This document shows positions 1 to 64,000 of a stretch of 64,000 nt of DNA, piece by piece. The stretch spans positions 735,059 to 799,058 of the forward strand of contig JAIOXN010000001.1 in assembly GCA_021741585.1 (NCBI GenBank). The letters run 5' to 3'. How positions within the stretch are numbered: the first letter of the stretch is position 1; the number at the start of each line of letters is the position of its first letter. The stretch comes from Aquiluna sp. GTDB lineage: Bacteria; Actinomycetota; Actinomycetes; Actinomycetales; Microbacteriaceae. Under the pieces are notes generated by a model. It ran no database searches. It saw nothing but the letters and a program-made list of their open reading frames with translations, and was not told the DNA's origin. The position numbers and the translations under genes are program-made.

Positions 1-2
1 TT

Positions 3-125
3 GCACTCTCAAAGGGAACCAGCAATGCGGTGAAGCTTTGGTTGATGTTGGTGTTGCCAACGATGCACTATGCCTGGGGCATAGGTTTTTGGTTTGGTCT
101 GATTAGGGACCAAAAACGGGCCTAA
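3..125 (+). CDS. Glycosyltransferase, C-terminal end (partial, 5' end outside window)
   Basis: An open frame runs in from the window edge and stops with TAA. Its 40 residues include a hydrophobic, aromatic tail (VLPTMHYAWGIGFWFG) followed by a basic end. This resembles the membrane-associated C-terminus of family 2 glycosyltransferases such as ExoA-type enzymes, where an LPTMH-x-WG segment is common. The next gene, also polysaccharide related, starts 10-16 bases downstream, so the two probably share an operon. Only the tail is visible, so substrate and full domain structure cannot be judged. Confidence 0.55.
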   Translation, partial: ALSKGTSNAVKLWLMLVLPTMHYAWGIGFWFGLIRDQKRA

Positions 126-135
126 CTGGTAGATT

Positions 136-1899
136 TTGCCCGTGAGTAACCGCGATGTAGTGATCTGTAGCTTCTATACCCCTGACGAGTATTACGGTGG
201 GCATGCCCGCGAACTCAAGGCTCAACTTGATTCCATTGGGGTCGGCTATGAGCTTTTGGAGATACAAAAACGCGAGGGCGAAGACTGGGCAGATGTCACT
301 CGCCGGAAGATTGGCTTTATCCGCGAGATCTGCCAGAAGCACCCGGACAAGATGGTGTTCTGGATTGATGTTGACTGCAGAATCACCCAATTACCCGCAT
401 ACATCTCAAACACCACTGCTGACATCATTGGATTCCAGAGGAGCTTTGGCTCACCTTTGCAGATTGGTTACCACAACCGAACCAGGTTCTGGGAGCCAAG
501 CTTTTGGGGAGTAAATGCAACTCCTCAGGGGCGCAAGCTCATTGAAGATGCATATGAGCTTGAACAGCGGGCCGAAATCAAGGCAACCGACGACTACTTC
601 CTAGAAGAAGCTTGGCGAGCAAACTCCCGCGTAATGACATTCCAGATGATCCCTGGAACAGCAATTGTTCGTGACCGTAAGGTATCTGAACCTGGGCAGC
701 ATGACTCATTCTTTGTCTTTGGCTCTTCCGGAAATGTTGCTGACTTCAAGGACAAAGTTGTACAGCACGGAACCGGCAAACAAATCGGCAGCCGCAAGAA
801 ACTCCTCAAACAGGCAAAAAAGATTGAGAAGGCGCTGCCAGATTCGATTAAAAAGCCACTTCGTCGTCTAGCAGACGGTGCGGGCATCACAGGGATTCTG
901 ACTGCGGGCAAGGCCAAGAGCATTGACCCAGAGCGCTCCAAGCTGATTGGTGAAATGCTCGGTGGTGGCATCAAAGGTGATGGTTTGCTTTTTGCAAATG
1001 CAAGAGAATCTTTCGACAAAAAATACATTGCCACCTTTGGCGAGCAATCCATCATGACCGCGGCGGAGTCTTTCCTGAGCTACGCAGCCAAAGAGTCTCC
1101 AAATACCATCAGGCTTGCCTGGTGGTCAAAGCCATTCCCTGGAAACTTTGGCGACTGGCTAAGCCCACTGATTGTTTCTAACTTCACCGATGCCAAGGTG
1201 GTTTTGCAATCACCTGTAAGACCAACCTCCAAAAAGCACCTAATCGCTCTTGGTTCAATCGGAAGATTTATTAAGAGCAGCTCGGTAGTTCTGGGAACTG
1301 GTATCTCAACCGATGATCTCGAACTAAACCGCAAGGCGCAATATGTTTCGGTGCGTGGCCCAATCACCGCCAGAGTGCTAAGGCAATCTGGCGGTCCAGA
1401 GGTAACCGCATTTGGTGACCCAGGTCTCGCACTCTCTCGCATCATTCCGGTTGAGCGCGGCAACACAAACGGCAAGGTTGCCTTTATTAGACACTTCTCC
1501 CACACCTCAATCCCGATGCAGCTTCCGGAGAAAATGGAAGAGCTTTCGGTCTTGCTATCTCGCCAAAATGACATTGCTGAGTTTGTCGGAAAACTTGTTC
1601 AATACGACAGCGTTGTCACCAGCGCAATGCACGTAATGATTACTTGTCAGTCCTATGGAATACCTTGTGCCCTAGTTACATTTGAGGGGTCTGAGGAGAA
1701 TGTCCATGGAAGTGGAATTAAGTATGAGGACTATGCACTTGGTGCCGGGGTTGAAGTCATGAACCCACAAGTTGTGCCATTGGATCTTCGGATAGTTGAC
1801 TTAGATAATCTGATCCGGGACATCTCTGTCTCCGAAGTCAAAAAGGATGAGGTAATCTCTCACATCCACACCGCGCTGGAACTAATGAGTAAGAAGTAA
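136..1899 (+). CDS. Glycosyltransferase-like / polysaccharide pyruvyl transferase fusion protein
   Basis: Two modules are visible in 587 residues. Residues 8-210 look like a nucleotide-diphospho-sugar transferase with a DxD-type motif (WIDVD, D78 and D80) and a conserved SFWGVNAT stretch. Residues about 325-540 match the polysaccharide pyruvyl transferase family (AWWSKPFPGNFGDWLSPLI, then SVRGPITARVLR, FGDPGLALS and a TSAMHVMI segment). The family puts pyruvate ketals on surface glycans or transfers related groups. The linker (about 225-300) is rich in Lys and Glu. Start is TTG here; a GTG two codons later is equally possible. It sits between glycosyltransferase genes, so a role in capsule or cell-wall glycan assembly is likely; the acceptor is unknown. 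Confidence 0.8.
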   Translation: MPVSNRDVVICSFYTPDEYYGGHARELKAQLDSIGVGYELLEIQKREGEDWADVTRRKIGFIREICQKHPDKMVFWIDVDCRITQLPAYISNTTADIIGFQRSFGSPLQIGYHNRTRFWEPSFWGVNATPQGRKLIEDAYELEQRAEIKATDDYFLEEAWRANSRVMTFQMIPGTAIVRDRKVSEPGQHDSFFVFGSSGNVADFKDKVVQHGTGKQIGSRKKLLKQAKKIEKALPDSIKKPLRRLADGAGITGILTAGKAKSIDPERSKLIGEMLGGGIKGDGLLFANARESFDKKYIATFGEQSIMTAAESFLSYAAKESPNTIRLAWWSKPFPGNFGDWLSPLIVSNFTDAKVVLQSPVRPTSKKHLIALGSIGRFIKSSSVVLGTGISTDDLELNRKAQYVSVRGPITARVLRQSGGPEVTAFGDPGLALSRIIPVERGNTNGKVAFIRHFSHTSIPMQLPEKMEELSVLLSRQNDIAEFVGKLVQYDSVVTSAMHVMITCQSYGIPCALVTFEGSEENVHGSGIKYEDYALGAGVEVMNPQVVPLDLRIVDLDNLIRDISVSEVKKDEVISHIHTALELMSKK

Positions 1900-1901
1900 C
1901 C

Positions 1902-2672
1902 TTGCGAAAAATCTTCCAGGAACTCTATGCGACCACAAGATTGCTGGTCCCTAAAGGCCGCTATCGCTGGCAGCTCTTGTTCTTGGTCTTGATTGCCGCC
2001 TCGATACCCGTGACTGAGCTCTTGGTGGCAAAGCTTTTCACCGATCTTGTAGTTTCAGGCAGTTCTCGCCCCATGGTTGAAATTGTTATTTCCGCATCTC
2101 TTTTTGCACTCTTATTTGCCGGCACAAGAGCTGCCAACTATGGTCAAAAGACTTACAGGGTCAAGTTCTTTGACAAGGCATTTGGTTCGGACACTAGGGA
2201 GCGCTCAAGCACCAAGGAATCATGGGAGTGGGCACTTGGCCTTGAGCTTGTGAACGTGCTCTCGTTCTTGACTCAAGCTTTCGTTATTGCTGCATTCTTT
2301 TTTGTTTTGAACTGGACATTTGCGCTTTTAAATTTGCTCTTGATTTTTGGATTCCTGCAACTATTGGGGAATTTTTTAAAGAAGCAACTGAAGAAACAGC
2401 GGGGTTTTGTGGAGGCAAAACGAAATAAGCAAAAGGTAAATCCAGCAGAACGTCTTGGCTCAAGAATCCAGCAAGCAGAGTTTGCAACTTTGCTTGCAAG
2501 TTTTGCAATTGTTGGGCTCTTGGGAATTTTGATTTGGTTCAGCCTTGAAAGCTGGCTAGATCTCTCCAGCACGATTGTGTTCTTCCTGGGCCTGAGAATC
2601 CTCAACACTACTTTCAGTTCAATCTCCTCCTCGTTGATGAGGTTCGCTAGAGCGAAGGCTAATAGTTTCTAA
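1902..2672 (+). CDS. ABC-exporter-like membrane protein without ATPase domain
   Basis: A 256-residue membrane protein with about four to six hydrophobic segments (near 22-43, 60-78, 118-160, 193-215, 222-240) separated by basic loops. The pattern resembles the transmembrane half of ABC exporters, but the protein ends before any nucleotide-binding domain and no Walker motifs follow. It starts with TTG two bases after the upstream stop and shares one base (TAATG) with the next gene, so it is translationally coupled in a glycan operon. It may partner a separate ATPase, be a remnant, or be a membrane protein of another kind. Family assignment is weak. Confidence 0.5.
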   Translation: MRKIFQELYATTRLLVPKGRYRWQLLFLVLIAASIPVTELLVAKLFTDLVVSGSSRPMVEIVISASLFALLFAGTRAANYGQKTYRVKFFDKAFGSDTRERSSTKESWEWALGLELVNVLSFLTQAFVIAAFFFVLNWTFALLNLLLIFGFLQLLGNFLKKQLKKQRGFVEAKRNKQKVNPAERLGSRIQQAEFATLLASFAIVGLLGILIWFSLESWLDLSSTIVFFLGLRILNTTFSSISSSLMRFARAKANSF

Positions 2673-3451
2673 TGGATCGAACCGTTCTAACTTTGGGATA
2701 CTCCACCATTGCTCAACGAGTCGGCGACATGGTCGCACCCCCAGTCCATAAAAACTGGAATGTCTCTTTGGTGATACAAAACCCCGAAAATCTGGCCTGG
2801 CGCGGCGAAGGTTTAGCTGAGCTTATGCTCCGAGATGACATAACGATTCAAGAACTGTCAACCATTGGTGTGGCGAAAAGCCGCAACCGTTCTATCTGGC
2901 TCGCTCGGGGCAAGTACCTTGTCTTTGGTGATGACGATGTTGAGTTTCAAGTCGAAGGACTAGAAGAAGCAATAGAGTTTCTAGATACTCATCCGCAATA
3001 CTCACTGTTGCTCGGACAGGCGATTGACGAAACTGGTTCACTCAGAAAGCAATACCCCAATAACCGGCAGGCGCTTACCAAATACAACAGTGCGAGAGCC
3101 GCCACTTACGAAATGATTATTCGGGTTGAATCGGTTCGCAGCCTAGGTGTCTTTTTCGATGAGGAATTTGGTGCTGGGGCTAGTAACTATTTGGGGGACG
3201 AATATATTTTCATCGTTGATTTACTTGCCGCCGGTGGTCATGCGGTCTTCATGCCAATCACGATCGCTATGCACCCAGCCGAGTCTTCCGGTTCACGTTG
3301 GGGAAGCGCCAAGGACCGCAGGGCAAGAGCGGTAATCTTTAGCAGAGTCTTTGGAAATAAGGCAGTTCTAGTTAGATTTGTATTTGGACTTCGTAGGTTG
3401 AAAGAACTCGGCTCAATCAAGAATCTGATTCTTTTTACCTTTGGACGATAA
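2672..3451 (+). CDS. Family 2-type glycosyltransferase
   Basis: This 259-residue protein has the GT-A pattern: an N-terminal beta strand/loop region, the segment VAKSRNRSIWLARGKYLVF leading to an acidic metal-binding triplet (D87-D89), and a later FGAGASNYLGDEYIF segment carrying the expected acidic acceptor-side residues. The C-terminus is basic and lacks an obvious membrane anchor. It is the last gene of the glycan cluster and starts on the TAATG junction with the membrane protein. Its stop directly abuts the stop of the convergent protease gene, with no bases between. Donor and acceptor sugars cannot be deduced. Confidence 0.8.
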   Translation: MDRTVLTLGYSTIAQRVGDMVAPPVHKNWNVSLVIQNPENLAWRGEGLAELMLRDDITIQELSTIGVAKSRNRSIWLARGKYLVFGDDDVEFQVEGLEEAIEFLDTHPQYSLLLGQAIDETGSLRKQYPNNRQALTKYNSARAATYEMIIRVESVRSLGVFFDEEFGAGASNYLGDEYIFIVDLLAAGGHAVFMPITIAMHPAESSGSRWGSAKDRRARAVIFSRVFGNKAVLVRFVFGLRRLKELGSIKNLILFTFGR

Positions 3452-4720
3452 CTATTTTGTAAGCACCGATTCGCTCTTGAGCAAAACGCCGTCAATATAA
3501 ACCTCAACCGCAATTTGGTAACCCGCACCCGTCATGCGCTTGGTTAATGAGTAGGTCTTTCCAGGAACCAGGGTGATTGGGTCGACCTTCAGCCAGACTC
3601 CGGCAACTTTTGCGGTTAGCTTTTTGCCCTCATAACCCTTGGTGTAGATGGCGACATAACCTTTATAGCTTCCGATTGTGATCTTGCCCGGCACATCAAC
3701 GGTGCCGGCTGCTAGGGCGTTATATGCGGCCTGCAGGTTAACCATGGGGATGTCTTGCCTAATCACATCATCTATTGGCGTTCCCGTGTTTTTCATGGCT
3801 GCCAGAATAAGCTCGGCACTTGCGCTTGGGAACGCCTGGCGCAAAAGCGCAAATGACCCCGCTGCAAGCGGTGCAGCCGCAGAGGTCCCCGAGGAGACCA
3901 TGTAGCCTAGGGTGCCAGCTGAAACAGCATAGTCAGGTGCTAAAAGCTCAATTTTCTTACTCATGGTTACGTACCAAGAAACCTCATTGAGCTGGTTTAC
4001 TGATCCGACTGCCACAACTTCCTTGAGGCAGCTTGGGAATATTGAGGTTGCGATGTCCAAGGTTGGGGTATTACCCGCCGAAGCGAAGGTCAGGATTCCC
4101 TTGGAGCGTAGTTGCGAGAAGATGTCTGCAAGTTCAACTAGCCCCGGGCTGGAATCACACTGCAGCCAGCTTCTTGGCATGTCTTCGAAGAGTCCTCCGA
4201 AGGAGAGTGAGAGGGCTACGGTCTTGTTGGTGACCGCATTGTCCAGGACGTATTGAGCTGCAGCGGTTATTGCATCGAGACTTAGATCGACATTGGCCAT
4301 CACAATTTTTGAATCAGGAGCAACTCCGCCTGGAGCTGAGGCGTTTGGAACACCTGCCACGATCCCAGCGACCATGTTCCCATGGAATTCTTCAGGCAGT
4401 GGAAAACCATTGACGATTCGCTGCGAAGCAGCCGAGACTCCAGTTTGGCGCTTGGTGCCATTTGGGCAGAGTGAACTAGTGCTTGCCTCAAAATAGCAAA
4501 AGCCGTCGATTACTTGATCGCGAAAATATTCGTGGTTCAAATTCAAACCCTGATCGATAAAAGCGACTGAGGTGTCGGCACCGGTGAACCCTTGATTCCA
4601 CAGGGTCTGAGCGCTAATTGCAGTGTATGCGGCTTCTGCAACAGCCGCTTGAGCTGGAGCAACAAAGCCAGAGCCGGTGAGGACAAGTGCTATCAGCCCA
4701 GCCGTGACTTTTGCAAACAT
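3452..4720 (-). CDS. Secreted subtilisin-family (S8) serine protease
   Basis: Predicted secreted serine endopeptidase of 422 residues. An N-terminal signal peptide (hydrophobic 6-22, cleavage near APAQA-A) precedes the S8 fold. The triad is recognisable: Asp56 in AFIDQGLN, His113 in FHGNMVAGI, Ser280 in SSGTSAAAP. After about residue 330 a beta-rich C-terminal region (GKITIGSYKGYVA..., ...VPGKTYSL) resembles a repeat domain used for cell-wall or substrate binding. The start was set at the ATG preceding the signal peptide with an upstream AAGGGG; the open frame extends further upstream over galU but that part has no protein-like features. The Asp motif is DQG where DTG or DSG is usual. Substrate unknown. 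Confidence 0.88.
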   Translation of the reverse strand: MFAKVTAGLIALVLTGSGFVAPAQAAVAEAAYTAISAQTLWNQGFTGADTSVAFIDQGLNLNHEYFRDQVIDGFCYFEASTSSLCPNGTKRQTGVSAASQRIVNGFPLPEEFHGNMVAGIVAGVPNASAPGGVAPDSKIVMANVDLSLDAITAAAQYVLDNAVTNKTVALSLSFGGLFEDMPRSWLQCDSSPGLVELADIFSQLRSKGILTFASAGNTPTLDIATSIFPSCLKEVVAVGSVNQLNEVSWYVTMSKKIELLAPDYAVSAGTLGYMVSSGTSAAAPLAAGSFALLRQAFPSASAELILAAMKNTGTPIDDVIRQDIPMVNLQAAYNALAAGTVDVPGKITIGSYKGYVAIYTKGYEGKKLTAKVAGVWLKVDPITLVPGKTYSLTKRMTGAGYQIAVEVYIDGVLLKSESVLTK

Positions 4721-4804
4721 GCCAATCCCCTTAGTTATAAACGCGCCAGTTAGTGTATCCACACAACCTGATAAATTCGTGATTTTGAGTCTAGGCTTAA
4801 GCCC

Positions 4805-5704
4805 ATGACTCAGGGGCATTTTGAAGTAACCAAGGCCGTTATCCCAGTAGCAGGTTTGGGGACGCGGTTTTTGCCTGCAACAAAGGCAATGCCCAAAGAA
4901 ATGCTTCCGATTGTTGATAAACCAGTCATTCAATATGTAGTCGAAGAGGCGGTTTCCTCTGGGCTTTCCGACATCTTGATGATTACCGGTCGCAATAAAA
5001 ACACCCTGGAGAATCACTTCGATAGGGTGGCTGAACTTGAGCAAGTTTTGGCCAGTAAGGGCGATGAAAAGAAGTTATTCTCGGTCCAGGAGAGCTCACA
5101 GCTGGCAGATATCCACTACACCCGCCAGGGAGACCCAAGGGGCCTAGGTCACGCCGTTATGAGGGCGCAGAGCCACGTGGGTGAGCACAGTTTCGCTGTG
5201 CTACTCGGTGACGACGTGATAGATACGAGAGATCCGATTCTTCCTAGGATGCTCGAAGTCCACAGGGAGACCGGCGACAATGTGATCGCCCTAATGGTTG
5301 TTCCCAAAGATCAAATCTATCTCTACGGTTGCGCGAGTGTCGATGCCACAAGCGATAAAGATGTTGTGATTGTCAACGGTTTGGTTGAAAAACCAAAGAC
5401 AGAAGATGCGCCTTCCAACCTCGCGGTAATCGGGAGATACGTTTTACGCAATGAAATGTTTGAAATCTTAAAAAACACCAAGCCTGGACGCGGTGGCGAG
5501 ATTCAGCTCACCGATGCCCTGGAATACGCGGTTGAGCATCCTGCGGTTGCCGGTGGGGTTCGAGGTGTTGTCTTCGAAGGTCGACGCTATGACACCGGAG
5601 ACAAGCTTGATTTCATCAAAGCCACACTTCGGATTGCAATTGACCGAGAAGATATCGGCAGCGATCTAAGGGCATTTATTAAGGACTTCTCTAAAGAGAT
5701 TTAG
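4805..5704 (+). CDS. galU: UTP-glucose-1-phosphate uridylyltransferase
   Basis: Makes UDP-glucose from UTP and glucose-1-phosphate, feeding glycan and cell-wall precursor synthesis in the cytoplasm. The 299-residue protein has the full family signature: the nucleotide-binding loop AGLGTRFLPATKAMPKEM near the N-terminus, VDKPVIQYVVEEA, ITGRNK, LGDDVIDT and VEKP, with GRGGEIQLTDAL near the C-terminus. Length is normal for the bacterial GalU family. It is transcribed divergently from the protease gene and lies beside a surface-glycan cluster, fitting a precursor role. The 3' end overlaps the putative DUF2256 gene on the other strand by 14 bases. Confidence 0.95.
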   Translation: MTQGHFEVTKAVIPVAGLGTRFLPATKAMPKEMLPIVDKPVIQYVVEEAVSSGLSDILMITGRNKNTLENHFDRVAELEQVLASKGDEKKLFSVQESSQLADIHYTRQGDPRGLGHAVMRAQSHVGEHSFAVLLGDDVIDTRDPILPRMLEVHRETGDNVIALMVVPKDQIYLYGCASVDATSDKDVVIVNGLVEKPKTEDAPSNLAVIGRYVLRNEMFEILKNTKPGRGGEIQLTDALEYAVEHPAVAGGVRGVVFEGRRYDTGDKLDFIKATLRIAIDREDIGSDLRAFIKDFSKEI

Positions 5705-5825
5705 TTCGCTTACATTTCTCCGAGCAATAAAGCACCTGGTCCCAGTTCTTAGCCCAGGATTTGCGCCAAACCATTTCCCTGCCACAACGCTGGCAAGGCT
5801 TTTTGGGCAGGTCTTGTTTTTTTAC
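5691..5825 (-). CDS. DUF2256-family zinc-ribbon-like mini-protein (no standard start codon)
   Basis: A 44-codon open frame encodes KKQDLPKKPCQRCGRE, then MVWRKSWAKNWDQVLYC and SEKCKR. This is the complete DUF2256 pattern: CxxCGR, WRKxWxxxWDxVxYCSxxC, with four cysteines placed to bind zinc. The conservation makes it very likely a real gene. No in-frame ATG, GTG or TTG exists between the upstream in-frame TGA and the CxxC motif; the boundary given uses a GTA codon after a GAGGGG stretch and is arbitrary. ATA or ATC codons a little upstream follow an AGGGG and are alternatives. A seven-A run at the N-terminal end could also hide a frameshift or sequencing error. Function of the family is unknown. 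Confidence 0.7.
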   Translation of the reverse strand, partial: VKKQDLPKKPCQRCGREMVWRKSWAKNWDQVLYCSEKCKRTKSL

Positions 5826-5833
5826 CCCTCGGA

Positions 5834-6922
5834 TTATTCGGCCCCTGGCTCGGTTACCTTGAGCGTGGACTTTGGTGAATCCATCATTTCAATCCAGGTG
5901 TTACCAACTGCAAGTTTCACGGACTCTCCGGATTCGAGCTTCAGAAGGATTGGAGCATCGCTAGCACCCTTGCTCCAGGTTGCCTTTATGTAGTAACCAT
6001 CGGAGAAGATGTGTGCAACGCCTGAGTTATCAACCAATTTTGCTTTGGGTATGGCACCGTACTTTGGATCCACAAAACTCAGATCATGGACAACTTCCAT
6101 AACAACGACATTCTTGGAAATGATTCTTGAACCATCGGTTTGGACATGCTCTTTGCCATCCATGGTTCTGAGCCACGCTGGCTCGTCGGCCTCGGACCAG
6201 GCGAAGGCTGCCTCTCCTAGGTCCCAGGTTGAGCGCAGCGATGGGTATTTCACTTCTAGTGCTTCAACCGGGACACCGAGGGCAACGGCACTTGGCACCG
6301 CTGCGAATTCAAAAGATGGTGCCGGTGCAGGCTGCTCGGTGTAATTAATCTGCAACTGCGCTGCGCGGAAGTATAGGTTCCAAGGAGCAACCCTAGACTC
6401 CTCGCGGAAGTAGGTATCGTTACCCTGCTCGGTGTCTTCATCACTCATGACCAAGCCAGTTGCTTTAGCAGCGGACTTAAACGGTACCTGGCCTCCGGAG
6501 TAAACAAAGACTCCGTTATATGGATCAACAATTGCCGCATCAACAGGACGAACCGATCGCACAGGGCCAATCGCCTCGGGAACTCTGGATTGCCAAACTG
6601 CCAAGAGCCTTGTTAGGCCAGCTTCGACTCGAGTGACATAAACCACGTCTGCATCATTGAGTGCGACCTGAGGCCTGCCGTTATAGGTGTTATCGATTTT
6701 TGCTGAAATCGCAGGTAGCTCCAAAGAAGGATTGGTTCCCTCGAGATACTCAACACCAGTCAGTGGTGCAGCAAGATAAACCGGTTCTGGTTCTGGCTCA
6801 ACAGTTTGGGTTGAAGTCGGAGTTTGGGTTACCTCCGGTGCTGACGTTTCTGCAGCAGAGCAACCTGCAAGAGAAAGGGAGGCGATAAGGGCTAACAGGG
6901 AGAGCTTAGAAGCGGTTTGCAT
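5834..6922 (-). CDS. DUF3048 (YerB-like) lipoprotein
   Basis: Predicted exported lipoprotein of 362 residues: a signal peptide with lipobox SLAGC at residues 17-21, then a Thr/Pro/Glu-rich spacer, then a DUF3048/YerB domain. Recognisable family segments are SAKIDNTYNGRPQVALNDADVV (split here as SAKIDNTYNGRPQ and ALNDADVV), EAGLTRLLAVWQ, GPVRSVRPVDA and VFVYSGGQ. In other bacteria the family sits on the outer face of the membrane; its activity is not established. It is divergent from the SGNH hydrolase gene with a 124-base shared upstream region. Start is ATG. Confidence 0.88.
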   Translation of the reverse strand: MQTASKLSLLALIASLSLAGCSAAETSAPEVTQTPTSTQTVEPEPEPVYLAAPLTGVEYLEGTNPSLELPAISAKIDNTYNGRPQVALNDADVVYVTRVEAGLTRLLAVWQSRVPEAIGPVRSVRPVDAAIVDPYNGVFVYSGGQVPFKSAAKATGLVMSDEDTEQGNDTYFREESRVAPWNLYFRAAQLQINYTEQPAPAPSFEFAAVPSAVALGVPVEALEVKYPSLRSTWDLGEAAFAWSEADEPAWLRTMDGKEHVQTDGSRIISKNVVVMEVVHDLSFVDPKYGAIPKAKLVDNSGVAHIFSDGYYIKATWSKGASDAPILLKLESGESVKLAVGNTWIEMMDSPKSTLKVTEPGAE

Positions 6923-7046
6923 TTGAGCAGTCTAGGAGCCTAAAACCGCTCTTGGGTGGCGCAACATGGCATTAATTCACCACTTAGTTGTAGAAACAAC
7001 GTTCGCTGTTTGGCAAATATTCAAATTTCAAACCTTTGATTAAGGT

Positions 7047-7862
7047 GTGATCGGGAAGCCCTACAGAAGCTATGTGGCAATCGGAGATTCGCTCTCCGAA
7101 GGACTTGGAGACTTCACTTTTCATTTAAATCGCAATCACAATGGCTGGACAGACCGGCTGGCGGGAATCCTTGCTCGAGAAGCTAGTGATTCTGGCTATC
7201 AATTTGAATATGCCAATCTCGCACTCCGCGGATCCAAGCTTTCAAAAATTATGGACTTGCAACTAAAGGCAGCACTTCGGCTCCAGCCGGATTTAGTGAC
7301 TGTGATGGCTGGCTCCAACGATCTGATGTCAAAACCTGAGGCATTGCCCGGACTGCGCGAAATTTACAAAGACGGAATCCACCAGTTGCTAGCAGCCGGT
7401 TGTGACGTCGTGGTTGCAAACACCATCAACCCTTGCCACCTAAATCTATTCAAACCGCTGCGCTATCGGGCCGAGCGATTCAGCGAAATGATTGAAGATG
7501 TAGCGAGGGAGTTTGACCTACCAGTGCTGGATATTTATTCGATTCCAGAGTTCTCAGATTTGGCATTTTGGGCAAAGGACATGGTTCACTTTTCTGGCCA
7601 CGGCCACATCGAGGTGGCAAACAAAGCTGCTGAGTTGCTTGATCTCAAATATCGTTACCCAAGAGCAGCGACCGCTGAATTAGGTGAAATTTCTCGATCT
7701 GTCATTGAAACCATCAGCTGGATTGGCCGGGACGTGATTCCTTTTTTCGACAGAAGAATCCGTGGTGTGACATCCGGGGATGGGCTATCGCCCAAGCACT
7801 CGAAACTTAGTCCTTTTGTTCCTCAGGAGCTGCACCCGAACTGGCAGCTGATTCGCTCTTAG
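7047..7862 (+). CDS. SGNH/GDSL-family esterase or lipase
   Basis: A 271-residue hydrolase with the four SGNH blocks: nucleophile Ser15 in GDSLSEG, a Gly in the ALRGSKL region, Asn in AGSNDLM, and the Asp/His pair near residue 180 (KDMVHFSGHGH). No signal peptide is visible, so the enzyme is probably cytoplasmic, like the actinobacterial SGNH proteins annotated as GDSL lipases. Substrate is unknown (acyl esters of lipids or glycans). It starts with GTG after TTAAG. Its last 56 bases overlap the end of the convergent dedA-family gene, so both C-termini are coded by the same DNA. Confidence 0.88.
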   Translation: MIGKPYRSYVAIGDSLSEGLGDFTFHLNRNHNGWTDRLAGILAREASDSGYQFEYANLALRGSKLSKIMDLQLKAALRLQPDLVTVMAGSNDLMSKPEALPGLREIYKDGIHQLLAAGCDVVVANTINPCHLNLFKPLRYRAERFSEMIEDVAREFDLPVLDIYSIPEFSDLAFWAKDMVHFSGHGHIEVANKAAELLDLKYRYPRAATAELGEISRSVIETISWIGRDVIPFFDRRIRGVTSGDGLSPKHSKLSPFVPQELHPNWQLIRS

Positions 7863-8478
7863 TTCTTTTCTTGCGATGAATTCGCTCGCGAATTAACTCA
7901 AAGGGCAAAATCAGTGAGGTGACCACAATTATCAAAATCACTGTGGTTTCGAGATGCTCCTTGATTAGTGGCACCTGCCCCAGGAAGTATCCACCAAAAA
8001 CAAAAACACCAACCCAGATTGTCGCGCCCCAGAAATTGAGCTTTGTGAATCTCTTGGTTTCCATCTCGCTCATGCCGGCGAGCATTGGAATCAGTGCTCT
8101 CAGAATTGGGATGAATCTCGCCAGAAGGATGGCCCTGGTGCCATAGTGATCAAAAAATGCATGAGTGCGATCCAGCACTTTTTGATTAATGATGAAGTTT
8201 CGATTGCGCTCAAACAGCGGTGGCCCTATTCGGTGGCCAACCCAATACCCGGTTTGCGTCCCAATAAATGCTGCTAGCCAAATCAAAATAATTCCAAGCC
8301 AGTCCGGCAACCAGCCCTCTGAGGTGGCAAGCGTTAGCCCGGTGAGGAACAGAAGCGAGTCGCCCGGCAAAAATGAAGTGAAAATAAAAGCGGTTTCAAA
8401 AAAGATAATGAACGTGACAGCAATCGCAGCCCAGTCGCCGAAGTTATTGATGATCTCTTGGGCGTCAAGCCAATTCAA
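7807..8478 (-). CDS. DedA-family integral membrane protein
   Basis: A 223-residue membrane protein with the DedA/SNARE-associated pattern: FETAFIFTSFLPGDSLLFLTGL near the N-terminus, a middle GTQTGYWVGHRIGPPLF segment, FFDHYGTRAILLARFIPILRALIPMLAG (the family's FxRxxPxxR block) and FWGATIWVGVFVFGGYFLG. DedA proteins are linked to phospholipid flipping and membrane-potential homeostasis. Four or more membrane segments are visible, with a basic cytoplasmic tail. It starts inside the end of the upstream glycosyltransferase gene (14-base overlap), so the two are coupled, suggesting a lipid or lipoglycan context. Confidence 0.92.
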   Translation of the reverse strand: MNWLDAQEIINNFGDWAAIAVTFIIFFETAFIFTSFLPGDSLLFLTGLTLATSEGWLPDWLGIILIWLAAFIGTQTGYWVGHRIGPPLFERNRNFIINQKVLDRTHAFFDHYGTRAILLARFIPILRALIPMLAGMSEMETKRFTKLNFWGATIWVGVFVFGGYFLGQVPLIKEHLETTVILIIVVTSLILPFELIRERIHRKKRTKSESAASSGAAPEEQKD

Positions 8479-9610
8479 TTTGCTCCGCTCTCAAGGCGCG
8501 GTTTTCGGCCATGGCATCTTCGTAATACTGCAAGAGTTTAGCGTTGTTTGCAAACCAAGATTTGCCCTCAACTCTTCTCACAGCAGCTTCTGAGACTTGC
8601 CTGTAAAGACCCGCATCCCTCAAGAGTGCAGCGACTAACTTTCTGTAACCTCCAACGCCATCTGGTATTGCCAATAAGCCATCAACACCGTGCTCAATCA
8701 AGTGTTTTGGGCCACCAGAGTTCGGAGCAACCACAGCCAATCCAGTGGCTTGCGCCTCCTGAATTGTTTGACCAAAAGTCTCCTCGGTTCCAAAGTGAGT
8801 AAAAATATCCATCGCCCCATAGGCATAAGCCAGCTCAAGGCCAGAGAGCGCTCCTAAGAACCTCACCCGATTGCCAAATAGTGCTTCGAGTTTTGGGCGC
8901 TCTGGGCCATCGCCAACAACCACAAACTTTGTATTTGGAAGATCTAGCAACTCTTGCATCCGATGCACTTGCTTCTCTGCAGCAAGGCGTCCAACAAACC
9001 CAATGACGGTTTCGCCCTCTGGTGCCAATTGCGCTCGAAGTCTCAGCGAATCAGGGTGATTTCTGTTCTGTGGATTGAATAAATCAAGGTCTACACCTCT
9101 GCCCCAAACGGCAACCCTTCCGCCACCGATGCTTTCAAGGTAATTGGCGGATTCTTTTGTTGGAGCAAGATTCAAAGTCGCATCCAGGTGGATATTTGCA
9201 ACGAGTCTTTCCATGACCGGTCTGGCAAAAGCTAGGTTATAGCGCTCAAGATAGCCGGCGACATCGGTTTGATAAATCGCAACGGTTGGGGTGTTATTTC
9301 TTGCACCCCATGCAATTGCTTGAGCTCCAATCATGAATGGGGCTGCAACATGGATGACATCGGGATTAAAGTCCTCAAGCAACCTAGAAATTGATGGTCC
9401 GGGCATCGCCACTGGAAACTGAAACAGCGGAACCGACGCTGTGGTATGGACCTTGAAGCCAAGGTGCTTTTCACTCACGGACGTTGGAGAAATTACTATG
9501 GCTTCGATTTCCTGCTGTTTTAGAGTTTCCAAAACGCGGACAACCGAGTTCGTAACCCCGTTCACCTGAGGCAAAAACGACTCGGTAACTACTGCAACCC
9601 GTTGAATCAC
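8465..9610 (-). CDS. GT4 glycosyltransferase, MgtA-like mannosyltransferase
   Basis: A 381-residue GT-B enzyme. The N-terminal half begins with VAVVTESFLPQVNGVTNSV and continues with FNPDVIHVAAPF; the C-terminal half has GFVGRLAAEKQ, VVVGDGPERPKLEALF and the EX7E motif EETFGQTIQEA followed by SGGPKHLIEHG. This pattern closely matches actinobacterial GDP-mannose-dependent alpha-mannosyltransferases (MgtA, PimB type) that act on glucuronosyl- or phosphatidylinositol-linked lipids at the inner membrane face. Donor choice is inferred from family resemblance only. The gene overlaps the following dedA-family gene. No signal peptide. Confidence 0.85.
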   Translation of the reverse strand: MIQRVAVVTESFLPQVNGVTNSVVRVLETLKQQEIEAIVISPTSVSEKHLGFKVHTTASVPLFQFPVAMPGPSISRLLEDFNPDVIHVAAPFMIGAQAIAWGARNNTPTVAIYQTDVAGYLERYNLAFARPVMERLVANIHLDATLNLAPTKESANYLESIGGGRVAVWGRGVDLDLFNPQNRNHPDSLRLRAQLAPEGETVIGFVGRLAAEKQVHRMQELLDLPNTKFVVVGDGPERPKLEALFGNRVRFLGALSGLELAYAYGAMDIFTHFGTEETFGQTIQEAQATGLAVVAPNSGGPKHLIEHGVDGLLAIPDGVGGYRKLVAALLRDAGLYRQVSEAAVRRVEGKSWFANNAKLLQYYEDAMAENRALRAEQIELA

Positions 9611-9677
9611 ATTGCCAAATTAGGCTTTCGAACCGACGGTTAGATGAGATGAAACTAAACGTCAGCTAAACATCGGG

Positions 9678-10094
9678 TTATGCCTTGGCTTTGGCGTCAA
9701 TCTCCGAGATTAGGTTCTGAATCAGTCCCTTGATTTCATCGCGAATCGGGCGCACAGCCTCCACTCCCTGGCCGGCAGGATCCTGCAATACCCAGTCCAG
9801 GTAAATCTTTCCTGGGTAGAAGGGGCACTTGTCGCCACAACCCATGGTGATCACGTAGTCAGATGCCAAAACTGCCTCATCGGTCAGCACCTTTGGTGTG
9901 TTGCCTGAGATGTCGATGCCCTCTTCAAGCATTGCCTCGACAACCGCTGGGTTCACGGTGTCGGCAGGTGCGGTGCCAGAAGACCTAACCTCGATGCGGT
10001 CGCCTGCAAAGTGGGAAAGGTATGCGGCAGCCATCTGGCTGCGACCTGCGTTGTGGACGCAGACGAACATCACGGAGGAGATTGGGTTGGTCAT
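9678..10094 (-). CDS. arsC: Arsenate reductase, low-molecular-weight phosphatase type
   Basis: Reduces arsenate to arsenite in the cytoplasm. The protein has the P-loop C12-x5-R18-S of the low-molecular-weight phosphatase family (VCVHNAGRSQM), the downstream cysteines in VITMGCGDKCPF that serve thiol relay in thioredoxin- or mycothiol-linked ArsC enzymes, and the DP motif in LQDPAGQG. Length 138 residues is normal. The ATG after GAAAGAA was chosen; a GTG nine bases upstream forms a GTGA overlap with the aquaporin stop and is also plausible. It is the second gene of an aquaporin-arsC unit divergent from arsR. Confidence 0.9.
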   Translation of the reverse strand: MTNPISSVMFVCVHNAGRSQMAAAYLSHFAGDRIEVRSSGTAPADTVNPAVVEAMLEEGIDISGNTPKVLTDEAVLASDYVITMGCGDKCPFYPGKIYLDWVLQDPAGQGVEAVRPIRDEIKGLIQNLISEIDAKAKA

Positions 10095-10099
10095 TTCTT

Positions 10100-10768
10100 T
10101 CACTTTCTAATTGGTTTGGTCAAAAACATAAAAACGAAGAGCGCTAGAAGCGCGCCGATAATTTGCATCACCACGAACATCCCTACCGACTCCCAGGCGA
10201 TAGAACTTCCGGCGTCAGAGAATGCCCTACCGAAGGTGACCGCAGGGTTTGCAAATGAGGTTGAAGATGTGAAGAAGTAGCCGGCAACAATCCAGAGCGC
10301 CACAAGACTTGGGATCAAAGCCTCTTTGCTGATTCTGATTGCCATCAATATTAAAAACACTAGGCCAAAGCTCGCAATGATTTCCCCAAGGAAAATCCCG
10401 ATCCCCGAGCGAATATTTGAGCTTGCCAAAATAGCCGATTGATCAAACATTAGGTTCGCAAGGATTGCCCCAAGGGCACCACCCAATAGCTGGAAAAAGA
10501 GGTAACCAATTGCTAAGCCCGCAGAGATCTTTTTCTGGATCCAAAAAACCAACGTGACAATGGGGTTGAAGTGAGCTCCGGATATTGGGCCAAGAATCGT
10601 GATCGCGACAACCAAAACACCGGCTGTGGCCAGAGCATTCATGATCAAATCACCAAATGCTGGAGCTGCAAGATTTGCGGCCATGTGGCTTGCGCCAATT
10701 ACAACTGCGACGATTGCCGCGACTCCCAGGCTCTCAGCCAGAAATCTTTGGAATGAACTAGAGTTCAA
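10100..10768 (-). CDS. Aquaporin/aquaglyceroporin-family channel of the arsenic operon
   Basis: A 222-residue MIP-family channel with six membrane segments and two half-helix motifs: NPI (N68-P69-I70, in GAHFNPIVT) and canonical NPA (SFANPAVTFGRAF, near 173). In arsenic operons such as that of Sinorhizobium meliloti, an aquaglyceroporin (AqpS) lets arsenite leave the cell down its gradient after ArsC makes it. Here no ArsB or Acr3 pump is present in the window, and the channel precedes arsC in one unit, so the same role is inferred. The start is TTG. It is divergent from arsR across a 74-base region holding a palindrome. Confidence 0.88.
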   Translation of the reverse strand: MNSSSFQRFLAESLGVAAIVAVVIGASHMAANLAAPAFGDLIMNALATAGVLVVAITILGPISGAHFNPIVTLVFWIQKKISAGLAIGYLFFQLLGGALGAILANLMFDQSAILASSNIRSGIGIFLGEIIASFGLVFLILMAIRISKEALIPSLVALWIVAGYFFTSSTSFANPAVTFGRAFSDAGSSIAWESVGMFVVMQIIGALLALFVFMFLTKPIRK

Positions 10769-10805
10769 TTAGATTCCCATCTATCTCTTGCGATTTTTCA
10801 CAAGC

Positions 10806-10825
10806 TTATAGACAAGTATCTATAA
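10806..10825. promoter_or_regulatory. Palindromic operator between aquaporin-arsC and arsR
   Basis: A perfect inverted repeat TTATAGA-N6-TCTATAA lies 37 bases from the aquaporin start and 17 bases before the arsR start. Size and position fit the operator of an ArsR/SmtB-family repressor controlling both divergent units. Binding by the neighbouring ArsR is inferred. Confidence 0.6.
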
Positions 10826-10842
10826 AGAAGGTTAACGGCAGA

Positions 10843-11175
10843 TTGACAAAAATAGCCCTGCAACTCTTAGAGTGCGCTCCAAGTAGCGAGAGCGGCCCGC
10901 TTGCGCGCGAAAAAGCGGAGAATATCGCCGACTTGCTCAAGGCCGTTGCCGATCCAACCAGACTTCAAATTCTTGCTTTGATCGCAAGATCTGAGAACCA
11001 AGAGGCTTGCGCTTGCAATCTCACGGAACCAATTGGGGTTTCGCAACCCACCATTTCTCACCACCTAAAGAAAATGTCTGAGGTTGGCTTGGTTTCTCGC
11101 GAGCGCCGCGGTACTTGGGTTTGGTATTCACTAAACAAGGAACGTTGGGGTCAGATTTCGGATCTGTTTGCATGA
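10843..11175 (+). CDS. arsR: ArsR-family metalloregulatory repressor
   Basis: A 110-residue winged-helix repressor. It contains KAVADPTRLQILALIA, the recognition helix region VSQPTISHHLKKM, and the wing REGT-like RERRGTWVWYSL. Metal-sensing cysteines are visible at C11 (LECAP) and at C56/C58 (CAC just before the DNA-recognition helix), the arrangement seen in As(III)-sensing actinobacterial ArsR proteins. It starts with TTG; its stop overlaps the ATG of the DUF4395 gene (ATGA), so it heads an operon with DUF4395, copZ and copA. The same protein probably controls the divergent aquaporin-arsC unit through the palindrome at 10806-10825. Confidence 0.92.
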   Translation: MTKIALQLLECAPSSESGPLAREKAENIADLLKAVADPTRLQILALIARSENQEACACNLTEPIGVSQPTISHHLKKMSEVGLVSRERRGTWVWYSLNKERWGQISDLFA

Positions 11176-11699
11176 GTGTGGTCCACACCTCTTTTGGTTT
11201 CAAAATCCCCGAATACGATTTCACCGTATTCAACGAGCGAGCGGTGCGAGGCGCCGCTGGTCTGCTTTTTGTTTTTGGACTAACTGGGATTTTTGTTGCC
11301 CTTGGATCGGGCGACTTCTCAGTCCTGCGGGGCTTCGGCGTAACCGTGATGTTTGAAATGTTTATCCGGTTGTTTTTTGGCCAACGAATTGCCCCGATTC
11401 TTGCGCTATCCGAGTTCTTGGTTCGAAAACAACGCCCTGAATGGGTGGATGCCAAACCAAAGCAAACCGCCTGGGGCATCGCCTTTGGGATGGTCTTGGT
11501 CGCCTGCTTCATGATGGGGTGGCTTGGCATTCGAAACGAAATAGTTTTGGCTTGGTGCGGAATCTGTTTGGCATTTTTGTTTGCCGAGGCGGCCTTTGGA
11601 TTCTGCGCTGGTTGCTGGCTGCACCAAAGATTTTCAAAAACCCCACCAAGGCTTTGTTCGGGAGATACTTGTAGCTATAACCACAAGGAGCACAAATGA
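11172..11699 (+). CDS. DUF4395 membrane protein
   Basis: A 175-residue membrane protein of the DUF4395 family: FNERAVRGAAGLLF near the N-terminus, FEMFIRLFFGQRIAPI in the middle, then a second pair of membrane segments and a cysteine-bearing FGFCAGCWLHQ motif. The C-terminal tail adds two more cysteines. Function is not known; the cysteines and the position between arsR and copZ suggest a link to thiophilic metals or sulfur chemistry. The ATG overlapping the arsR stop was taken as start because upstream extension would lie inside arsR. Its TGA overlaps the copZ ATG. Confidence 0.82.
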   Translation: MSVVHTSFGFKIPEYDFTVFNERAVRGAAGLLFVFGLTGIFVALGSGDFSVLRGFGVTVMFEMFIRLFFGQRIAPILALSEFLVRKQRPEWVDAKPKQTAWGIAFGMVLVACFMMGWLGIRNEIVLAWCGICLAFLFAEAAFGFCAGCWLHQRFSKTPPRLCSGDTCSYNHKEHK

Positions 11700-11914
11700 A
11701 GCAAGAGATCAAGATAGAAGGCATGACCTGTGGGCACTGCGCCATGAGTATCACAAATGAGATCGCAACAATCGAGGGCGTGCAGAGCGTGGTTGTTGAC
11801 CACGAAAAAGGCAACGCAATCGTTGAATCAGACGGCGTAGCAAACGATGCGCTTTCGGCTGCAATTGAAGAAGCCGGCTACAAAGCCTTGGAGTTCATTC
11901 CCCTAAATGCCTAA
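11696..11914 (+). CDS. copZ: CopZ-like copper chaperone (HMA domain)
   Basis: A 72-residue single heavy-metal-associated domain with the metal site GMTCGHC (C12, C15) and the typical ferredoxin-like pattern ending in DALSAAIEEAGYKA. It carries Cu(I) to the ATPase in the cytoplasm. It overlaps both neighbours by a few bases (ATGA with DUF4395, 8 bases with copA), so stoichiometry is set by coupled translation. Metal identity rests on the pairing with the CPC-type ATPase. Confidence 0.9.
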   Translation: MKQEIKIEGMTCGHCAMSITNEIATIEGVQSVVVDHEKGNAIVESDGVANDALSAAIEEAGYKALEFIPLNA

Positions 11915-13985
11915 AGACGAGCTGCTCGAACTAGACATCGAGGGCATGACTTGTACTGCATGCGCTCGGCGCGTGGAGAAAAACCTTAACAAGGTTGAGG
12001 GTGTCACTGCCTACGTTGACTTCGCAACCGAGAAAGCCCACCTGCAATTGGGCAAGGCAGTAGCGCTCGATATTTTGGAAAAAGCAGTGTCCGACGCCGG
12101 CTACAAAGTCGCCAAGGGCAAGTCCGAGTTGCAGAGCCTGAAGCCAAGACTCTGGGTCGGAGGCATCCTTTCGGTTCTAGCAATGATTTTTGGCATGATT
12201 CCCGCGGTCGGTTTTGAAGGCGTGGAGTATTTGCTTTGGGGATTGGTCACCCCGGTTTTCTTTTATGTGGCTTTCCCGTTCCACAGCGCAGCATTAAAAA
12301 ACCTGCGCCACTTTGATTCCACCATGGACACCTTGGTGTCGCTTGGTTCGAGCATTGCCTACGGCTACAGCATCTATTTGGTGCTCACCGGATCGATGCA
12401 CACCTACTTTGAAGTATCCGCGGTTGTTCCGACAGTTGTGCTACTTGGAAGGTTCATTGAGGTGCGCGCAAGACGCTCGGCAACCGATGCGGTTCGTGCA
12501 CTTCTAAGCGCAATTCCAGAAACTGCCATCATCGAGCGCGATGCCGTCCGCCAAACCATCCCGAGCAGCCAGATCAAGGCTGGGGATATTGTCTTTGTTG
12601 CAGCCGGCGAGCGCATCCCTGCCGATGGCAAACTCCTTTCATCGCATGCCAGTTTGGACAACTCCACTCTCACCGGTGAGACACTGCCGGTTGAGCTTAA
12701 AGAGGGTGACTCGGTTTCGGCTGGAGCAACATCTTTAGGCGGACAGTTGGCTTTTGAGGCAACCGGATCCGCAGCAACCTCAAGATTGAGCAGGATCGCA
12801 GACCTGGTCCGAGAAGCAACAGCTCAGAAATCAAAGATTGCCTCGATCACCGATCGGATCTCAAAGGTCTTTGTCCCAAGTGTGATAGCCCTGAGCGCAA
12901 TCACCTATTTGGTTTGGACTTTTGGTTTTGGTGATCAGGTTGCGGGATTTGAAGCGGCTGTAGCTGTTTTGGTGATTGCCTGTCCTTGTGCTCTGGGTAT
13001 TGCAGTGCCTATGTCGCTTGTGGTTGCAACTTCAATCGGAGCCAAGCGTTCTGTTGTCATTCGCAATCCAGACTCGCTCTCCGATCTGGCCAAGATTCGC
13101 AGGGTTGTCTTTGACAAGACTGGAACCCTCACCGACGGCAAACTCCGGGTATTGAATTCTCGGGGACTGGGTGGCGTTGGTGCCGCAACAATGTTGGCCT
13201 ATGCCTCGGCGGTTGAACGTGGCTCCAATCACCCAGTTGCACAAGCTATTTCGAAGATTTCGGATTTGAAGACCGCCGAAAACATTAGAGAGATTCCTGG
13301 GCAGGGGCTCCTTGGTGATGTTGATGGTCTGACGATTTCGGTTGAAAAGCCGATGTCATACGAGAATCAAGCCGAGCTAGATGAGGCGATGAAACTTGCC
13401 GGACCGAACACTTTGGTTGTTGTGGCCTGGGAGGGTTGGGCGCATGGGCTTATTGAACTTGGCGACCAACTAAAGCCAAGTGCAGCCCAAGCAATCAAAG
13501 CATTGAAGAACATGGGTATCAGCTCATCGATTCTCTCCGGAGACAATCCCGCCAGAGTAGAAGCAATTGCCAAGGAACTTGGGGCCACCGAATACCTTGG
13601 TGGCATCACACCCGAGGGCAAACTGCAAAAACTAAAGTCCCTGGATAACACCGCGATGGTTGGCGATGGCATCAACGATGTTGCAGCGCTTAGCGCAGCA
13701 ACCGTTGGAATTGCAATGGGTTCTGGCGCTCATGCAGCACAAGCGGCGAGCGCGATCACGATTTTGGACGATGACCCTCTGGCAATTCCCTTCGCGCTCA
13801 AACTCTCCGCCAAAACCAGCAAAAATATCAAGCAAAATCTGGGCTGGGCGTTTGGTTATAACATCTTGCTGATTCCGGTTGCGGCCCTTGGATTACTCAA
13901 TCCGATGCTGGCTGGTGTTGCAATGGCATTTTCTTCTGTGTCGGTTGTGGCAAACGCATTGCGCTTGAAGTGGCAAACTAGATAG
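11907..13985 (+). CDS. copA: Copper-type P1B ATPase
   Basis: A 692-residue heavy-metal pump. In order: an N-terminal HMA domain (GMTCTAC, C16/C19), paired membrane helices, the actuator TGE loop (LTGETLPV), the metal-transport CPC motif (C359, C361), the phosphorylated Asp403 in DKTGTL, the HP dipeptide (SNHPVAQA), and the GDGINDVAAL hinge. CPC with a GMTCxxC domain indicates Cu(I)/Ag(I) export. It is the last gene of the arsR-DUF4395-copZ-copA operon; the aldehyde dehydrogenase gene follows 18 bases later with its own ribosome site. Length is normal for a one-HMA-domain CopA. Confidence 0.93.
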   Translation: MPKDELLELDIEGMTCTACARRVEKNLNKVEGVTAYVDFATEKAHLQLGKAVALDILEKAVSDAGYKVAKGKSELQSLKPRLWVGGILSVLAMIFGMIPAVGFEGVEYLLWGLVTPVFFYVAFPFHSAALKNLRHFDSTMDTLVSLGSSIAYGYSIYLVLTGSMHTYFEVSAVVPTVVLLGRFIEVRARRSATDAVRALLSAIPETAIIERDAVRQTIPSSQIKAGDIVFVAAGERIPADGKLLSSHASLDNSTLTGETLPVELKEGDSVSAGATSLGGQLAFEATGSAATSRLSRIADLVREATAQKSKIASITDRISKVFVPSVIALSAITYLVWTFGFGDQVAGFEAAVAVLVIACPCALGIAVPMSLVVATSIGAKRSVVIRNPDSLSDLAKIRRVVFDKTGTLTDGKLRVLNSRGLGGVGAATMLAYASAVERGSNHPVAQAISKISDLKTAENIREIPGQGLLGDVDGLTISVEKPMSYENQAELDEAMKLAGPNTLVVVAWEGWAHGLIELGDQLKPSAAQAIKALKNMGISSSILSGDNPARVEAIAKELGATEYLGGITPEGKLQKLKSLDNTAMVGDGINDVAALSAATVGIAMGSGAHAAQAASAITILDDDPLAIPFALKLSAKTSKNIKQNLGWAFGYNILLIPVAALGLLNPMLAGVAMAFSSVSVVANALRLKWQTR

Positions 13986-14003
13986 GACACGAAGGAGTGG
14001 CAA

Positions 14004-15479
14004 GTGATTACCTCTGCCGATGAGAAGCGCATTCTCGATTTAGTTCCATCTCAACTTTTCATAAACGGACAATGGAAAGAGGCCTCAGACGGCAAGACAT
14101 TTGATGTCTTTGACCCAGCCACCGGTCTTGTTCTCAAGACAATCTCAGATGCCTCCTATGAAGATGGCCAAGAAGCCATCTCAGCGGCCCACGACACTCA
14201 GAAGTCCTGGGCAGCAACAGCGCCTAGAGTGCGAGCCGAGCTGCTTCGCGCAGCTTTTGAAAGAGTCACGGAGCTCAGCGATGAGTTTGCAACCTTGATG
14301 TCCATGGAGATGGGTAAACCATTTGCCGAGGCTAAAGGTGAAGTTGCCTACGGAGCAGAATTCTTGCGTTGGTTCTCCGAGGAAGCGGTTCGCGTGAACG
14401 GCCGATACCAAACGGCTCCGGATGGCAAGAACCGATTGATGGTTCTCAAAAAGCCAGTGGGGCCAGCGCTTCTGATCACCCCTTGGAACTTCCCTCTTGC
14501 AATGGCAACTAGAAAGATTGGCCCAGCCATTGCTGCCGGTTGCACTTCAATCCTCAAGCCTGCCGCACTGACGCCGCTGACCTCGCTGCTTTTTGCAAAG
14601 GTTTTGCAGGAGGTTGGAGTTCCATCAGGTGTCGTGAATGTGATTCAAACCTCGAGAGTTTCAGAAGTCACCGGACCGATTATCAAAGATTCTCGCTTGC
14701 GCAAACTATCTTTCACGGGATCAACCCCAGTTGGAAAAATGTTGATCAAGGAATCCGCGGATCAAGTTCTAAGAACTTCGATGGAACTTGGTGGCAATGC
14801 ACCGTTCCTGGTTTTTGAGGATGCAGATGTCGATAAGGCAGTCGAAGGCGCAATGCTTGCAAAGCTCAGAAACATGGGAGAGGCCTGCACCGCGGCCAAC
14901 CGCTTCTTGGTTCACGAATCCGTTGCGGACGAATTTGCCCAAAAACTCAGCGCAAAATTTGCAGAACTAAAGGTTGCCAGAGGCGTTGCCGAGGGCACCA
15001 ACATTGGTCCGGTCATCGATGAAAAGTCTCGCCAGGCTATTCATGCTTTAGTGACAGACGCAACCTCCAAGGGAGCAAAACTTTTGACCGGTGGCGTTAT
15101 TCCAGAAGGCGAAGGATATTTCTATCCTCCAACCGTTCTGAAATCAGTGCCTGAAACTTGCAATATTCTCAAGAATGAAATCTTTGGGCCGGTTGCCCCC
15201 ATCTGCACCTTCAAAACCGAGGATGAAGCGGTTGAAATGGCAAACAACACCGAATACGGCCTTGTTGCCTACGCCTTCACAAAAGACCTGAACCGCGGTC
15301 TCCGCCTTGCCGAAAGATTGGAGACTGGAATGTTTGGTCTAAACACCGGATTGGTCTCCAACCCCGCCGGCCCATTTGGTGGCGTGAAGCAATCCGGACT
15401 CGGAAGAGAAGGCTCGCTGGAGGGCATCGAGGAATACCTCGAAACCGTCTACGTTGGCATTTCTGACCCGATGGTCTAG
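14004..15479 (+). CDS. gabD: Succinate-semialdehyde dehydrogenase family enzyme
   Basis: An NAD(P)-dependent aldehyde dehydrogenase of 491 residues. Visible are the cofactor-binding GPALLITPWNFPLAM, the catalytic Glu261 (SMELGGN) and nucleophile Cys295 (GEACTAANRF), followed by NEIFGPVAP and FGGVKQSGLGREG. The ACTAANR context and LFINGQW-type start are typical of succinate-semialdehyde dehydrogenases (GabD), completing GABA-to-succinate conversion, though related semialdehydes are possible substrates. A GAAGGAG sits six bases before the GTG start. It follows copA on the same strand but has no clear functional tie to it. Confidence 0.87.
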   Translation: MITSADEKRILDLVPSQLFINGQWKEASDGKTFDVFDPATGLVLKTISDASYEDGQEAISAAHDTQKSWAATAPRVRAELLRAAFERVTELSDEFATLMSMEMGKPFAEAKGEVAYGAEFLRWFSEEAVRVNGRYQTAPDGKNRLMVLKKPVGPALLITPWNFPLAMATRKIGPAIAAGCTSILKPAALTPLTSLLFAKVLQEVGVPSGVVNVIQTSRVSEVTGPIIKDSRLRKLSFTGSTPVGKMLIKESADQVLRTSMELGGNAPFLVFEDADVDKAVEGAMLAKLRNMGEACTAANRFLVHESVADEFAQKLSAKFAELKVARGVAEGTNIGPVIDEKSRQAIHALVTDATSKGAKLLTGGVIPEGEGYFYPPTVLKSVPETCNILKNEIFGPVAPICTFKTEDEAVEMANNTEYGLVAYAFTKDLNRGLRLAERLETGMFGLNTGLVSNPAGPFGGVKQSGLGREGSLEGIEEYLETVYVGISDPMV

Positions 15480-15554
15480 AGATTCAAAAGCCATTCATTC
15501 CTGAGAACAATTCGTTTTTTAGTTCATTGGATAAACCAGGTTTAGGCTAATTCC

Positions 15555-16151
15555 GTGAAAAAGATTCTCTTCCTCCACGGCTGGACCAATAAGCGTCCTG
15601 TTGGCCACTGGGCAAGACTTACCGCGGCAGCACTCAGGTCCAGAGGTCACCAGGTTTGGTACCCGCAGTTCCCTTCTCCTGACTCTCCAAACCCAATTGA
15701 GTGGCAGGACTTGCTTCGGCAAGAGGCCAACATGATGGACGAGGTTGAGGGCGGGGAAAAGGTTGCAATCGCCCATTCGCTTGGAACAATCAATTGGCTG
15801 CTGGGTGCCAAGACGAACCTCTTTGATAAGCCATTCGACCGAGTTCTATTGGCAGCAATCCCCGACCCGATCATGACAACCCAGGCAGAAGGCATCGAAG
15901 GTGAAGCTCTCGATTTCTCCGACTCAAGCCTCTTGGCTCAGTCAAGAAAGTGGGCGAGAAACATATCTGCGGTTGCGAGCGATCAAGATCGCTGGCAACC
16001 AAATGGAATCGATTTTTATAAAAATCTCGAGCTTGAGACGACGATCGTTCCAGGAGCTGGGCACTTCTCCCTGGATGATGGCTGGGGAAAATGGTCTGGT
16101 CTAGAAACCTGGGTGGAGAGTGCTAACCCTCAAGACTTGAGGCTGCGCTAG
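15555..16151 (+). CDS. RBBP9/YdeN-family alpha/beta hydrolase
   Basis: A small 198-residue serine hydrolase. The N-terminal KKILFLHGWTNKRPVGHW holds the oxyanion region, AIAHSLGTI holds the nucleophile Ser, and PGAGHFSLDDG near residue 175 holds the catalytic His. This is the RBBP9/YdeN pattern. Substrate unknown. It starts with GTG, and its last 29 bases overlap the convergent MFS transporter gene. Confidence 0.82.
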   Translation: MKKILFLHGWTNKRPVGHWARLTAAALRSRGHQVWYPQFPSPDSPNPIEWQDLLRQEANMMDEVEGGEKVAIAHSLGTINWLLGAKTNLFDKPFDRVLLAAIPDPIMTTQAEGIEGEALDFSDSSLLAQSRKWARNISAVASDQDRWQPNGIDFYKNLELETTIVPGAGHFSLDDGWGKWSGLETWVESANPQDLRLR

Positions 16152-17334
16152 CATCCGCGAGCGCCGCTTTGCGAACCTTGTGAATAAAGGAAAGCCAGAC
16201 CAATAGCGCTGCGGCCACTAGCCCCATTGTCATGGTTGAAACCAAACCTGCCATTGGGTCTTTTAGGACCAGCAGAGTCAGCAGGGTTGGGCTCAGCGCA
16301 GAGACAATCTTTGAAAGCATCATGATGTAGCCCTGGCGCTGCCCGAAACTTTCGGAACCAAAGAACAGAAGTGGCAAAGAGCCTCGAATGAAGGGATTCA
16401 AACCAACCCCGATGCCATGCAAAACGACAAACGGCAGTACTGCCTGCACCCCAAAAACCAAGAGGAGAATCACGCCAATTGGATGGGCGGCGATTGACAG
16501 CGCAGCCACCCGCATCGGGGTCATTACCTTCCCCAAGGCGACCAACAAGATTCTGGCTAGAACCTGACTTGGGCCCAGAATTGTCGCCGCCAAAAGAGCA
16601 AGTGCCGAATCGGCACCCAGCTCGCCAAGCAGAAACGGCAAGGTGGTGTTGACCGAAGAGACAATGAATCCCTCAAGCGCAAACATCACAGCAAAGATCA
16701 CAAGCAGTAAATCCATCCGGAAGCGATTCTTGATGATCTTTCGGATTGGCCCGGTGACAACCGGAACCTCTCTGGGCTCAACCCTTGGGATGGTGGCGTG
16801 AAGTGGCAGGGCAATCAGCAATTGTGCCGCGGCCCAAAACAGCACTGCCACACGCCAATCAAAAGTGTCACTCAACACTGCAGTGATGGGCCAGGCGATA
16901 GTTGAAGAGAACCCGGCAAAAACAGTGATGCCGGCAATTACTCGGTTGGATTTATCGCCGAAGAATGTAACGGCTGTGGCAAAGGCGGCATCATAGTTTC
17001 CCATTGACGCACCAACGCCAATCAGTCCCCAGGCCAGGAACAAAGTGACCGGATCCTGGGCAAAAGCCAAGAGTGCTAATCCAGCGGCAAAGAAAAGATT
17101 TCCAAAAGGCAGAACCCTTCTGCCGCCAAGCCGATCAATAGCCCGTCCAACTCGCGGTCCAACTAGGCCCGAAACTAAAAGTGAAATTGTGAAGGCCCAG
17201 AAAAAGGTTTGGGTTTCAATGCCCAAAGTCTCTGAAATCGGCACAGCCAAAATCGCCGGCAAATAGAACCCGGAGCCCCAGCCAATAATTTGTGCCAAAC
17301 CCAGGCGGAGAGTCAGCCTTTGACCTGGATTCAA
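16123..17334 (-). CDS. MFS transporter
   Basis: A 403-residue major facilitator with about 12 membrane segments. The loop after helix 2 carries GPRVGRAIDRLGGRRVL, the family's DRxGxRR signature. A long basic loop near residue 200 separates the halves. Substrate is not readable; the resemblance is to monocarboxylate/oxalate-type or drug exporters. The TTG start is taken from the open frame; no signal peptide is expected. It stands alone between convergent and divergent neighbours (tocopherol-cyclase-like gene divergent, 64 bases away). Confidence 0.85.
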   Translation of the reverse strand: MNPGQRLTLRLGLAQIIGWGSGFYLPAILAVPISETLGIETQTFFWAFTISLLVSGLVGPRVGRAIDRLGGRRVLPFGNLFFAAGLALLAFAQDPVTLFLAWGLIGVGASMGNYDAAFATAVTFFGDKSNRVIAGITVFAGFSSTIAWPITAVLSDTFDWRVAVLFWAAAQLLIALPLHATIPRVEPREVPVVTGPIRKIIKNRFRMDLLLVIFAVMFALEGFIVSSVNTTLPFLLGELGADSALALLAATILGPSQVLARILLVALGKVMTPMRVAALSIAAHPIGVILLLVFGVQAVLPFVVLHGIGVGLNPFIRGSLPLLFFGSESFGQRQGYIMMLSKIVSALSPTLLTLLVLKDPMAGLVSTMTMGLVAAALLVWLSFIHKVRKAALADASAASSLEG

Positions 17335-17398
17335 TTTGGTATCGCCTGTCCTGAAAACTTCCTTCAGTTTAGGGCTCTGGATGGTCTAGCCTGAATCA

Positions 17399-18385
17399 AT
17401 GCGCTCACCGCTGAGTTATTTCCAAGGCATCGCCCATCCGGAAGCTTTTCACGGCCAAGGCAAGACCAAAAACTTCTTTGAGGGTTGGTACATCAAGCTG
17501 GTTTCCAAAGATCAAAACCAGCGCTGGGCAGTGATCCCAGGAATTTTCCGAGGCCTCAAGGACAGCGAATTAGATGAGGCATTCATCCAGGTTTTGGATG
17601 GCAAAACCGGCCGCAGTTGGTATCACAAATTCCCCATCAAAGAATTCAAAGCATCAAGCGACAGCTTTGATGTGCGGATAGGCAAGAACCACTTTTCCAA
17701 AAATGAAATAGTGCTAGATCTGCCACAGCTCAAAGGCAAGGTAAGAATCACCTCGGAGTTAGATCCATGGCCAGTTAGTTTTGCTGGCCCTGGAATCATG
17801 GGTTGGTATGGGCTTGTGCCATTCATGGAGTGCTTCCACGGCATTGTTTCCTTTGGGCACGGCCTTGATGGAACCCTGAGCGTTGAAGGCAAAAAGGCAA
17901 GCTTCAAATCTGGTCGCGGATATATCGAAAAAGACTGGGGACGCAACTTCCCCGCAGGTTATATCTGGCTGCACTCAAATCATTTCGAATTAGATCCGGA
18001 GCTTTCATTAGTGGCGTCAGCGGCAATCATCCCCTGGCTGGGAAAGCCCTTCCGAGGCTTCATAATGGGCCTTAGGCACTCGGGAAAACTATTCAGCTGG
18101 ACAACCTATAACGGCTCAAAAGAGCAGGAACTCGAAATAACAGATTCCGAGATTAAGTGGCGCGTTTCGGGAAAAAGCGGAACACTAGAGATTTGTGCTC
18201 AGAGGGTGCGCGGAGGATTACTCCATGCACCACTTAGAGGGCAAATGCACCAAAGAGTAGAGGAAACTCTCGATGCCAAGATCGAGATCACTCACACGCT
18301 CGATGGCAAGATTCTTCGTCAGGGAACCGCAACTTGCGGAGCGATGGAAGTCTTTGGGGATATCGAGAAATTGCTAAAGATCTAG
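17399..18385 (+). CDS. Tocopherol-cyclase-family protein
   Basis: A 328-residue protein with the tocopherol cyclase family layout (PF14249-like): FFEGWYIKLVS and WAVIPGIFRG at the N-terminus, MGWYGLVPFMECFHGIVS in the middle, and GRGYIEKDWGRNFPAGYIW with HSNHFEL after it. The plant and cyanobacterial enzymes close the chromanol ring of vitamin E. Many non-photosynthetic bacteria carry relatives of unknown activity, so a lipid-like or isoprenoid-like substrate is only suggested. It is followed after 7 bases by an SDR dehydrogenase on the same strand, so a two-gene operon is likely. Confidence 0.82.
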   Translation: MRSPLSYFQGIAHPEAFHGQGKTKNFFEGWYIKLVSKDQNQRWAVIPGIFRGLKDSELDEAFIQVLDGKTGRSWYHKFPIKEFKASSDSFDVRIGKNHFSKNEIVLDLPQLKGKVRITSELDPWPVSFAGPGIMGWYGLVPFMECFHGIVSFGHGLDGTLSVEGKKASFKSGRGYIEKDWGRNFPAGYIWLHSNHFELDPELSLVASAAIIPWLGKPFRGFIMGLRHSGKLFSWTTYNGSKEQELEITDSEIKWRVSGKSGTLEICAQRVRGGLLHAPLRGQMHQRVEETLDAKIEITHTLDGKILRQGTATCGAMEVFGDIEKLLKI

Positions 18386-18392
18386 GAGCAGC

Positions 18393-19253
18393 TTGAGTCT
18401 CAATCAAAAAACCGCGCTAATCACTGGCGCGAGCTCTGGCCTCGGCTTGGCTTCGGCAAGAGCACTCGCCGCTAAAGGCACAAACCTGATCATGGTTGCC
18501 CGGGGCGAGGAAAGACTAGAAAAAGCCGCCAAGGATATTGCGCAGAAATACCCCAGCATTACAGTCGATGCCAAAGTCCTAGACATCTCAAACCTGGACA
18601 CCCTCAGGCAGTTCACCGATTCGATCACCCAGCCCATTGATGTTCTGATGAATAACGCAGGACTCATGGGTCCTGACTTCTCGCTTTCAATTGAAGGCAT
18701 CGAGTCTCAGATGGCGACCAACCACATTGGTCATTTTTTGTTGACCGCACTGCTTTGGCCAAACCTCAACCGTGCTAGCGACGCCAGAGTGATCAGCCTG
18801 AGTTCGGTGGTGCATCGCAAAGGCAAGCTCAAGACTGCAGGCATCGATGAGATTCGTGGCTCAGACCCAAAGAAATATGATCGCTGGCAGCGCTATGCCG
18901 ATTCAAAGTTGGCCTGCCTATTTTTCGCAAGAGAACTAGATATCCGAGCAAGACTCTCGGGCTCCAAGGTTAAATCAATCGCTGCCCACCCAGGTTGGGC
19001 ACTCACAAATCTGCAGCAGGGCAACCCGACACCTTTTGACAGACTTGCTCAACCTTCCGAGGTGGGAGCCAGAGCCCAGATTCGAGCGGCAATCGAAGAT
19101 GGCTTTAGCGGAGGCGAGTTCATTGGGCCAAAATTCGAACTTTGGGGCGAACCAAAGAACATAAAGGGAAGCGTTAGATCTAGAAATCTTGAAATCTCCC
19201 GCGCACTTTGGGCAACTAGCGAAGACCTAACCGGGATCAAGTTCCTTGCCTAG
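18393..19253 (+). CDS. Short-chain dehydrogenase/reductase
   Basis: A 286-residue NAD(P)-dependent oxidoreductase of the classical to extended SDR type: cofactor loop TGASSGLG (10-17), NNAGLMG, SLSSVVH and the catalytic Tyr/Lys in RYADSKLA. The sequence is closest in character to retinol-dehydrogenase/WW-oxidoreductase-like SDRs that act on hydrophobic alcohols. Start is TTG. The tight spacing after the tocopherol-cyclase-like gene suggests the two act on the same lipophilic compound; this is inference. Confidence 0.85.
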   Translation: MSLNQKTALITGASSGLGLASARALAAKGTNLIMVARGEERLEKAAKDIAQKYPSITVDAKVLDISNLDTLRQFTDSITQPIDVLMNNAGLMGPDFSLSIEGIESQMATNHIGHFLLTALLWPNLNRASDARVISLSSVVHRKGKLKTAGIDEIRGSDPKKYDRWQRYADSKLACLFFARELDIRARLSGSKVKSIAAHPGWALTNLQQGNPTPFDRLAQPSEVGARAQIRAAIEDGFSGGEFIGPKFELWGEPKNIKGSVRSRNLEISRALWATSEDLTGIKFLA

Positions 19254-19286
19254 AGGTAGGCTTTCATTAGATTGCAAGGAGTAATC

Positions 19287-20252
19287 GTGCAGAAGATTTC
19301 ACCGGAAACCATCGTGGGTTCTCGGATTACAAACCAAAGCCTCAGGCGCTGGTTGCACTCATTGCCGGGTGTCGACAAAGTGGGCCTTGAGCAAAGAGCG
19401 GCCTCCCTGGGGACCAGGTCAATTAAGACCACATCAAAAGCTTGGGCGCTTGACGCCGCAATCAAAATGATGGACCTCACCACCCTTGAAGGAATGGACA
19501 CCCCGGAGCGGGTTAGAAGCCTTTGCCTAAAGGCAATTACGCCGGACCCAACCGATCTGAGCACACCTTCACCTGCTGCAATTTGTGTTTATGGAGATAT
19601 GGTTCCGCATGCTAAAAAAGCTCTTGAAGGCACGAACATTTACGTTGCAGCAGTTGCAACAGCTTTCCCTTCCGGCCGAGCTTCTATGGCGGTAAAGCTT
19701 CTTGACACCAAAGATGCCGTGAAAAACGGTGCCGATGAAATTGACATGGTCATCGACCGAGGTGCCTTCCTCTCCGGAAACTACCTGGAGGTCTTTAAGC
19801 AGATTGTTGCAATCAAAGAAGCCTGTCTAAGAAAAGACGGTTCCTACGCCCACCTCAAAGTGATTTTAGAAACCGGCGAATTGCAGACTTACGACAACAT
19901 CCGCAGAGCTAGCTACCTAGCCATGCTGGCAGGTGGCGATTTCATCAAGACCTCAACTGGCAAGGTTTCCGTGAACGCCACCATCCCGACAACGCTTCTA
20001 ATGCTTCAGGCAGTTAGGGATTGGTTTGACGAGCACGGTGTCATGATCGGCGTGAAGCCAGCCGGTGGCATCCGAACCGCCAAGGACGCCATGAAGTATT
20101 TAGTTGTAGTAAAAGAAATCGCCGGAGAGGCTTGGCTCACCCCAGAGTATTTCCGATTTGGAGCTTCCAGCCTGCTAAACGATGTCTTGATGCAAAAGCA
20201 AAAAATGAAGACCGGAAACTACTCCGGTCCCGATTATGTGACCGTGGACTAG
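19287..20252 (+). CDS. deoC: Deoxyribose-phosphate aldolase
   Basis: Cleaves 2-deoxyribose-5-phosphate to acetaldehyde and glyceraldehyde-3-phosphate. The 321-residue protein has EIDMVIDRGAFLSG, LKVILETGEL (Schiff-base region) and FIKTSTGK, then IGVKPAGGIRT. It is the longer DeoC type with an N-terminal extension. GTG was chosen as start because AAGGAG lies five bases before it; a TTG 15 bases upstream would place that site inside the gene. Two aldehyde dehydrogenase genes follow at 8 bases and by overlap, which would oxidise the acetaldehyde formed. Confidence 0.93.
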   Translation: MQKISPETIVGSRITNQSLRRWLHSLPGVDKVGLEQRAASLGTRSIKTTSKAWALDAAIKMMDLTTLEGMDTPERVRSLCLKAITPDPTDLSTPSPAAICVYGDMVPHAKKALEGTNIYVAAVATAFPSGRASMAVKLLDTKDAVKNGADEIDMVIDRGAFLSGNYLEVFKQIVAIKEACLRKDGSYAHLKVILETGELQTYDNIRRASYLAMLAGGDFIKTSTGKVSVNATIPTTLLMLQAVRDWFDEHGVMIGVKPAGGIRTAKDAMKYLVVVKEIAGEAWLTPEYFRFGASSLLNDVLMQKQKMKTGNYSGPDYVTVD

Positions 20253-20260
20253 AGGTAGAA

Positions 20261-21691
20261 ATGTTCGAATACGCACCCGCCCCAGAATCCAGGGCCATCG
20301 TAAATTTCCAAAAGTCTTATGGCCACTTCATCGGCGGTAAGTTCACTAAGCCTGCCAACACTTTCCAGACCATTTCTCCTGCAACAGAAGAGGTGCTTGC
20401 CGAGATCTCTGAAGGCTCAGCAAAGGATGTTGATCAGGCAGTGAAAGCTGCCCGTTCTGCCTACGAAAAAACCTGGTCGAAGATTTCCGGTTCCGAGCGC
20501 GGCAAGTATCTTTACAGAATCGCCCGAATCATTCAAGAGCGATCAAGAGAGCTTGCAGTTGCCGAAACTCTAAATAACGGCAAGCCGATCAAAGAAACCA
20601 GAGACGTTGACCTTCCCCTGGTTGCATCTTGGTTCTTCTATTACGCCGGCTGGGCCGACAAGCTTGACTACGCCGGTCTTGGACCTAACCCCAAGGCACA
20701 CGGAGTGGCAGCCCAGATCATTCCCTGGAACTTCCCACTAATGATGTTGGCCTGGAAAATTGCTCCGGCGCTTGCCGCCGGAAACACAGTTGTGCTCAAG
20801 CCAGCCGAAACCACATCTCTAACAGCGCTACTTTTTGCCGAGATCTGCCAGCAGGCGGAGTTGCCAGAGGGCGTCGTAAACATTGTCACAGGTCACGGTG
20901 CAACTGGTGCCGCACTTGTTGGCCACCCAGATGTCAATAAGGTTGCCTTCACCGGCTCAACCGATGTTGGAAGGCTAATTGCCAAGCAGGTAGCCGGAAC
21001 CAATAAGAAGGTCACCTTGGAACTTGGCGGCAAGGCCGCCAACATCGTCTTTGACGATGCTCCACTCGACCAGGCCATCGAAGGAATCATCAACGGTATT
21101 TTCTTCAACCAGGGTCATGTTTGCTGCGCGGGATCCCGGCTTTTGGTGCAAGAATCGATTCAAGATGAGCTACTCAAAAAGCTCAAAAAGCGCATGGAAA
21201 CCCTGCGACTCGGGGATCCGCTGGACAAGAACACCGACATCGGTGCCATCAACTCAAAAGCTCAGCTCGACAAGATTTCAAAACTTGTGAAGCAGGGTCA
21301 AAAAGAAGGTGGTGAGGTTTGGGCTCCAAACTGCCCAATTCCAAAGAATGGTTTTTGGTATGCCCCAACGATCATCACTGGGGTTAGCCCAACCAATACG
21401 GTGGCCAGAGAAGAGATTTTTGGCCCAGTACTTTCTGTGATGACCTTTAGAACTCCGGCCGAGGCGGTTGCCAAAGCGAACAACACTCCATTTGGTTTGA
21501 GTGCGGGTATTTGGACTGAGAAGGGTTCGAGAATTCTCAAGCTTGCAGACCAACTAAATGCCGGAGTGATTTGGGCAAACACCTTTAATCAGTTCGATCC
21601 AACCAGCCCATTTGGTGGGTTCAAAGAATCCGGTTATGGCCGAGAGGGTGGCCGCCATGGCCTCCTGGCTTATTTGAAGGCAGGCAACTAA
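20261..21691 (+). CDS. Aldehyde dehydrogenase, full length (deoC-linked)
   Basis: A complete 476-residue aldehyde dehydrogenase: IIPWNFPLMMLAWKIAPAL, FTGSTDVGR, the catalytic Glu in LELGGKAANIV, the nucleophile in GHVCCAGSR (C288/C289), EEIFGPVLSV and SPFGGFKESGYGREGG. A likely role is oxidation of acetaldehyde from the DeoC reaction. The ATG after AGAGGTAGAA was chosen; the longer reading lies in deoC. Its stop shares one base with the start of a shortened aldehyde dehydrogenase paralogue. Confidence 0.9.
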   Translation: MFEYAPAPESRAIVNFQKSYGHFIGGKFTKPANTFQTISPATEEVLAEISEGSAKDVDQAVKAARSAYEKTWSKISGSERGKYLYRIARIIQERSRELAVAETLNNGKPIKETRDVDLPLVASWFFYYAGWADKLDYAGLGPNPKAHGVAAQIIPWNFPLMMLAWKIAPALAAGNTVVLKPAETTSLTALLFAEICQQAELPEGVVNIVTGHGATGAALVGHPDVNKVAFTGSTDVGRLIAKQVAGTNKKVTLELGGKAANIVFDDAPLDQAIEGIINGIFFNQGHVCCAGSRLLVQESIQDELLKKLKKRMETLRLGDPLDKNTDIGAINSKAQLDKISKLVKQGQKEGGEVWAPNCPIPKNGFWYAPTIITGVSPTNTVAREEIFGPVLSVMTFRTPAEAVAKANNTPFGLSAGIWTEKGSRILKLADQLNAGVIWANTFNQFDPTSPFGGFKESGYGREGGRHGLLAYLKAGN

Positions 21692-22542
21692 TGCGTCTGG
21701 ATGTTAGAAAAACCTACAAACTTTTTATCGGCGGCAAGTTCCCAAGAAGTGAATCTGGCCGAACCTACCGAGCACTTGACCACAAGGGCGAGTTCCTAGC
21801 CAACATTGCTCAAGGCTCGAGAAAAGATGCAAGAGACGCTGTAGTTGCAGCCAGATCAGCACAATCGGGCTGGGATTCTGCCACCGCCTATAACCGCGGC
21901 CAGGTGCTCTACAGAATTGCCGAGATGCTTGAGGGTCGCCGTGACCAGTTCGTCTCAGAGCTTCAGGCACTAACCGGCATCAGCGAGAAAAAGGCGAACC
22001 TAGAAGTTGATGCAGCTATTGACTCTTGGGTTTGGCATGCCGGCTGGTCGGACAAGATTGACTCGGTTGCCGGAAACATGAACCCAGTTGCCGGCCCATT
22101 TTTCAACATCTCCACCAACCAACCAACTGGTGTCGTTGCAGTTATTGCTCCACAGGATTCTGGTTTGGTTGGACTGGTCAATTCGATTGCGCCAGCGATA
22201 GTTTCCGGAAACACCGTTGTTGTTATTGCCTCGGAAAAGCTTGCTTTACCCGCGATTACTTTCACAGAAGTGCTGGCAACCAGTGACTTGCCAGGTGGAG
22301 TGGTGAATGTTCTAACCGGCTCTGAAAAGGAAATCGCACCTTGGTTGGCATCCCACCAAGACGTAAACGCAATTGACACCGAAGGTTCACAGAATGCTGT
22401 CGAACTAGAGCTCAAGGCTGCGGAGAACTTAAAGCGAGTTATTAGACCGGGAAGCTATTCCAGAAATGGATCCCAGGGAAGCTTGCAGCACATCTTGGAT
22501 TTGATGGAAGTCAAGACCGTTTGGCACCCAAAGGGTCACTGA
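21691..22542 (+). CDS. Shortened aldehyde dehydrogenase-like protein lacking catalytic residues
   Basis: A 283-residue protein that follows the aldehyde dehydrogenase fold through the cofactor-binding half (KLFIGGKFPRSESG, GVVAVIAPQDSGLVG, NTVVVIASEKLALPA, LPGGVVNVLTG) and then stops. It has neither the LGG-type catalytic Glu nor any nucleophile Cys, and lacks the C-terminal catalytic and oligomerisation regions. The frame is intact, coupled by TAATG to the active paralogue, so it is more likely a retained non-catalytic partner than a decayed gene. It ends by overlapping psuK by 7 bases. Confidence 0.82.
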   Translation: MRLDVRKTYKLFIGGKFPRSESGRTYRALDHKGEFLANIAQGSRKDARDAVVAARSAQSGWDSATAYNRGQVLYRIAEMLEGRRDQFVSELQALTGISEKKANLEVDAAIDSWVWHAGWSDKIDSVAGNMNPVAGPFFNISTNQPTGVVAVIAPQDSGLVGLVNSIAPAIVSGNTVVVIASEKLALPAITFTEVLATSDLPGGVVNVLTGSEKEIAPWLASHQDVNAIDTEGSQNAVELELKAAENLKRVIRPGSYSRNGSQGSLQHILDLMEVKTVWHPKGH

Positions 22543-23405
22543 GAAACTGGTCTGCCTCCGGGCAGGGTCACCGCGATAGCACCTTGTTTCACAGCGGATT
22601 TGGCAGATTCCTCAAGGCTTTTGCCGAGTAGTAATTCTTTTAGAAAGCTTGCCGCGAAAGCGTCTCCAGCGCCGGTCGGATCAATGCTGTCGGCCAGTGG
22701 AGCATCGACACGAATGTTGAGGTCATCACCTGCAATTTGAGCGCCGTGCTCTCCGAGGGTAAGCCCGACTACTTTGAATCTTTGACTAAGAATCCCTGCG
22801 ATATCCTCGGGCTTTTCCTCACCGGTGAGGACACGACCCTCCTCCCAGGAAGGTAGGAAAACGTCGACTCCAGCGAAAGCCTCCAAAAATGCCAGTGGCC
22901 CAAAATCCTTGATAAACCCCGCACTGCCGGGATCACAAACCACCAGACTATTCGACGCTTTTGCCCTTGCAATTAATTTTTGAACCTGACCCGGATCTGC
23001 ATTGAGCAGGCTGTAACCGGAGATATACAGGGCACTGCCAAAAAGTGAATCCGGGATGCTTTCAAAATCTAGATTCTGATTAGCGCCACGATCTGTTAGA
23101 AAGCTGCGCTGATTCCCCTCAACCAAAACCACAATCTTTCCGGTTGGAAGAATCTCGTCCGTCTGCAAATGTGCTGTTATTCCATAGCTTGCTAAATCTG
23201 CGCTGTGCTTGTGAATATCCGCTGCCCCAACTCGACCCACAAAATCTACCGGGACCTTGGCTGCAGAGAGCCAGCATGCGAAATTTGCCCCAGATCCTCC
23301 TGGTGAAATGTGAATCTCGGATTGGGTATCAGTGTCGAATCTAATTTGAGTTTTTGGGGTCACCAAGATGTCTTCAATGACATCGCCAACCACCAAAACC
23401 CTCAT
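22536..23405 (-). CDS. psuK: PfkB-family kinase, probable pseudouridine kinase
   Basis: A 289-residue ribokinase-fold sugar kinase: VVGDVIEDILV and SPGGSGANFACWLSAA at the start, and the catalytic-base motif DPTGAGDAFAASF near the end (Asp of GAGD). Directly after psuG with a 2-base gap, it most likely phosphorylates pseudouridine to pseudouridine-5'-phosphate, which PsuG then splits. Without that context a general carbohydrate kinase would be the call. It is the last gene of the lipoprotein-kinase-regulator-psuG-psuK run. Confidence 0.8.
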   Translation of the reverse strand: MRVLVVGDVIEDILVTPKTQIRFDTDTQSEIHISPGGSGANFACWLSAAKVPVDFVGRVGAADIHKHSADLASYGITAHLQTDEILPTGKIVVLVEGNQRSFLTDRGANQNLDFESIPDSLFGSALYISGYSLLNADPGQVQKLIARAKASNSLVVCDPGSAGFIKDFGPLAFLEAFAGVDVFLPSWEEGRVLTGEEKPEDIAGILSQRFKVVGLTLGEHGAQIAGDDLNIRVDAPLADSIDPTGAGDAFAASFLKELLLGKSLEESAKSAVKQGAIAVTLPGGRPVSQ

Positions 23406-23407
23406 GC

Positions 23408-24328
23408 TTAGTCCTCCGAGATTGCCGACCAGGCAATCGCGATATCAGCAGCCAGAGAGACGTTGTTCTTGGCCAGATTCAGATTCACCTCGAGCGACTT
23501 TCCGCCAGATGCCTCAACGATGTATTGCAAGAGGAATGGTGTGACCGCCTTGCCTCGAACCCCGGCGGCATCTGCTGCGGCAAAAGCCTTAGCAACAATC
23601 AGATCGTGCTCAATCCTTTCCCACCCAAGATGCTCTGGTACTGGGTTAGCGACCACAATCCCGCCACCCTCGCCAATCAGATCCTGAGCAAACATCACCG
23701 CTGCAATCTCAGTCGCGGAGTCGACACTCCAGTCGATTGTGAATTCTGATTCACGAAGCCAGAACGCCGGGAATGTTTTGGTTTGGAACCCAAGGACCGG
23801 GACGCTTAGTGACTCGAGTCGCTCCAGGGTTGCTGAGATATCCAAAACGCTCTTTACTCCGGCACTAACAACTGTGATCGGGGTGTTGGCCAAGACACTT
23901 AGGTCCGCCGATTCATCAAAGGTTTCATTTGCACCTCGGTGAACACCGCCCAGTCCTCCGGTTGCAAAAACCCTGATTCCGGCAAGAGCTGCGAGGTGAG
24001 CAGTGGCAGCAACCGTGGTTGCTCCTGAAAGTTCCTTGGCCGCAAGAATCGGAAGGTCTCGCACCGAAGCCTTCGCAATATCCTGGTTTGCAATTAGGTC
24101 TAATCCTTTTGCATCAAGCCCGATGTTGGCCACACCATCAATAACCGCAATGGTTGCAGGCACGACGCCCTTATCGCGCAGAATTTGCTCAAATTCCAGG
24201 GCAGCTTGGGCGTTTTTTGGCCTTGGGAGACCGTGGGAAATGATGGTGGATTCAAGTGCAACCACAGGCTTTCCCTGATTGATTGCTTTTTGAACCTCAG
24301 GTTGGATTTTTAGTAATTCGCTCTTCAC
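23408..24328 (-). CDS. psuG: Pseudouridine-5'-phosphate glycosidase
   Basis: Splits (reversibly) pseudouridine-5'-phosphate into uracil and ribose-5-phosphate. The protein has the family blocks VALESTIISHGLPRPKN, IAVIDGVANIGL, TTVAATAHLAALAGIRVFATGG and GGVHRGANETFDESADL, then STPI-like ANTPITVVSAGVKSVLD and GGGIVVANPVP. The GTG start gives 306 residues, the usual family length, and begins 11 bases after the response-regulator stop; an upstream ATG would lie inside the regulator gene. Being placed in a two-component operon is unusual. Confidence 0.93.
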   Translation of the reverse strand: MKSELLKIQPEVQKAINQGKPVVALESTIISHGLPRPKNAQAALEFEQILRDKGVVPATIAVIDGVANIGLDAKGLDLIANQDIAKASVRDLPILAAKELSGATTVAATAHLAALAGIRVFATGGLGGVHRGANETFDESADLSVLANTPITVVSAGVKSVLDISATLERLESLSVPVLGFQTKTFPAFWLRESEFTIDWSVDSATEIAAVMFAQDLIGEGGGIVVANPVPEHLGWERIEHDLIVAKAFAAADAAGVRGKAVTPFLLQYIVEASGGKSLEVNLNLAKNNVSLAADIAIAWSAISED

Positions 24329-24338
24329 GCCACTAAGG

Positions 24339-24998
24339 CTAGTCCAGTCGATAGCCCATTCCGCGCACGGTGCTGATTGAATCATTGCCGAGTTTTTGCC
24401 TTAGATAGCGAATATAAACATCCACCACATTTGAACCTGGATCATGATCAAATCCCCAAACCCTTGAGAGGATCTGCTCTCTTGCAAGCACCTGTCCAGG
24501 ATGTCTCAGGAAGAACTCCAGCATGGTGAATTCTCGGGCGGTTAGGTCGTGGCTTTTGCCGTCCACATGCACCCTTCTGGTGCGCAGGTCTAGCTCGATG
24601 TTCCCGTGGGTCAAGCTTGTCTCTTGGTTGGAGTCGGTTGGAATCTTGATGCGGCGACGAACTCTCGCCAGCAACTCCTCAAAGGAGAAGGGCTTTGACA
24701 TGTAGTCATCAGCACCGCCCTCAAAGCTTGCAACCGTGTTGTCGACACTGTCCTTGGCCGTCAAAACAATCACCGGAACATCGTTGCCGGAACCGCGCAG
24801 CTGTTCTAGTACCTCAAAGCCATCGATTCCAGGAAGCCCAATATCCAAAATCACCAGGTCGAATTGTGCTGCCTGCAAAAGCCGCAGTGCCTCTTCACCG
24901 GACTCAACGTGGGTGAGGCTATAGCCATGGGCTTGGAGCCCTTTGACAATAAATGATGCAATACGCACAGCATCTTCAACTACCAAAATATTTGTCAA
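24339..24998 (-). CDS. OmpR-family response regulator
   Basis: A 219-residue two-domain regulator. The receiver domain has VVEDA, the phospho-acceptor D52 (LVILDIGLPG), Thr/Ala in VLTAKDS and Lys in MSKPFSF; the C-terminal winged helix has LTAREFTMLEFFLRHPG and SNVVDVYIRYLRQKLG, then VRGMGYRLD. It acts as a DNA-binding transcription factor paired with the overlapping sensor kinase gene (4-base overlap). A likely target is the repeated 18-base element in the promoters of its own operon and of the nearby flavin-redox operons. Confidence 0.93.
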   Translation of the reverse strand: MTNILVVEDAVRIASFIVKGLQAHGYSLTHVESGEEALRLLQAAQFDLVILDIGLPGIDGFEVLEQLRGSGNDVPVIVLTAKDSVDNTVASFEGGADDYMSKPFSFEELLARVRRRIKIPTDSNQETSLTHGNIELDLRTRRVHVDGKSHDLTAREFTMLEFFLRHPGQVLAREQILSRVWGFDHDPGSNVVDVYIRYLRQKLGNDSISTVRGMGYRLD

Positions 24999-26398
24999 TT
25001 TGACCTCGGCAACTGCAGCGTGAATTTTGCGCCACCCAAATCGGAATCAGAGATCAACAGTTCTCCGCCGTGGCCCTTTGCAATTGCACTCACAACTGCC
25101 AACCCTAGCCCAGCTCCTCCGCTGTCGCTCTTTGGATTTGACCCCCGAACAAAACGTTCTTTGATTGTTTCTCTTTGGTCTTTTGGCACGCCAGGACCTG
25201 AATCGGAGACCGATATCGCCACATTATTGACGCTGGTCAGAATCTCAACTCGAATTAGGTCGCCCTCGTTTGTGAATCGGCAGGCATTTTCTGCAAGCTG
25301 CAAAACTGCTTGGGTAACGCGCTCACGATCAAGATTCCAACTTTGTTTTGGAATATCACTCAGCTCCCAATTCCTATCTCCGAGCTGGCTGGCCTTCACA
25401 AGTAGCTCATCGCCCAAATCAGAAAGCTTGACAGGTTTAGTTTGAATAAAGTCTGGCTGGGTAACTTTGGTGAGGGTCTGAAGATCTTTCACCAAACGAG
25501 ACATTCTGGAGAGCTCATCCTTCACAATCTCCATTGAGGATTCTCGTTGAGTGGGGTCTGATTCAATCAATTCAAGGTGCCCAGAGATTACGGTAAGCGG
25601 GGTCCTGAGTTCGTGCCCGGCATCATCGACAAACTGCTTATTCGAAGCGACCGTCTCTTCGATTCGCCCCAGCATCAGATTGAACTCGTCAACCAGTTTG
25701 TTCAGCTCACTGCCGGCCTTGCTCTTTGAGATTCTTCTGGTGAGGTCATGAGCTCCTATCTCATGAGCGGTTGTCGTGATCTCATTGATAGGTCGTAGCG
25801 CTCTTCCTGCAACCAACCAACCCACCGCAGTTGCCGCAATCAGCGACAAGAAGACAATCAGTGCAAATCGATACAGCAAATCGGTGATTTCTTGGGATTG
25901 CCGATCGCTAAAAATGACCCCGACCAATGCCCCAGAATCACTCTCTCCGATGACCGGAACCACGATGAACCTGGCGTTCCCCACATCAGTTGAGAAGTTC
26001 CCAAATCCAGCTTTTGTCATTGAATTGGCTATCTCAAGAAACATCGGGTCTTGATCCAAGCGAACCGGTGGCGTGTCAGTGGTTCTTGCCAGAACCTGGC
26101 CATTGACAATCACGAACATGGTTTCATTCGGATCGGTTACCGTGCGCTGGATATAAAGTTCAAGGACCCCTCTGGCCGTTTCAAAAGGTGCATCGGTTTT
26201 TGGATCAATGGCCTTATTGGCCAAGACCTGCAACTCGGTTGCTTCGCGCTGCAAATGCCCATCGATACTTTGTTGTTGCTGCTGGGTGAGCATGAACCAC
26301 GCGGTAAAGAGCGTGAGAACAAGGACCAGCAACACTGGCACAAGCACCCATGCCAAAAGCCTCACCCTGGTTGAGCGCAGCAGGGCCAGCCGCATCAT
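24995..26398 (-). CDS. Membrane sensor histidine kinase
   Basis: A 467-residue classical sensor. Two membrane helices (about 14-35 and 177-200) enclose an extracytoplasmic sensing domain of about 140 residues; then a HAMP segment (RALRPINEITTTAHEIG), the phospho-acceptor His262 in DDAGHELRTPLT, and ATPase boxes NACRFTNEG, SDSGPGVP and GAGLGLAVV. It overlaps the lipoprotein gene before it and the regulator gene after it by 4 bases each, so all three are made together. The signal is unknown; the co-translated lipoprotein may be an accessory sensor. Confidence 0.93.
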   Translation of the reverse strand: MMRLALLRSTRVRLLAWVLVPVLLVLVLTLFTAWFMLTQQQQQSIDGHLQREATELQVLANKAIDPKTDAPFETARGVLELYIQRTVTDPNETMFVIVNGQVLARTTDTPPVRLDQDPMFLEIANSMTKAGFGNFSTDVGNARFIVVPVIGESDSGALVGVIFSDRQSQEITDLLYRFALIVFLSLIAATAVGWLVAGRALRPINEITTTAHEIGAHDLTRRISKSKAGSELNKLVDEFNLMLGRIEETVASNKQFVDDAGHELRTPLTVISGHLELIESDPTQRESSMEIVKDELSRMSRLVKDLQTLTKVTQPDFIQTKPVKLSDLGDELLVKASQLGDRNWELSDIPKQSWNLDRERVTQAVLQLAENACRFTNEGDLIRVEILTSVNNVAISVSDSGPGVPKDQRETIKERFVRGSNPKSDSGGAGLGLAVVSAIAKGHGGELLISDSDLGGAKFTLQLPRSN

Positions 26399-26904
26399 TT
26401 GCTCACCTGATAGCTAAATGTTTCGTGGACAAGTTCGTTGTCCTCACCCAAGATTGGTAAGTCCTTGCTCAAATCAAAGACACCGTCGCCATCATCGAGA
26501 TAGAGCGCAGCCTGAAGCTCTTGGCTCTGCAAAAGTGGGATGTCAAAAAATAGCGTCACCGGTTGGCTCTGAGGGGTAACAAAGGCTTCGCTGACCACAA
26601 AATTCTGAGAGTTATAGATCACTAAGAATGCATTTCCGCGCGAGACCTGAATCTCATGAATCTTGAGAGTGACCCCGTCACCAACCTGATCATCGATCTC
26701 AATCTCGGAATCAGGGTCCCTGGCGTATTCCTGAACCGCGGGTTCTGAAGGAGCCGTTGATTCAGTTATCGTTCCCGGTTCTAGATATATCGCCTCTAGG
26801 TTTTCAAAGTCCTTGGCTGGGGCATTGGTGCAGGCAGCTAATGTGAGCGAACCCGCAAGGATAAGCAAGAAGGTCTTAGCTACTCTTCTTGAAATTTTTG
26901 CCAT
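26395..26904 (-). CDS. Lipoprotein of the two-component operon
   Basis: A 169-residue exported lipoprotein: basic N-terminus, hydrophobic core and lipobox LAAC (C25), an acidic linker (DPDSEIEIDDQ), then a compact beta-rich domain (VTLKIHEIQVSRGNAFLVIY, then ALYLDDGDGVFDLSKDLP). That domain resembles the DUF7282-type beta fold and includes a DxDxD-like DDGDGVFD acidic loop that could bind Ca2+ or another cation; both points are weak. It heads the operon with sensor kinase and regulator, so an accessory sensing role is possible. Confidence 0.75.
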   Translation of the reverse strand: MAKISRRVAKTFLLILAGSLTLAACTNAPAKDFENLEAIYLEPGTITESTAPSEPAVQEYARDPDSEIEIDDQVGDGVTLKIHEIQVSRGNAFLVIYNSQNFVVSEAFVTPQSQPVTLFFDIPLLQSQELQAALYLDDGDGVFDLSKDLPILGEDNELVHETFSYQVSK

Positions 26905-26945
26905 GCCCTATTCTCTCCAAGCCGCGATGAGTTTGGGGTGAGTGG

Positions 26946-26963
26946 GAAATTAGAGTTTTCTCA
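26946..26963. promoter_or_regulatory. Shared 18-base element, copy 1 (divergent promoter region)
   Basis: The stretch GAAATTAGAGTTTTCTCA lies 42 bases upstream of the lipoprotein-kinase-regulator operon and 52 bases upstream of the flavocytochrome start. A copy with a single mismatch is found at 30628-30645, upstream of the Asp/His-rich protein-apbE operon. Placement at three gene-start regions of one functional group suggests an operator, most simply for the response regulator. Confidence 0.55.
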
Positions 26964-27014
26964 CGTTGGTCACTTTCTAAAGACAACACCTTGGATTGCG
27001 GTCACAATGGACCC

Positions 27015-28415
27015 ATGACCACACAAAAGCCGGGAGTTGTAATCCTGGGCACCGGCAAACTATTGAGCTTGCAAAGAAAAACCGATTTTGTTCAAGTGCT
27101 TGCAATTGCCGGAGTGTTAATTCCCGTGCTGTTCTTTTTAGCAAACGGTGGTCTTGCAAAGGCGAACGATATTGCAAGTTGGCTAGATGTAGTGAACCGA
27201 CTTACCGCTCTGATTGGCACTTCGCTGCTATTGGTTCACATGATCTTGATTGCAAGAGTCCCTTGGTTGGAAAGAATTCTGGGCTTGGACAAACTAACCC
27301 ACGCACATAAAAAGCTCGGCAAGCCGATTCTTTACCTTTTTGTTGGCCATGCGGTTGCCGCGGTTCTGAGCTACTCGATCTCTGATCAAACCGACGTCGC
27401 TCAAACCTTTTTCCACCTGGTGATTGATTTCTCGGACCTGTTGTTTGCAACTCTTGGGCTCTTGCTAATGGTTGCCGTGGTTGTCTCTTCTATAAATGCC
27501 GCTAGGCGAAACTTGAGCTATGAGGCCTGGTATTTGATTCACCTGCTTTCATACCTCTCAATCTTTTTGGCCATCCCGCACCAATTCAGTCTTGGAACCG
27601 AGCTGTTGGCTCAGCCAATGTTGATGGGCTACTACATCGCTTTATACGTCTTCGTTGGTGCCAATATTCTCTGGTTTAGATTCCTAGTCCCGATAGTTGC
27701 GTCGGTAAGGCTTGGGCTAAAGGTGGTTTCTGTGAAACCCGAAGCCAACAAGACCACCTCGATTGAGATAGGTGGCAAAAACATTTACCGTCTTGGTGCA
27801 GAAGCCGGCCAGTTCTTTATGCTTCGTGTGTTGACCAGAAAGCAGTGGTGGCGACCACATCCATTTTCAATTAGCTCAGACCCGGTGAATTCAATTCGTT
27901 TCACTGTCGGAAATCGCGGGGATGACACCGCTTTGCTCCAAGAAATCAAGGTTGGAACCAGGGTCATTCTCGAGGGCCCATTCGGGGTTTTCAGTGAATC
28001 AAAGCGCACCAAACAACATGTGCTTCTGCTGGCTGCGGGAATTGGTGTCGCACCCATTAGAGCCCTGGCTGAGTCTCTTGCCGCAGAGCCGGGGGATGTC
28101 ACGATTGTTTATCGAGTCACCGATCGTTCTGATGCTGCCCTCATCGAGGAGCTTGAGAGGATTTCCGAATCAAAGGGCCACGTTCTGCACGTCCTTGGCG
28201 GTCCAAGACCCGAGGGCGAAGGCTTCCTACCAAAGCAGCTCGAAGACGAGCCAGCAAAACCCGAATATGCGCGCTTTATCGAATTGGCACCATTTGTTGC
28301 CGAGTCCGATATCTATATCTGCGGCCCGACCTCTTGGTCACAAGCCGCTATGGCCAGTTTGAAAAAACTTCAAATCGAAAAAACTAGCATCCACTTAGAG
28401 GAGTTTGCCTGGTGA
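27015..28415 (+). CDS. Ferric-reductase-like flavocytochrome (membrane NAD(P)H oxidoreductase)
   Basis: About 466 residues. The first 220 form a six-helix ferric-reductase-type membrane domain with paired histidines for heme (HAHKKLGKP/FVGHAVAAV and WYLIHLLSYLSIF/IPHQF). Then come an FAD-binding barrel (RPHPFSISSDP, about residue 275) and an NAD(P)-binding domain (LLAAGIGVAPIRALAES, IYICGPTSW). It should pass electrons from cytoplasmic NAD(P)H across the membrane to an outer acceptor. The downstream gene, overlapping by 4 bases, encodes an FMN-binding exported protein that is a natural acceptor. ATG was taken as start; a TTG 24 bases upstream is in frame. It may be leaderless or weakly initiated since no clear ribosome site is seen. 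Confidence 0.88.
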   Translation: MTTQKPGVVILGTGKLLSLQRKTDFVQVLAIAGVLIPVLFFLANGGLAKANDIASWLDVVNRLTALIGTSLLLVHMILIARVPWLERILGLDKLTHAHKKLGKPILYLFVGHAVAAVLSYSISDQTDVAQTFFHLVIDFSDLLFATLGLLLMVAVVVSSINAARRNLSYEAWYLIHLLSYLSIFLAIPHQFSLGTELLAQPMLMGYYIALYVFVGANILWFRFLVPIVASVRLGLKVVSVKPEANKTTSIEIGGKNIYRLGAEAGQFFMLRVLTRKQWWRPHPFSISSDPVNSIRFTVGNRGDDTALLQEIKVGTRVILEGPFGVFSESKRTKQHVLLLAAGIGVAPIRALAESLAAEPGDVTIVYRVTDRSDAALIEELERISESKGHVLHVLGGPRPEGEGFLPKQLEDEPAKPEYARFIELAPFVAESDIYICGPTSWSQAAMASLKKLQIEKTSIHLEEFAW

Positions 28416-28981
28416 GAACATCAACATTTGCCTTGACGACTCTGGTTGCAGCCAGCTCGCTAACCCTGGCTTGGAGTTATGGTCAGCAGACTTCACAGAG
28501 TGAGCTTTTGATTCCAGAACTCATAACGGGGAATCCAAACCCAACGGTCACGGAAACATCGAGCGCCCAGCCACAGGAACCTGGAACGAGCACTAGCACC
28601 CAGGCTCCTGCCACTCCCGATCCTGGCGCAACCACTCAACCGACCACAGCTCAACCAACCCAGACTCAAACCGCAACCCAAGCCCCGGCGGCGACCCAGA
28701 CCGCTACCGCCGCACCGGCACCTGTAACCAAGACCGTGACCTCTGATCCAATCGACTATAAATATGGCACGGTCCAGATTTCTATGACTAAGACTGACGG
28801 CTTAATAACCGCAATCAACATGGTGCAGGGCGATGCCACCAACGGTCGTGCCGAAGCATATGTCACTCTGATAAGTGCAACCATTCAAGTGCAGGGAACC
28901 AACTACGGAAATATCTCGGGAGCAACCTTCACCACAGATGCCTTCAAGAAGGCCGTGGATAACGTTCTAAAGAAGTTCTAA
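28412..28981 (+). CDS. Exported FMN-binding-domain protein (electron carrier)
   Basis: A 189-residue exported protein: N-terminal hydrophobic segment (7-22), a long Thr/Pro/Ala/Gln-rich linker (about 35-110) like a cell-wall-spanning stalk, then an FMN_bind domain. The flavinylation motif SGATFT is at 169-174, with T174 the expected residue for covalent FMN attachment by ApbE. It is coupled to the flavocytochrome gene by a GTGA overlap and converges on apbE with a 4-base overlap. Together these form an extracytoplasmic electron-transfer set; the final acceptor is unknown. Confidence 0.9.
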   Translation: MRTSTFALTTLVAASSLTLAWSYGQQTSQSELLIPELITGNPNPTVTETSSAQPQEPGTSTSTQAPATPDPGATTQPTTAQPTQTQTATQAPAATQTATAAPAPVTKTVTSDPIDYKYGTVQISMTKTDGLITAINMVQGDATNGRAEAYVTLISATIQVQGTNYGNISGATFTTDAFKKAVDNVLKKF

Positions 28982-29754
28982 AGGGTGGCCAAGAGCGCCG
29001 CAAAACCAGCGCTCGAGGAGATGCTCAGATCTTCACTGATTGCAATGGCACAGGCATCAGCTGGGGAAACTCGCTCCCTGAAAAGGGCCAGGGCCTGATC
29101 CCCACCGCTAATCAATGCGGTTGCCCAGATATCGGCTAGAACCAAATCCTTGGCAACCACGGTTGCCTGCAAAAAACTTGAATCCTGCTTGCGCCAAATG
29201 TGTTCACCGCGTTCTGCCGAACCGCTGGTTGCAACCGCTCTAAAGTCGGTTTTTGCTAGGTCAAGAATCAGGTTTGAACCGGCAGATTCAGATGCAATCG
29301 GCGTGAGGTTCGAAAGCCCAACCCGAAACAGCAGTGGCGAGGTGAGGCCCTTGCTCAAGAAAATATCGCCACCAGCGTTGAGCGTGAAATTGCGCAAGCC
29401 ATTGGCCTCTAGGTACCGCGCTGCATTTTGAGCAGCCCAGCTCTTCACCAGCCCGGATGGGTCATAAACACCGACGGGTGAGACCGGATCAAAAAATGAG
29501 TTAGTGCGCTCTTTCCAAACGGAAGCCTCATCGCGGATTGTCTTTTGCACTCCGCTTGCAGCATCCCAAGACAGAGCGCGTGAGTTAAGCCTCGAGATTT
29601 CAGAATCAGACTTATACAAACTGAATCTCAGATCTGCATCATCGAGAATCTCCATGGCGTTCTTGCAAATTGCTTCAAGCTCGGCAGTTGACCATTCGTC
29701 CTCTATTTGAAAAACAAATGTAGTCCCCATGCAATCTTGAGCAAATCGAAACAC
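28978..29754 (-). CDS. apbE: FAD:protein FMN transferase
   Basis: Attaches FMN covalently to Thr/Ser of target proteins, using FAD and Mg2+, on the outer side of the membrane. The 258-residue protein shows CMGTTFVFQI at the start, SLYKSDSEISRLN, PVGVYDPSGLVKSWAAQNA, LNAGGDIFL and, near the C-terminus, ADIWATALISGG. No clear signal peptide or lipobox is seen, unlike many ApbE proteins, so export route is uncertain. The neighbouring FMN-binding protein has the target motif and is the expected substrate. It is downstream of the Asp/His-rich gene by 14 bases. Confidence 0.9.
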   Translation of the reverse strand: MFRFAQDCMGTTFVFQIEDEWSTAELEAICKNAMEILDDADLRFSLYKSDSEISRLNSRALSWDAASGVQKTIRDEASVWKERTNSFFDPVSPVGVYDPSGLVKSWAAQNAARYLEANGLRNFTLNAGGDIFLSKGLTSPLLFRVGLSNLTPIASESAGSNLILDLAKTDFRAVATSGSAERGEHIWRKQDSSFLQATVVAKDLVLADIWATALISGGDQALALFRERVSPADACAIAISEDLSISSSAGFAALLATL

Positions 29755-29768
29755 CTTTGGGCTACTTT

Positions 29769-30569
29769 CTAGTCGTCATCGTCGTCGTGGTCACGGTCAT
29801 CGTCGTCGTGGTCACGGTCATCATCATCGTGGTCACGGTCATCATCATCGTGGTCACGGTCATCGTCGTCCTGGTCACGGTCATCGTCGTCATACCCAGA
29901 TGAACCTGCAGGGGTTGGACTTGAAACATTTGCTGTTCCTGAGTTTGAAGACTGTCCTGCACTAGATCCGGCCTGGGACGTCGAGCTGGAAGTCGGCGTC
30001 GGGCCTGAAACATTAGCTGTTCCCGAGGCTGGAGTTTGTCCTGCACTAGATCCGACTTGCGCGGAAGAGCCCGCATCGGGAGTCGCACTAGAAACATTTC
30101 CAGCAGCAATTGGTGATAGCTCCAATGGAGGGGCTGCTGTGGTTGGAGTTGGAGTTGGGTTTGAAGTTGGAGACTGCACCCCGGATGCTGTCGCTGATGG
30201 CAAAGGAGTGGTTCCCGTTGCCACCGTTGGATTGGCACTAGCAAGAAGATTGATGTCCGCATTGGTTGTTGCCATGGCAGTTGGCAGGTTGGAACCAACC
30301 TGGTTGGAAGCTTCTGAACCTGTGGCAGTTGGATTGGAACCCACTGCGTTGGAGGCAACTTGGCCGCTGGCAAGGGATGTGACGTCAGTGGAATCAATCT
30401 GATTCGCAGCCGAATTGGCAGTATTTGATTGAGGGACAAAGAATGCTCCGGCACCAGGCATGGCAATTGTTAGCGCGGTTGCTACAGAACCGACCGCAAT
30501 GACAGTTGAGCCAATCTTGGACGCAACGCTTGGCTTGCGGTTATCAAACTCATAAGTCTTCTTGGACAT
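29769..30569 (-). CDS. Membrane-anchored low-complexity protein with Asp/His-rich C-terminal heptad repeats
   Basis: A 266-residue protein with three zones. Residues 1-50: basic start and a hydrophobic segment (IGSTVIAVGSVATALTIAM). Residues 50-230: a Ser/Thr/Ala/Pro/Gly/Asn-rich region containing two similar blocks (GSSAGQTPASGTANVSGPTP and GSSAGQSSNSGTANVSSPTP). Residues 231-266: five copies of DDDDRD(H/Q). No family is recognised. The acidic/His tail could bind cations such as Fe, Cu or Ca. The gene has a strong AGAAGGAG ribosome site, precedes apbE in one operon and carries the shared 18-base element upstream, so it probably belongs to the flavin-redox set. Confidence 0.82.
   Translation of the reverse strand: MSKKTYEFDNRKPSVASKIGSTVIAVGSVATALTIAMPGAGAFFVPQSNTANSAANQIDSTDVTSLASGQVASNAVGSNPTATGSEASNQVGSNLPTAMATTNADINLLASANPTVATGTTPLPSATASGVQSPTSNPTPTPTTAAPPLELSPIAAGNVSSATPDAGSSAQVGSSAGQTPASGTANVSGPTPTSSSTSQAGSSAGQSSNSGTANVSSPTPAGSSGYDDDDRDQDDDDRDHDDDDRDHDDDDRDHDDDDRDHDDDDD
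29772..29885 (-). repeat. 21-base tandem repeats coding for (DDDDRDH)n
   Basis: Five in-frame 21-base units lie at the 3' end of the Asp/His-rich gene, differing mostly at synonymous third positions (GTC/ATC variants of Asp codons). Units keep reading frame, so copy number may vary without breaking the gene. Confidence 0.85.
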
Positions 30570-30627
30570 CTTGTGCTCCTTCTGATGTCCCTATCTAAAC
30601 CTTTGACTATGAAGGTGTAGTTAGTTT

Positions 30628-30645
30628 GAAATTAGACTTTTCTCA
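30628..30645. promoter_or_regulatory. Shared 18-base element, copy 2 (upstream of Asp/His-rich protein-apbE)
   Basis: The stretch GAAATTAGACTTTTCTCA differs from the copy at 26946-26963 at one base. It lies 59 bases upstream of the Asp/His-rich gene, in the same orientation relative to that gene as copy 1 has to the lipoprotein-kinase operon, and just touches the stop codon of the MFS gene. Confidence 0.55.
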
Positions 30646-31884
30646 TTTTGCTGGTTCAGGATCCATCAATCTGCCAAGTGAAAGAATGAATCTGAAGCCC
30701 AAAAGCGTGAGCAATATACACATGGTCCCGCCAACAAAATATGGAGTCCTTAGGCTGACCGTGGCCAAGAGCCCACCGAAAAGAGCACCTAGTGGCATCA
30801 TGCCCCAAACCAAAGTTCTCCTGGTTCCATGGATCCTGCCAAATAATTCATTGGGGATGATCTGGTGATAAGTGGACATCAAAAGAATGTTCCAGACCGA
30901 AATACTTGCACTCCCCAAAAGCATGAATGCGTATAGCCAATAAACGTTCGGAACAAAGCCATCCGCGAGTGTAAATGCGCTGGATGCTAATAAGCCAATC
31001 GCCATAGCCCTTGGTCTACCAAGCAGCTTTGAGATTCGAGGAGCCAGAAGTGAACCCAGGATTGAGCCAAACGCCGCCGAGGTGAAGACAACACCGAAGA
31101 CGGCGACCGGCACTTTGAGTTCCTGGGTCAAAAACAACACAAGTGTCGAACCGGTTGACGCAAAAAAGAATCCAACGGTTGCGGTGAAAACCACAAGTCT
31201 TAGAAGAATCTTGTCGTCCCAAAGGTACTTAATACCAAATCGCAGATCCTCCAAAAAGCTGGTCTGGGCGATTTGCTCCTTGGTCTTCATGACCGCCATG
31301 GCATGCGCGTATTTCACCGGAACCAACAAAATCAAAACCAAAGCCAAGCCAATGCCTAGCGTGGCAGAGATAAATGGGAGCGCAATGGCACTTGCATAAA
31401 GCAAGCCTGAAAGCGGAGCACCAATAAATTCACCGACCGTGACCGCTCCGATTTCCATTCGGGCATTGCCACGCTCCAACTGTTCTTTCTTTAGAACAAG
31501 AGGGAGAAGCGATTGAGATGCGGTGTCATAGGCAACCTCTGCGATTCCAATCGCAAAAGCCAGGGCGTAAAGAATTGGAATGTTAATAACTTCAAATACA
31601 ACGGTGAGGGCCAAAATCGCACCCATCACCAATCGAACGGCATTTGCCATTGCGATTGCCACCCTGCGATCCATCCGGTCAATCAATCCGCCAATAGGAA
31701 TCGCAAACAGCAACCAAGGCAACATCACCAAGGCAGCCAAAAGTGAAACCAGAACTGGGTCCTGGGTCAGAGTCGCTGCCAGCAATGGGGCTGCGGTCTT
31801 CAAAAGACCGTCAGCGATATTGCTTGCTAACGACGCACTCCAGATCTTGTTGAATGTGGATCCAAGCGGTTGATTCTTACTCAA
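30643..31884 (-). CDS. MFS transporter (MFS_3-like)
   Basis: A 413-residue major facilitator of the type related to macrolide exporters and the 'transmembrane secretion effector' family: FNKIWSASLASNIADGL at the start, PIGGLIDRMDRRVAIAMAN in the loop after helix 2, YDTASQSLLPLV, and about 12 membrane segments. Substrate is unknown. It starts with TTG overlapping the TGA of the GH13 lipoprotein gene, so the two are coupled; an oligosaccharide or degradation product might be exported or imported, but this is only context. Confidence 0.85.
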   Translation of the reverse strand: MSKNQPLGSTFNKIWSASLASNIADGLLKTAAPLLAATLTQDPVLVSLLAALVMLPWLLFAIPIGGLIDRMDRRVAIAMANAVRLVMGAILALTVVFEVINIPILYALAFAIGIAEVAYDTASQSLLPLVLKKEQLERGNARMEIGAVTVGEFIGAPLSGLLYASAIALPFISATLGIGLALVLILLVPVKYAHAMAVMKTKEQIAQTSFLEDLRFGIKYLWDDKILLRLVVFTATVGFFFASTGSTLVLFLTQELKVPVAVFGVVFTSAAFGSILGSLLAPRISKLLGRPRAMAIGLLASSAFTLADGFVPNVYWLYAFMLLGSASISVWNILLMSTYHQIIPNELFGRIHGTRRTLVWGMMPLGALFGGLLATVSLRTPYFVGGTMCILLTLLGFRFILSLGRLMDPEPAK

Positions 31885-33284
31885 TCTTCAAGCCTTAGAA
31901 GGACCTTGTAACTGTTTGGCTCCATTTCAATCTCTTGACCATCAGAGAGTGAAATGGGCTCAAAAACATCTTGGCCCGTGAACCAGTCGATATAGTCTCC
32001 GGCAAGATCGCCAAGTTCCAGGGTTGTAGTTTCTGGCTTTGGAGAAATGTTTACCAACACCACAACGGTGTTTGCTGGCAGTTGCTCAGTAGCGGCGACC
32101 GACCTTGAAAATGCGATTACCTTGCTGCGGTCAAAGTTCAGGGGAACCAACTCGCCACCAGCTCCGGCGCTCCAAAGTGCGGAATTGTTTTTTCGCAATG
32201 AAACCAACTGGGCGTAGAACTGCTCCCACTCGGATGAGCCCCAGGTTTCCTTGGCTCCCCAATCAAGCGAATCCTTTTCAAAGAACTCGAGTCTTCTATT
32301 CAACCCGATCTCGTTGCCGCCGTAAATCAATGGCATACCGGGGACAGTAAAGGAGAGCAATGCCATGCCCTTGACGTTATCTCCCATGCGTTCAAAGACC
32401 GTCCCAGCCCAAGAATTCTCATCGTGGTTATCAATGAAAACCATTTGGTATTTGCCGTCTTTGTATTCATAACCACTTGATTTGAGTAGCAGCCTGAACT
32501 TGCTGGCATCGGCCTTATTGGAGCCAAGCTGGTTGAAAAGGCCCATCAATCCCCAGGCGTAGTTGGTGTCAAAGGCCGAATCCAGAAGCGCAAGATTTCC
32601 GCCATCTTCAGCGAGCATAAATACCGGCTTCGATTCATCGAGCGCAACTCTTGCCGCCTCCCAGAAATCAACCGGAACGCTGTGAGCAACATCTGCGCGG
32701 AAGCCATCAACATCAAACTCATCAACCCAGTACTTCATCGCGTTGATCATCTCGGCGCGCATTTCTTGATTGTCGTAGTTCAGATCTGCAACATCAGTCC
32801 AGTCGGTTCCCATCGGAATAGCAATGTCTCCACGTGCATCTTTGGTATACCAATCTGGGTGCTCTGAGATCCATGGGTTATCCCACCCGGTGTGATTGGC
32901 CACCCAGTCCAAAATTACTTTGAACCCTAGTTTGTGAGCCTCTTCCACCAAGGATCTGAAATCCTCGTCAGTTCCAAATTCCGGGTTGACCCGGTAGTAA
33001 TTTGCCACCGCATACGGACTTCCCAAACTGCCTTTTCGGTTTGCTTCTGAGATCGGATGAATCGGCATCAACCACAGGATGTCTGCCCCAAGTTCTTTGA
33101 TTCTTGGAAGGTGCTCTTGGAATGCAGCGAAGGTGCCCTCTTGCGTGAACTGCCTGGTGTTCACCTCGTAGATGACCGCGTTAGATAGCGGGTTCTCCGG
33201 CTTCAGAACCTCATCATTTGAGGAACAGCCGGCAATAGAAAACAGCAGGCCAAAGGACAGAATTGCTGCGATGAGTTTGCGCAA
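31881..33284 (-). CDS. GH13 alpha-amylase-family lipoprotein
   Basis: A 467-residue exported glycoside hydrolase: signal peptide with lipobox IAGC (C20), then an (alpha/beta)8 barrel with the GH13 blocks VILDWVANHTG, DGFRADVAH (nucleophile Asp), MLAEDGG (acid/base Glu) and VFIDNHDENSW (stabilising Asp), and a C-terminal beta domain. It should cleave or rearrange alpha-glucans outside the membrane. Exact specificity cannot be read. It is followed by a coupled MFS gene on the same strand. Confidence 0.9.
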   Translation of the reverse strand: MRKLIAAILSFGLLFSIAGCSSNDEVLKPENPLSNAVIYEVNTRQFTQEGTFAAFQEHLPRIKELGADILWLMPIHPISEANRKGSLGSPYAVANYYRVNPEFGTDEDFRSLVEEAHKLGFKVILDWVANHTGWDNPWISEHPDWYTKDARGDIAIPMGTDWTDVADLNYDNQEMRAEMINAMKYWVDEFDVDGFRADVAHSVPVDFWEAARVALDESKPVFMLAEDGGNLALLDSAFDTNYAWGLMGLFNQLGSNKADASKFRLLLKSSGYEYKDGKYQMVFIDNHDENSWAGTVFERMGDNVKGMALLSFTVPGMPLIYGGNEIGLNRRLEFFEKDSLDWGAKETWGSSEWEQFYAQLVSLRKNNSALWSAGAGGELVPLNFDRSKVIAFSRSVAATEQLPANTVVVLVNISPKPETTTLELGDLAGDYIDWFTGQDVFEPISLSDGQEIEMEPNSYKVLLRLED

Positions 33285-33471
33285 GGAATCTCCTATAAGT
33301 CGGTTGATTCTATTTGGAATATGCGCCTACGGGGAAGTAGGGACTCATGCAAAGAGCGATGCTTTCAAGAATGACTCCTCGGCTTTTGAGTATCGTGGAG
33401 CATAAAGCTAAATCAAAGAGGTAAAACTGAAGCGACCATGGCTCACCACCCAAAAGGGTCAGAAGACCAGC

Positions 33472-33870
33472 ATGCTGCTTGGCTGGTTGCTGAGCGCATT
33501 GATATTGCTTCCATTGGCGCTTCAGTTTCAGCTTGAGGTTTCCCGCAGGGATTTTCCCGCTCTCAACACCTCTGATGTTGAGTATTGCGAAATCAGCTCC
33601 TGCGGAATCATCGAACCATTTGGTTTGGAAATCAAAAGCCTTGAGATCGTGGATTTGGAGTTCAACGCCGAACTTCACTTCGAATTTGTGAATCATAAGC
33701 GTCTCTCTGGAACCAGAGAAGTTTGGCTCAGAGTTCGCAAAGCTGACGGCACTTTGTTGGAAATGGCAAAGGGGCCAATCTATTTGGACGACAAGAGCGC
33801 AACCTTGGTCTTCAGCTTCACCGGAACCAAAGAAGAACTTGAGGACTCCAGCATTTATCTGGGCTTCTAA
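33472..33870 (+). CDS. Hypothetical single-pass membrane-anchored protein beside the rhodopsin gene
   Basis: A 132-residue protein of unknown family: a hydrophobic signal-anchor at the start (LLGWLLSALILLPLALQ) then a beta-rich extracytoplasmic part with two close cysteines (EYCEISSCGI). The ATG used has no ribosome site. The frame is open further upstream, and a CTG at 33427 with AAAGAGG five to six bases before it would add the basic segment KRPWLTTQKGQKTS, a normal flank for a signal anchor; that may be the true start. It precedes the actinorhodopsin gene by 152 bases on the same strand; a functional link is not shown. Confidence 0.6.
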   Translation: MLLGWLLSALILLPLALQFQLEVSRRDFPALNTSDVEYCEISSCGIIEPFGLEIKSLEIVDLEFNAELHFEFVNHKRLSGTREVWLRVRKADGTLLEMAKGPIYLDDKSATLVFSFTGTKEELEDSSIYLGF

Positions 33871-33952
33871 CCCCGTGACCAAATCGTTATACATTCAGGA
33901 AATTCACAGCTTTCAACTTGGTTGAGCTTCCTGTGAGTCGTGCAACGTTGCC

Positions 33953-33979
33953 GATTCGAGGAGAAGATTTCGTCGAATC
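33953..33979 (+). promoter_or_regulatory. Inverted repeat in the actinorhodopsin upstream region
   Basis: GATTCGA-N13-TCGAATC lies 44-70 bases before the rhodopsin GTG. It could be a hairpin in the mRNA leader or a regulator site. A possible -10-like TATACA is at 33888-33893 with no convincing -35, so the transcription start is unclear. Confidence 0.35.
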
Positions 33980-34022
33980 CCGCTTCTGACTTACCCAAAT
34001 CAGAATCATTGAAAGGATTCAA

Positions 34023-34805
34023 GTGTCGAATTTGTCACCATTTCTAGATAATGGGCAGTACACGATTATCTACAACATGCTCTCCATGGGCATTGCAGCA
34101 ATGCTTTTCACCTCCATCTTCCTGTTTGTCGGCCGCGAGCGCGTATTGCCTCGTTACCGCATGGCAGTGATGGTCTCCGCGACAGTAACTTCGATTGCCG
34201 CTTACCACTACTTCAGAATGTTTGATGACTTCAAGCACGCATTCGGCCCCGAGGGCATGGGTGTTGTCGCCTACAACGTTGGCTACCGCTACGTTGACTG
34301 GTTCCTAACAGTTCCACTGCTATTGGTTGAGACCGTTGCCGTTCTTGCTCTTGCACGTGCAGTTCAGTCCAAGATGCTAATGAAGCTTGTTCCTGCTGCT
34401 GCATTGATGATTGGTCTTGGTTACCCAGGAGATGCTCGTTTGGACATCTGGGGCATTGAGCCAAGCGTCTGGGGACTACTGTCTACCATCCCATTCCTAT
34501 ACATCCTTTACGTATTGTTCGTAGAGCTAGGAAAGAGCTTGGAGCGCCAGTCGGCACCGGTTAAGAAGAAGATTTCTCAGTTGCGCCTACTTCTTTTGGC
34601 AACCTGGGGTGTCTACCCAATCTCGTTCATCTTCAACATGAACGCAACTGGCTTCGACCCAGCTGGCTTCGTGGCTCGCGAGACCGGCTACTCAATCGCC
34701 GACATCCTTGCCAAGTGTCTATTTGGCTTGGTCATCTTCTCGATTGCTCGCATCAAGAGCGCCGAGGACGACGTCGAATTCGCAAAGAGCGAGTTCAAGG
34801 ACTAG
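34023..34805 (+). CDS. Actinorhodopsin, light-driven proton pump
   Basis: A 260-residue, seven-helix microbial rhodopsin. Retinal lysine K231 is in ADILAKCLFGL. Helix C carries the proton-pump set D92 (acceptor), T96 and E103 (donor) in YRYVDWFLTVPLLLVE, with L100 at the proteorhodopsin position-105 tuning site, predicting green absorption. H62 pairs with D92 as in proteorhodopsin. G151 aligns with the small residue that opens the carotenoid-antenna fenestration in xanthorhodopsin. GTG start follows GAAAGGA. Codons favour a few synonymous choices more than neighbours, suggesting high expression. A strong terminator follows, so the gene is probably transcribed alone. Retinal-synthesis genes are not in the window. 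Confidence 0.96.
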   Translation: MSNLSPFLDNGQYTIIYNMLSMGIAAMLFTSIFLFVGRERVLPRYRMAVMVSATVTSIAAYHYFRMFDDFKHAFGPEGMGVVAYNVGYRYVDWFLTVPLLLVETVAVLALARAVQSKMLMKLVPAAALMIGLGYPGDARLDIWGIEPSVWGLLSTIPFLYILYVLFVELGKSLERQSAPVKKKISQLRLLLLATWGVYPISFIFNMNATGFDPAGFVARETGYSIADILAKCLFGLVIFSIARIKSAEDDVEFAKSEFKD

Positions 34806-34820
34806 TAAACCAAAAAGCGA

Positions 34821-34851
34821 AACCGCCGAGGGAAACCTCGGCGGTTTTTCT
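34821..34851 (+). terminator. Rho-independent terminator of actinorhodopsin
   Basis: An 11-bp perfect stem AACCGCCGAGG/CCTCGGCGGTT with a GAAA tetraloop is followed by TTTTTCTT. It begins 15 bases after the rhodopsin stop. The P-type ATPase gene converges on it from the other side. Confidence 0.93.
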
Positions 34852-37322
34852 TATGCCTGTTGAATGATGTTTCTGAGGTGGATGCGCTTATAGAAGTCAA
34901 ACCAAACGACGCTTAGATAACCAAGAATTACGATTTGGATCCAATCAAAGGCTCCCATTGGCCCCAGTTCAAAAGCTTTTGCCACGGGCTCAAGTTCGAT
35001 CAACACAAATAAAGCTAACGCGGCTATCCCGATTACCCACTTGACGCTCTTGTTGGTTCGCTCTCGGATGGTTCGAATCATCCCAAGTGACCAAGAACGG
35101 TTCACCATAATCAAAAAGAAGTTAGCCACGATCATCAGAGCAAGCGTCATCGATCGAACCTCTGGTTCAGGTCTGCCCTGGCTAAGGAGCCAAAAATATT
35201 GTGCTGCCACAAAACCCAAAACCACGAGGCCCTGGACTAGCGCAAGTGAGAGCGTGCCTCGATTTAGCAGCTTTTGAGCAATCGGCCGTGGCTTGCGCTT
35301 CATGATGTTGGGCTCAGTTTGCTCGGCCTGGAAGATGATGGTGCAAGCAGGATCAATCACCATCTCCATAAATGCCACCATTGCAGGAAGCAGAATCAGG
35401 GGGAAATCTCCAGCCAATACCGGGATCAATGCCATGCCAATCAGCGGCATGTGAACCGCAATGACGTAAGCAACCGCCTTGCGAAGCGATTCATATATGC
35501 TCCTACCGCGTCTGACCCCGGCAACAATTGAACTGAAATCATCATCTGTGATGATGAGATGTGAAGCCTCCCGGGCAACATCCGTGCCACGCATTCCCAT
35601 GGCGACAGAGATGTCAGCCTTCTTGAGAGCGGGGGCGTCATTGACCCCGTCTCCCGTCATGGCAACAACCTCGCCATTTGCCTTGAGGGCGGCAATGAGG
35701 CGGAGTTTGTGAGATGGAGTCATGCGAGCGCAAACCACAAGGTTCTTTACTCGAGCTGACAGCTCTTCGTCTGAGAGTTCGTCCAACTCTTGCCCGGTTA
35801 GATAATCTCCCTCGGGCAACCCAATCTCAGCGGCAATTGCATGTGCGGTCCCAATAAAGTCACCGGTTATCATCACAACCCGAATCCCTGCCTGGTGGCA
35901 TTGTTCTACCGATGCAGAGACTCCGGGTCTGATTGGGTCTCTTAGCGAGACGAGTCCCAGGAATTCAAGCTTGAGCTCGGATTGTTGCTCAGGCAGTGGT
36001 TGAGATTTATCAACTACCGCTCCTGCCACTGCGATGACTCTTCGACCAGAGACTGCTGCGGCCGCAACGTCTTTCACAATCTCGGCAATCTCTGAGTGGC
36101 TAAGCCCCGAGAGTGCTGCAACGGCCTCAGGGGCCCCCTTGGTGGCGATCAGCTGCCGATCTCCGCCTTCCCAGACCATAGTCATTGCCATTAGTTCAGA
36201 TGAGAGCGAGTACTCCCGCAGCAGCGTGCGCGCTTCAGGCTGAGTTTGAATTCCACGGAATGCGACATCAACTGGATCAAAGGAATCCACAGGGGTGGCA
36301 AGCTGGCCAAAATCCATGACCTTTTGGACCGCTTCAGAAGGTGAATCTGAACCAAGCACAAAAGTTTCAGATCCAACAATCACCGAATCGGCAGTCATCT
36401 TGTTCATGGTGAGGGTGCCGGTCTTATCAACACAAATGACCGTTGCCGAGCCGAGCGTCTCGATGACCGCAGATCTTCTGGTGAGGACTCGTTCCTTTGA
36501 CATGCGCCAGGCACCTAAGGCAAAGAACAACGTGAGAATCACAGGAAGTTCCTCGGGGATCATCGCCATGGCCGTTGCAATGCCTGAGAGCATTGCCTCG
36601 AGCCATACGCCAGATCGCAAGACAATCAAAAGCACGACCAATATCGATGCAAAGACGGCTAGAGCTGCAATGACTTTGACGATCCCGTTTATTTCGGTCT
36701 CCAGCCCGGTTCGCTCGTGCTTGATCTCGGCAAGAGAGGTACCAATTTTGCCCAGCTCTGTTTTGGAGCCAACAGCAACCACGACTGCGGTTGCACGCCC
36801 GGTTACCGCCAAGCTTCCGGAAAAGAGATTCTCACCAGACTCCTTTGAGACAGCAAGCGATTCCCCGGTTAGAGCAGACTCGTCAACAGAAAAATTGGAT
36901 GCGGATTCAATCTTGAGGTCGGCAGGGATTCTCTCACCCTCAGATACTCGAACCAGATCCCCGACAACCAAATCCCTTGCTTCGACCTTTGTCCAATTGC
37001 CTTCTCTGAGAACCATGGCGCTTGGTGCAGATATCTTTTGGAGGGACTTGAGGGCTTTCTCGGCCCTCTCCTCTTGATAGAGCGTGATCCCCACAACTCC
37101 CGAAATCATCACCAATAGCACTGCCGTGTCGAGCGGATCAGCCAAGATAATGCTCAGCACTCCAGCGGCTATCAACAACAAAAGCATTGGTTCTTTAAAG
37201 ACTGCAAAGAACTTAAAAACAAATGACTTAGATTTTTGAGTCGGCAGTTCGTTGATGCCGTGGATTTGACGACTAGCCGCCACATCCTTGGCGTTTAGCC
37301 CCATTGATTTAACTGCACTCAC
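34851..37322 (-). CDS. P2-like cation-transporting P-type ATPase
   Basis: An 823-residue pump with an N-terminal cation-ATPase segment, actuator motif LTGESLAV, helix-4 motif PEELP (PEGLP is usual in Ca2+ pumps), phosphorylated D299 in CVDKTGTLT, MVWEGG/TKGAPEAV nucleotide-binding residues and GDGVNDAPAL. The helix-6 region reads MVIDPACTIIFQAEQ in place of the usual N/D-xxxD cation ligands. Cation is therefore uncertain (Ca2+, Mn2+, Mg2+ and others possible). Ten membrane helices fit the length. It starts with GTG; an in-frame ATG lies 6 codons later. It stands alone and converges on the rhodopsin gene. Confidence 0.88.
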   Translation of the reverse strand: MSAVKSMGLNAKDVAASRQIHGINELPTQKSKSFVFKFFAVFKEPMLLLLIAAGVLSIILADPLDTAVLLVMISGVVGITLYQEERAEKALKSLQKISAPSAMVLREGNWTKVEARDLVVGDLVRVSEGERIPADLKIESASNFSVDESALTGESLAVSKESGENLFSGSLAVTGRATAVVVAVGSKTELGKIGTSLAEIKHERTGLETEINGIVKVIAALAVFASILVVLLIVLRSGVWLEAMLSGIATAMAMIPEELPVILTLFFALGAWRMSKERVLTRRSAVIETLGSATVICVDKTGTLTMNKMTADSVIVGSETFVLGSDSPSEAVQKVMDFGQLATPVDSFDPVDVAFRGIQTQPEARTLLREYSLSSELMAMTMVWEGGDRQLIATKGAPEAVAALSGLSHSEIAEIVKDVAAAAVSGRRVIAVAGAVVDKSQPLPEQQSELKLEFLGLVSLRDPIRPGVSASVEQCHQAGIRVVMITGDFIGTAHAIAAEIGLPEGDYLTGQELDELSDEELSARVKNLVVCARMTPSHKLRLIAALKANGEVVAMTGDGVNDAPALKKADISVAMGMRGTDVAREASHLIITDDDFSSIVAGVRRGRSIYESLRKAVAYVIAVHMPLIGMALIPVLAGDFPLILLPAMVAFMEMVIDPACTIIFQAEQTEPNIMKRKPRPIAQKLLNRGTLSLALVQGLVVLGFVAAQYFWLLSQGRPEPEVRSMTLALMIVANFFLIMVNRSWSLGMIRTIRERTNKSVKWVIGIAALALFVLIELEPVAKAFELGPMGAFDWIQIVILGYLSVVWFDFYKRIHLRNIIQQA

Positions 37323-37371
37323 TTAGCCAAGATACCGCAACGACACCTCAGTATTGGCGTAGATTCTAGGT

Positions 37372-38112
37372 ATGCAAAAACACAATTTGGACCCAGCGAC
37401 CTGGGAGCAATTTGTTGCATCCCGCAGAACCACACGAGACTTTCTGCCAACTCCGATTCCTCAAGAGCTGATCGATCAAATCCTCACCGATGCCATGACC
37501 GCACCATCCTGGTCCAACACTCGCCCATACCTGGTTGGAGTGGCATCAGGAGACAAGCTGCAGCGGATTTCAGAGGCTTTTTTAGCAAGATGGGAACAGG
37601 CAGCCAAGGCTCTCCTTAGCGGCTTCTGGGGCAAGCTCAAGCTTCTAATCACCAGATTTGGTCTCCCGAAAAGCGACTATAAAGTCAACCGCCGGTACCC
37701 GGCAGAACTGAAACCACGCAGCGCCAGAATTGGCGCTGAGCTTTATGGTCTTTTGGGGATCAAGCGAGATGACCACGAGGCTCGTCAGGCCCAGTGGGCA
37801 AAGAACTATAAGTTCTTTGGTGCCCCAACCTCGTTCTTTATATTTACCCACTCGGGACTAGGCGAATACTCGGTATCTGATGCCGGTTTGTTTATGCAAA
37901 ACCTAATGCTCTCGGCTCATGCCAGGGGACTTGGAACCTGTGCCCAGGGAGCATCGGCGCTTTGGGCTGACCCGGTCAGGGCAGAATTCAAGGTTCCAAA
38001 GGGATATAAATTGCTTTGCGGCATTGCAATTGGCTACCCGTCAGATGATGTTGTGAATAGCTTTGAGGCCAATCGCTTGCCAATCGCAGAGATTGTTTTG
38101 GGAGGCAAGTAA
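37372..38112 (+). CDS. Nitroreductase-family flavoprotein
   Basis: A 246-residue FMN-dependent NAD(P)H oxidoreductase: FVASRRTTRDFLPTPIP and APSWSNTRPY at the start (FMN phosphate contacts), a middle insertion rich in basic residues, and GLFMQNLMLSAHARGLGTC with the C-terminal GIAIGYP. In-family substrates range from quinones to nitro-aromatics. The P450 gene starts on the base after its stop, so they form an operon; whether the flavoprotein feeds electrons to the P450 is open. Confidence 0.88.
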   Translation: MQKHNLDPATWEQFVASRRTTRDFLPTPIPQELIDQILTDAMTAPSWSNTRPYLVGVASGDKLQRISEAFLARWEQAAKALLSGFWGKLKLLITRFGLPKSDYKVNRRYPAELKPRSARIGAELYGLLGIKRDDHEARQAQWAKNYKFFGAPTSFFIFTHSGLGEYSVSDAGLFMQNLMLSAHARGLGTCAQGASALWADPVRAEFKVPKGYKLLCGIAIGYPSDDVVNSFEANRLPIAEIVLGGK

Positions 38113-39297
38113 TTGATCGACCTAACCGATCGAGATTTCATTGAGAACCCGTACCCGGCCCTCAAAGAACTGCGTTCCTTTGGCAAGCCCGTTTGGCACC
38201 AGGATTTAGGGATCTTCCTCGCAGCTACCTATAAAGATGCGAATGCGGTTCTACGAAATCGCTCACTAGGAAGAATCTTCCAAGAGAAACAGCCCAATAA
38301 TCAATGGGAAACCTTCAATTGGTTGCACTCGGATTCAATTTTGGATTCTGAGCCACCAAAGCACACCAGGCTTCGCTCGCTTGTGATGAAAGCCTTCAAT
38401 CCCAAGAAAATTGAGGAAATGCGCCCAATCGTTGAGCGCATTTCCAATGAATTGCTTGCGGAAATTGAAGGCAAGCTAAATCAAGACGGCAGCTTTGACC
38501 TCATTGCTGATTTTGCCGAGCCTTTGCCGGTCAAGGTGATTGCGGCAATGCTCGGATTCCCGGATCAGGACGAGCACCTATTGCGCCCATGGTCCCAGGC
38601 AATCGTCAAGATGTACGAGGTAGCCCCGAGTCTTCAGGATCAGGAAGCCGCTCAGATTGCATCGGAGGAATTTGCAGCCTATGTTCATGGGCTAATGGTC
38701 TTGCGCAAAAAGAACCCAGGCACTGACCTGATTTCTGATTTGGCCGCGGTTGAAGAAGACGGTCAGAAACTCAACGCCCATGAGTTGATCGCAACCTGTG
38801 TTCTGCTTCTAAATGCTGGGCACGAGGCTAGCGTCAATGGATTTGGAAACGGGTTTGCTGCGGCGCTGAACATTGAATCGCAAATGGAGACTCTGCGGTC
38901 AAAACCCAGAGAAAGCGCGGCCACAGCCGTAGATGAATTCTTGAGGTTTGATTCGCCACTTCACCTATTTGAGAGAACTGCGACTTCTGATACCGAGATT
39001 GGTGGAGTTGAAATCAAGACCGGTCAGAAAATCGCCGCCCTGCTCGGAAGTGCAAATCGCGATGAGAGTATTTTTGATAATGCAGATGAGCTCGACTTAA
39101 TGCGCGACCCAAATCCACACATCGGCTTTGGCGCGGGAATCCACTTTTGCATTGGTGCCCCATTGGCTCGCATGGAGATGACGACTTCCCTGCCATTGCT
39201 GATGGAGAGATTCCCGAACTTGAAGCTTGCCGAGGAACCAGTGCGAAGACCGACCTTCGTGCTCAGAGGTTATGAATCGGTGATGGTGACTTCCTAG
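38113..39297 (+). CDS. Cytochrome P450
   Basis: A 394-residue soluble bacterial P450. Visible are the I-helix oxygen-activation motif NAGHEAS (Gly-His-Glu-Ala in place of the common AGxE/DT), the K-helix ExxR in DEFLRF, and the heme loop FGAGIHFCIGAPLAR with the thiolate ligand C346. The segment SEPPKHTRLRSLVMKAFNP is typical of the C-helix. No ferredoxin gene is adjacent. TTG start immediately after the nitroreductase stop. Substrate unknown; hydrophobic molecules such as terpenoids, carotenoid fragments or fatty acids are possible. Confidence 0.92.
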   Translation: MIDLTDRDFIENPYPALKELRSFGKPVWHQDLGIFLAATYKDANAVLRNRSLGRIFQEKQPNNQWETFNWLHSDSILDSEPPKHTRLRSLVMKAFNPKKIEEMRPIVERISNELLAEIEGKLNQDGSFDLIADFAEPLPVKVIAAMLGFPDQDEHLLRPWSQAIVKMYEVAPSLQDQEAAQIASEEFAAYVHGLMVLRKKNPGTDLISDLAAVEEDGQKLNAHELIATCVLLLNAGHEASVNGFGNGFAAALNIESQMETLRSKPRESAATAVDEFLRFDSPLHLFERTATSDTEIGGVEIKTGQKIAALLGSANRDESIFDNADELDLMRDPNPHIGFGAGIHFCIGAPLARMEMTTSLPLLMERFPNLKLAEEPVRRPTFVLRGYESVMVTS

Positions 39298-41174
39298 CCT
39301 TGGGCTAGGACAATCACTTTGTCTTCTGCGGAGAGGCTGAAGCCCTTGGATTTCTCTGGATTTAGGTAGATACCAAACTGCTTGTCCGGATCCGATTCTT
39401 CAGACTTTAGGCGATAGCCGATGGCCGTTTCATTTCGCTTAGAGGCAGCCTCGACCAAAACGTGCATGTCGATTTCCTGGTCGAGCTTCACATACCAACC
39501 AGCAGGCTCCAGTGTGATCTCTGAACCCTCGGATGAGAATAGGTATCGGAACACCTCGGCAAGATTTGGGTTCTCGGATATCTGAGACATCATCAATCCG
39601 ATTAGCTGATCGCTAACAATAAAGTCATCTGCCTCGGTTCGCTCGGCCAAGCGGCGGTTTTTGTCATCCAGCATCTCGGAGACAATGTTGAAGCTCTTGC
39701 CTTGGTCGCGTGCCATGTCTCTGAGCTGCAACAAAGTAATCAAGGTCAGCGCATCGGCTTCTTGGTCGCCAAGCTCCCTATTTGCCAAAACAATAATGTG
39801 GTCAAAGCTGGAAATATTCAGACTCTCAAGCAACTTCCTGGAGGTTGGGTCGCCCTCTAAATAGGTTGCCGACAAGTTGCCAGATTCTGCTGGTCCATCC
39901 GCTTTTTGCTTTGACACCACTGTGACCTTGGAGCCCTTGGCGACATACTGCCCGAGCTCGGAGATGATCACTGCCAAGTTGGAGTTTTGGCCAAGAATCA
40001 AAGTGCTGTCTGGCTTTGCAGCAACTGGCTTGGTTGCCGAGAGTGAAGATTTGTCGATTTGGTAGTCGGCGGCTCTCTTAATTTGGCTGTCGTCAGGTGC
40101 CAACAGAATTAGTTGATCTTCGCTCTTTATCTTGCTGGCTGGTTTTGGATTGAGTAGGACTTCACCATCTCTAAATATGCCCAATGCAATGGAATTGGAG
40201 AAACCGTGCTGAACCTGAAGATATGTTTTACCAACAAAGTCATCCGAGGAACTGAAGTAGATTTCATCTCCGGCGAAATCCAATAGGTCCAAAAAGATTT
40301 GGCTCAAGCCGGACTGCCTAGCGGTTTGAACCATGATTCTGGCCATCACGTCCGATGCCAAGATCCAGCGGACCTCGGATTCAGAAACAAGCTTCGCAGC
40401 TTCTAGATTCTCTGGATCCTGGATTTCTGCGACGATGTGGTAGTTGGATTCGGTTCGGGTTGGGTTATTAACCAAAGCCAAAGCCGTCTTGATGGTTGCC
40501 AAATCTGGATCTATTGCACTGTCACTAGCCAAGATAATGATTGATCTTGCGCCAAGGTGGTTAACAAGCTCTAGATCCTGAAGGTGCATTGGGTCACCGG
40601 TTCTAACCACGACTTTGGTTTTCCCCGTGCTGCCGACCTGTTCCCTTATCTCATCTTCCATTTCGACCTTGTCACGATCTGCAAGAATCACAATCGATGC
40701 CTTTTTCAGAGACAGATTGGCAATTGAGAGTTCGGAGACAAGGGAGAAGACTCTTGAATTCCAACCAAGGATCAGAGTGTGGTTCTCTTCTATGACCTTG
40801 GAGCGACCCTTTCTAAGCGAGTCGATTTTGCTGTCAAAAGCACCGGAAACGATTCCAATCAAACCTGCAACAAACACCAGGCCGCCGAAAGTGGTTATGA
40901 GCATCAGTGATCGATAGGCAAAGCCTTCGTCTCCAACTACGGTTCCTGGATCCAGAGCATGCATGAGAGAGAACCACATGACCTCAAGGAAGTTTTCACC
41001 CGGTGTTGGATACGCGGAGAAGATTAGTACCAGCAACGTCATTACAAAGACGAACACCAGGGTTATGGCTAATAGCAACCCAACAAGGGAACTGAGTCCC
41101 TTGCTCATTAGGTTGTCAAACCAGTAGCGAAACTTCTCCATTGAACTGCGCATTGCTCCCCTTGAATTCTCCAA
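39294..41174 (-). CDS. CASTOR/POLLUX-type ion channel with RCK-like domains
   Basis: A 626-residue membrane protein. Two helices near residues 28-52 and 88-112 flank a pore-loop-like segment (WFSLMHALDPGTVV). Two Rossmann-type regulatory lobes follow, starting at LILGWNSRVFSLVSEL (about 133) and LILGQNSNLAVIISEL (about 398), each with downstream TrkA_C-like beta domains. This is the bacterial relative of the plant nuclear cation channels CASTOR/POLLUX. Likely role: K+ or other cation flux. Several in-frame ATG codons (residues 1, 8, 12) make the start uncertain. Its end overlaps the P450 end by 4 bases. Confidence 0.87.
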   Translation of the reverse strand: MENSRGAMRSSMEKFRYWFDNLMSKGLSSLVGLLLAITLVFVFVMTLLVLIFSAYPTPGENFLEVMWFSLMHALDPGTVVGDEGFAYRSLMLITTFGGLVFVAGLIGIVSGAFDSKIDSLRKGRSKVIEENHTLILGWNSRVFSLVSELSIANLSLKKASIVILADRDKVEMEDEIREQVGSTGKTKVVVRTGDPMHLQDLELVNHLGARSIIILASDSAIDPDLATIKTALALVNNPTRTESNYHIVAEIQDPENLEAAKLVSESEVRWILASDVMARIMVQTARQSGLSQIFLDLLDFAGDEIYFSSSDDFVGKTYLQVQHGFSNSIALGIFRDGEVLLNPKPASKIKSEDQLILLAPDDSQIKRAADYQIDKSSLSATKPVAAKPDSTLILGQNSNLAVIISELGQYVAKGSKVTVVSKQKADGPAESGNLSATYLEGDPTSRKLLESLNISSFDHIIVLANRELGDQEADALTLITLLQLRDMARDQGKSFNIVSEMLDDKNRRLAERTEADDFIVSDQLIGLMMSQISENPNLAEVFRYLFSSEGSEITLEPAGWYVKLDQEIDMHVLVEAASKRNETAIGYRLKSEESDPDKQFGIYLNPEKSKGFSLSAEDKVIVLAQG

Positions 41175-41190
41175 GGGTCAGTTTATTGAA

Positions 41191-42105
41191 CTAGCCCTTT
41201 GTTGAACCCAGGGTTAGGCCTGATACAAACTGCTTTCTCAACACGAAGAACACCAGCAGGGTTGGAATTGCCGCAATCATCGCACCAGCCGCCAAGAGGT
41301 TGTAGTCGGTGACAAATTCACCCTGCAACCTTCCAAGTGCCGAGGTGATTGGTCGCTTCGAGTCTGTAGACATCAGAACCAAAGCCCAGAAGAAGTCGTT
41401 GTAGATCCAGGTGGTCATCAATACACCAAGCGAAGCAAGTGGTGGCCTGAGAAGCGGCAGCATCACCCGGAAGTAGTGGGTAAACACTGAAGCTCCATCA
41501 ACCTGAGCTGATTCTGAAATCTCTTTTGGAATGGTCTTCATATATGAACTGAGCACGAAGGTTGCAAAGCCCATCTGGAATGCCACGTGAATCAGAATCA
41601 CACCAAGCGGGGAGTCGTAGAGGAATCTTCTATCCCCAACCAAGTCTCCGATAGCCAAGTACATCTTGAAAACTGGGATGAAAACCAACTGAGCAGGAAG
41701 CAAGTTTCCAGCCGTGAACAAAAGCAAAAGTGCCACGTTGAACTTAAAGGAATACCTGGTAACCACAAATGCCATCAGGGAACCAAGCAACAGAATCAAG
41801 AAAACCGCAGGAACCGTAATTGCGATTGTGTTCCAGAAATACTGCGGCAGCTCCATGCGCCTAATTGCTTCGAAGTAGTTATCAAAGTTCAGGGTGTTTG
41901 GGAAAGAGAAGATTCCGTTTGCTCGAACATCCTTATAAGGTCTCAGCGAAGAAAAAAGCGTCCAAGCGATTGGGAACAGCCAAACCAAAGCGAACAGACC
42001 AATAAAGATCGAGATGATGCGGTCTTTAACCTTTTGTGCATCCTTGCGCTTTTGAAGCTTTTTCTCTGAGATGATCTCGTATTTGTTTTCGGTTACAGAA
42101 CTCAC
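41191..42105 (-). CDS. Sugar ABC transporter permease (MalG-like)
   Basis: A 304-residue permease with six membrane segments and the EAA loop ISESAQVDGASVFTHYFRVMLPLLRPPL that docks the ATPase. It pairs with the preceding MalF-like permease (4-base overlap) in a carbohydrate-uptake system of the CUT1 type. No ATP-binding subunit gene is nearby. Substrate cannot be read from the sequence. Confidence 0.92.
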   Translation of the reverse strand: MSSVTENKYEIISEKKLQKRKDAQKVKDRIISIFIGLFALVWLFPIAWTLFSSLRPYKDVRANGIFSFPNTLNFDNYFEAIRRMELPQYFWNTIAITVPAVFLILLLGSLMAFVVTRYSFKFNVALLLLFTAGNLLPAQLVFIPVFKMYLAIGDLVGDRRFLYDSPLGVILIHVAFQMGFATFVLSSYMKTIPKEISESAQVDGASVFTHYFRVMLPLLRPPLASLGVLMTTWIYNDFFWALVLMSTDSKRPITSALGRLQGEFVTDYNLLAAGAMIAAIPTLLVFFVLRKQFVSGLTLGSTKG

Positions 42106-43016
42106 TTTGCGTCCTCCCTGAATTGCTGACGGAGGTAGGCGATGATCGGAACGATCGAGAGCAAGAACAAGATCACCGCATAAGCGGCACCCTTCATCGA
42201 TGCTCCCTCGCCGGCGATGTTCTGGAACACCAGGACTCCAAGAATTGGCAAACCACCGGTGCCACCGTAAATGATGTAAATCATGTCGAAGGCCCTGAGC
42301 GATTCAATGATGGTGATCACGATCACAATGATGTTGACCGGTCCCATGGCAGGGAAAATGACCTGCAGGAATGTCTTCCACTCGGTAGCGCCGTCAATTG
42401 ATGCCGCCTCGCGAAGGGTTGCATCAATTGCCTTTAGTCCTGCTAAATACAAAAGCATGATGTAGCCAATATGGCGCCAGGAGGCCATGATCAAAATCAC
42501 CCAAAGGTTGTATCTGTCATCACCAAAGAATGAAATCGCTTCGGAGATCGGCAGGCCAAGTGCTCCGTTTATAAACCCATCTGGGCGCAACAGGAAGTTC
42601 CAGATGATTCCAATAACCGCCAGGGAAAGCACTACCGGTAGGTAGTAGGCAGTTTGATAAAACTTGTGGCCGCGAATCTCGCGGTCAATTTGATAGGCAA
42701 GCAAAATGCCTAGTGGGGTTGCTATAAACCCGAACCACAAAAGCCAAACAACGTTGACTCTGAGGGCATCCCAGAAAACCGGGGTGTTAAAGAAAATGTT
42801 CTCGTAGTTTGCAGTTCCTGCCCACTGGATGTCGGAGATGTGAATACCCGTCCAGTAAGTGAAAGACAAAAAGATGGTTGCTACTGCTGGAAACCAGACC
42901 AGTGCAACGTGCAGGAAGGTTGGGATTCCAATGAAGAATCCGAGGGTAGCTTTGTCTCTACCCGAAAAAGTGCGACGGCGACGAGCCGTCTTCTGGTTCG
43001 TCGCCGTCGTACTCAT
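42102..43016 (-). CDS. Sugar ABC transporter permease (MalF-like)
   Basis: A 304-residue permease with a basic N-terminus (ARRRRTFSGRDKATLGF), six membrane segments and the EAA loop LREAASIDGATEWKTFLQVIFPAMGP. It forms the membrane channel with the MalG-like partner. The gene follows the binding-protein gene by 50 bases and overlaps the next permease gene, in one operon. Confidence 0.92.
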   Translation of the reverse strand: MSTTATNQKTARRRRTFSGRDKATLGFFIGIPTFLHVALVWFPAVATIFLSFTYWTGIHISDIQWAGTANYENIFFNTPVFWDALRVNVVWLLWFGFIATPLGILLAYQIDREIRGHKFYQTAYYLPVVLSLAVIGIIWNFLLRPDGFINGALGLPISEAISFFGDDRYNLWVILIMASWRHIGYIMLLYLAGLKAIDATLREAASIDGATEWKTFLQVIFPAMGPVNIIVIVITIIESLRAFDMIYIIYGGTGGLPILGVLVFQNIAGEGASMKGAAYAVILFLLSIVPIIAYLRQQFREDAK

Positions 43017-43066
43017 TGATTCAGTATTACCTTTTACTTCTCAGTTGCTATTTCGTATTTTCCTGC

Positions 43067-44365
43067 TTATAGAGCAGGAAGAGCGTCCCACTGGCTCTGA
43101 AGCGACTCAAGGATTGAGTCGGTTGAGCTTGGGTCCTTGAACCAGCTCTGAAGTGCTGGGCCAACTACTGGGCCAGCAAAGTCAGGGCGGGTGTCGCGGT
43201 CTAGGAACTGGGTGATGTACTTTGCCTCGCCCATAACAGCAAGCTGCTGCTGCTGGAATGCGTCGAAGGTTGAGGTGTCCTGGCCCTTGTTTGCAGAGGT
43301 CATTGGGATTCCGGTGTCAAGCATTGCCTGTACGCCCTCCATGTCACCTGCGAACTTGATTAGGTCCTTACCACCAGCTGGGTTAGAGCCGTTCTTTGCA
43401 ACACAGAAACCATCGATAGGTGCATCGATTGTGTCGCGAGCGTGGTCTGGGTTGATCTCTGGGAATGGAACGATCCATAGGTCGTCGTAGTCTTCCTGGC
43501 TCTGCTCGAGGAAGTTTCCACCGAACCATGAACCATTCATGAAGAATCCAGCCTGCTTCTGCAGTAGCAACTGCATCGCGCCATCCCACTCAAGGTCTAG
43601 GACGTTGGTGTTCTGGTAAGGAAGCAGCATCTCCCAGTGACGGAAGACTTCCTTGACTCGGTCATCGGTCCACTTTTCGCGACCTGCAAGTAGGTCAACG
43701 TGGAACTGGTAGCCGTTGATGCGAGCGTTCAGGATGTCGAATGTTCCCATTGCTTCCCAGCCACCCTTGTCAGCTGCGGCTAGAGGTACTAGTCCCTGTG
43801 CCTTTAGCTCCTTGAGTGCTGCCATGAAGTCATCCCAGTTGTAGATGTCTTCTGGGCTCATGCCGATCTCAGCCATCATTGACTTACGGAAGTGAAGACC
43901 CCATGGGTACCAAGACTGAGGAACAAAGTACTGCTTGCCGTCTGAACCGGTTGAAGCAATCTTGTAGCTCTCGGAGTACTGGTCGCCGATTTCGTCCCAA
44001 ACAGATGAGACGTCTTCTAGGAGACCCTGGTCTGCAAAGAACTGCATACGGAATCCGGCCATCCACTGGAAGCAGTCGTCCGGGGTTCCCTGTAGGTACT
44101 GGGAAAGGTTGTTCTGGAAAGCGTTTGATTCGGTTGCGTTGTAGGTAACTTCGTTACCAGTCTTCGCGGTGTAAGCATCAACCAAGCCCTTTAGCTGCTT
44201 GGTTGGAGACTCGTCTACTGTGCGAGCACCGAAGGAAACCGGTCCGGTCTCTCCTGGTGCACATCCAGCAAGCATTGTTGCTCCTGCGATACCTAGTCCA
44301 CCAGCAGCCGCGCCCTTTAGCAAAAGGCGACGGTCAACTTCGTGACCTGCAATTTTGTTCATCAT
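43067..44365 (-). CDS. Extracellular sugar-binding lipoprotein, Tat-type signal
   Basis: A 432-residue solute-binding protein: Tat-like motif DRRLLLKGAAAGG followed by lipobox LAGC (C35), then a family 1 sugar-binding fold (VDAYTAKTGNEVTYNATESN; WDGAMQLLLQKQAGFFMNGSWFGG; IDGFCVAKNGSNPAGG). It delivers a sugar or oligosaccharide to the two permeases. Strong AGGAGG lies five bases before the first of two adjacent ATG codons. Codon use is more biased than in neighbours, fitting high expression. Three CGAACA repeats spaced exactly 10 bases lie upstream at 44454-44480. Confidence 0.93.
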   Translation of the reverse strand: MMNKIAGHEVDRRLLLKGAAAGGLGIAGATMLAGCAPGETGPVSFGARTVDESPTKQLKGLVDAYTAKTGNEVTYNATESNAFQNNLSQYLQGTPDDCFQWMAGFRMQFFADQGLLEDVSSVWDEIGDQYSESYKIASTGSDGKQYFVPQSWYPWGLHFRKSMMAEIGMSPEDIYNWDDFMAALKELKAQGLVPLAAADKGGWEAMGTFDILNARINGYQFHVDLLAGREKWTDDRVKEVFRHWEMLLPYQNTNVLDLEWDGAMQLLLQKQAGFFMNGSWFGGNFLEQSQEDYDDLWIVPFPEINPDHARDTIDAPIDGFCVAKNGSNPAGGKDLIKFAGDMEGVQAMLDTGIPMTSANKGQDTSTFDAFQQQQLAVMGEAKYITQFLDRDTRPDFAGPVVGPALQSWFKDPSSTDSILESLQSQWDALPAL

Positions 44366-44453
44366 TGAAACCTCCTAGGAGTGGAATATTTCTTTCAGGA
44401 TAGACCCGATAGAAAGCCAAACTAGCAGATTTTCATAACGAAATAGTCACAAA

Positions 44454-44480
44454 CGAACAAGAACGAACAAGCCCGAACAT
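44454..44480. promoter_or_regulatory. Three CGAACA direct repeats with 10-base spacing
   Basis: CGAACAAG (44454), CGAACAAG (44464) and CGAACATT (44474) are in exact helical phase in the region upstream of the sugar-binding-protein operon, about 90-115 bases before its start. Tandem, 10-base-spaced repeats of this kind are typical operators of DeoR-family sugar repressors. No such regulator gene is in the window. Confidence 0.55.
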
Positions 44481-44509
44481 TTCCAGCCAAAAATCAACCG
44501 GTTAAATAC

Positions 44510-45541
44510 CTAGTTTTGGAGCATCTCTCTCACCATTGGAACCACCTTTGTGGCATACAACTCAATGGAGTGCATCAGCTTGGAATGCGGCATCGGACCG
44601 GTTGCATATTTCAAATCAAACCTTGTTGCACCAACGCTCTTGAGCGCATAGGCAATCTTGGTTGCGACTGTTTCTGGAGTTCCAACATAAAGCGAACCAC
44701 CGTGCACCTCGTCTAAGAAATGGCTCTTGGTGGTTGGTCCCCAACCGCGCTCGCGACCGATTCGACCAAAGGACGCTTCGTAGTTTGGCCACAGTTCTTC
44801 AATCGCCTGCTCGTCAGAATCTGCCACGTGACCCGGTGAGTGAATCGAGACTGGCAATTGCTCCTTGCCGAATTTGGTCAGTGACTCTCTATATAGGTTT
44901 GTAAATGGTGCGAACCGAGCCGGATCTCCCCCAATAATGGCCAGTGCCATAGGTATACCTAGCCGGGCCGCACGGACAACTGATTCTGGCGATCCACCAA
45001 CACCGACTCGAAGCGGGATAGCACCGCGCTCAGTCTTTGGATAAACCTCTTGATTTGTTAGTGGCGCCCTAACCGTTCCCGACCAAGTAACTGGCTTTTC
45101 CTTTAGTAGCTCAACCAAGAGCTCTAACTTCTCTTCAAACAAAGCGGCGTAGTCGGAGAGTTCATATCCAAACAGCGGGAAAGACTCAATAAAGGAACCG
45201 CGACCCGCAGTGATTGCAGCGCGGCCGTTTGAAAGGGCATCGATCGTTGCAAATGCCTGGTAAACCCGAACCGGATCCTCAGAAGAAAGAACTGTTACAC
45301 CCGTTCCAAGCTGAATGTTCTTGGTTACGGTTGCGATACCTGCAAGCACTGTGTCAGGAGAAGTAACCGCAAAATCATCACGATGGTGCTCGCCGATATT
45401 AAAAGCGTCCAAACCGAGTTCGTCTGCCAACACTGCCTGGGCAACGACATCCCTAAGCACTTGGCCTGCTGAAACCGGATTTCCTTGGTCATCCAATGTC
45501 ATGTCGCCGAAGGTGTCTAAACCAAACTTGTAATCTGTCAT
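44510..45541 (-). CDS. LLM-class flavin-dependent oxidoreductase
   Basis: A 343-residue luciferase-like monooxygenase-family protein: LDTFGDMT near the start, FNIGEHHRDDFAVTSP, LGTGVTVLSSEDPVRVYQAFATIDALSNGRA and VGVGGSPESVVRAA. It uses FMNH2 or F420; which one is not visible. Substrate unknown. It is followed, 144 bases downstream, by the sugar transporter genes, with the operator repeats in between; no clear shared function. Confidence 0.87.
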   Translation of the reverse strand: MTDYKFGLDTFGDMTLDDQGNPVSAGQVLRDVVAQAVLADELGLDAFNIGEHHRDDFAVTSPDTVLAGIATVTKNIQLGTGVTVLSSEDPVRVYQAFATIDALSNGRAAITAGRGSFIESFPLFGYELSDYAALFEEKLELLVELLKEKPVTWSGTVRAPLTNQEVYPKTERGAIPLRVGVGGSPESVVRAARLGIPMALAIIGGDPARFAPFTNLYRESLTKFGKEQLPVSIHSPGHVADSDEQAIEELWPNYEASFGRIGRERGWGPTTKSHFLDEVHGGSLYVGTPETVATKIAYALKSVGATRFDLKYATGPMPHSKLMHSIELYATKVVPMVREMLQN

Positions 45542-45574
45542 GGATTTAGTCTAGGGGGTCTAGACATAAATTGT

Positions 45575-46750
45575 CTAGTTAGCTGCCGCCAACTGCCCAC
45601 AAGCCCCATCAATCTCTTTGCCGCGGGTATCGCGAAGATTAGTTGGGATGCCTGCTGCTTCCAGGGCATCAACGAACTTCCAGGTTTGTTCCTTAGTTGA
45701 TGCCGTCCAGACCGAACCCGGTGTTGGGTTCAATGGAATTGGGTTCACGTGTACCCAACCTCGACCGCGGTCATGAAGCTTTTTGGCTAGCAGCTCTGCT
45801 CGCCAAACGTGGTCGTTCATGTCTTTGATAAGTGCGTATTCGATTGAGACTCTTCTTCCGGTCTTCTCGTAATACTCGAAGGCGGCATCTAATGCCTCAT
45901 CGACTTTCCACTTGTCATTCACAGGAATCAGATCGTCTCGAAGCTCGTCGTCTGGAGCGTGAAGTGAGAGTGCGAAGGTTAGTGGAAGATCCTCCTCGGC
46001 AAGCTTCTTGATTCCAGGAACCAAACCAACGGTTGAAACCGTGATGTGTCTGGCGCTCATGCCAAGGCCATTTGGCTGCGGTTCAACCATGGTTCTAATT
46101 GCACTCATCAGTTTGTTGTAGTTGGCAAGTGGTTCACCCATGCCCATAAACACAATATTGTTCACGCGCTCATCGTCGTGCCGGGCTGGGCCGAGTTCAC
46201 CGTTTTTGATTGCCTTATTTGCCTGGACAATTTGATCCACAATCTCGGCCGAAGACATGTTTCTCGTCAGACCCGCTTGACCAGTTGCACAAAAAGGACA
46301 GTTCATGCCGCAGCCGGCTTGGGAAGAAACACAGAGAGTGATTCGGTTTGGATAGCGCATCAAAACCGACTCAACCAGAGCACCATCAAATAGTCTCCAG
46401 AGAAACTTGATGGTGTCACCCTTATCGGTCTTGAGTTTTTTCACCGAGGTCAGGATCGGAGGTAGGACCTTAGCGACTAACTCTTCCCGACTTTCCTTTG
46501 GAAGGTCGGTCATATCCTCCGGGTTTGAGGTGTAGTGAGTGAAGTAGTGGGTAGAGATTTGCTTGGCTCTGAAGCCTGGAATGCCGAGTTCTTTGATGCG
46601 CTCGGTGCGCTCTTCAATAGAGAGATCGGCTAGGTGAACCGGAGGCTTGCCACGCTTTACCTCTGCAAATTGCAGTAGCGGCTTGCCGTCAACGTCTTTG
46701 CGCTGAGTCCAGCCTTCTGTTCTTGGTTTTACCTGCCGAATTTGAGTCAC
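45575..46750 (-). CDS. rlmN: 23S rRNA A2503 / tRNA A37 C2-methyltransferase
   Basis: A 391-residue radical-SAM methyltransferase. The iron-sulfur site CxxxCxxC is in [31 protein letters not shown] and [19 protein letters not shown] are SAM-fold motifs, and [14 protein letters not shown] with [17 protein letters not shown] contains the methyl-carrying C-terminal cysteine. It modifies the ribosomal peptidyl-transferase centre and some tRNAs. Length is typical. It follows the toxin gene by 9 bases on the same strand but is a housekeeping gene. Confidence 0.95.
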
Positions 46751-46759
46751 CCTAGAAGT

Positions 46760-47149
46760 TTAGGTTGTGGCATCAAATACCCAATCAAAACTCTGGGCAA
46801 GAATTTTCGAATCAGAGGTCAATAAGACGAGATTATGTGCGACTGTGACCGCCATAATCAGACGGTCAAACGGGTCCGGGGTCCACTTTGGAGAAAATCG
46901 ACCAAAAGCAACAGCGGCCTCATCGTCAAACTTCAATGGAGAAATACCCGCCTGTTGCCAGCCTTGAGTGGTTTGAGGTGAGAAGTCGTACTTGCCCAGG
47001 GAGCGCTTAAAACTCAATTCCGCGACAGAGATGGAACAGTAATAAAGGTTTCCGCGTTCGACCATTTTCAACGTGTTCTTTCCCAGACGACTTTGGTCAT
47101 GTTCAAGCCAGGAAAGCACCTGGGTGTCCAGAAGATAACCTTTATTCAT
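46760..47149 (-). CDS. PIN-domain ribonuclease toxin (VapC family)
   Basis: A 129-residue PIN protein. Metal-binding acidic residues are in YLLDTQVLSWLEHD (first Asp), SVAELSFKRSLG (Glu) and DPFDRLIMAVTVAHNL with LLTSDSKIL (Asp pair). It would cleave RNA when not bound by its partner. The start was placed at ATG overlapping the antitoxin stop by 8 bases (ATGAATAA); a longer frame exists but runs inside the antitoxin gene. Together with the preceding gene it forms a type II toxin-antitoxin pair. Confidence 0.88.
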   Translation of the reverse strand: MNKGYLLDTQVLSWLEHDQSRLGKNTLKMVERGNLYYCSISVAELSFKRSLGKYDFSPQTTQGWQQAGISPLKFDDEAAVAFGRFSPKWTPDPFDRLIMAVTVAHNLVLLTSDSKILAQSFDWVFDATT

Positions 47150-47399
47150 CCCACTCCGAATATTCAATGGAATCAAGGAAAGCCTGGTCCATAGCTGCCC
47201 ACTCCTCGTCTGTGACCGGAGTTGTTAGTCCCTTCAGACTGCTGAAATCTCTTGGGACCGGCAGTTCGTCCAGCACCCTAACCAGCTTCATGATCGCCTT
47301 TCCGTCACGAGCAATCACCACTTCTTCCCCATCCTCGACCAATTTGGCTAGTTTGGAAAAGTTGGTTTTTGCCTCATGCATGTTTATTTGCTTGACCAT
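47142..47399 (-). CDS. Phd/YefM-type antitoxin
   Basis: An 85-residue antitoxin with the Phd-family DNA-binding start MHEAKTNFSKLAKLVEDGEEVVIARDGKAI and an acidic C-terminus (SIEYSEWDE) that would wrap the PIN toxin. It lies first in the operon, overlapping the toxin gene, as usual for autoregulated pairs. Start is ATG. Confidence 0.9.
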   Translation of the reverse strand: MVKQINMHEAKTNFSKLAKLVEDGEEVVIARDGKAIMKLVRVLDELPVPRDFSSLKGLTTPVTDEEWAAMDQAFLDSIEYSEWDE

Positions 47400-47471
47400 A
47401 ATTTAGAGATTAGTCCACTTAGTCCTTTTGGGGCTAGGTGCAATCTGTGGAAAAGTCTTTAGGCTTAGTGG

Positions 47472-48311
47472 GTGCTGAAAAGACTCTTTGAGATATCCCG
47501 CCCGGTTCTATGGGTGAACACCATTGGAACCACCGTCATCGGCATGTGGCTCACGGGAAACCTTTGGACCTGGGAAATTGTCCCAATCCTTATTTGGGTT
47601 ACCCTGCCTTTCAACCTATTGATCTACGGCATCAACGATATTTTCGATCAGGAAACCGACAACATAAACGCCCGCAAGGGCGGTTATGAAGGCGCTCATA
47701 TCTCTCCAAAGGAAGTTATTCCGATTTGGATCGGCGTGATTGCCACCAACGTTCCATTCTTGATCTACTTCGCAATCACGCTTCCTTGGACTGCCTTTGC
47801 CTGGATGGTCGCTTACAGCTTGTTTTTCTTCTTCTACTCAACTCCACCATTGAGGTTCAAGGCCAGAAAATACCTGGATGCACTTTCAAATACTGATTAC
47901 GCGTTCCCGCTCGCATTTGTGCCGCTTGCCTTGGGCTATGAGCCAAACTGGTGGCTGGTCGCAGGTTTGATGGCCTGGTCAATTGCAAAGCACGCTTACG
48001 ATGCCATTCAGGATATCCCGCAGGATTCGGATGTCGGGATTGTGACGACGGCGGTGCACCTTGGGGCCAAGAAAACCGCAATCTGGTCTGGTTTCTGGTG
48101 GTCGGTTTCAACTGTGTTGTTTGCGATTGTAAATATCCCGGTTGCAATCGCCAGCGCGATCATTGCGTATCTTCTGGTGGCTGGGGTAATTAAGAACCCA
48201 ACTCCGCAGGGCGCACACGATCTTTATAAGTACTCGATCGCCTATCCATATGTTGCAGGGACCGTTGGTGGCGTTCAGTTGGTTGCCGGCATCGTTTATG
48301 GCTGGTTCTAG
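47472..48311 (+). CDS. UbiA-family prenyltransferase, lycopene-elongase-like
   Basis: A 279-residue membrane prenyltransferase. Both Asp-rich motifs are present: YGINDIFDQETDNINARK and DAIQDIPQDSDVGIVTTA. The text around them (LPFNLLIYG, FYSTPPLRFKARKYLDALSN, AKHAYDAIQD) matches lycopene elongases (CrtEb of corynebacteria, LyeJ of haloarchaea), which add C5 units to lycopene to give C45/C50 carotenoids. About eight membrane helices. GTG start. The next gene, sharing one base, is a carotenoid desaturase-like oxidoreductase, supporting this call over a quinone or chlorophyll role. Confidence 0.83.
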   Translation: MLKRLFEISRPVLWVNTIGTTVIGMWLTGNLWTWEIVPILIWVTLPFNLLIYGINDIFDQETDNINARKGGYEGAHISPKEVIPIWIGVIATNVPFLIYFAITLPWTAFAWMVAYSLFFFFYSTPPLRFKARKYLDALSNTDYAFPLAFVPLALGYEPNWWLVAGLMAWSIAKHAYDAIQDIPQDSDVGIVTTAVHLGAKKTAIWSGFWWSVSTVLFAIVNIPVAIASAIIAYLLVAGVIKNPTPQGAHDLYKYSIAYPYVAGTVGGVQLVAGIVYGWF

Positions 48312-49720
48312 TGACCAAAAAGGTTGCCGTTCTAGGGGCCGGTTTATCCGGTCTTGCTAGTGCAGCACTGTTGGCTAAAGCCGGTCACGAAGTGACTGTT
48401 TTTGAAGCCAATGATTGGCTTGGTGGAAAAAGCCGAAGAATCGAACTGCTTGGTCAAAGAATGGACACGGGGCCTGCCCTGGTCACCTTTCCAAAGGTGC
48501 TTGAGGAACTCGAAGCCCGCTACAACAACACCGGCAAGAAAACTGCAGAGTCACTAAATCTTGAATTAGAGAAACTCTCCGAAGTTGGAAGGTACTACTT
48601 CAGGGGTTCCGAGGTAATCCTCCCAATTCCCAAGGGGCACCACCTTTACCCAAGCTGGGAAAGATTCATCTCCGAGCACGCACCTCTTTCCGAAGCAATT
48701 AAAGACCTCTTGCTCGCAGACCCGGCAGACCCAAAGACACTTCCGGCGGTTCTGTCTCTCACAAAAAGATATGGGCTGAACCTAAGCACCAAGAAATACC
48801 TTGATTCATTGAGCTGGATGGAGGAAGAGCTGAAAGAGCTCATATCTATTCACACCCTCAATGCGGGCATCGCTCCGGAGGACACCTTCGCGCTTTACGC
48901 TTCGATCACTGCGGTGATGGCAAGCGAAGGGATCGCTGTTCCAAAAGGCGGCGTGAACGAAATAGCCTTGGCAATCGCCAGATTGGCAACTGCTGCAGGA
49001 GCCAATATTCAGCTGGGAACCGAGGTCACTCGAGTGAGCAGAAAGACTGTGGAGACCAAAACCGGCAGCCACGAGTTTGACTACATTGTGAGTTCGCTGG
49101 ATCCAAAAGTCTTGAAAAGACTCAGGACAAATAAACAGTCGCCTTGGAAAAAGCGCTCATGCTCCGGGGTTGCAATCTATGCGGTGCTATCGAAACCGCT
49201 TCCAGAAAACACCGTTACCCACTCGGTTGTGATGCCAGATTCGCCGGTTGATCTTCACCGCTCGCTGCAGAAGAGTCAGCCGCCAATTCAAACCATGGCG
49301 TTTGTGAATTACTACCTACCGGGACAGATTTACCCGAACACCAAACCAACGGTTGCAGTGCTTCTAACCGCTCCAGCCGATGGACTGACTCACGAGATAA
49401 CATCCCCCTGGGTCAGAAGTGAGCTTGATCGCATATCCAAAGTGATGGGGCTTGCAGAACCGATCGACTCGTATTTTGCGGATTCGATGGTGCTGAACCC
49501 CTCATACTTTGCCCTGCGTGGGGCATCTGGTGGTGCGCTTTATGGTGAAACCAGAAAACTTTGGCAGGCCGGACCTTTCCACTTCCCGCAATACAACAAT
49601 CCTTTGAGGCCATGGCTCTGGCAGGTTGGTGCCGCAGTTCACCCTGGTGGCGGGATCCCAGCAGTACTTGGTGGGGCGATGATTGCAATGAATCGACTAC
49701 TTAAGAAACTTGGTTCTTAA
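48311..49720 (+). CDS. CrtI/CrtD-like carotenoid desaturase (FAD)
   Basis: A 469-residue FAD oxidoreductase of the phytoene desaturase family: N-terminal dinucleotide fold VAVLGAGLSGLASAALLAKAG, FEANDWLGGKSRR, and the C-terminal CrtI signature HPGGGIPAVLGGAMIA. Next to a lycopene-elongase-like gene it may be a carotenoid 3,4-desaturase (CrtD) or a phytoene desaturase; length is slightly short for CrtI. The GTG start overlaps the upstream TAG by one base. Product is a carotenoid that may also serve the rhodopsin, which is inference. Confidence 0.82.
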   Translation: MTKKVAVLGAGLSGLASAALLAKAGHEVTVFEANDWLGGKSRRIELLGQRMDTGPALVTFPKVLEELEARYNNTGKKTAESLNLELEKLSEVGRYYFRGSEVILPIPKGHHLYPSWERFISEHAPLSEAIKDLLLADPADPKTLPAVLSLTKRYGLNLSTKKYLDSLSWMEEELKELISIHTLNAGIAPEDTFALYASITAVMASEGIAVPKGGVNEIALAIARLATAAGANIQLGTEVTRVSRKTVETKTGSHEFDYIVSSLDPKVLKRLRTNKQSPWKKRSCSGVAIYAVLSKPLPENTVTHSVVMPDSPVDLHRSLQKSQPPIQTMAFVNYYLPGQIYPNTKPTVAVLLTAPADGLTHEITSPWVRSELDRISKVMGLAEPIDSYFADSMVLNPSYFALRGASGGALYGETRKLWQAGPFHFPQYNNPLRPWLWQVGAAVHPGGGIPAVLGGAMIAMNRLLKKLGS

Positions 49721-49750
49721 TAATCAAGATTTGGATACGATTGAGCGCAA

Positions 49751-49764
49751 TGTAAGCGTTAACA
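49751..49764. promoter_or_regulatory. LacI-type operator upstream of the GH13_18 gene
   Basis: TGTAAGCGTTAACA is a near-palindrome with the central CG and flanking TGT/ACA of LacI-family sites, 53 bases before the phosphorylase start. No LacI-family gene is in the window. Confidence 0.5.
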
Positions 49765-49816
49765 AATAATCGACGCCTAGCATTGGAAAGATTTAGTTTT
49801 CAATTGAAAGGTACCC

Positions 49817-51283
49817 ATGTCTGGGACAAGCATCTTGGTCTATGCCGAGCGAGTCGGTGGCAACCTTGGAGAGATTGAGAAGCTCTTAAAAGGACCTCTA
49901 AAAGATTTCAACGGCGTCCACGTGCTGCCGTTCTTCCACCCATACGACGGTGATGACGCAGGTTTCGACCCCATTGATCACACCATCGTTGACCCAAGAC
50001 TTGGCGACTGGTCGGATTTCAAACGAATTTCAGAGACCCACGAACTAACCGCTGATCTTATTGTCAACCACGCTTCAAACCTCTCTCCTGAGTTCCTCGA
50101 CTGGCAGCAAAAGGGTGAAGCATCGGAATTCGATGGCATGTTCCTAACCTTTGATGTGGTTTTCCCAAATGGTGCAGACGAAGAAGGAATCACCTCTTTC
50201 TACCGCCCAAGGCCGGGCTTCCCATTTACCGCCTATGAGGTGGACGGCAAAAGAAGATTGGTTTGGACAACCTTCATGCCTAGCCAGGTTGACATCGACA
50301 TCAACCACAAGGCGGGGCAGGACTATCTGGTCCGGATTCTTGAGGCCCTAAAGTCTGGTGGCGTGAAGGTTGTTCGCCTGGATGCGGTTGGTTATGCAGT
50401 AAAAACTCCAGGAACTGACTCGTTTATGACTCCGGAAACTTTGGAGTTTGTAAGGGAAATCACGAAGCTAATTCACTCTTACGACATGAGGGTTTTGGTT
50501 GAGGTGCACGCTCATTACACCCAGCAACTTGAGATTTCACCACTGGTTGATTTGATCTACGACTTCCAAACAGCACCGCTTCTGCTGCACTCCTTCTTCA
50601 CCGGAACTGTTGATCGTTTAGCTGATTGGTTCAAGATTCGTCCGACCAACTGCCTCAATGTTCTTGATACCCACGACGGCTACGGTGTCATCGATGGCGG
50701 CCCAATCAACGGCAAGCCCGGGCTGATCACCCAGGACGAAATGGCCGCGATATTCAAAAAAGCCGAGGAGAACACCGGCGGACACTCTGCCATCGCAAGC
50801 GTCATCCCACAGTGGTTCTCACTTCCTCACCAAATCAACGCGACTCTGCCAAACATCGTCGCCAATGACGAGGCCTATGTCGCGATGCGTGCAGTACAGT
50901 TCTTTCTGCCCGGAGAACCTCAGGTCTATTACGTTGGACTTTTCAACGGCATGGACGACCAGGCACTATTTGCAAAAACCGGACAGGGCCGTGACACCAA
51001 CCGCCATGTATACACTCCAGCCGAGATTGACAACGCCCTCCAGGAGCCAGTAACCAAGGCGATTATTTCCTTGGCAAAGCTGCGCAACCTAACTGCCTTC
51101 AGAGGCGTCTTCAATTGGGAAGTGCTCACGGAGAATGAAATCCAACTTTCCTGGAACAAAGATTCTGAAGGCTTGAAATTGGTAATCAACACCAGCACTG
51201 CGAACCCGGGATTTAGAATCTCGATAAGCAACAACACTGGAACCAAGACGCTGGATGGCGTTGAAGGATTGGCCAACTACTAA
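49817..51283 (+). CDS. GH13_18 phosphorylase, sucrose-phosphorylase-like
   Basis: A 488-residue glucoside phosphorylase. The barrel has LPFFHPYDGDDAGFDPIDH, nucleophile D189 (VRLDAVGYA), acid/base E229 (VLVEVHAHY) and LDTHDGYGVIDGG; these positions are within a few residues of D192/E232 of Bifidobacterium sucrose phosphorylase. GH13_18 also includes glucosylglycerol, glucosylglycerate and sucrose-6-phosphate phosphorylases, and several acceptor-loop residues differ, so the exact sugar is open. The cell would gain glucose-1-phosphate, which galU can use. A LacI-type site upstream suggests sugar control. Confidence 0.88.
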   Translation: MSGTSILVYAERVGGNLGEIEKLLKGPLKDFNGVHVLPFFHPYDGDDAGFDPIDHTIVDPRLGDWSDFKRISETHELTADLIVNHASNLSPEFLDWQQKGEASEFDGMFLTFDVVFPNGADEEGITSFYRPRPGFPFTAYEVDGKRRLVWTTFMPSQVDIDINHKAGQDYLVRILEALKSGGVKVVRLDAVGYAVKTPGTDSFMTPETLEFVREITKLIHSYDMRVLVEVHAHYTQQLEISPLVDLIYDFQTAPLLLHSFFTGTVDRLADWFKIRPTNCLNVLDTHDGYGVIDGGPINGKPGLITQDEMAAIFKKAEENTGGHSAIASVIPQWFSLPHQINATLPNIVANDEAYVAMRAVQFFLPGEPQVYYVGLFNGMDDQALFAKTGQGRDTNRHVYTPAEIDNALQEPVTKAIISLAKLRNLTAFRGVFNWEVLTENEIQLSWNKDSEGLKLVINTSTANPGFRISISNNTGTKTLDGVEGLANY

Positions 51284-51292
51284 GGACATTCG

Positions 51293-51619
51293 ATGCGATT
51301 TCTAATCAATGTGATTGATCAGAGCATTCCGCAACCTGGCGACGCGACCGAAATGGCGGCAATTGACGCCTTCAATGACAAGCTCCAGAACAATGGCAAT
51401 TGGATTTTTGCCTGGGGCCTTGAGGCTCCGGCGAAAGCAAAATTGATCGACAATCGCGAATCTAAGAACCTGATTGAGAATCGCCCATTATTCGAAGGCC
51501 CTGAAAATATCTCCGGGTTCTGGCTTATTGAAGCTGGGGATATGAAAGAAGCCGAATCGCTCGCCTTAGATGCTTCGTTGGCCTGCAATCGCAAAGTAGA
51601 ACTTAGGCCACTTCACTAA
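51293..51619 (+). CDS. YciI-family protein
   Basis: A 108-residue protein of the YCII/DGPF type: MRFLINVIDQ start, a middle GNWIFAWGLEAPAKAK and the FWLIEAGDMKEAESLALD helix. The fold is a dimeric alpha/beta barrel; activity of the family is mostly unknown. It follows the phosphorylase by 9 bases, so it is probably co-transcribed. Confidence 0.82.
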   Translation: MRFLINVIDQSIPQPGDATEMAAIDAFNDKLQNNGNWIFAWGLEAPAKAKLIDNRESKNLIENRPLFEGPENISGFWLIEAGDMKEAESLALDASLACNRKVELRPLH

Positions 51620-51674
51620 CCCAGGTCTACAAATTGAGATCGTGAAGTTGTGAACGCTTCTTGAGTTCTTTCGC

Positions 51675-51803
51675 TTAGGGGCCTCGAAACGCCGGCCATG
51701 CTGCTGCGTGATTATTTTCTAATCCTTCGAAGAGGCAACAGCGCCAGATTGTGTGACTCAGTCCATCATGCTCTACGAACTCTTCTTCGCCGACAATGTC
51801 AGT
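51675..51803 (-). pseudogene. Possible gene remnant, 42 codons without start codon
   Basis: An open frame between a TAG and a TAA reads with protein-like composition (EEEFVEHDGLSHTIWRC, then NNHAAAWPAFRGP) but has no ATG, GTG or TTG. It could be the tail of a decayed gene. No family is recognised; chance coding character is possible. Confidence 0.25.
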
Positions 51804-51838
51804 CTAGGCTTGTAGATTGAAGATGTGCAGACACAAAC

Positions 51839-52063
51839 TTGGGGGCATTTTTGACCGGCAATAAAGACTCACTTGAAACTTCCGGGGAACAAAGACAACC
51901 TGTGCCTCTCTGGCTTGATTTCCTTTGGTTTACAGCAAAGTTCCTGATCGGTTGCGTCGTTTTTATAGGTGCATTGATTGTCTCTGTCTATGTAATCCCT
52001 ATTCTGGTTGCTTTTCTGCTAGTTATTTGGTTCATCTATAAGTCCACTATGGGAAGAAAATAA
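51839..52063 (+). CDS. Small hypothetical membrane protein
   Basis: A 74-residue protein with a hydrophilic N-terminal 25 residues and two adjacent hydrophobic stretches (FTAKFLIGCVVFIGALIVSV and IPILVAFLLVIWFIY) ending in a basic KSTMGRK tail. Not recognised. Start TTG; another TTG 12 bases on lies five bases after GGGGG and may be the true start. It stands alone in a gene-poor stretch. Confidence 0.45.
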   Translation: MGAFLTGNKDSLETSGEQRQPVPLWLDFLWFTAKFLIGCVVFIGALIVSVYVIPILVAFLLVIWFIYKSTMGRK

Positions 52064-52345
52064 CGGGGTCCGTACCTCCACACTCATTCGGGAAGTCGCA
52101 TTGACAGCGTAGAAGTACACAAGCACTTCTAAGTGTTTAGTCGAGAATAATAGTTGCACCATTGGGACCAGATATTTCGCGAAGCCACTTGGAGTTGGAT
52201 GCGTTTTTCAATCTGGATATGGATAAGAATTTGGGGGCGACCCCTTACGTAAGATTTCTGAAATTGAGGTGCTTCGCCGCCAAGTTTGCCTCACTGAAAG
52301 GGCAGGCTCGAACGGCTTCGTAGCGTGATAATCCAGAAAATAGAA
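52064..52345. other. Gene-poor interval with a hairpin and short open frames
   Basis: No gene of normal length is seen. A perfect inverted repeat TAGAAGT-N8-ACTTCTA at 52110-52131 lacks a T tract. On the minus strand a 35-codon open frame (52137-52244, containing LKNASNSKWLREISG) has only a TTG start late in it and no known family. Nothing else is supported. Confidence 0.5.
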
Positions 52346-52372
52346 ATGACGCGGTTGTGAATTCCGCGTCAT
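52346..52372 (-). terminator. Terminator after tRNA-Arg
   Basis: ATGACGCGG/CCGCGTCAT, a 9-bp perfect stem with a 9-base loop, begins 6 bases past the tRNA 3' end on the minus strand and is followed by TTTCTATTTT in that direction. Confidence 0.8.
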
Positions 52373-52377
52373 CTCAG

Positions 52378-52450
52378 TGCGCTTGGAGGGACTCGAACCC
52401 CCAACCTTCTGATCCGTAGTCAGATGCTCTATCCGTTGAGCTACAAACGC
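52378..52450 (-). tRNA. tRNA-Arg (anticodon ACG)
   Basis: 73-base cloverleaf on the minus strand: acceptor GCGTTTG/CAAGCGC with one G-T pair, D arm GTAGCTCAACGGATAGAGC, anticodon loop CTACGGA flanked by TCTGA/TCAGA, T arm GGGGGTTCGAGTCCC(T)C and discriminator A. The anticodon ACG reads CGN arginine codons after deamination to ICG. CCA is not encoded. Confidence 0.95.
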
Positions 52451-52456
52451 TTGGGT

Positions 52457-52490
52457 AACAAGGGACTATCTTACCCAGAAAGTCCTTGTT
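52457..52490 (-). terminator. Hairpin between the two tRNA genes
   Basis: AACAAGGACT pairs with AGTCCCTTGTT (one bulged base) around a 13-base loop, 26 bases past the tRNA-Ser(GCT) 3' end. The T tract is poor, so it may be a weak terminator or a processing signal. Confidence 0.35.
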
Positions 52491-52515
52491 TTGGAATGGT
52501 CAGTTATGACCACCG

Positions 52516-52606
52516 CGGAGACGAGAGGATTTGAACCTCCGAGGGGCTTTAACACCCCTACCTCATTAGCAGTGAGGCGCACTCGACCGGGCTATGCGAC
52601 GTCTCC
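52516..52606 (-). tRNA. tRNA-Ser (anticodon GCT)
   Basis: 91-base class II tRNA on the minus strand: acceptor GGAGACG/CGTCTCC with discriminator G, anticodon loop CTGCTAA in the stem CCTCA/TGAGG, a long variable arm (AGGGGTGTTAAAGCCCCT) as in serine tRNAs, and T arm GAGGTTCAAATCCTC. It reads AGC/AGT codons. CCA not encoded. It lies 44 bases after the LCP gene on the same strand. Confidence 0.95.
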
Positions 52607-52650
52607 TTGATGCCGGATAAGCCTAGCGGAAAAGAGCCTGCCTTGAAAAA

Positions 52651-53877
52651 CTACTTAGAACAGGTAGTTGTTGAGGCGTTTGTGCCCTGCACCCAATCTG
52701 GTAACGGTTCATCAGAGACCGATGTTGGATCAGAATCGGTCGCGGTGGTTTCCTCCGCGGTTGGCTCCGAGGATTGCTCTGCCGGCGCTTCGCTCTCTGC
52801 AAGCACAGCACCGGTGCCTGGATTAGCTGTTTCTATGAGCAATGGCTGGTCCGAAGCCAATTTGTCAAAGATAAGTTGTGCACGATCTTCGATTACTGCA
52901 ACTCTGCCGGCATAAGCACCGTCTAGGTCATAGACCGGAAGCTTGATAAAAGTGATCTTGTCCAGGTCAACGTCGTTCACTTCCCTGGCCATGCCGAATA
53001 TCACACCGATGTTGGTCAAGCTCCTGGACAGAGTCATATTCTCAAGAGCAGCGGTTCCAAGTCTTAGCATTGTGAACGGGTTTGTGAGTGCGCCTTCGCT
53101 CTTGAGCTTGCGCACCAAAGAAGTCAGAAAAACCTGCTGATTGGAAATTCGAGACAAATCTGAACCATCGCCGACACCGTGGCGAGTTCTCAGAAATGCC
53201 AAAGCCTCGTCTCCGATTAGAGTGTGCTCTCCTGCGGTGAGCTCCAAACCGGTGTAGCTATCGCTGATGTCCTCAGAAACACAAACATCAACACCTCCAA
53301 CCGCCTCGCTCATTGCAATCACGCCGTTGAAGTTGATCATTGCAAGATAAGGAATCTCAACGCCGGTTAGTGCCTGAACGGCAATCAAGGTGCACGCAGG
53401 ACCTCCGGTGTTCATGGTTGCATTGATCTGCACCATGTCTTTTGCCGAATACATCTCACCGGTCTCAGGATCTGGGCACTCTGGCACCGAGACCATCAAA
53501 TCTCTTGGGAAGCTCAAGGCAACCGCATTTTTTCGATCCGCTGAGACGTGCATCAGAATGATCACATCGGCCAGGGCATTGCCCTCCGGGCCATATTTTG
53601 TGGTTCCCAAACCTGTTCTGGAATCCGAACCAATCAGGAGAACGTTAATTGGCCCATTGATATCTGCTGCAGTAGGCAGATCATATGTGGAGCCGTCTGT
53701 TGAGAAGACATCGATACCAACAGCCTTTAGAGAACCAGTGATATAAAACCAACCACCTGCTCCAAGCGCAATTACCAAAATAACCACGGATGTCATGGCG
53801 ATAAGAGTTTTTTTAAGCCAACCGCGACGCTTAGGTTTCGGTTCTAGTTTGGCGAATTCGTATACGGGTTCTTGCAC
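52651..53877 (-). CDS. LytR-CpsA-Psr (LCP) family glycopolymer ligase
   Basis: A 408-residue membrane-anchored protein. A short basic cytoplasmic tail and one helix (26-48) precede the LCP domain: NVLLIGSDSRTGLG, ADVIILMHVS, VALSFPRDLMVSVPE, GPACTLIAVQALTGVEI, GGVDVCVSEDI and ALAFLRTRHGVGDGSDLSRISNQQ, with the Arg/Asp residues that bind the polyprenyl diphosphate. A Ser/Glu/Thr-rich C-terminal tail of about 50 residues follows. LCP enzymes attach wall glycopolymers (teichoic acids, arabinogalactan-like or capsule) to peptidoglycan. This fits the surface-glycan genes elsewhere in the window. Confidence 0.92.
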   Translation of the reverse strand: MQEPVYEFAKLEPKPKRRGWLKKTLIAMTSVVILVIALGAGGWFYITGSLKAVGIDVFSTDGSTYDLPTAADINGPINVLLIGSDSRTGLGTTKYGPEGNALADVIILMHVSADRKNAVALSFPRDLMVSVPECPDPETGEMYSAKDMVQINATMNTGGPACTLIAVQALTGVEIPYLAMINFNGVIAMSEAVGGVDVCVSEDISDSYTGLELTAGEHTLIGDEALAFLRTRHGVGDGSDLSRISNQQVFLTSLVRKLKSEGALTNPFTMLRLGTAALENMTLSRSLTNIGVIFGMAREVNDVDLDKITFIKLPVYDLDGAYAGRVAVIEDRAQLIFDKLASDQPLLIETANPGTGAVLAESEAPAEQSSEPTAEETTATDSDPTSVSDEPLPDWVQGTNASTTTCSK

Positions 53878-53923
53878 CGTAAAAGTCTAGAGAGTTCTTG
53901 CTGAAAAACCTCTAGGAAAATGG

Positions 53924-54008
53924 CGGAAGCCGTGGGATTCGAACCCACGAGACATTGCTGTCCACTGGTTTTCAAGACCAGCTCCATCGGCCGCTCGGAC
54001 AGGCTTCC
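53924..54008 (-). tRNA. tRNA-Ser (anticodon TGA)
   Basis: 85-base class II tRNA on the minus strand: acceptor GGAAGCC/GGCTTCC, discriminator G, anticodon loop CTTGAAA in the stem CTGGT/ACCAG, a long variable arm (GGACAGCAATGTCTC) and T arm GTGGGTTCGAATCCCAC. It reads UCA/UCG-type serine codons. It lies just downstream of the HAD-phosphatase and serS genes on the same strand. Confidence 0.95.
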
Positions 54009-54026
54009 GTCGTAGAGTTTAGTGGT

Positions 54027-54860
54027 TTATTGAAGGAATTGCAGCCCCTCAAGTGCTTCTAGTACTTCTGCAACCCCATCTTGCTCAACGGCACTGGTGA
54101 TTGCGGTCGCCTCAATCTTGACTTCTTCTGGTGCTTGACCCATGGCATAGGCGAAGCCACCGAGGGATTTTGCCCAACGGAACATCTCAATATCGTTTCT
54201 GCCATCACCCATCACCAGGGTCCGATTTCCTGGGATGTCGTAGTGCTGGCGAAGCTTCTCAAGACCGTGGCCTTTATCGATTCCCTTGGGTGCAATATCC
54301 AACCAAGCGGTGTAGCCAATCGCATATGAGACCGACTGCAGTCCCACTCTTTCCATAAGCCCTAAGAAGGAGTCAACATCATGCTCAGGAGAGAGCACCA
54401 CCACCCGGGAAACCGGGTGGTGCAAAAGTTCGTCCAGCGGAGTCTCATAGTTCTCATCGCCCAATGCGTAACTTGGAAAGGGTTTGTGGAAACGATATGT
54501 GCCATCTACATCTTCAACAGCAAAGTGGGCATTTGGAAGATGTTCGATCAGTTGTGAGAGCACTTCACCTGGATCAAAGGTCTGAACATCCTGCAGGTGG
54601 TAGCCCTTTGGGTGCTCCTCGTCCAACCGAATCGTCACAGCCCCGTTGGAACATACTGAGTGGTTGAGGGAGACACCGAGATCTTTGATGACTGGGAAGG
54701 CATTTGCTGCCGCCCTACCGGTTGCAATTACGACTTCATGGCCGAGGGAGCGGACCCTTTGGACCTGTTGCGCTACCCGATCTGACAGAAATCCATTGTC
54801 ATGCACCAGGGTGCCATCGATGTCTAGGCCAATCAGCCAGCGCTCATCGTATGAGGTCAT
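54027..54860 (-). CDS. HAD-superfamily (Cof-type) phosphatase
   Basis: A 277-residue HAD hydrolase: nucleophile and general-acid Asp13/Asp15 in GLDIDGTLVHD, Thr in VIATGRAA, a cap domain of the Cof type, Lys in GIDKGHGLEKL, and Mg2+ site MGDGRNDIEMFRWA. Such enzymes dephosphorylate small phosphorylated metabolites (sugar phosphates, flavin or PLP precursors). The start shares one base with the serS stop (TAATG), so it is translated with serS. Confidence 0.88.
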   Translation of the reverse strand: MTSYDERWLIGLDIDGTLVHDNGFLSDRVAQQVQRVRSLGHEVVIATGRAAANAFPVIKDLGVSLNHSVCSNGAVTIRLDEEHPKGYHLQDVQTFDPGEVLSQLIEHLPNAHFAVEDVDGTYRFHKPFPSYALGDENYETPLDELLHHPVSRVVVLSPEHDVDSFLGLMERVGLQSVSYAIGYTAWLDIAPKGIDKGHGLEKLRQHYDIPGNRTLVMGDGRNDIEMFRWAKSLGGFAYAMGQAPEEVKIEATAITSAVEQDGVAEVLEALEGLQFLQ

Positions 54861-56125
54861 TAGTTCTTCGGGATGATGCGCTCGATGCCGCCAAGGTATG
54901 GGCGAAGTGCTGCAGGAATCAGCACTGAGCCATCGGCTTGCTGGTGGTTCTCAAGAATCGCAACAAGCCATCTGGTGGTTGCCAACGTTCCGTTCAAAGT
55001 GGCTGCAATCTTCGATTTGCCCTCTGAATCGCGGTAGCGAGTGTTGAGTCTTCTTGCCTGATAGGTGGTGCAGTTTGAAGTTGATGTGAGCTCACGGAAA
55101 CCCTCTTGGGTTGGAACCCAGGCTTCGATGTCGTACTTTCTTGCGGCCGACGATCCAAGGTCACCGGCGGCAACGTCGATCACCCGATATGGCAATTCAC
55201 ACTTCTGGAGCATTTGTTCTTGCCAGGCCAATAGCTTTAGGTGTTCTTGCTCAGCATCTTCTGGCTGGCAGTAGCTGAACATCTCAAGCTTGTTGAACTG
55301 GTGAACTCTCAGAATGCCCCTGGTGTCCTTGCCGTGGCTGCCGGCTTCGCGGCGATAACAGGTTGACCAACCGGCATATCTGATTGGCTCCTCTAAGTAA
55401 TCAAGAATTTCACCTGAGTGGAAGCCAGCAAGAGCAACCTCACTGGTGCCGGTGAGGAACAAATCATCTGCCGGCAGGTAGTAGATCTCATCGGCATGCT
55501 CACCCAAGAATCCGGTACCTTGCATGATCTCTGGCTTCACCAAGGTTGGTGTTATCAACGCAGTGAAACCAGCCTCTGCCGCCTGATCCAAAGCTAGGTT
55601 CATAAGCGCTAACTCAAGCCGAGCGCCCAGACCCTTGAGGAAATAAAAACGTGAACCGGAGATCTTTGCTCCGCGGCCGATGTCAATGATGTCCAAATCT
55701 TCGCCGAGTGCAACGTGATCTTTTGGCTCAAAACTAAAGCTTGGCTTCGAACCAACCTCTTTGATCAGCTTGAAGTTGTCCTCGCCACCGGCAGGGACTC
55801 CCTCGATCACCACGTTCTCGATCTGAAGAAGAATTTTTGTGAGGGCGAGTTCGGCATCGGTTGCTGCCTGATCGGCAGCTTTCACCTTTGCTGAAAGTTC
55901 TTGTGCTGCAGCGACCAATGCTGCTTTTTCCTCTTTAGGAGCGGTGGCAACTAACTTGCCATGCTGGTTTTGCTCTGCCCGCAAGTTCTCGAATTCCGCA
56001 AGTGCAGTGCGTTTTGCTGCATCTAGTGCAATGGCTTGATCAACGAGCTCTTCGCTGTTGCCACGCGTGGCCTGCGAAGCTCTAATCGCGGCAGGGTTTT
56101 CTCTAAGCAAATTCAGGTCAATCAC
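54860..56125 (-). CDS. serS: Seryl-tRNA synthetase
   Basis: Charges tRNA-Ser. The protein of 421 residues has the N-terminal coiled-coil arm that grips the long variable arm of tRNA-Ser (residues about 25-100, rich in Glu/Lys/Ala), motif 2 ([21 protein letters not shown]) split over the active site, and motif 3 ([18 protein letters not shown]). GTG was chosen as start since it opens the family-typical [14 protein letters not shown]; the frame is open further upstream without protein-like character. It is divergent from the lipid kinase gene and close to two serine tRNA genes. Confidence 0.96.
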
Positions 56126-56164
56126 GCCCTTAAGCCTACCTTCTAGAGCGGTTAGGCTTGTCAG

Positions 56165-57106
56165 GTGAATGAGCTTGCCGTTATCTTCAACCCCCAGAAG
56201 ATTTCCATAGGAAAGTTGCAAAAAGCTTTTACCAAGCAAAAAGTTACTGATGCGTCCTTTTTTGCTACCGAGCCTGGGACAAATGGTGCTGTTGCAACCA
56301 AAGAAGCGTTGGCACTGGGAGCCAAACATCTAATCATTGCCGGTGGAGATGGCACCATCAGAGCGATCGTCCAAGAACTCATGGAATCTAAAGCTGATGT
56401 GACTCTTAGTCTGCTTCCAGTTGGGACTGGGAATATCTTGGCTCGAAACCTAAGTCTCTCTGTCACGAATCTCGACGCAAACCTAAAGCGTGCAATCAAC
56501 GGTTCTGATTTTGACATCGATCTTGGAATTGCGAAGGTGCTCGATAAAGAAGGAAACTGCAGCACCTTCTTTTTCACCGGCATCGCAGGTGTTGGTATGG
56601 ATGCTCGCATCATGCAACGCACCGACCTGAAGGCGAAAAAACGCATCGGCTGGTTTGCGTATATAGAAGGTGGCTTCAAGTCGCTTCCACTGAAATTCGA
56701 AAAGTTCGATATTCAAGTTGATGACCAGCCGGTGAGAACCATCAAGAGCTACTCGGTGTTGGTGGGCAATGCTGGTTGGCTCCCAGGGCTTATATCGATG
56801 ATGCCAGATGCCCGGTTGGATGATGCAAGACTAGATATCGCCCTTATTGGCCCAAGGAAATTTTGGAATTGGGTTGATTTTCTTTCGAGAATTACTTGGC
56901 AAAATCAGGTTGTAAGACCGCTGGCCCTAGGAAGAAAATGGCTTGACCAGACAGCGAATCTCAAGACCATCGAGAATCTCAACGGCTCGCGAATCAGAAT
57001 CCGACCACATCACCCAGTTCTTTTGCAAGTCGATGGAGACCCCCAGTTCGAGATAATCGAAGCGGACTTTAAATTGCTGACAAAAGGGTTGCGATTTAAG
57101 TTGTAG
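56165..57106 (+). CDS. Diacylglycerol-kinase-type lipid kinase
   Basis: A 313-residue DAGKc/YegS-type kinase: an N-terminal VIFNPQK strand, the nucleotide loop [16 protein letters not shown] (about 55-70), [27 protein letters not shown] and the C-terminal DGDPQFEI. It phosphorylates diacylglycerol or a related lipid at the membrane, feeding phospholipid turnover. GTG/ATG ambiguity: the ATG used lies 40 bases from the divergent serS start. No clear operon partner follows; a response regulator gene begins 63 bases later. Confidence 0.9.
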
Positions 57107-57169
57107 TGATATTCCCCTGAAGGAACATTGTTCTGGCAAGGTTCAATGGGCAAGTGCCATTGTTAAGTA

Positions 57170-57811
57170 ATGAATTTCACCCTGAGAATTTTGGTCGTTG
57201 ATGACGAGCCACTCGTGACAGCGCTACTCAAAGAAACACTCAAGGGTCTTGGCTACGAGGTTGAGACAGCTGGATCTGCAGCCGAGGCAAAATCAAAGGC
57301 GAAGTCCTTTGATCCAGACCTAGCTATTCTGGACGTGGATTTGGGTTCAGGGCCAGATGGAATTGATTTAGCCACCTCTCTCAAACATGGCTCTCCAGCT
57401 TTGGCCGTAATTTTCCTCACTAATGTTGCAGAGCCTAAGTTTGCTGGAAAATCAGCCAAGAGTCTTCCTAGCGGCGCGGCCTACCTCCACAAGATGCGGA
57501 TGGGAGATTCAACCCTGCTTTCATCCGCAATTGATCAGGTCTCAAGAGGCAAGGGGAAATCACTGCGTGATGACCTGAATTCCGAGAATTCACTTTCGGG
57601 ACTCAGTCGCTCGCAATTGGATGTGATTGACCTGTTGGCAAGGGGAATGTCGAATGAGGAGATAGCTCAAATTCGCGGCACAACAGTTAGGGCAGTAAGG
57701 CTGATTCTGGTTCGAGCATTCAAGGCCATGGGAATTGATGAGCAGGGTGGTTCTGAGCGCAGGGTAAAAGCTGCTATCGAATACCTAAAGGCTGCTGGAC
57801 TGCCGAGGTGA
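57170..57811 (+). CDS. Response regulator with C-terminal helix-turn-helix
   Basis: A 213-residue regulator. Receiver domain: DDEP, phospho-acceptor D55 (LAILDVDLG), Thr in FLTNVA and a Lys-containing LHKMRMG. The C-terminal region (about 145-200) has SGLSRSQLDVIDLLARGMSNEEIAQIRGTT with VRAVRLILVRAFK, a LuxR/sigma-4-like helix-turn-helix. It pairs with the coupled membrane kinase gene (4-base overlap). Targets unknown. Confidence 0.88.
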   Translation: MNFTLRILVVDDEPLVTALLKETLKGLGYEVETAGSAAEAKSKAKSFDPDLAILDVDLGSGPDGIDLATSLKHGSPALAVIFLTNVAEPKFAGKSAKSLPSGAAYLHKMRMGDSTLLSSAIDQVSRGKGKSLRDDLNSENSLSGLSRSQLDVIDLLARGMSNEEIAQIRGTTVRAVRLILVRAFKAMGIDEQGGSERRVKAAIEYLKAAGLPR

Positions 57812-59607
57812 AGCTTGCTGAGACTCTAGGCTCTTGGCGGCAGGAGACCATGGCCGAATTGCGGTTTTTGACGTCCCGGGTATCAGAGTTAAATTTTCTA
57901 AGTCCGCAAATTATTCTTTTCTTTGTTTCGGCTCACATGTTCGGCTTTGTTGTTTATGACATAGCCCTGATGCAGGCTTCTGTTGGAGCACTGTTGGGTA
58001 CCTTCATAGCCAGCGAAATTGCATACCTAGTGATATATGTCCCGCTGTTCTGGTTGTTAGCCAAAGCCTCCAGGTTCAAATCAAACTTGACGCTGAAATT
58101 TCTCATAGTTTCTTGCGCGGTCAGCGTGAGAGCGTTGATCCTCGAGATTGGTCATTGGCATATTGGAAATGACGCATCTGTTGACTTCAGTAGGGTTCCA
58201 GGGGATGTGACGGCTGGATTTATTTCGATCGCCTTCGCCGGCTACATCGGAATCTCTCTAATTAGGCTGAAAGCCGAGCGGCTCGAGCAAGACTCGTTTG
58301 CTGAGTCACTGATTGACCACAAAAGAAACCTCAAAACCACCACTCGCCAGATTGAGAATGCCCTAGTAGACAGAGCTCAAACCCAGCTCTTTGGACAACT
58401 AGCTGCGCTCAAAATTTCAGCCCTGGCCGCGCGAGGTAAATCTAGGGTTTCAGATCTAGCCAATCAGCTTCAGAAAATAATCGAGGACGAGGTTAGGCCG
58501 CTTAGCAGGGAGCTTCTTCAGAAGGTCGAAATACTTGCAACCCCCAGACCCAGCAACAATCCCAGGCAAATTAGAGGTTGGTTGCCTAAGGCTCTTGGGC
58601 CAAGACAAGATAGTCGTATTTGGCTTTCCTACTGGATCTCAATGCCGAATATTTTTGTGACTTACTGGAGCACGATTAATCTTTCCAGTGCTGTACTGAT
58701 CTTCTTTTCAAGCCTGACCTTTCCGGCACTCATGCGTGTGATTCTGAGTGCGCGCTGGGCGAAGCGAGAAATGAGAAATTGGCTTGGGGTATTGGTATTG
58801 ATCACTGTCTCACTTATTGCCTATGTTCCAACCGCTATCGTTTCGATGTCTTTCCTTGAGAAAGATCCAATGGTGAGGGTATTGCGTATTAGCGGCTTTT
58901 TGGTATTACTGGTTGTCAATATCGTTATTGCAGTCTGGAATTCAATAGAGCGAACCAGAGAAGCAACACTTGCCAAGACCCGAGTAATAAATGAAGAGAT
59001 AAACCGAGAATTGACATTAGCCGAGCAAGAGATCTGGCTAGCGAAAAGGACTTGGTCATACCTGATTCATGGAACAGTCCAAGGGGCACTTACCGTCGCC
59101 TTCTCCCGCATTCAAAACCGAGAGAAACACACTTCAGCAGAATTAAAGTTGGTTGCCGACGACATCCAAAAAGCCATTGATGCCATCAAGCGCGGGGGTG
59201 GACTCAGGCGCAATCTAGATGAGCTGTTTGAAGATCTACACCAAACTTGGGACGGAGTTTGCAAGATCGAGCTCACCCTAAACACCCAAGCCAGAAGTCA
59301 GCTCCTTGGCCGCGAGCGAGCAACCGCATGCGTCGCAGAGATCGTTAAAGAGCTAGTTGGTAATGCCGTTCGACACGGAAAGGCCAACACAATATCGATT
59401 GCGGTGAATATGTCAAAACACTCAGAGATTGAGATTCGAGCCGTGAATAACGGAAGCAGCTGGACAAATGAAAATCCAGGTCTCGGATCCGCTTTGTTTG
59501 ACGAATTGACGACCAGCTGGTCACTGTCTCAACAAAAACGCCAGACGGTCTTCTCCTGCCGGATTCCTATTGAAACTAGCCGCGTAAAGCTTCAAGCCAG
59601 TTTTTAG
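57808..59607 (+). CDS. Atypical membrane sensor kinase with two membrane blocks
   Basis: A 599-residue protein. Two sets of four hydrophobic helices (about 33-155 and 283-375) are separated by a cytoplasmic helical region that contains a Gln/Leu-rich coiled coil. After the second block another long helix leads to WSYLIHGTVQGALTVA, a probable dimerisation and phospho-acceptor region built around His, and then an ATPase domain with N-box EIVKELVGNAVRHG. The usual G boxes are reduced to PGLGSALFDE. It resembles the NarL-type HisKA_3/HATPase kinases but is much larger. The last 32 bases overlap pheA on the other strand. Signal unknown. Confidence 0.75.
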   Translation: MKLAETLGSWRQETMAELRFLTSRVSELNFLSPQIILFFVSAHMFGFVVYDIALMQASVGALLGTFIASEIAYLVIYVPLFWLLAKASRFKSNLTLKFLIVSCAVSVRALILEIGHWHIGNDASVDFSRVPGDVTAGFISIAFAGYIGISLIRLKAERLEQDSFAESLIDHKRNLKTTTRQIENALVDRAQTQLFGQLAALKISALAARGKSRVSDLANQLQKIIEDEVRPLSRELLQKVEILATPRPSNNPRQIRGWLPKALGPRQDSRIWLSYWISMPNIFVTYWSTINLSSAVLIFFSSLTFPALMRVILSARWAKREMRNWLGVLVLITVSLIAYVPTAIVSMSFLEKDPMVRVLRISGFLVLLVVNIVIAVWNSIERTREATLAKTRVINEEINRELTLAEQEIWLAKRTWSYLIHGTVQGALTVAFSRIQNREKHTSAELKLVADDIQKAIDAIKRGGGLRRNLDELFEDLHQTWDGVCKIELTLNTQARSQLLGRERATACVAEIVKELVGNAVRHGKANTISIAVNMSKHSEIEIRAVNNGSSWTNENPGLGSALFDELTTSWSLSQQKRQTVFSCRIPIETSRVKLQASF

Positions 59608-60499
59608 CGTCCTGGTATGCCCCGTTAGCGTTATTGCCAATGTGGACGGACTCACTTTTATCTGCTCGTGGGTATGAACCTAAGTAGATGACCCTCGGGC
59701 TGAATCTGTGAAGCCCCATAAGTGCCTCTGCGACCGCTTCATCTTCAAGATGCCCCTGGGCATCTATGTTGAAGCGGTATCGGCCGAACTTATCGCCGAC
59801 TGGGCGAGACTCAATGCGAGAGAGATTTATGCCTCGCGCTGCAAACTGCTCGAGCATTTCCAACAGACCACCCGGTCTGTCGTCTGGAAGCTCGATAATC
59901 ACGCTGGTCTTATCGGAACCAGTTTTTGAATCTGGCTTTCCACTCTTGCCAATTTCAATGAATCTGGTCTGGGCATTCTTGTTCTCGCCAATATCGGAGG
60001 CAAGCGTCACAAGACCATATAGCTTTGCAGTTCCCGGAGCGGCGATAGCTGCGTCCTGAGTATTTCCAGAAACGACCGCTTTCGCAGCAGCTGCGGTCGA
60101 TGAAGCCGGAATGTGGCCGTGGTTGGGAAGATTCTCTTGAAGCCATTTTCTCGACTGAGCATATGCAACCGGGTGGGTGTAAATGGTTTCAATAGATTCC
60201 AGGGTTGAACCTGGAGAGGCCATCAAATCGAAGGTCACCGGAACCAGGTATTCACCATAGATTTGAACTCCCGCGGTGGTTGCCAGCGCGTCCAAGGTAG
60301 CGGAGACGCCGCCTTCAATTGAGTTCTCAATTGGAATGATTGCGCGATCGGCATCGCCTGACAGAACTGCATCCAGGGCATCGGTAACCGAGGCAAGCGG
60401 CATGAAAGTTGCGGTGTCTGCTCCCTGCACCTGCCTAGCGGCAGCTTCGGTGAAGGTCCCTGCTGGACCTAGGTATGCGATGCGTTGATTTTCCGGCAT
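59576..60499 (-). CDS. pheA: Prephenate dehydratase
   Basis: Converts prephenate to phenylpyruvate in phenylalanine synthesis. The 307-residue protein has AYLGPAGTFTEAAARQV, IPIENSIEGGVSATLDAL, SSTAAAAK and the TRF active-site motif (NAQTRFIEIG), followed by an ACT domain (VIIELPDDRPGGLLEMLEQFAARGINLSRIESRP) that senses phenylalanine. It is monofunctional, as is normal in actinobacteria. The 3' end overlaps the sensor kinase gene end. Confidence 0.95.
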   Translation of the reverse strand: MPENQRIAYLGPAGTFTEAAARQVQGADTATFMPLASVTDALDAVLSGDADRAIIPIENSIEGGVSATLDALATTAGVQIYGEYLVPVTFDLMASPGSTLESIETIYTHPVAYAQSRKWLQENLPNHGHIPASSTAAAAKAVVSGNTQDAAIAAPGTAKLYGLVTLASDIGENKNAQTRFIEIGKSGKPDSKTGSDKTSVIIELPDDRPGGLLEMLEQFAARGINLSRIESRPVGDKFGRYRFNIDAQGHLEDEAVAEALMGLHRFSPRVIYLGSYPRADKSESVHIGNNANGAYQDAKNWLEALRG

Positions 60500-60515
60500 G
60501 GAACAAGATTAGCCT

Positions 60516-60728
60516 TTAGCGAATCGTGACCCCAACAAAGAAGTGCCAGCCAAGCCACCACCAAACCAAAAACAGCGAAATTCTGGTAATTCTGTGCCGC
60601 ATGATGAACTTGAGTGTTTGACTCAGAGGGGTAAATTTCTCAGGACGTAACGTTCCAAAAGATGCCAACACAACCGCAATTGCAACAAAGAGCAGATACG
60701 CGAAAGAGAGCATCACTTCCGGGCTCAC
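60516..60728 (-). CDS. DUF6186-like small membrane protein
   Basis: A 70-residue membrane protein with two hydrophobic helices and the motif RITRISLFLVWWWLGWHFFV, a pattern seen in small actinobacterial proteins of the DUF6186 type. GTG start with AGGAGG upstream, overlapping the stop of the preceding gene (GTGA). Function unknown. Confidence 0.7.
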   Translation of the reverse strand: MSPEVMLSFAYLLFVAIAVVLASFGTLRPEKFTPLSQTLKFIMRHRITRISLFLVWWWLGWHFFVGVTIR

Positions 60729-61312
60729 CTGGCCCTCCTGACGCCGAAGAGGTAGACACCAGCCATCAACCAAAGCGCTATGAAGATTGCTCGCCCGATT
60801 GGCTCTTCCAGGACGGGGTCTAGTAGTACCGAAATTGTTGGATAAGTGGAGAGATCTCCACTCATCTTGCTAGCTAGATATGCCACCAGCTCTATTAGGG
60901 CAAAGACCAGCGCCCAAAGCGCCCAAACCAAACGCCCTCGAAGCTCTTGCTTTGTTGGCACCGGATGAATTGGATCATCAACATATAAAAGAAGTGCGGC
61001 ACCGATGGGCAGAAGGCTCAGAAATAAAAGAAGGTTGGCCCCCTCATGCCTTGGAGTGAGGAACATGATGCTTGCGCTCACCAACACAACTACAGCAATA
61101 ACAATTGGCCCGAACTGCGGTTGCCTTCTGAAGCCATATTTCGTAAGGCCCATGACTTGACTCATTATGAGGATCGCGCCGGAGCCAAAGATAAACACGT
61201 CAGCAAGAGACTGTCGCCAGAGGTGAAATAGTGCCATGCCAATAAATACCAGCACCCAAGGATTGAAGCCGGCAAAGCTTCCTAGCCTAAATCTCAGATC
61301 ACCTTTGGTCAC
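60725..61312 (-). CDS. Hypothetical integral membrane protein
   Basis: A 195-residue protein with about six hydrophobic helices, a basic N-terminus and a short basic tail (VRRAR). Not recognised. It is coupled to the small DUF6186-like gene, so the two may form one complex. GTG/ATG usage gives the start after GGTCACC-complement; no strong alternative. Confidence 0.65.
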   Translation of the reverse strand: MTKGDLRFRLGSFAGFNPWVLVFIGMALFHLWRQSLADVFIFGSGAILIMSQVMGLTKYGFRRQPQFGPIVIAVVVLVSASIMFLTPRHEGANLLLFLSLLPIGAALLLYVDDPIHPVPTKQELRGRLVWALWALVFALIELVAYLASKMSGDLSTYPTISVLLDPVLEEPIGRAIFIALWLMAGVYLFGVRRAR

Positions 61313-61361
61313 AAAACAAGGTTAGTGAAATTATTTGGCCAAGAAGCTGGTTGGCTAACCC

Positions 61362-61844
61362 ATGATTGCTTCGGAAATAGAACTAACAATGCTAGATGGC
61401 TCCTCCAAGCCACTCTCTGACTATGCAGGAAAACTTGTCATGGTTGTGAATGTAGCCTCGAGATGTGGGCTTTCGCCTCAATATCAGCAGCTCGAGGAGC
61501 TGCAGAAAAGATATTCAAGCCGTGGCTTCACAGTCCTGGGAGTGCCTTCGGGCTCCTTTAAGCAAGAGCTGAAAGACGACGAATCAATTGCTGAGTACTG
61601 CTCAACAACTTGGGGAGTCAGCTTCCCAATGACTCAGAAAAGTGACGTCAATGGTCGCAATCGCCATCCGCTATACAAGACACTCGTCAAGACCAAGGAC
61701 TCCAAAGGGCTAGCGGGGCCAGTGATGTGGAACTTTGAGAAATTTCTAATCTTGCCAAGTGGCGAAATAAAGAGATTCCGCCCAACTACAAAACCTGATG
61801 ACGAGTCAATAATTGCCTTGATCGAAGCGAACCTTCCAGAGTAA
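61362..61844 (+). CDS. Glutathione-peroxidase-family thiol peroxidase
   Basis: A 160-residue GPx-fold peroxidase. The peroxidatic C35 is in NVASRCGLSPQY; Trp/Asn are in GPVMWNFEKFL. The second block, normally FPCNQFGGQEP, reads VPSGSFKQELKDD, so the usual resolving Cys is absent and the glutamine context is altered, but a Cys occurs later in AEYCSTTWG. It probably reduces organic peroxides with thioredoxin or mycothiol rather than glutathione, which actinobacteria lack. ATG start. Confidence 0.88.
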   Translation: MIASEIELTMLDGSSKPLSDYAGKLVMVVNVASRCGLSPQYQQLEELQKRYSSRGFTVLGVPSGSFKQELKDDESIAEYCSTTWGVSFPMTQKSDVNGRNRHPLYKTLVKTKDSKGLAGPVMWNFEKFLILPSGEIKRFRPTTKPDDESIIALIEANLPE

Positions 61845-61862
61845 ATTCGATAACCTCTCACC

Positions 61863-62246
61863 ATGGCAATAACTGTGGTGGCAGCAATCATCCAAGATTT
61901 GGATGGCAACTACCTTTGCTGCAAACGTGGATCTTGGAAGCAATCTCCAGATAAGTGGGAGTTTCCAGGCGGGAAGCCAGAACAAGGCGAATCGCTAGAC
62001 CAAGCCCTAGTTCGTGAGATCAAAGAAGAGTTAAACTCCCAGATTCGAGTGATCCGTCAGTTCGACCGCAGCACCACCGGGGAAATAGATTTAGTCTGCT
62101 TTGTAGCAGAGCTGGTCGGCGACAAGCCCATGTTTTCGACAGACCATTCTCAAATGCTATGGGTGCCGGAAAATGAACTATCTAAACTTGATTGGGCGGA
62201 ACCAGATTTGCCCGCTCTCAAGAGGATTCTTATCCCTTTTTGCTAA
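61863..62246 (+). CDS. NUDIX hydrolase (MutT-like)
   Basis: A 127-residue NUDIX enzyme with the complete box G37-x5-E-x7-REIKEEL (GGKPEQGESLDQALVREIKEEL region) and the preceding KWEFPGG typical of MutT-type 8-oxo-dGTP or CTP pyrophosphohydrolases. It starts 18 bases after the peroxidase gene, and both could serve oxidative-damage control. Its stop overlaps the convergent hypothetical gene by 4 bases. Confidence 0.9.
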   Translation: MAITVVAAIIQDLDGNYLCCKRGSWKQSPDKWEFPGGKPEQGESLDQALVREIKEELNSQIRVIRQFDRSTTGEIDLVCFVAELVGDKPMFSTDHSQMLWVPENELSKLDWAEPDLPALKRILIPFC

Positions 62247-62815
62247 CCAAGGAATCGAACTGGAAATCTCAGGTATTCGGCTTTCCAAGCAAGATTCGGG
62301 TTTCTCCAGACCAAATCATCTGCCAACTCTGCAATTACCGCCCAGAAGAAGATGTTTATAAGGTCCACACTCAAATAAGAAATAGTGTCACCGGGGAAGG
62401 CTCTTCCCAAAAACCTTCGCAATAACGTTGGAATGTCACCAACGCCGTGCTCATGGAGCTGGGATCGGACCTCAAGCTCGATCTCTCTGCAGCGCCTTGG
62501 GTTCCAAGGCAGCATGGGTTTTGGGTAGTGAAGCATCTCAGAAAGAATGAGTGCCTCCTTATATCTGACGTCCTCTAGTCGGTCAAAAATCGGAATGAAG
62601 CGGTCGATCTCGTACCCGGCTTTTCGCAGATCGAGGATGTCTGGATATGCAAGGAATCTATAGAACGGAACATGGGGTCGAACTGGCTGATAGGGCTTCG
62701 AAGTAAAGCTCGCAGCTAGGGGGTCAACACCCAGCGCGGATGCGCCCCAGGTGTTAAATGCCTCATCGGGGTATGGAATTGAATCGAGGTCTCGTGATTC
62801 AGGTTCGATCGTCAC
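62243..62815 (-). CDS. Hypothetical cytoplasmic protein
   Basis: A 190-residue acidic to neutral protein with high Pro/Arg/Tyr/Trp content and no clear membrane segment, signal or known domain. Segments such as YEIDRFIPIFDRLEDVRYKEALIL look helical. Compositions and codon use match the neighbours, so it is likely a real but unrecognised gene. It lies 48 bases after purA on the same strand. Confidence 0.6.
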   Translation of the reverse strand: MTIEPESRDLDSIPYPDEAFNTWGASALGVDPLAASFTSKPYQPVRPHVPFYRFLAYPDILDLRKAGYEIDRFIPIFDRLEDVRYKEALILSEMLHYPKPMLPWNPRRCREIELEVRSQLHEHGVGDIPTLLRRFLGRAFPGDTISYLSVDLINIFFWAVIAELADDLVWRNPNLAWKAEYLRFPVRFLG

Positions 62816-62863
62816 CCTCCAATTCTCCGCTGGGAAAGTGCTCTATTTGGGAGTTTTTCGAAT

Positions 62864-64000
62864 TTACCCAAGCATGTCGTAGCGAACAATGGTCGCATTG
62901 CGATCTTGTCCAACTCCGATAGCTGAAACTCTGGTTCCGGAAAGCCTCTCAAGCGCAAGAACATAATCCTGGGCATTCTTTGGCAGATCTGTGAATTCCT
63001 TCACGCCTGTGATGTCATCATCCCAACCTGGATACATCTCGTAAATTGGCTTTGCGTGGTGGAAATCAGATTGTGAAACTGGAACCTCGTCCACTCTCAC
63101 GCCATCAACCTCGTAGGCAACACAAACTGGAATCTCTTTGATGCCGGTTAGCACATCCAACTTGGTCAAGAAGATGTCGGTAAGACCATTGATTCTGGTT
63201 GCATAACGAGCAACCGGTGCATCAAACCAACCGCAGCGACGCTCGCGTCCGGTTGTGACACCAAACTCGCCACCGGTCTTGCGCAAGAACTCGCCCCACT
63301 CATCAAACAACTCGGTAGGGAATGGGCCAGCACCAACGCGTGTGGTATAGGCCTTGAGGATTCCAATAACGCCAGAAATCTTCGTTGGCCCGATTCCGGA
63401 ACCTGTTGTCGCGCCACCAGCAGTTGGGTTAGACGAGGTGACAAATGGATAGGTTCCGTGGTCAACATCCAGCAGGGTTCCTTGACCACCCTCAAGCAAT
63501 ACTGTCTTGCCGGCATCTAGGGCATTGTTCAGAATCAATGCGGTGTCCTGAACCATTGGCCTTAGTCGGTCGGCGAAAGACAACAGGTGCTCAACCACAT
63601 CATTCGCGCGGATCGCCGCGCGGTTATAGATCTTGACTAATAGTTCATTCTTTTGGCCCAACGCTGCCTCAACCTTTTGGCGAAGAATGCTTGGATCAAA
63701 CAGGTCCTGGACACGAATTCCCAGGCGGCCCATCTTGTCGCCATAGGTTGGGCCGATGCCGCGACCGGTTGTGCCAATAGCTCGCTTGCCCAAGAATCGC
63801 TCTGAAACCTTGTCAACGGTGACGTGGTAAGGGGTGATGATGTGAGCATTTGCAGAGATGATCAGACGAGAGGTGTCAACACCCTTCTCATTCAAACCGT
63901 CAATTTCGCGGAACAAAACTTCAAGGTCAATGACAACACCATTGCCAATAACAGGAGTGCAGTCAGGGGTGAGGATGCCCGAAGGCAATAGGTGCAGAGC
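62864..64000 (-). CDS. purA: Adenylosuccinate synthetase (5' end outside window)
   Basis: Joins aspartate to IMP using GTP in AMP synthesis. About 378 residues are present (full enzyme about 430); the N-terminal P-loop GDEGKGK part is beyond the edge. Family blocks seen: LHLLPSGIL at the edge, [59 protein letters not shown] and [15 protein letters not shown], with [16 protein letters not shown] near the end. Housekeeping gene. Confidence 0.97.

Follow-up and report, generated by a model that had tools for sequence, protein, structure and literature searches.

Organization of the locus and properties of protein A

The window, i.e. the whole 64,000-nt stretch of Aquiluna sp. DNA that was analysed, encodes an acid-tailed protein, hereafter protein A, which is followed on the same strand by ApbE (Table 1). 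The gene for an FMN_bind protein faces apbE and is preceded by that of a ferric-reductase-like membrane protein, for which PF01794 and PF00175 scored 54.6 and 29.4 bits, respectively, each above cut-off. With apbE and FMN_bind adjoining, and with both PF02424 and PF04205 above cut-off, the locus fits an MsrQ-like flavinylation cluster. The best NCBIfam matches of the kinase and response regulator were heavy-metal two-component models, all under cut-offs, the top match of the kinase being a heavy-metal sensor kinase model. No signal peptide is apparent in the window ApbE, the hydropathy over its first 45 residues being at most 0.43. A bacteriorhodopsin-like gene lies at 34023-34805, ~3.4 kb from the gene for protein A.

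Table 1. Genes and sequence features of the locus, with positions given in window coordinates
Feature	Position	Strand	Evidence
OmpR-type response regulator	24339..24998	-	PF00072, PF00486
Sensor histidine kinase	24995..26398	-	PF02518, PF00512, PF00672
DUF7282-like lipoprotein	26395..26904	-	PF23951, 23.3 bits, under cut-off of 27
Ferric-reductase-like membrane protein, FAD and NAD domains, start codon uncertain	26991..28415	+	PF01794, PF00970, PF00175
Exported FMN_bind protein, motif GNISGAT	28412..28981	+	PF04205, 24.1 bits, cut-off 22
ApbE, FAD:protein FMN transferase	28978..29754	-	PF02424, 78.9 bits; 14 nt downstream of protein A gene
Acid-tailed protein A, 266 aa	29769..30569	-	ORF and ribosome site; orthologues in 4 of 21 other genomes of the genus
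Acidic tail, residues 227-266, 21-base tandem array	29772..29891	-	Tandem Repeats Finder and sequence
Flavinylation-like motif 3, NVSSPT, residues 214-219	29913..29930	-	Motif search
Flavinylation-like motif 2, NVSGPT, residues 186-191	29997..30014	-	Motif search
Flavinylation-like motif 1, NVSSAT, residues 158-163	30081..30098	-	Motif search
N-terminal export/membrane segment, ~residues 19-45	30435..30515	-	Best 18-residue hydropathy 1.81

A competing frame (29762-30466, minus strand) was set aside, since the reported frame has orthologues in four other genomes and must therefore be the real one. The membrane segment and ribosome site described by the first-pass annotation were both recovered, the ATG start being preceded by a good ribosome site (AGAAGGAG). 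The acidic repeat is likewise real, as the tail sequence and the tandem array found by Tandem Repeats Finder agree. That is, the tail reads DDDDRDQ, followed by four copies of DDDDRDH and a DDDDD terminus; the five near-identical heptads that had been claimed are present, but with the terminal Asp run besides, and the tail measures 40 residues instead of the 36 first given. The array (29775-29891; period 21, 5.6 copies, 94% matches, score 199) had the top score among the five tandem arrays of the window. Synonymous variation between the 21-base units had been taken as a sign that selection acts on the protein. The units do exist, but they differ little: GAT GAT replaces GAC GAC at the first two Asp positions of units 3 and 4 and nowhere else, so that selection on the heptad is weakly based. 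None of the remaining four orthologues in the genus has the heptad, and DDDDRDH was therefore rejected as a conserved unit: judging from the orthologue sequences, the heptad is local, and the relatives hold an Asp/Glu/His tail in its place.

Protein A gave no match in Pfam or NCBIfam at E ≤ 0.001; thus neither a single FMN_bind domain (PF04205) nor more than one, as in multi-flavinylated proteins, was found with Pfam. When NCBIfam matches up to E 0.1 were considered, two unrelated families appeared, far under their cut-offs, and these were taken as low-complexity noise. A single-sequence AlphaFold2 model had a mean pLDDT of 41, a faint indication that the protein may be disordered.

Occurrence in the genus

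Orthologues of protein A were identified in 5 of 22 genomes of the genus at E ≤ 6e-5 (G000, G005, G007, G008 and G011), and apbE adjoins the gene in all five. ApbE itself occurs in 6 of the 22 genomes, these five included. In the sixth, G016, the reductase, FMN_bind and ApbE genes lie on one strand with no protein A gene upstream, and the contig stops 55 nt past apbE. Weaker matches in six further genomes of the genus were taken as noise, and a scan of genome contigs with protein A as query gave no relatives. Conservation across the five orthologues extends to the acidity of the tail, the last tag-like motif and parts of the N-terminus, but not to the heptad or to most of the linker. G007 carries a second reductase/FMN_bind pair that has no adjoining protein A gene (L028:11869-13799) and resembles the pair of G016. 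In G005, a heliorhodopsin gene (PF18761) lies upstream of the acid-tailed gene, and by eye a similar protein is encoded in the G011 region (L027:11426-12280; L030:961-1791).

A-B operons in other genera

When 398 genomes of the family were searched with a profile built from the five orthologues, exported proteins with acidic tails were revealed in other genera. The profile matched 45 of the 398 genomes at E ≤ 0.01, many of which were set aside as compositional; 27 loci were read and wider DNA was taken for 14. The common arrangement in other genera is an operon headed by the gene for an A protein; those for protein B, also small and exported, for ApbE and for a ferric-reductase-like protein follow, the last having a 2Fe-2S domain in the one case scanned. 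These A-B operons are usually divergent from a regulator/kinase pair. ApbE of the A-B type was found in 40 of the 398 genomes at E ≤ 7.3e-50, and more weakly in G081. It can be aligned with FMN transferases of known structure, the HH-[LI]-[IL]-D-P stretch included. A possible homology of window A to the A proteins of these operons is suggested by a common architecture rather than by a clean alignment.

Scanning named genomes with an ApbE alignment yielded 78 loci, in Aurantimicrobium, Alpinimonas, Cryobacterium, Salinibacterium, Lacisediminihabitans, Galbitalea, Agromyces and metagenome-assembled genomes (MAGs), some of the latter labelled Ilumatobacteraceae, Acidimicrobiia or Nanopelagicales. 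This set is not independent of the 398-genome set, because the two share part of their genomes. A reductase-like ORF was present in 73 of the 78 loci at E ≤ 1e-5, the match being weak in three of them (one Paenibacillus and two Planctomycetaceae loci). No FMN_bind gene was detected in any of the 78 with a tailored profile. Six loci have less than 600 nt of sequence upstream; among the 72 with at least 600 nt, A was found in 63 and B in 65. In Agromyces bauzanensis the A, B and apbE genes follow one another with no intergenic room. By hydropathy, both A and B carry export segments, and a signal peptide is not apparent in the ApbE proteins of the A-B loci (median 0.89, with values of at least 1.6 in 2 of 64). 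None of the A and B proteins scanned has a Pfam domain, hence no recognized flavin-binding domain.

The first-pass annotation had linked the acid-tailed protein to ApbE and flavocytochromes, and a neighbourhood link in other genomes had been set beforehand as the test. Such a link was found, so that a reading in which it is absent fails, and the association with ApbE and ferric-reductase-like proteins is strongly supported by the many genera involved, by 73 of 78 named loci and by all five orthologue-bearing genomes of the genus. No relative of the A-B ApbE was detected among viral contigs. A search at the level of the order gave 0 of 396 at E ≤ 1e-35, which is uninformative because the sample held no positive. 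Four loci (L268, L273, L236 and L250) come from MAGs titled 'Bifidobacterium breve' or 'Acidobacteria' with an actinobacterial operon, and are probably mislabelled. In G390, a gene for a protein with an acidic tail adjoins a kinase/regulator pair (L074:8765-9562), and the genome has neither an ApbE nor an FMN_bind match.

Flavinylation-like motifs in window-type A proteins

In 11 aligned FMN_bind proteins of the bacterial family, the flavin motif reads N-x-S-x-A-T, in which the N, the S and the T never vary and the A hardly does. Motifs vary within the family, as in L075 and L082 (NVSRAT) and L108 and L109 (NISGGT). Window A contains three copies of N-x-S-[SG]-[AP]-T, one with A and two with P, which echo this motif; the canonical D-x-x-[ST]-G-A-[ST] is absent from the protein, the three copies being the nearest sequences to it. 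Among eight window-type A proteins (G000, G005, G007, G008, G011, G214, G031 and G222), N-x-S-[SGT]-[AP]-T occurs 3, 1, 2, 2, 2, 2, 1 and 0 times, respectively, and in the seven motif-bearing proteins the copy number exceeded that of shuffles with p between 0.0002 and 0.0018. The A protein of G163 (L035), which reads GNSSSPTP, was left out of this test. At the DNA level, the pattern N-x-S-[SG]-[AP]-T-P has six matches in the 1.386-Mb genome, three of them inside the protein A gene, vs. seven matches for a reversed control pattern. In G005, G007 and G011, i.e. three of the eight, the acceptor Thr is preceded by Pro only. Comparing the best 7-mer of each A protein with the FMN_bind motif of its own genome gave significant identity (p < 0.05) in three of the eight.

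Tags and acidic tails of the A-B proteins

Most of the named B proteins (58 of 65) end in [ST][GAS][GA][ST] followed by 0-6 residues. Shuffled sequences gave a mean of 2.43 and a maximum of 8 in 2000 trials, and among the 574 other ORFs of these loci with a length of 150 aa or more, 5 matched the pattern. These shuffles, like those for A below, overstate independence, because the relaxed pattern was written after some tags had been seen and the genomes are related; in addition, A and B are rich in S/T/G/A/P. Distinct B proteins provide 53 tags; all 53 have Ser and none has Thr as the acceptor, though the pattern permits Thr, and 50 have Gly at -1. The natural tag is thus mostly [GA]-x-[ST]-[GSA]-G-S, with no strict Asp at the first place. 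In the 398-genome set the tag was found in 31 of 33 B proteins, across 11 of 12 genera. For this count, 35 of 41 A-B genomes were entered, leaving out G201 (N-run), G224 and G322 (contig ends) and G136, G190 and G066 (one tagged protein and no separate B), and two more (L070 and L199) were dropped when the ApbE pattern was not matched. A strict [ST]GA[ST] within six residues of the C-terminus was met in only 1 of the 33, so the B tags are variants relative to the published consensus. Gly at -1 nevertheless occurs in a conventional substrate, since the FMN_bind proteins of G079 and G246 have SGGT. Loci labelled Ilumatobacteraceae or Acidimicrobiaceae do have the B tag; the two with the label Nanopelagicales do not.

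Of 32 A proteins, 25 contain a related pattern, [DNHSK][GA]x[ST][GAS][GA][ST] (shuffles gave 2.35 on average and 7 at most), and 16 of 31 A proteins resemble the B tag of their own genome at p < 0.01 when the whole mature protein is considered. The pattern was lacking in 7 of the 32 (in g76, g74, g66 and g82); G094 and G164 nonetheless have SGAT. The A proteins inspected from Ilumatobacteraceae- and Acidimicrobiaceae-labelled loci look tagless. Among the named loci, the A protein ends in DD in 58 of 63 cases and has a His within its last 30 residues in 46 of 63; on these counts the acidic tail is steadier than the tag. The median net charge is -22 for mature A and -2 for B. In G050, two acid-tailed genes lie in tandem (L155:2036-3424), the second encoding DASTGAS ahead of the tail.

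Genomes with a single apbE and no recognized FMN_bind gene

Fifteen A-B genomes had no match to the tailored FMN_bind profile. Six were dropped: G207, G325 and G094 for weak PF04205 hits, G050 for a divergent FMN_bind-like lipoprotein next to a second ApbE, G202 for an N-run within the FMN_bind/ApbE frame and G268 for a second ApbE at a contig edge. The nine retained (G376, G288, G033, G230, G224, G248, G309, G175 and G081), out of the 41 genomes with A-B-type ApbE, gave a single ApbE match each, and neither Pfam nor the tailored profile detected FMN_bind in them; they are 75-94% complete, four of them at least 90%. The contig of G224 stops before A and B, and in G230 the B gene falls in an N-run. 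Incomplete assemblies or divergent FMN_bind proteins could possibly underlie this count, one divergent protein having been seen in G050. The latter protein, which the FMN_bind models missed, is encoded together with the second ApbE (L197:5957-8910) beside a large membrane protein that is RnfD/NqrB-like by eye.

Comparison with known flavinylation systems

ApbE puts FMN on the Ser/Thr of a short motif, for which the consensus D-x-x-[S/T]-G-A-[S/T] has been published; seven residues are reported to be enough, terminal tags to work best, and Thr to be preferred at the acceptor position (PMC12052999). The window has all three components described for MsrQ-like clusters (PF01794, ApbE and FMN_bind; Meheust et al. 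2021, PMC8238504) together with a NAD domain, and adds an acid-tailed exported protein. The A-B operons differ from those clusters by having no FMN_bind gene in 78 of 78 loci, two small proteins (B, and often A, being tagged) standing in its stead. According to the same work, MsrQ-like clusters probably draw on NAD(P)H, and a number of them may supply VIT1 with reduced iron.

Substrates with no FMN_bind domain have precedents. FMN_red and Flavodoxin_4 proteins are of this kind (Huang et al. 2024, PMC11334425), and the flavin sites of FMN_red sit on an unstructured C-terminal extension; those sites, however, adjoin a folded flavin-binding domain, whereas A and B have no Pfam domain. DUF2271 and DUF3570 substrates were likewise found through apbE context in genomes lacking FMN_bind, but are reported as folded, with a strict [S/T]GA[S/T], as opposed to the relaxed tag and low-complexity protein seen here (PMC8238504). 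The multi-flavinylated proteins of that study have several putative flavin sites per exported protein, comparable to the three motifs of window A, which unlike them has no FMN_bind domain. In the engineered flavin-tag (Tong et al., via PMC12052999), a terminal seven-residue motif is enough for ApbE; here, the tags are natural. The new element would be flavinylation-like tags on apparently disordered proteins; the first-pass annotation mentioned neither the motifs ahead of the tail nor the tagged protein B of other genera. No prior description of such tagged A/B proteins was found in a search by title and abstract, with supplementary files and most subscription journals outside its reach. Earlier work left out genes with no predicted signal peptide, which the A-B ApbEs apparently do not have.

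Possible function and alternative explanations

We propose, with a probability of roughly 0.55, that protein A is the acid-tailed member of a class of exported, apparently disordered proteins belonging to ApbE/ferric-reductase-like (MsrQ-like) flavinylation clusters. In this proposal Actinomycetota would use natural 'naked flavin tags', with A and B as a pair of flexible, disordered proteins that carry flavin for a membrane reductase driven by NAD(P)H, and the DDDDRDH protein would represent the acid-tailed type in a lineage where an FMN_bind partner has been retained. A and B are suggested as carriers because a seven-residue motif suffices for ApbE and because the FMN_red sites lie on an unstructured extension; judged from their sequences, they would be disordered ApbE substrates bearing covalent FMN and no recognized flavin-binding domain. 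Electrons from NAD(P)H would pass through the FAD and NAD domains to the membrane part of the ferric-reductase-like protein, and from there to FMN attached by ApbE to the exported carriers. In the window, these carriers would comprise the FMN_bind protein and most likely also A, modified at its N-x-S-[SG]-[AP]-T motifs; in the A-B operons, the role would fall to B, through its C-terminal tag, and often also to A, through a tag ahead of the acidic tail. The Asp/Glu/His tail may dock a cation near the flavin for reduction, probably iron or another reducible metal. We conjecture that a cytosolic ApbE would load the carriers before export, which would fit a C-terminal tag.

The main competitor, clearly less probable though to be taken seriously, is that A serves only as a metal- or cation-binding partner and that flavin is carried by the FMN_bind protein in the window and by B in the A-B operons. 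The steadiness of the tail speaks for it, a DD end being found in 58 of 63 A proteins whereas the tag pattern is lacking in 7 of 32, as do the conventional FMN_bind substrate of the window and the Pro ahead of the acceptor in three of eight window-type proteins. It accounts poorly, however, for the presence of the tag in 25 of 32 A proteins, where shuffling gives 2.35, for the likeness of 16 of 31 to their own B tag, and for the retention of up to three motif copies in window-type A, whose linker otherwise varies. An O-glycosylated Ser/Thr/Pro stalk displaying an acidic surface tail, in which S-S-P-T-P would be a glycosylation or wall-spacer repeat with no link to flavin, seems improbable. The linkers of A, B and the FMN_bind proteins are indeed rich in Ser/Thr/Ala/Pro, and in several copies the Thr is flanked by Pro on each side, but this reading would not account for the close association with ApbE or for the constant tag at the C-terminus of B. 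We consider it still less probable that the tags bind ApbE or the reductase unflavinylated, e.g. as docking peptides. The invariable Ser acceptor of the 53 distinct B tags, set against the Thr preference reported for ApbE (PMC12052999), and the Gly rather than Ala at -1 in 50 of them would suit such a role; yet nine genomes would then hold an ApbE with no recognized substrate, and the SGGT of the G079 and G246 FMN_bind proteins places Gly at -1 in a conventional substrate.

If A and B are indeed flavin carriers, flavin electron transfer outside the cytosol would need no flavin-binding fold, some orphan apbE genes would be explained, and a freshwater and soil clade of Actinomycetota would rely on tethered flavins, possibly to reduce metals. 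As candidate ApbE substrates, A and B are concrete and simple to test, also in cells, since Rhodoluna lacicola and Aurantimicrobium photophilum are reported to be naturally transformable (PMC11577799). As to the metal, a VIT1-family iron transporter gene (PF01988, 227.9 bits) adjoins the acid-tailed gene at L070:8329-9048 and in L279, the sole case among the 78 named loci, so that a role for iron is at most hinted at.
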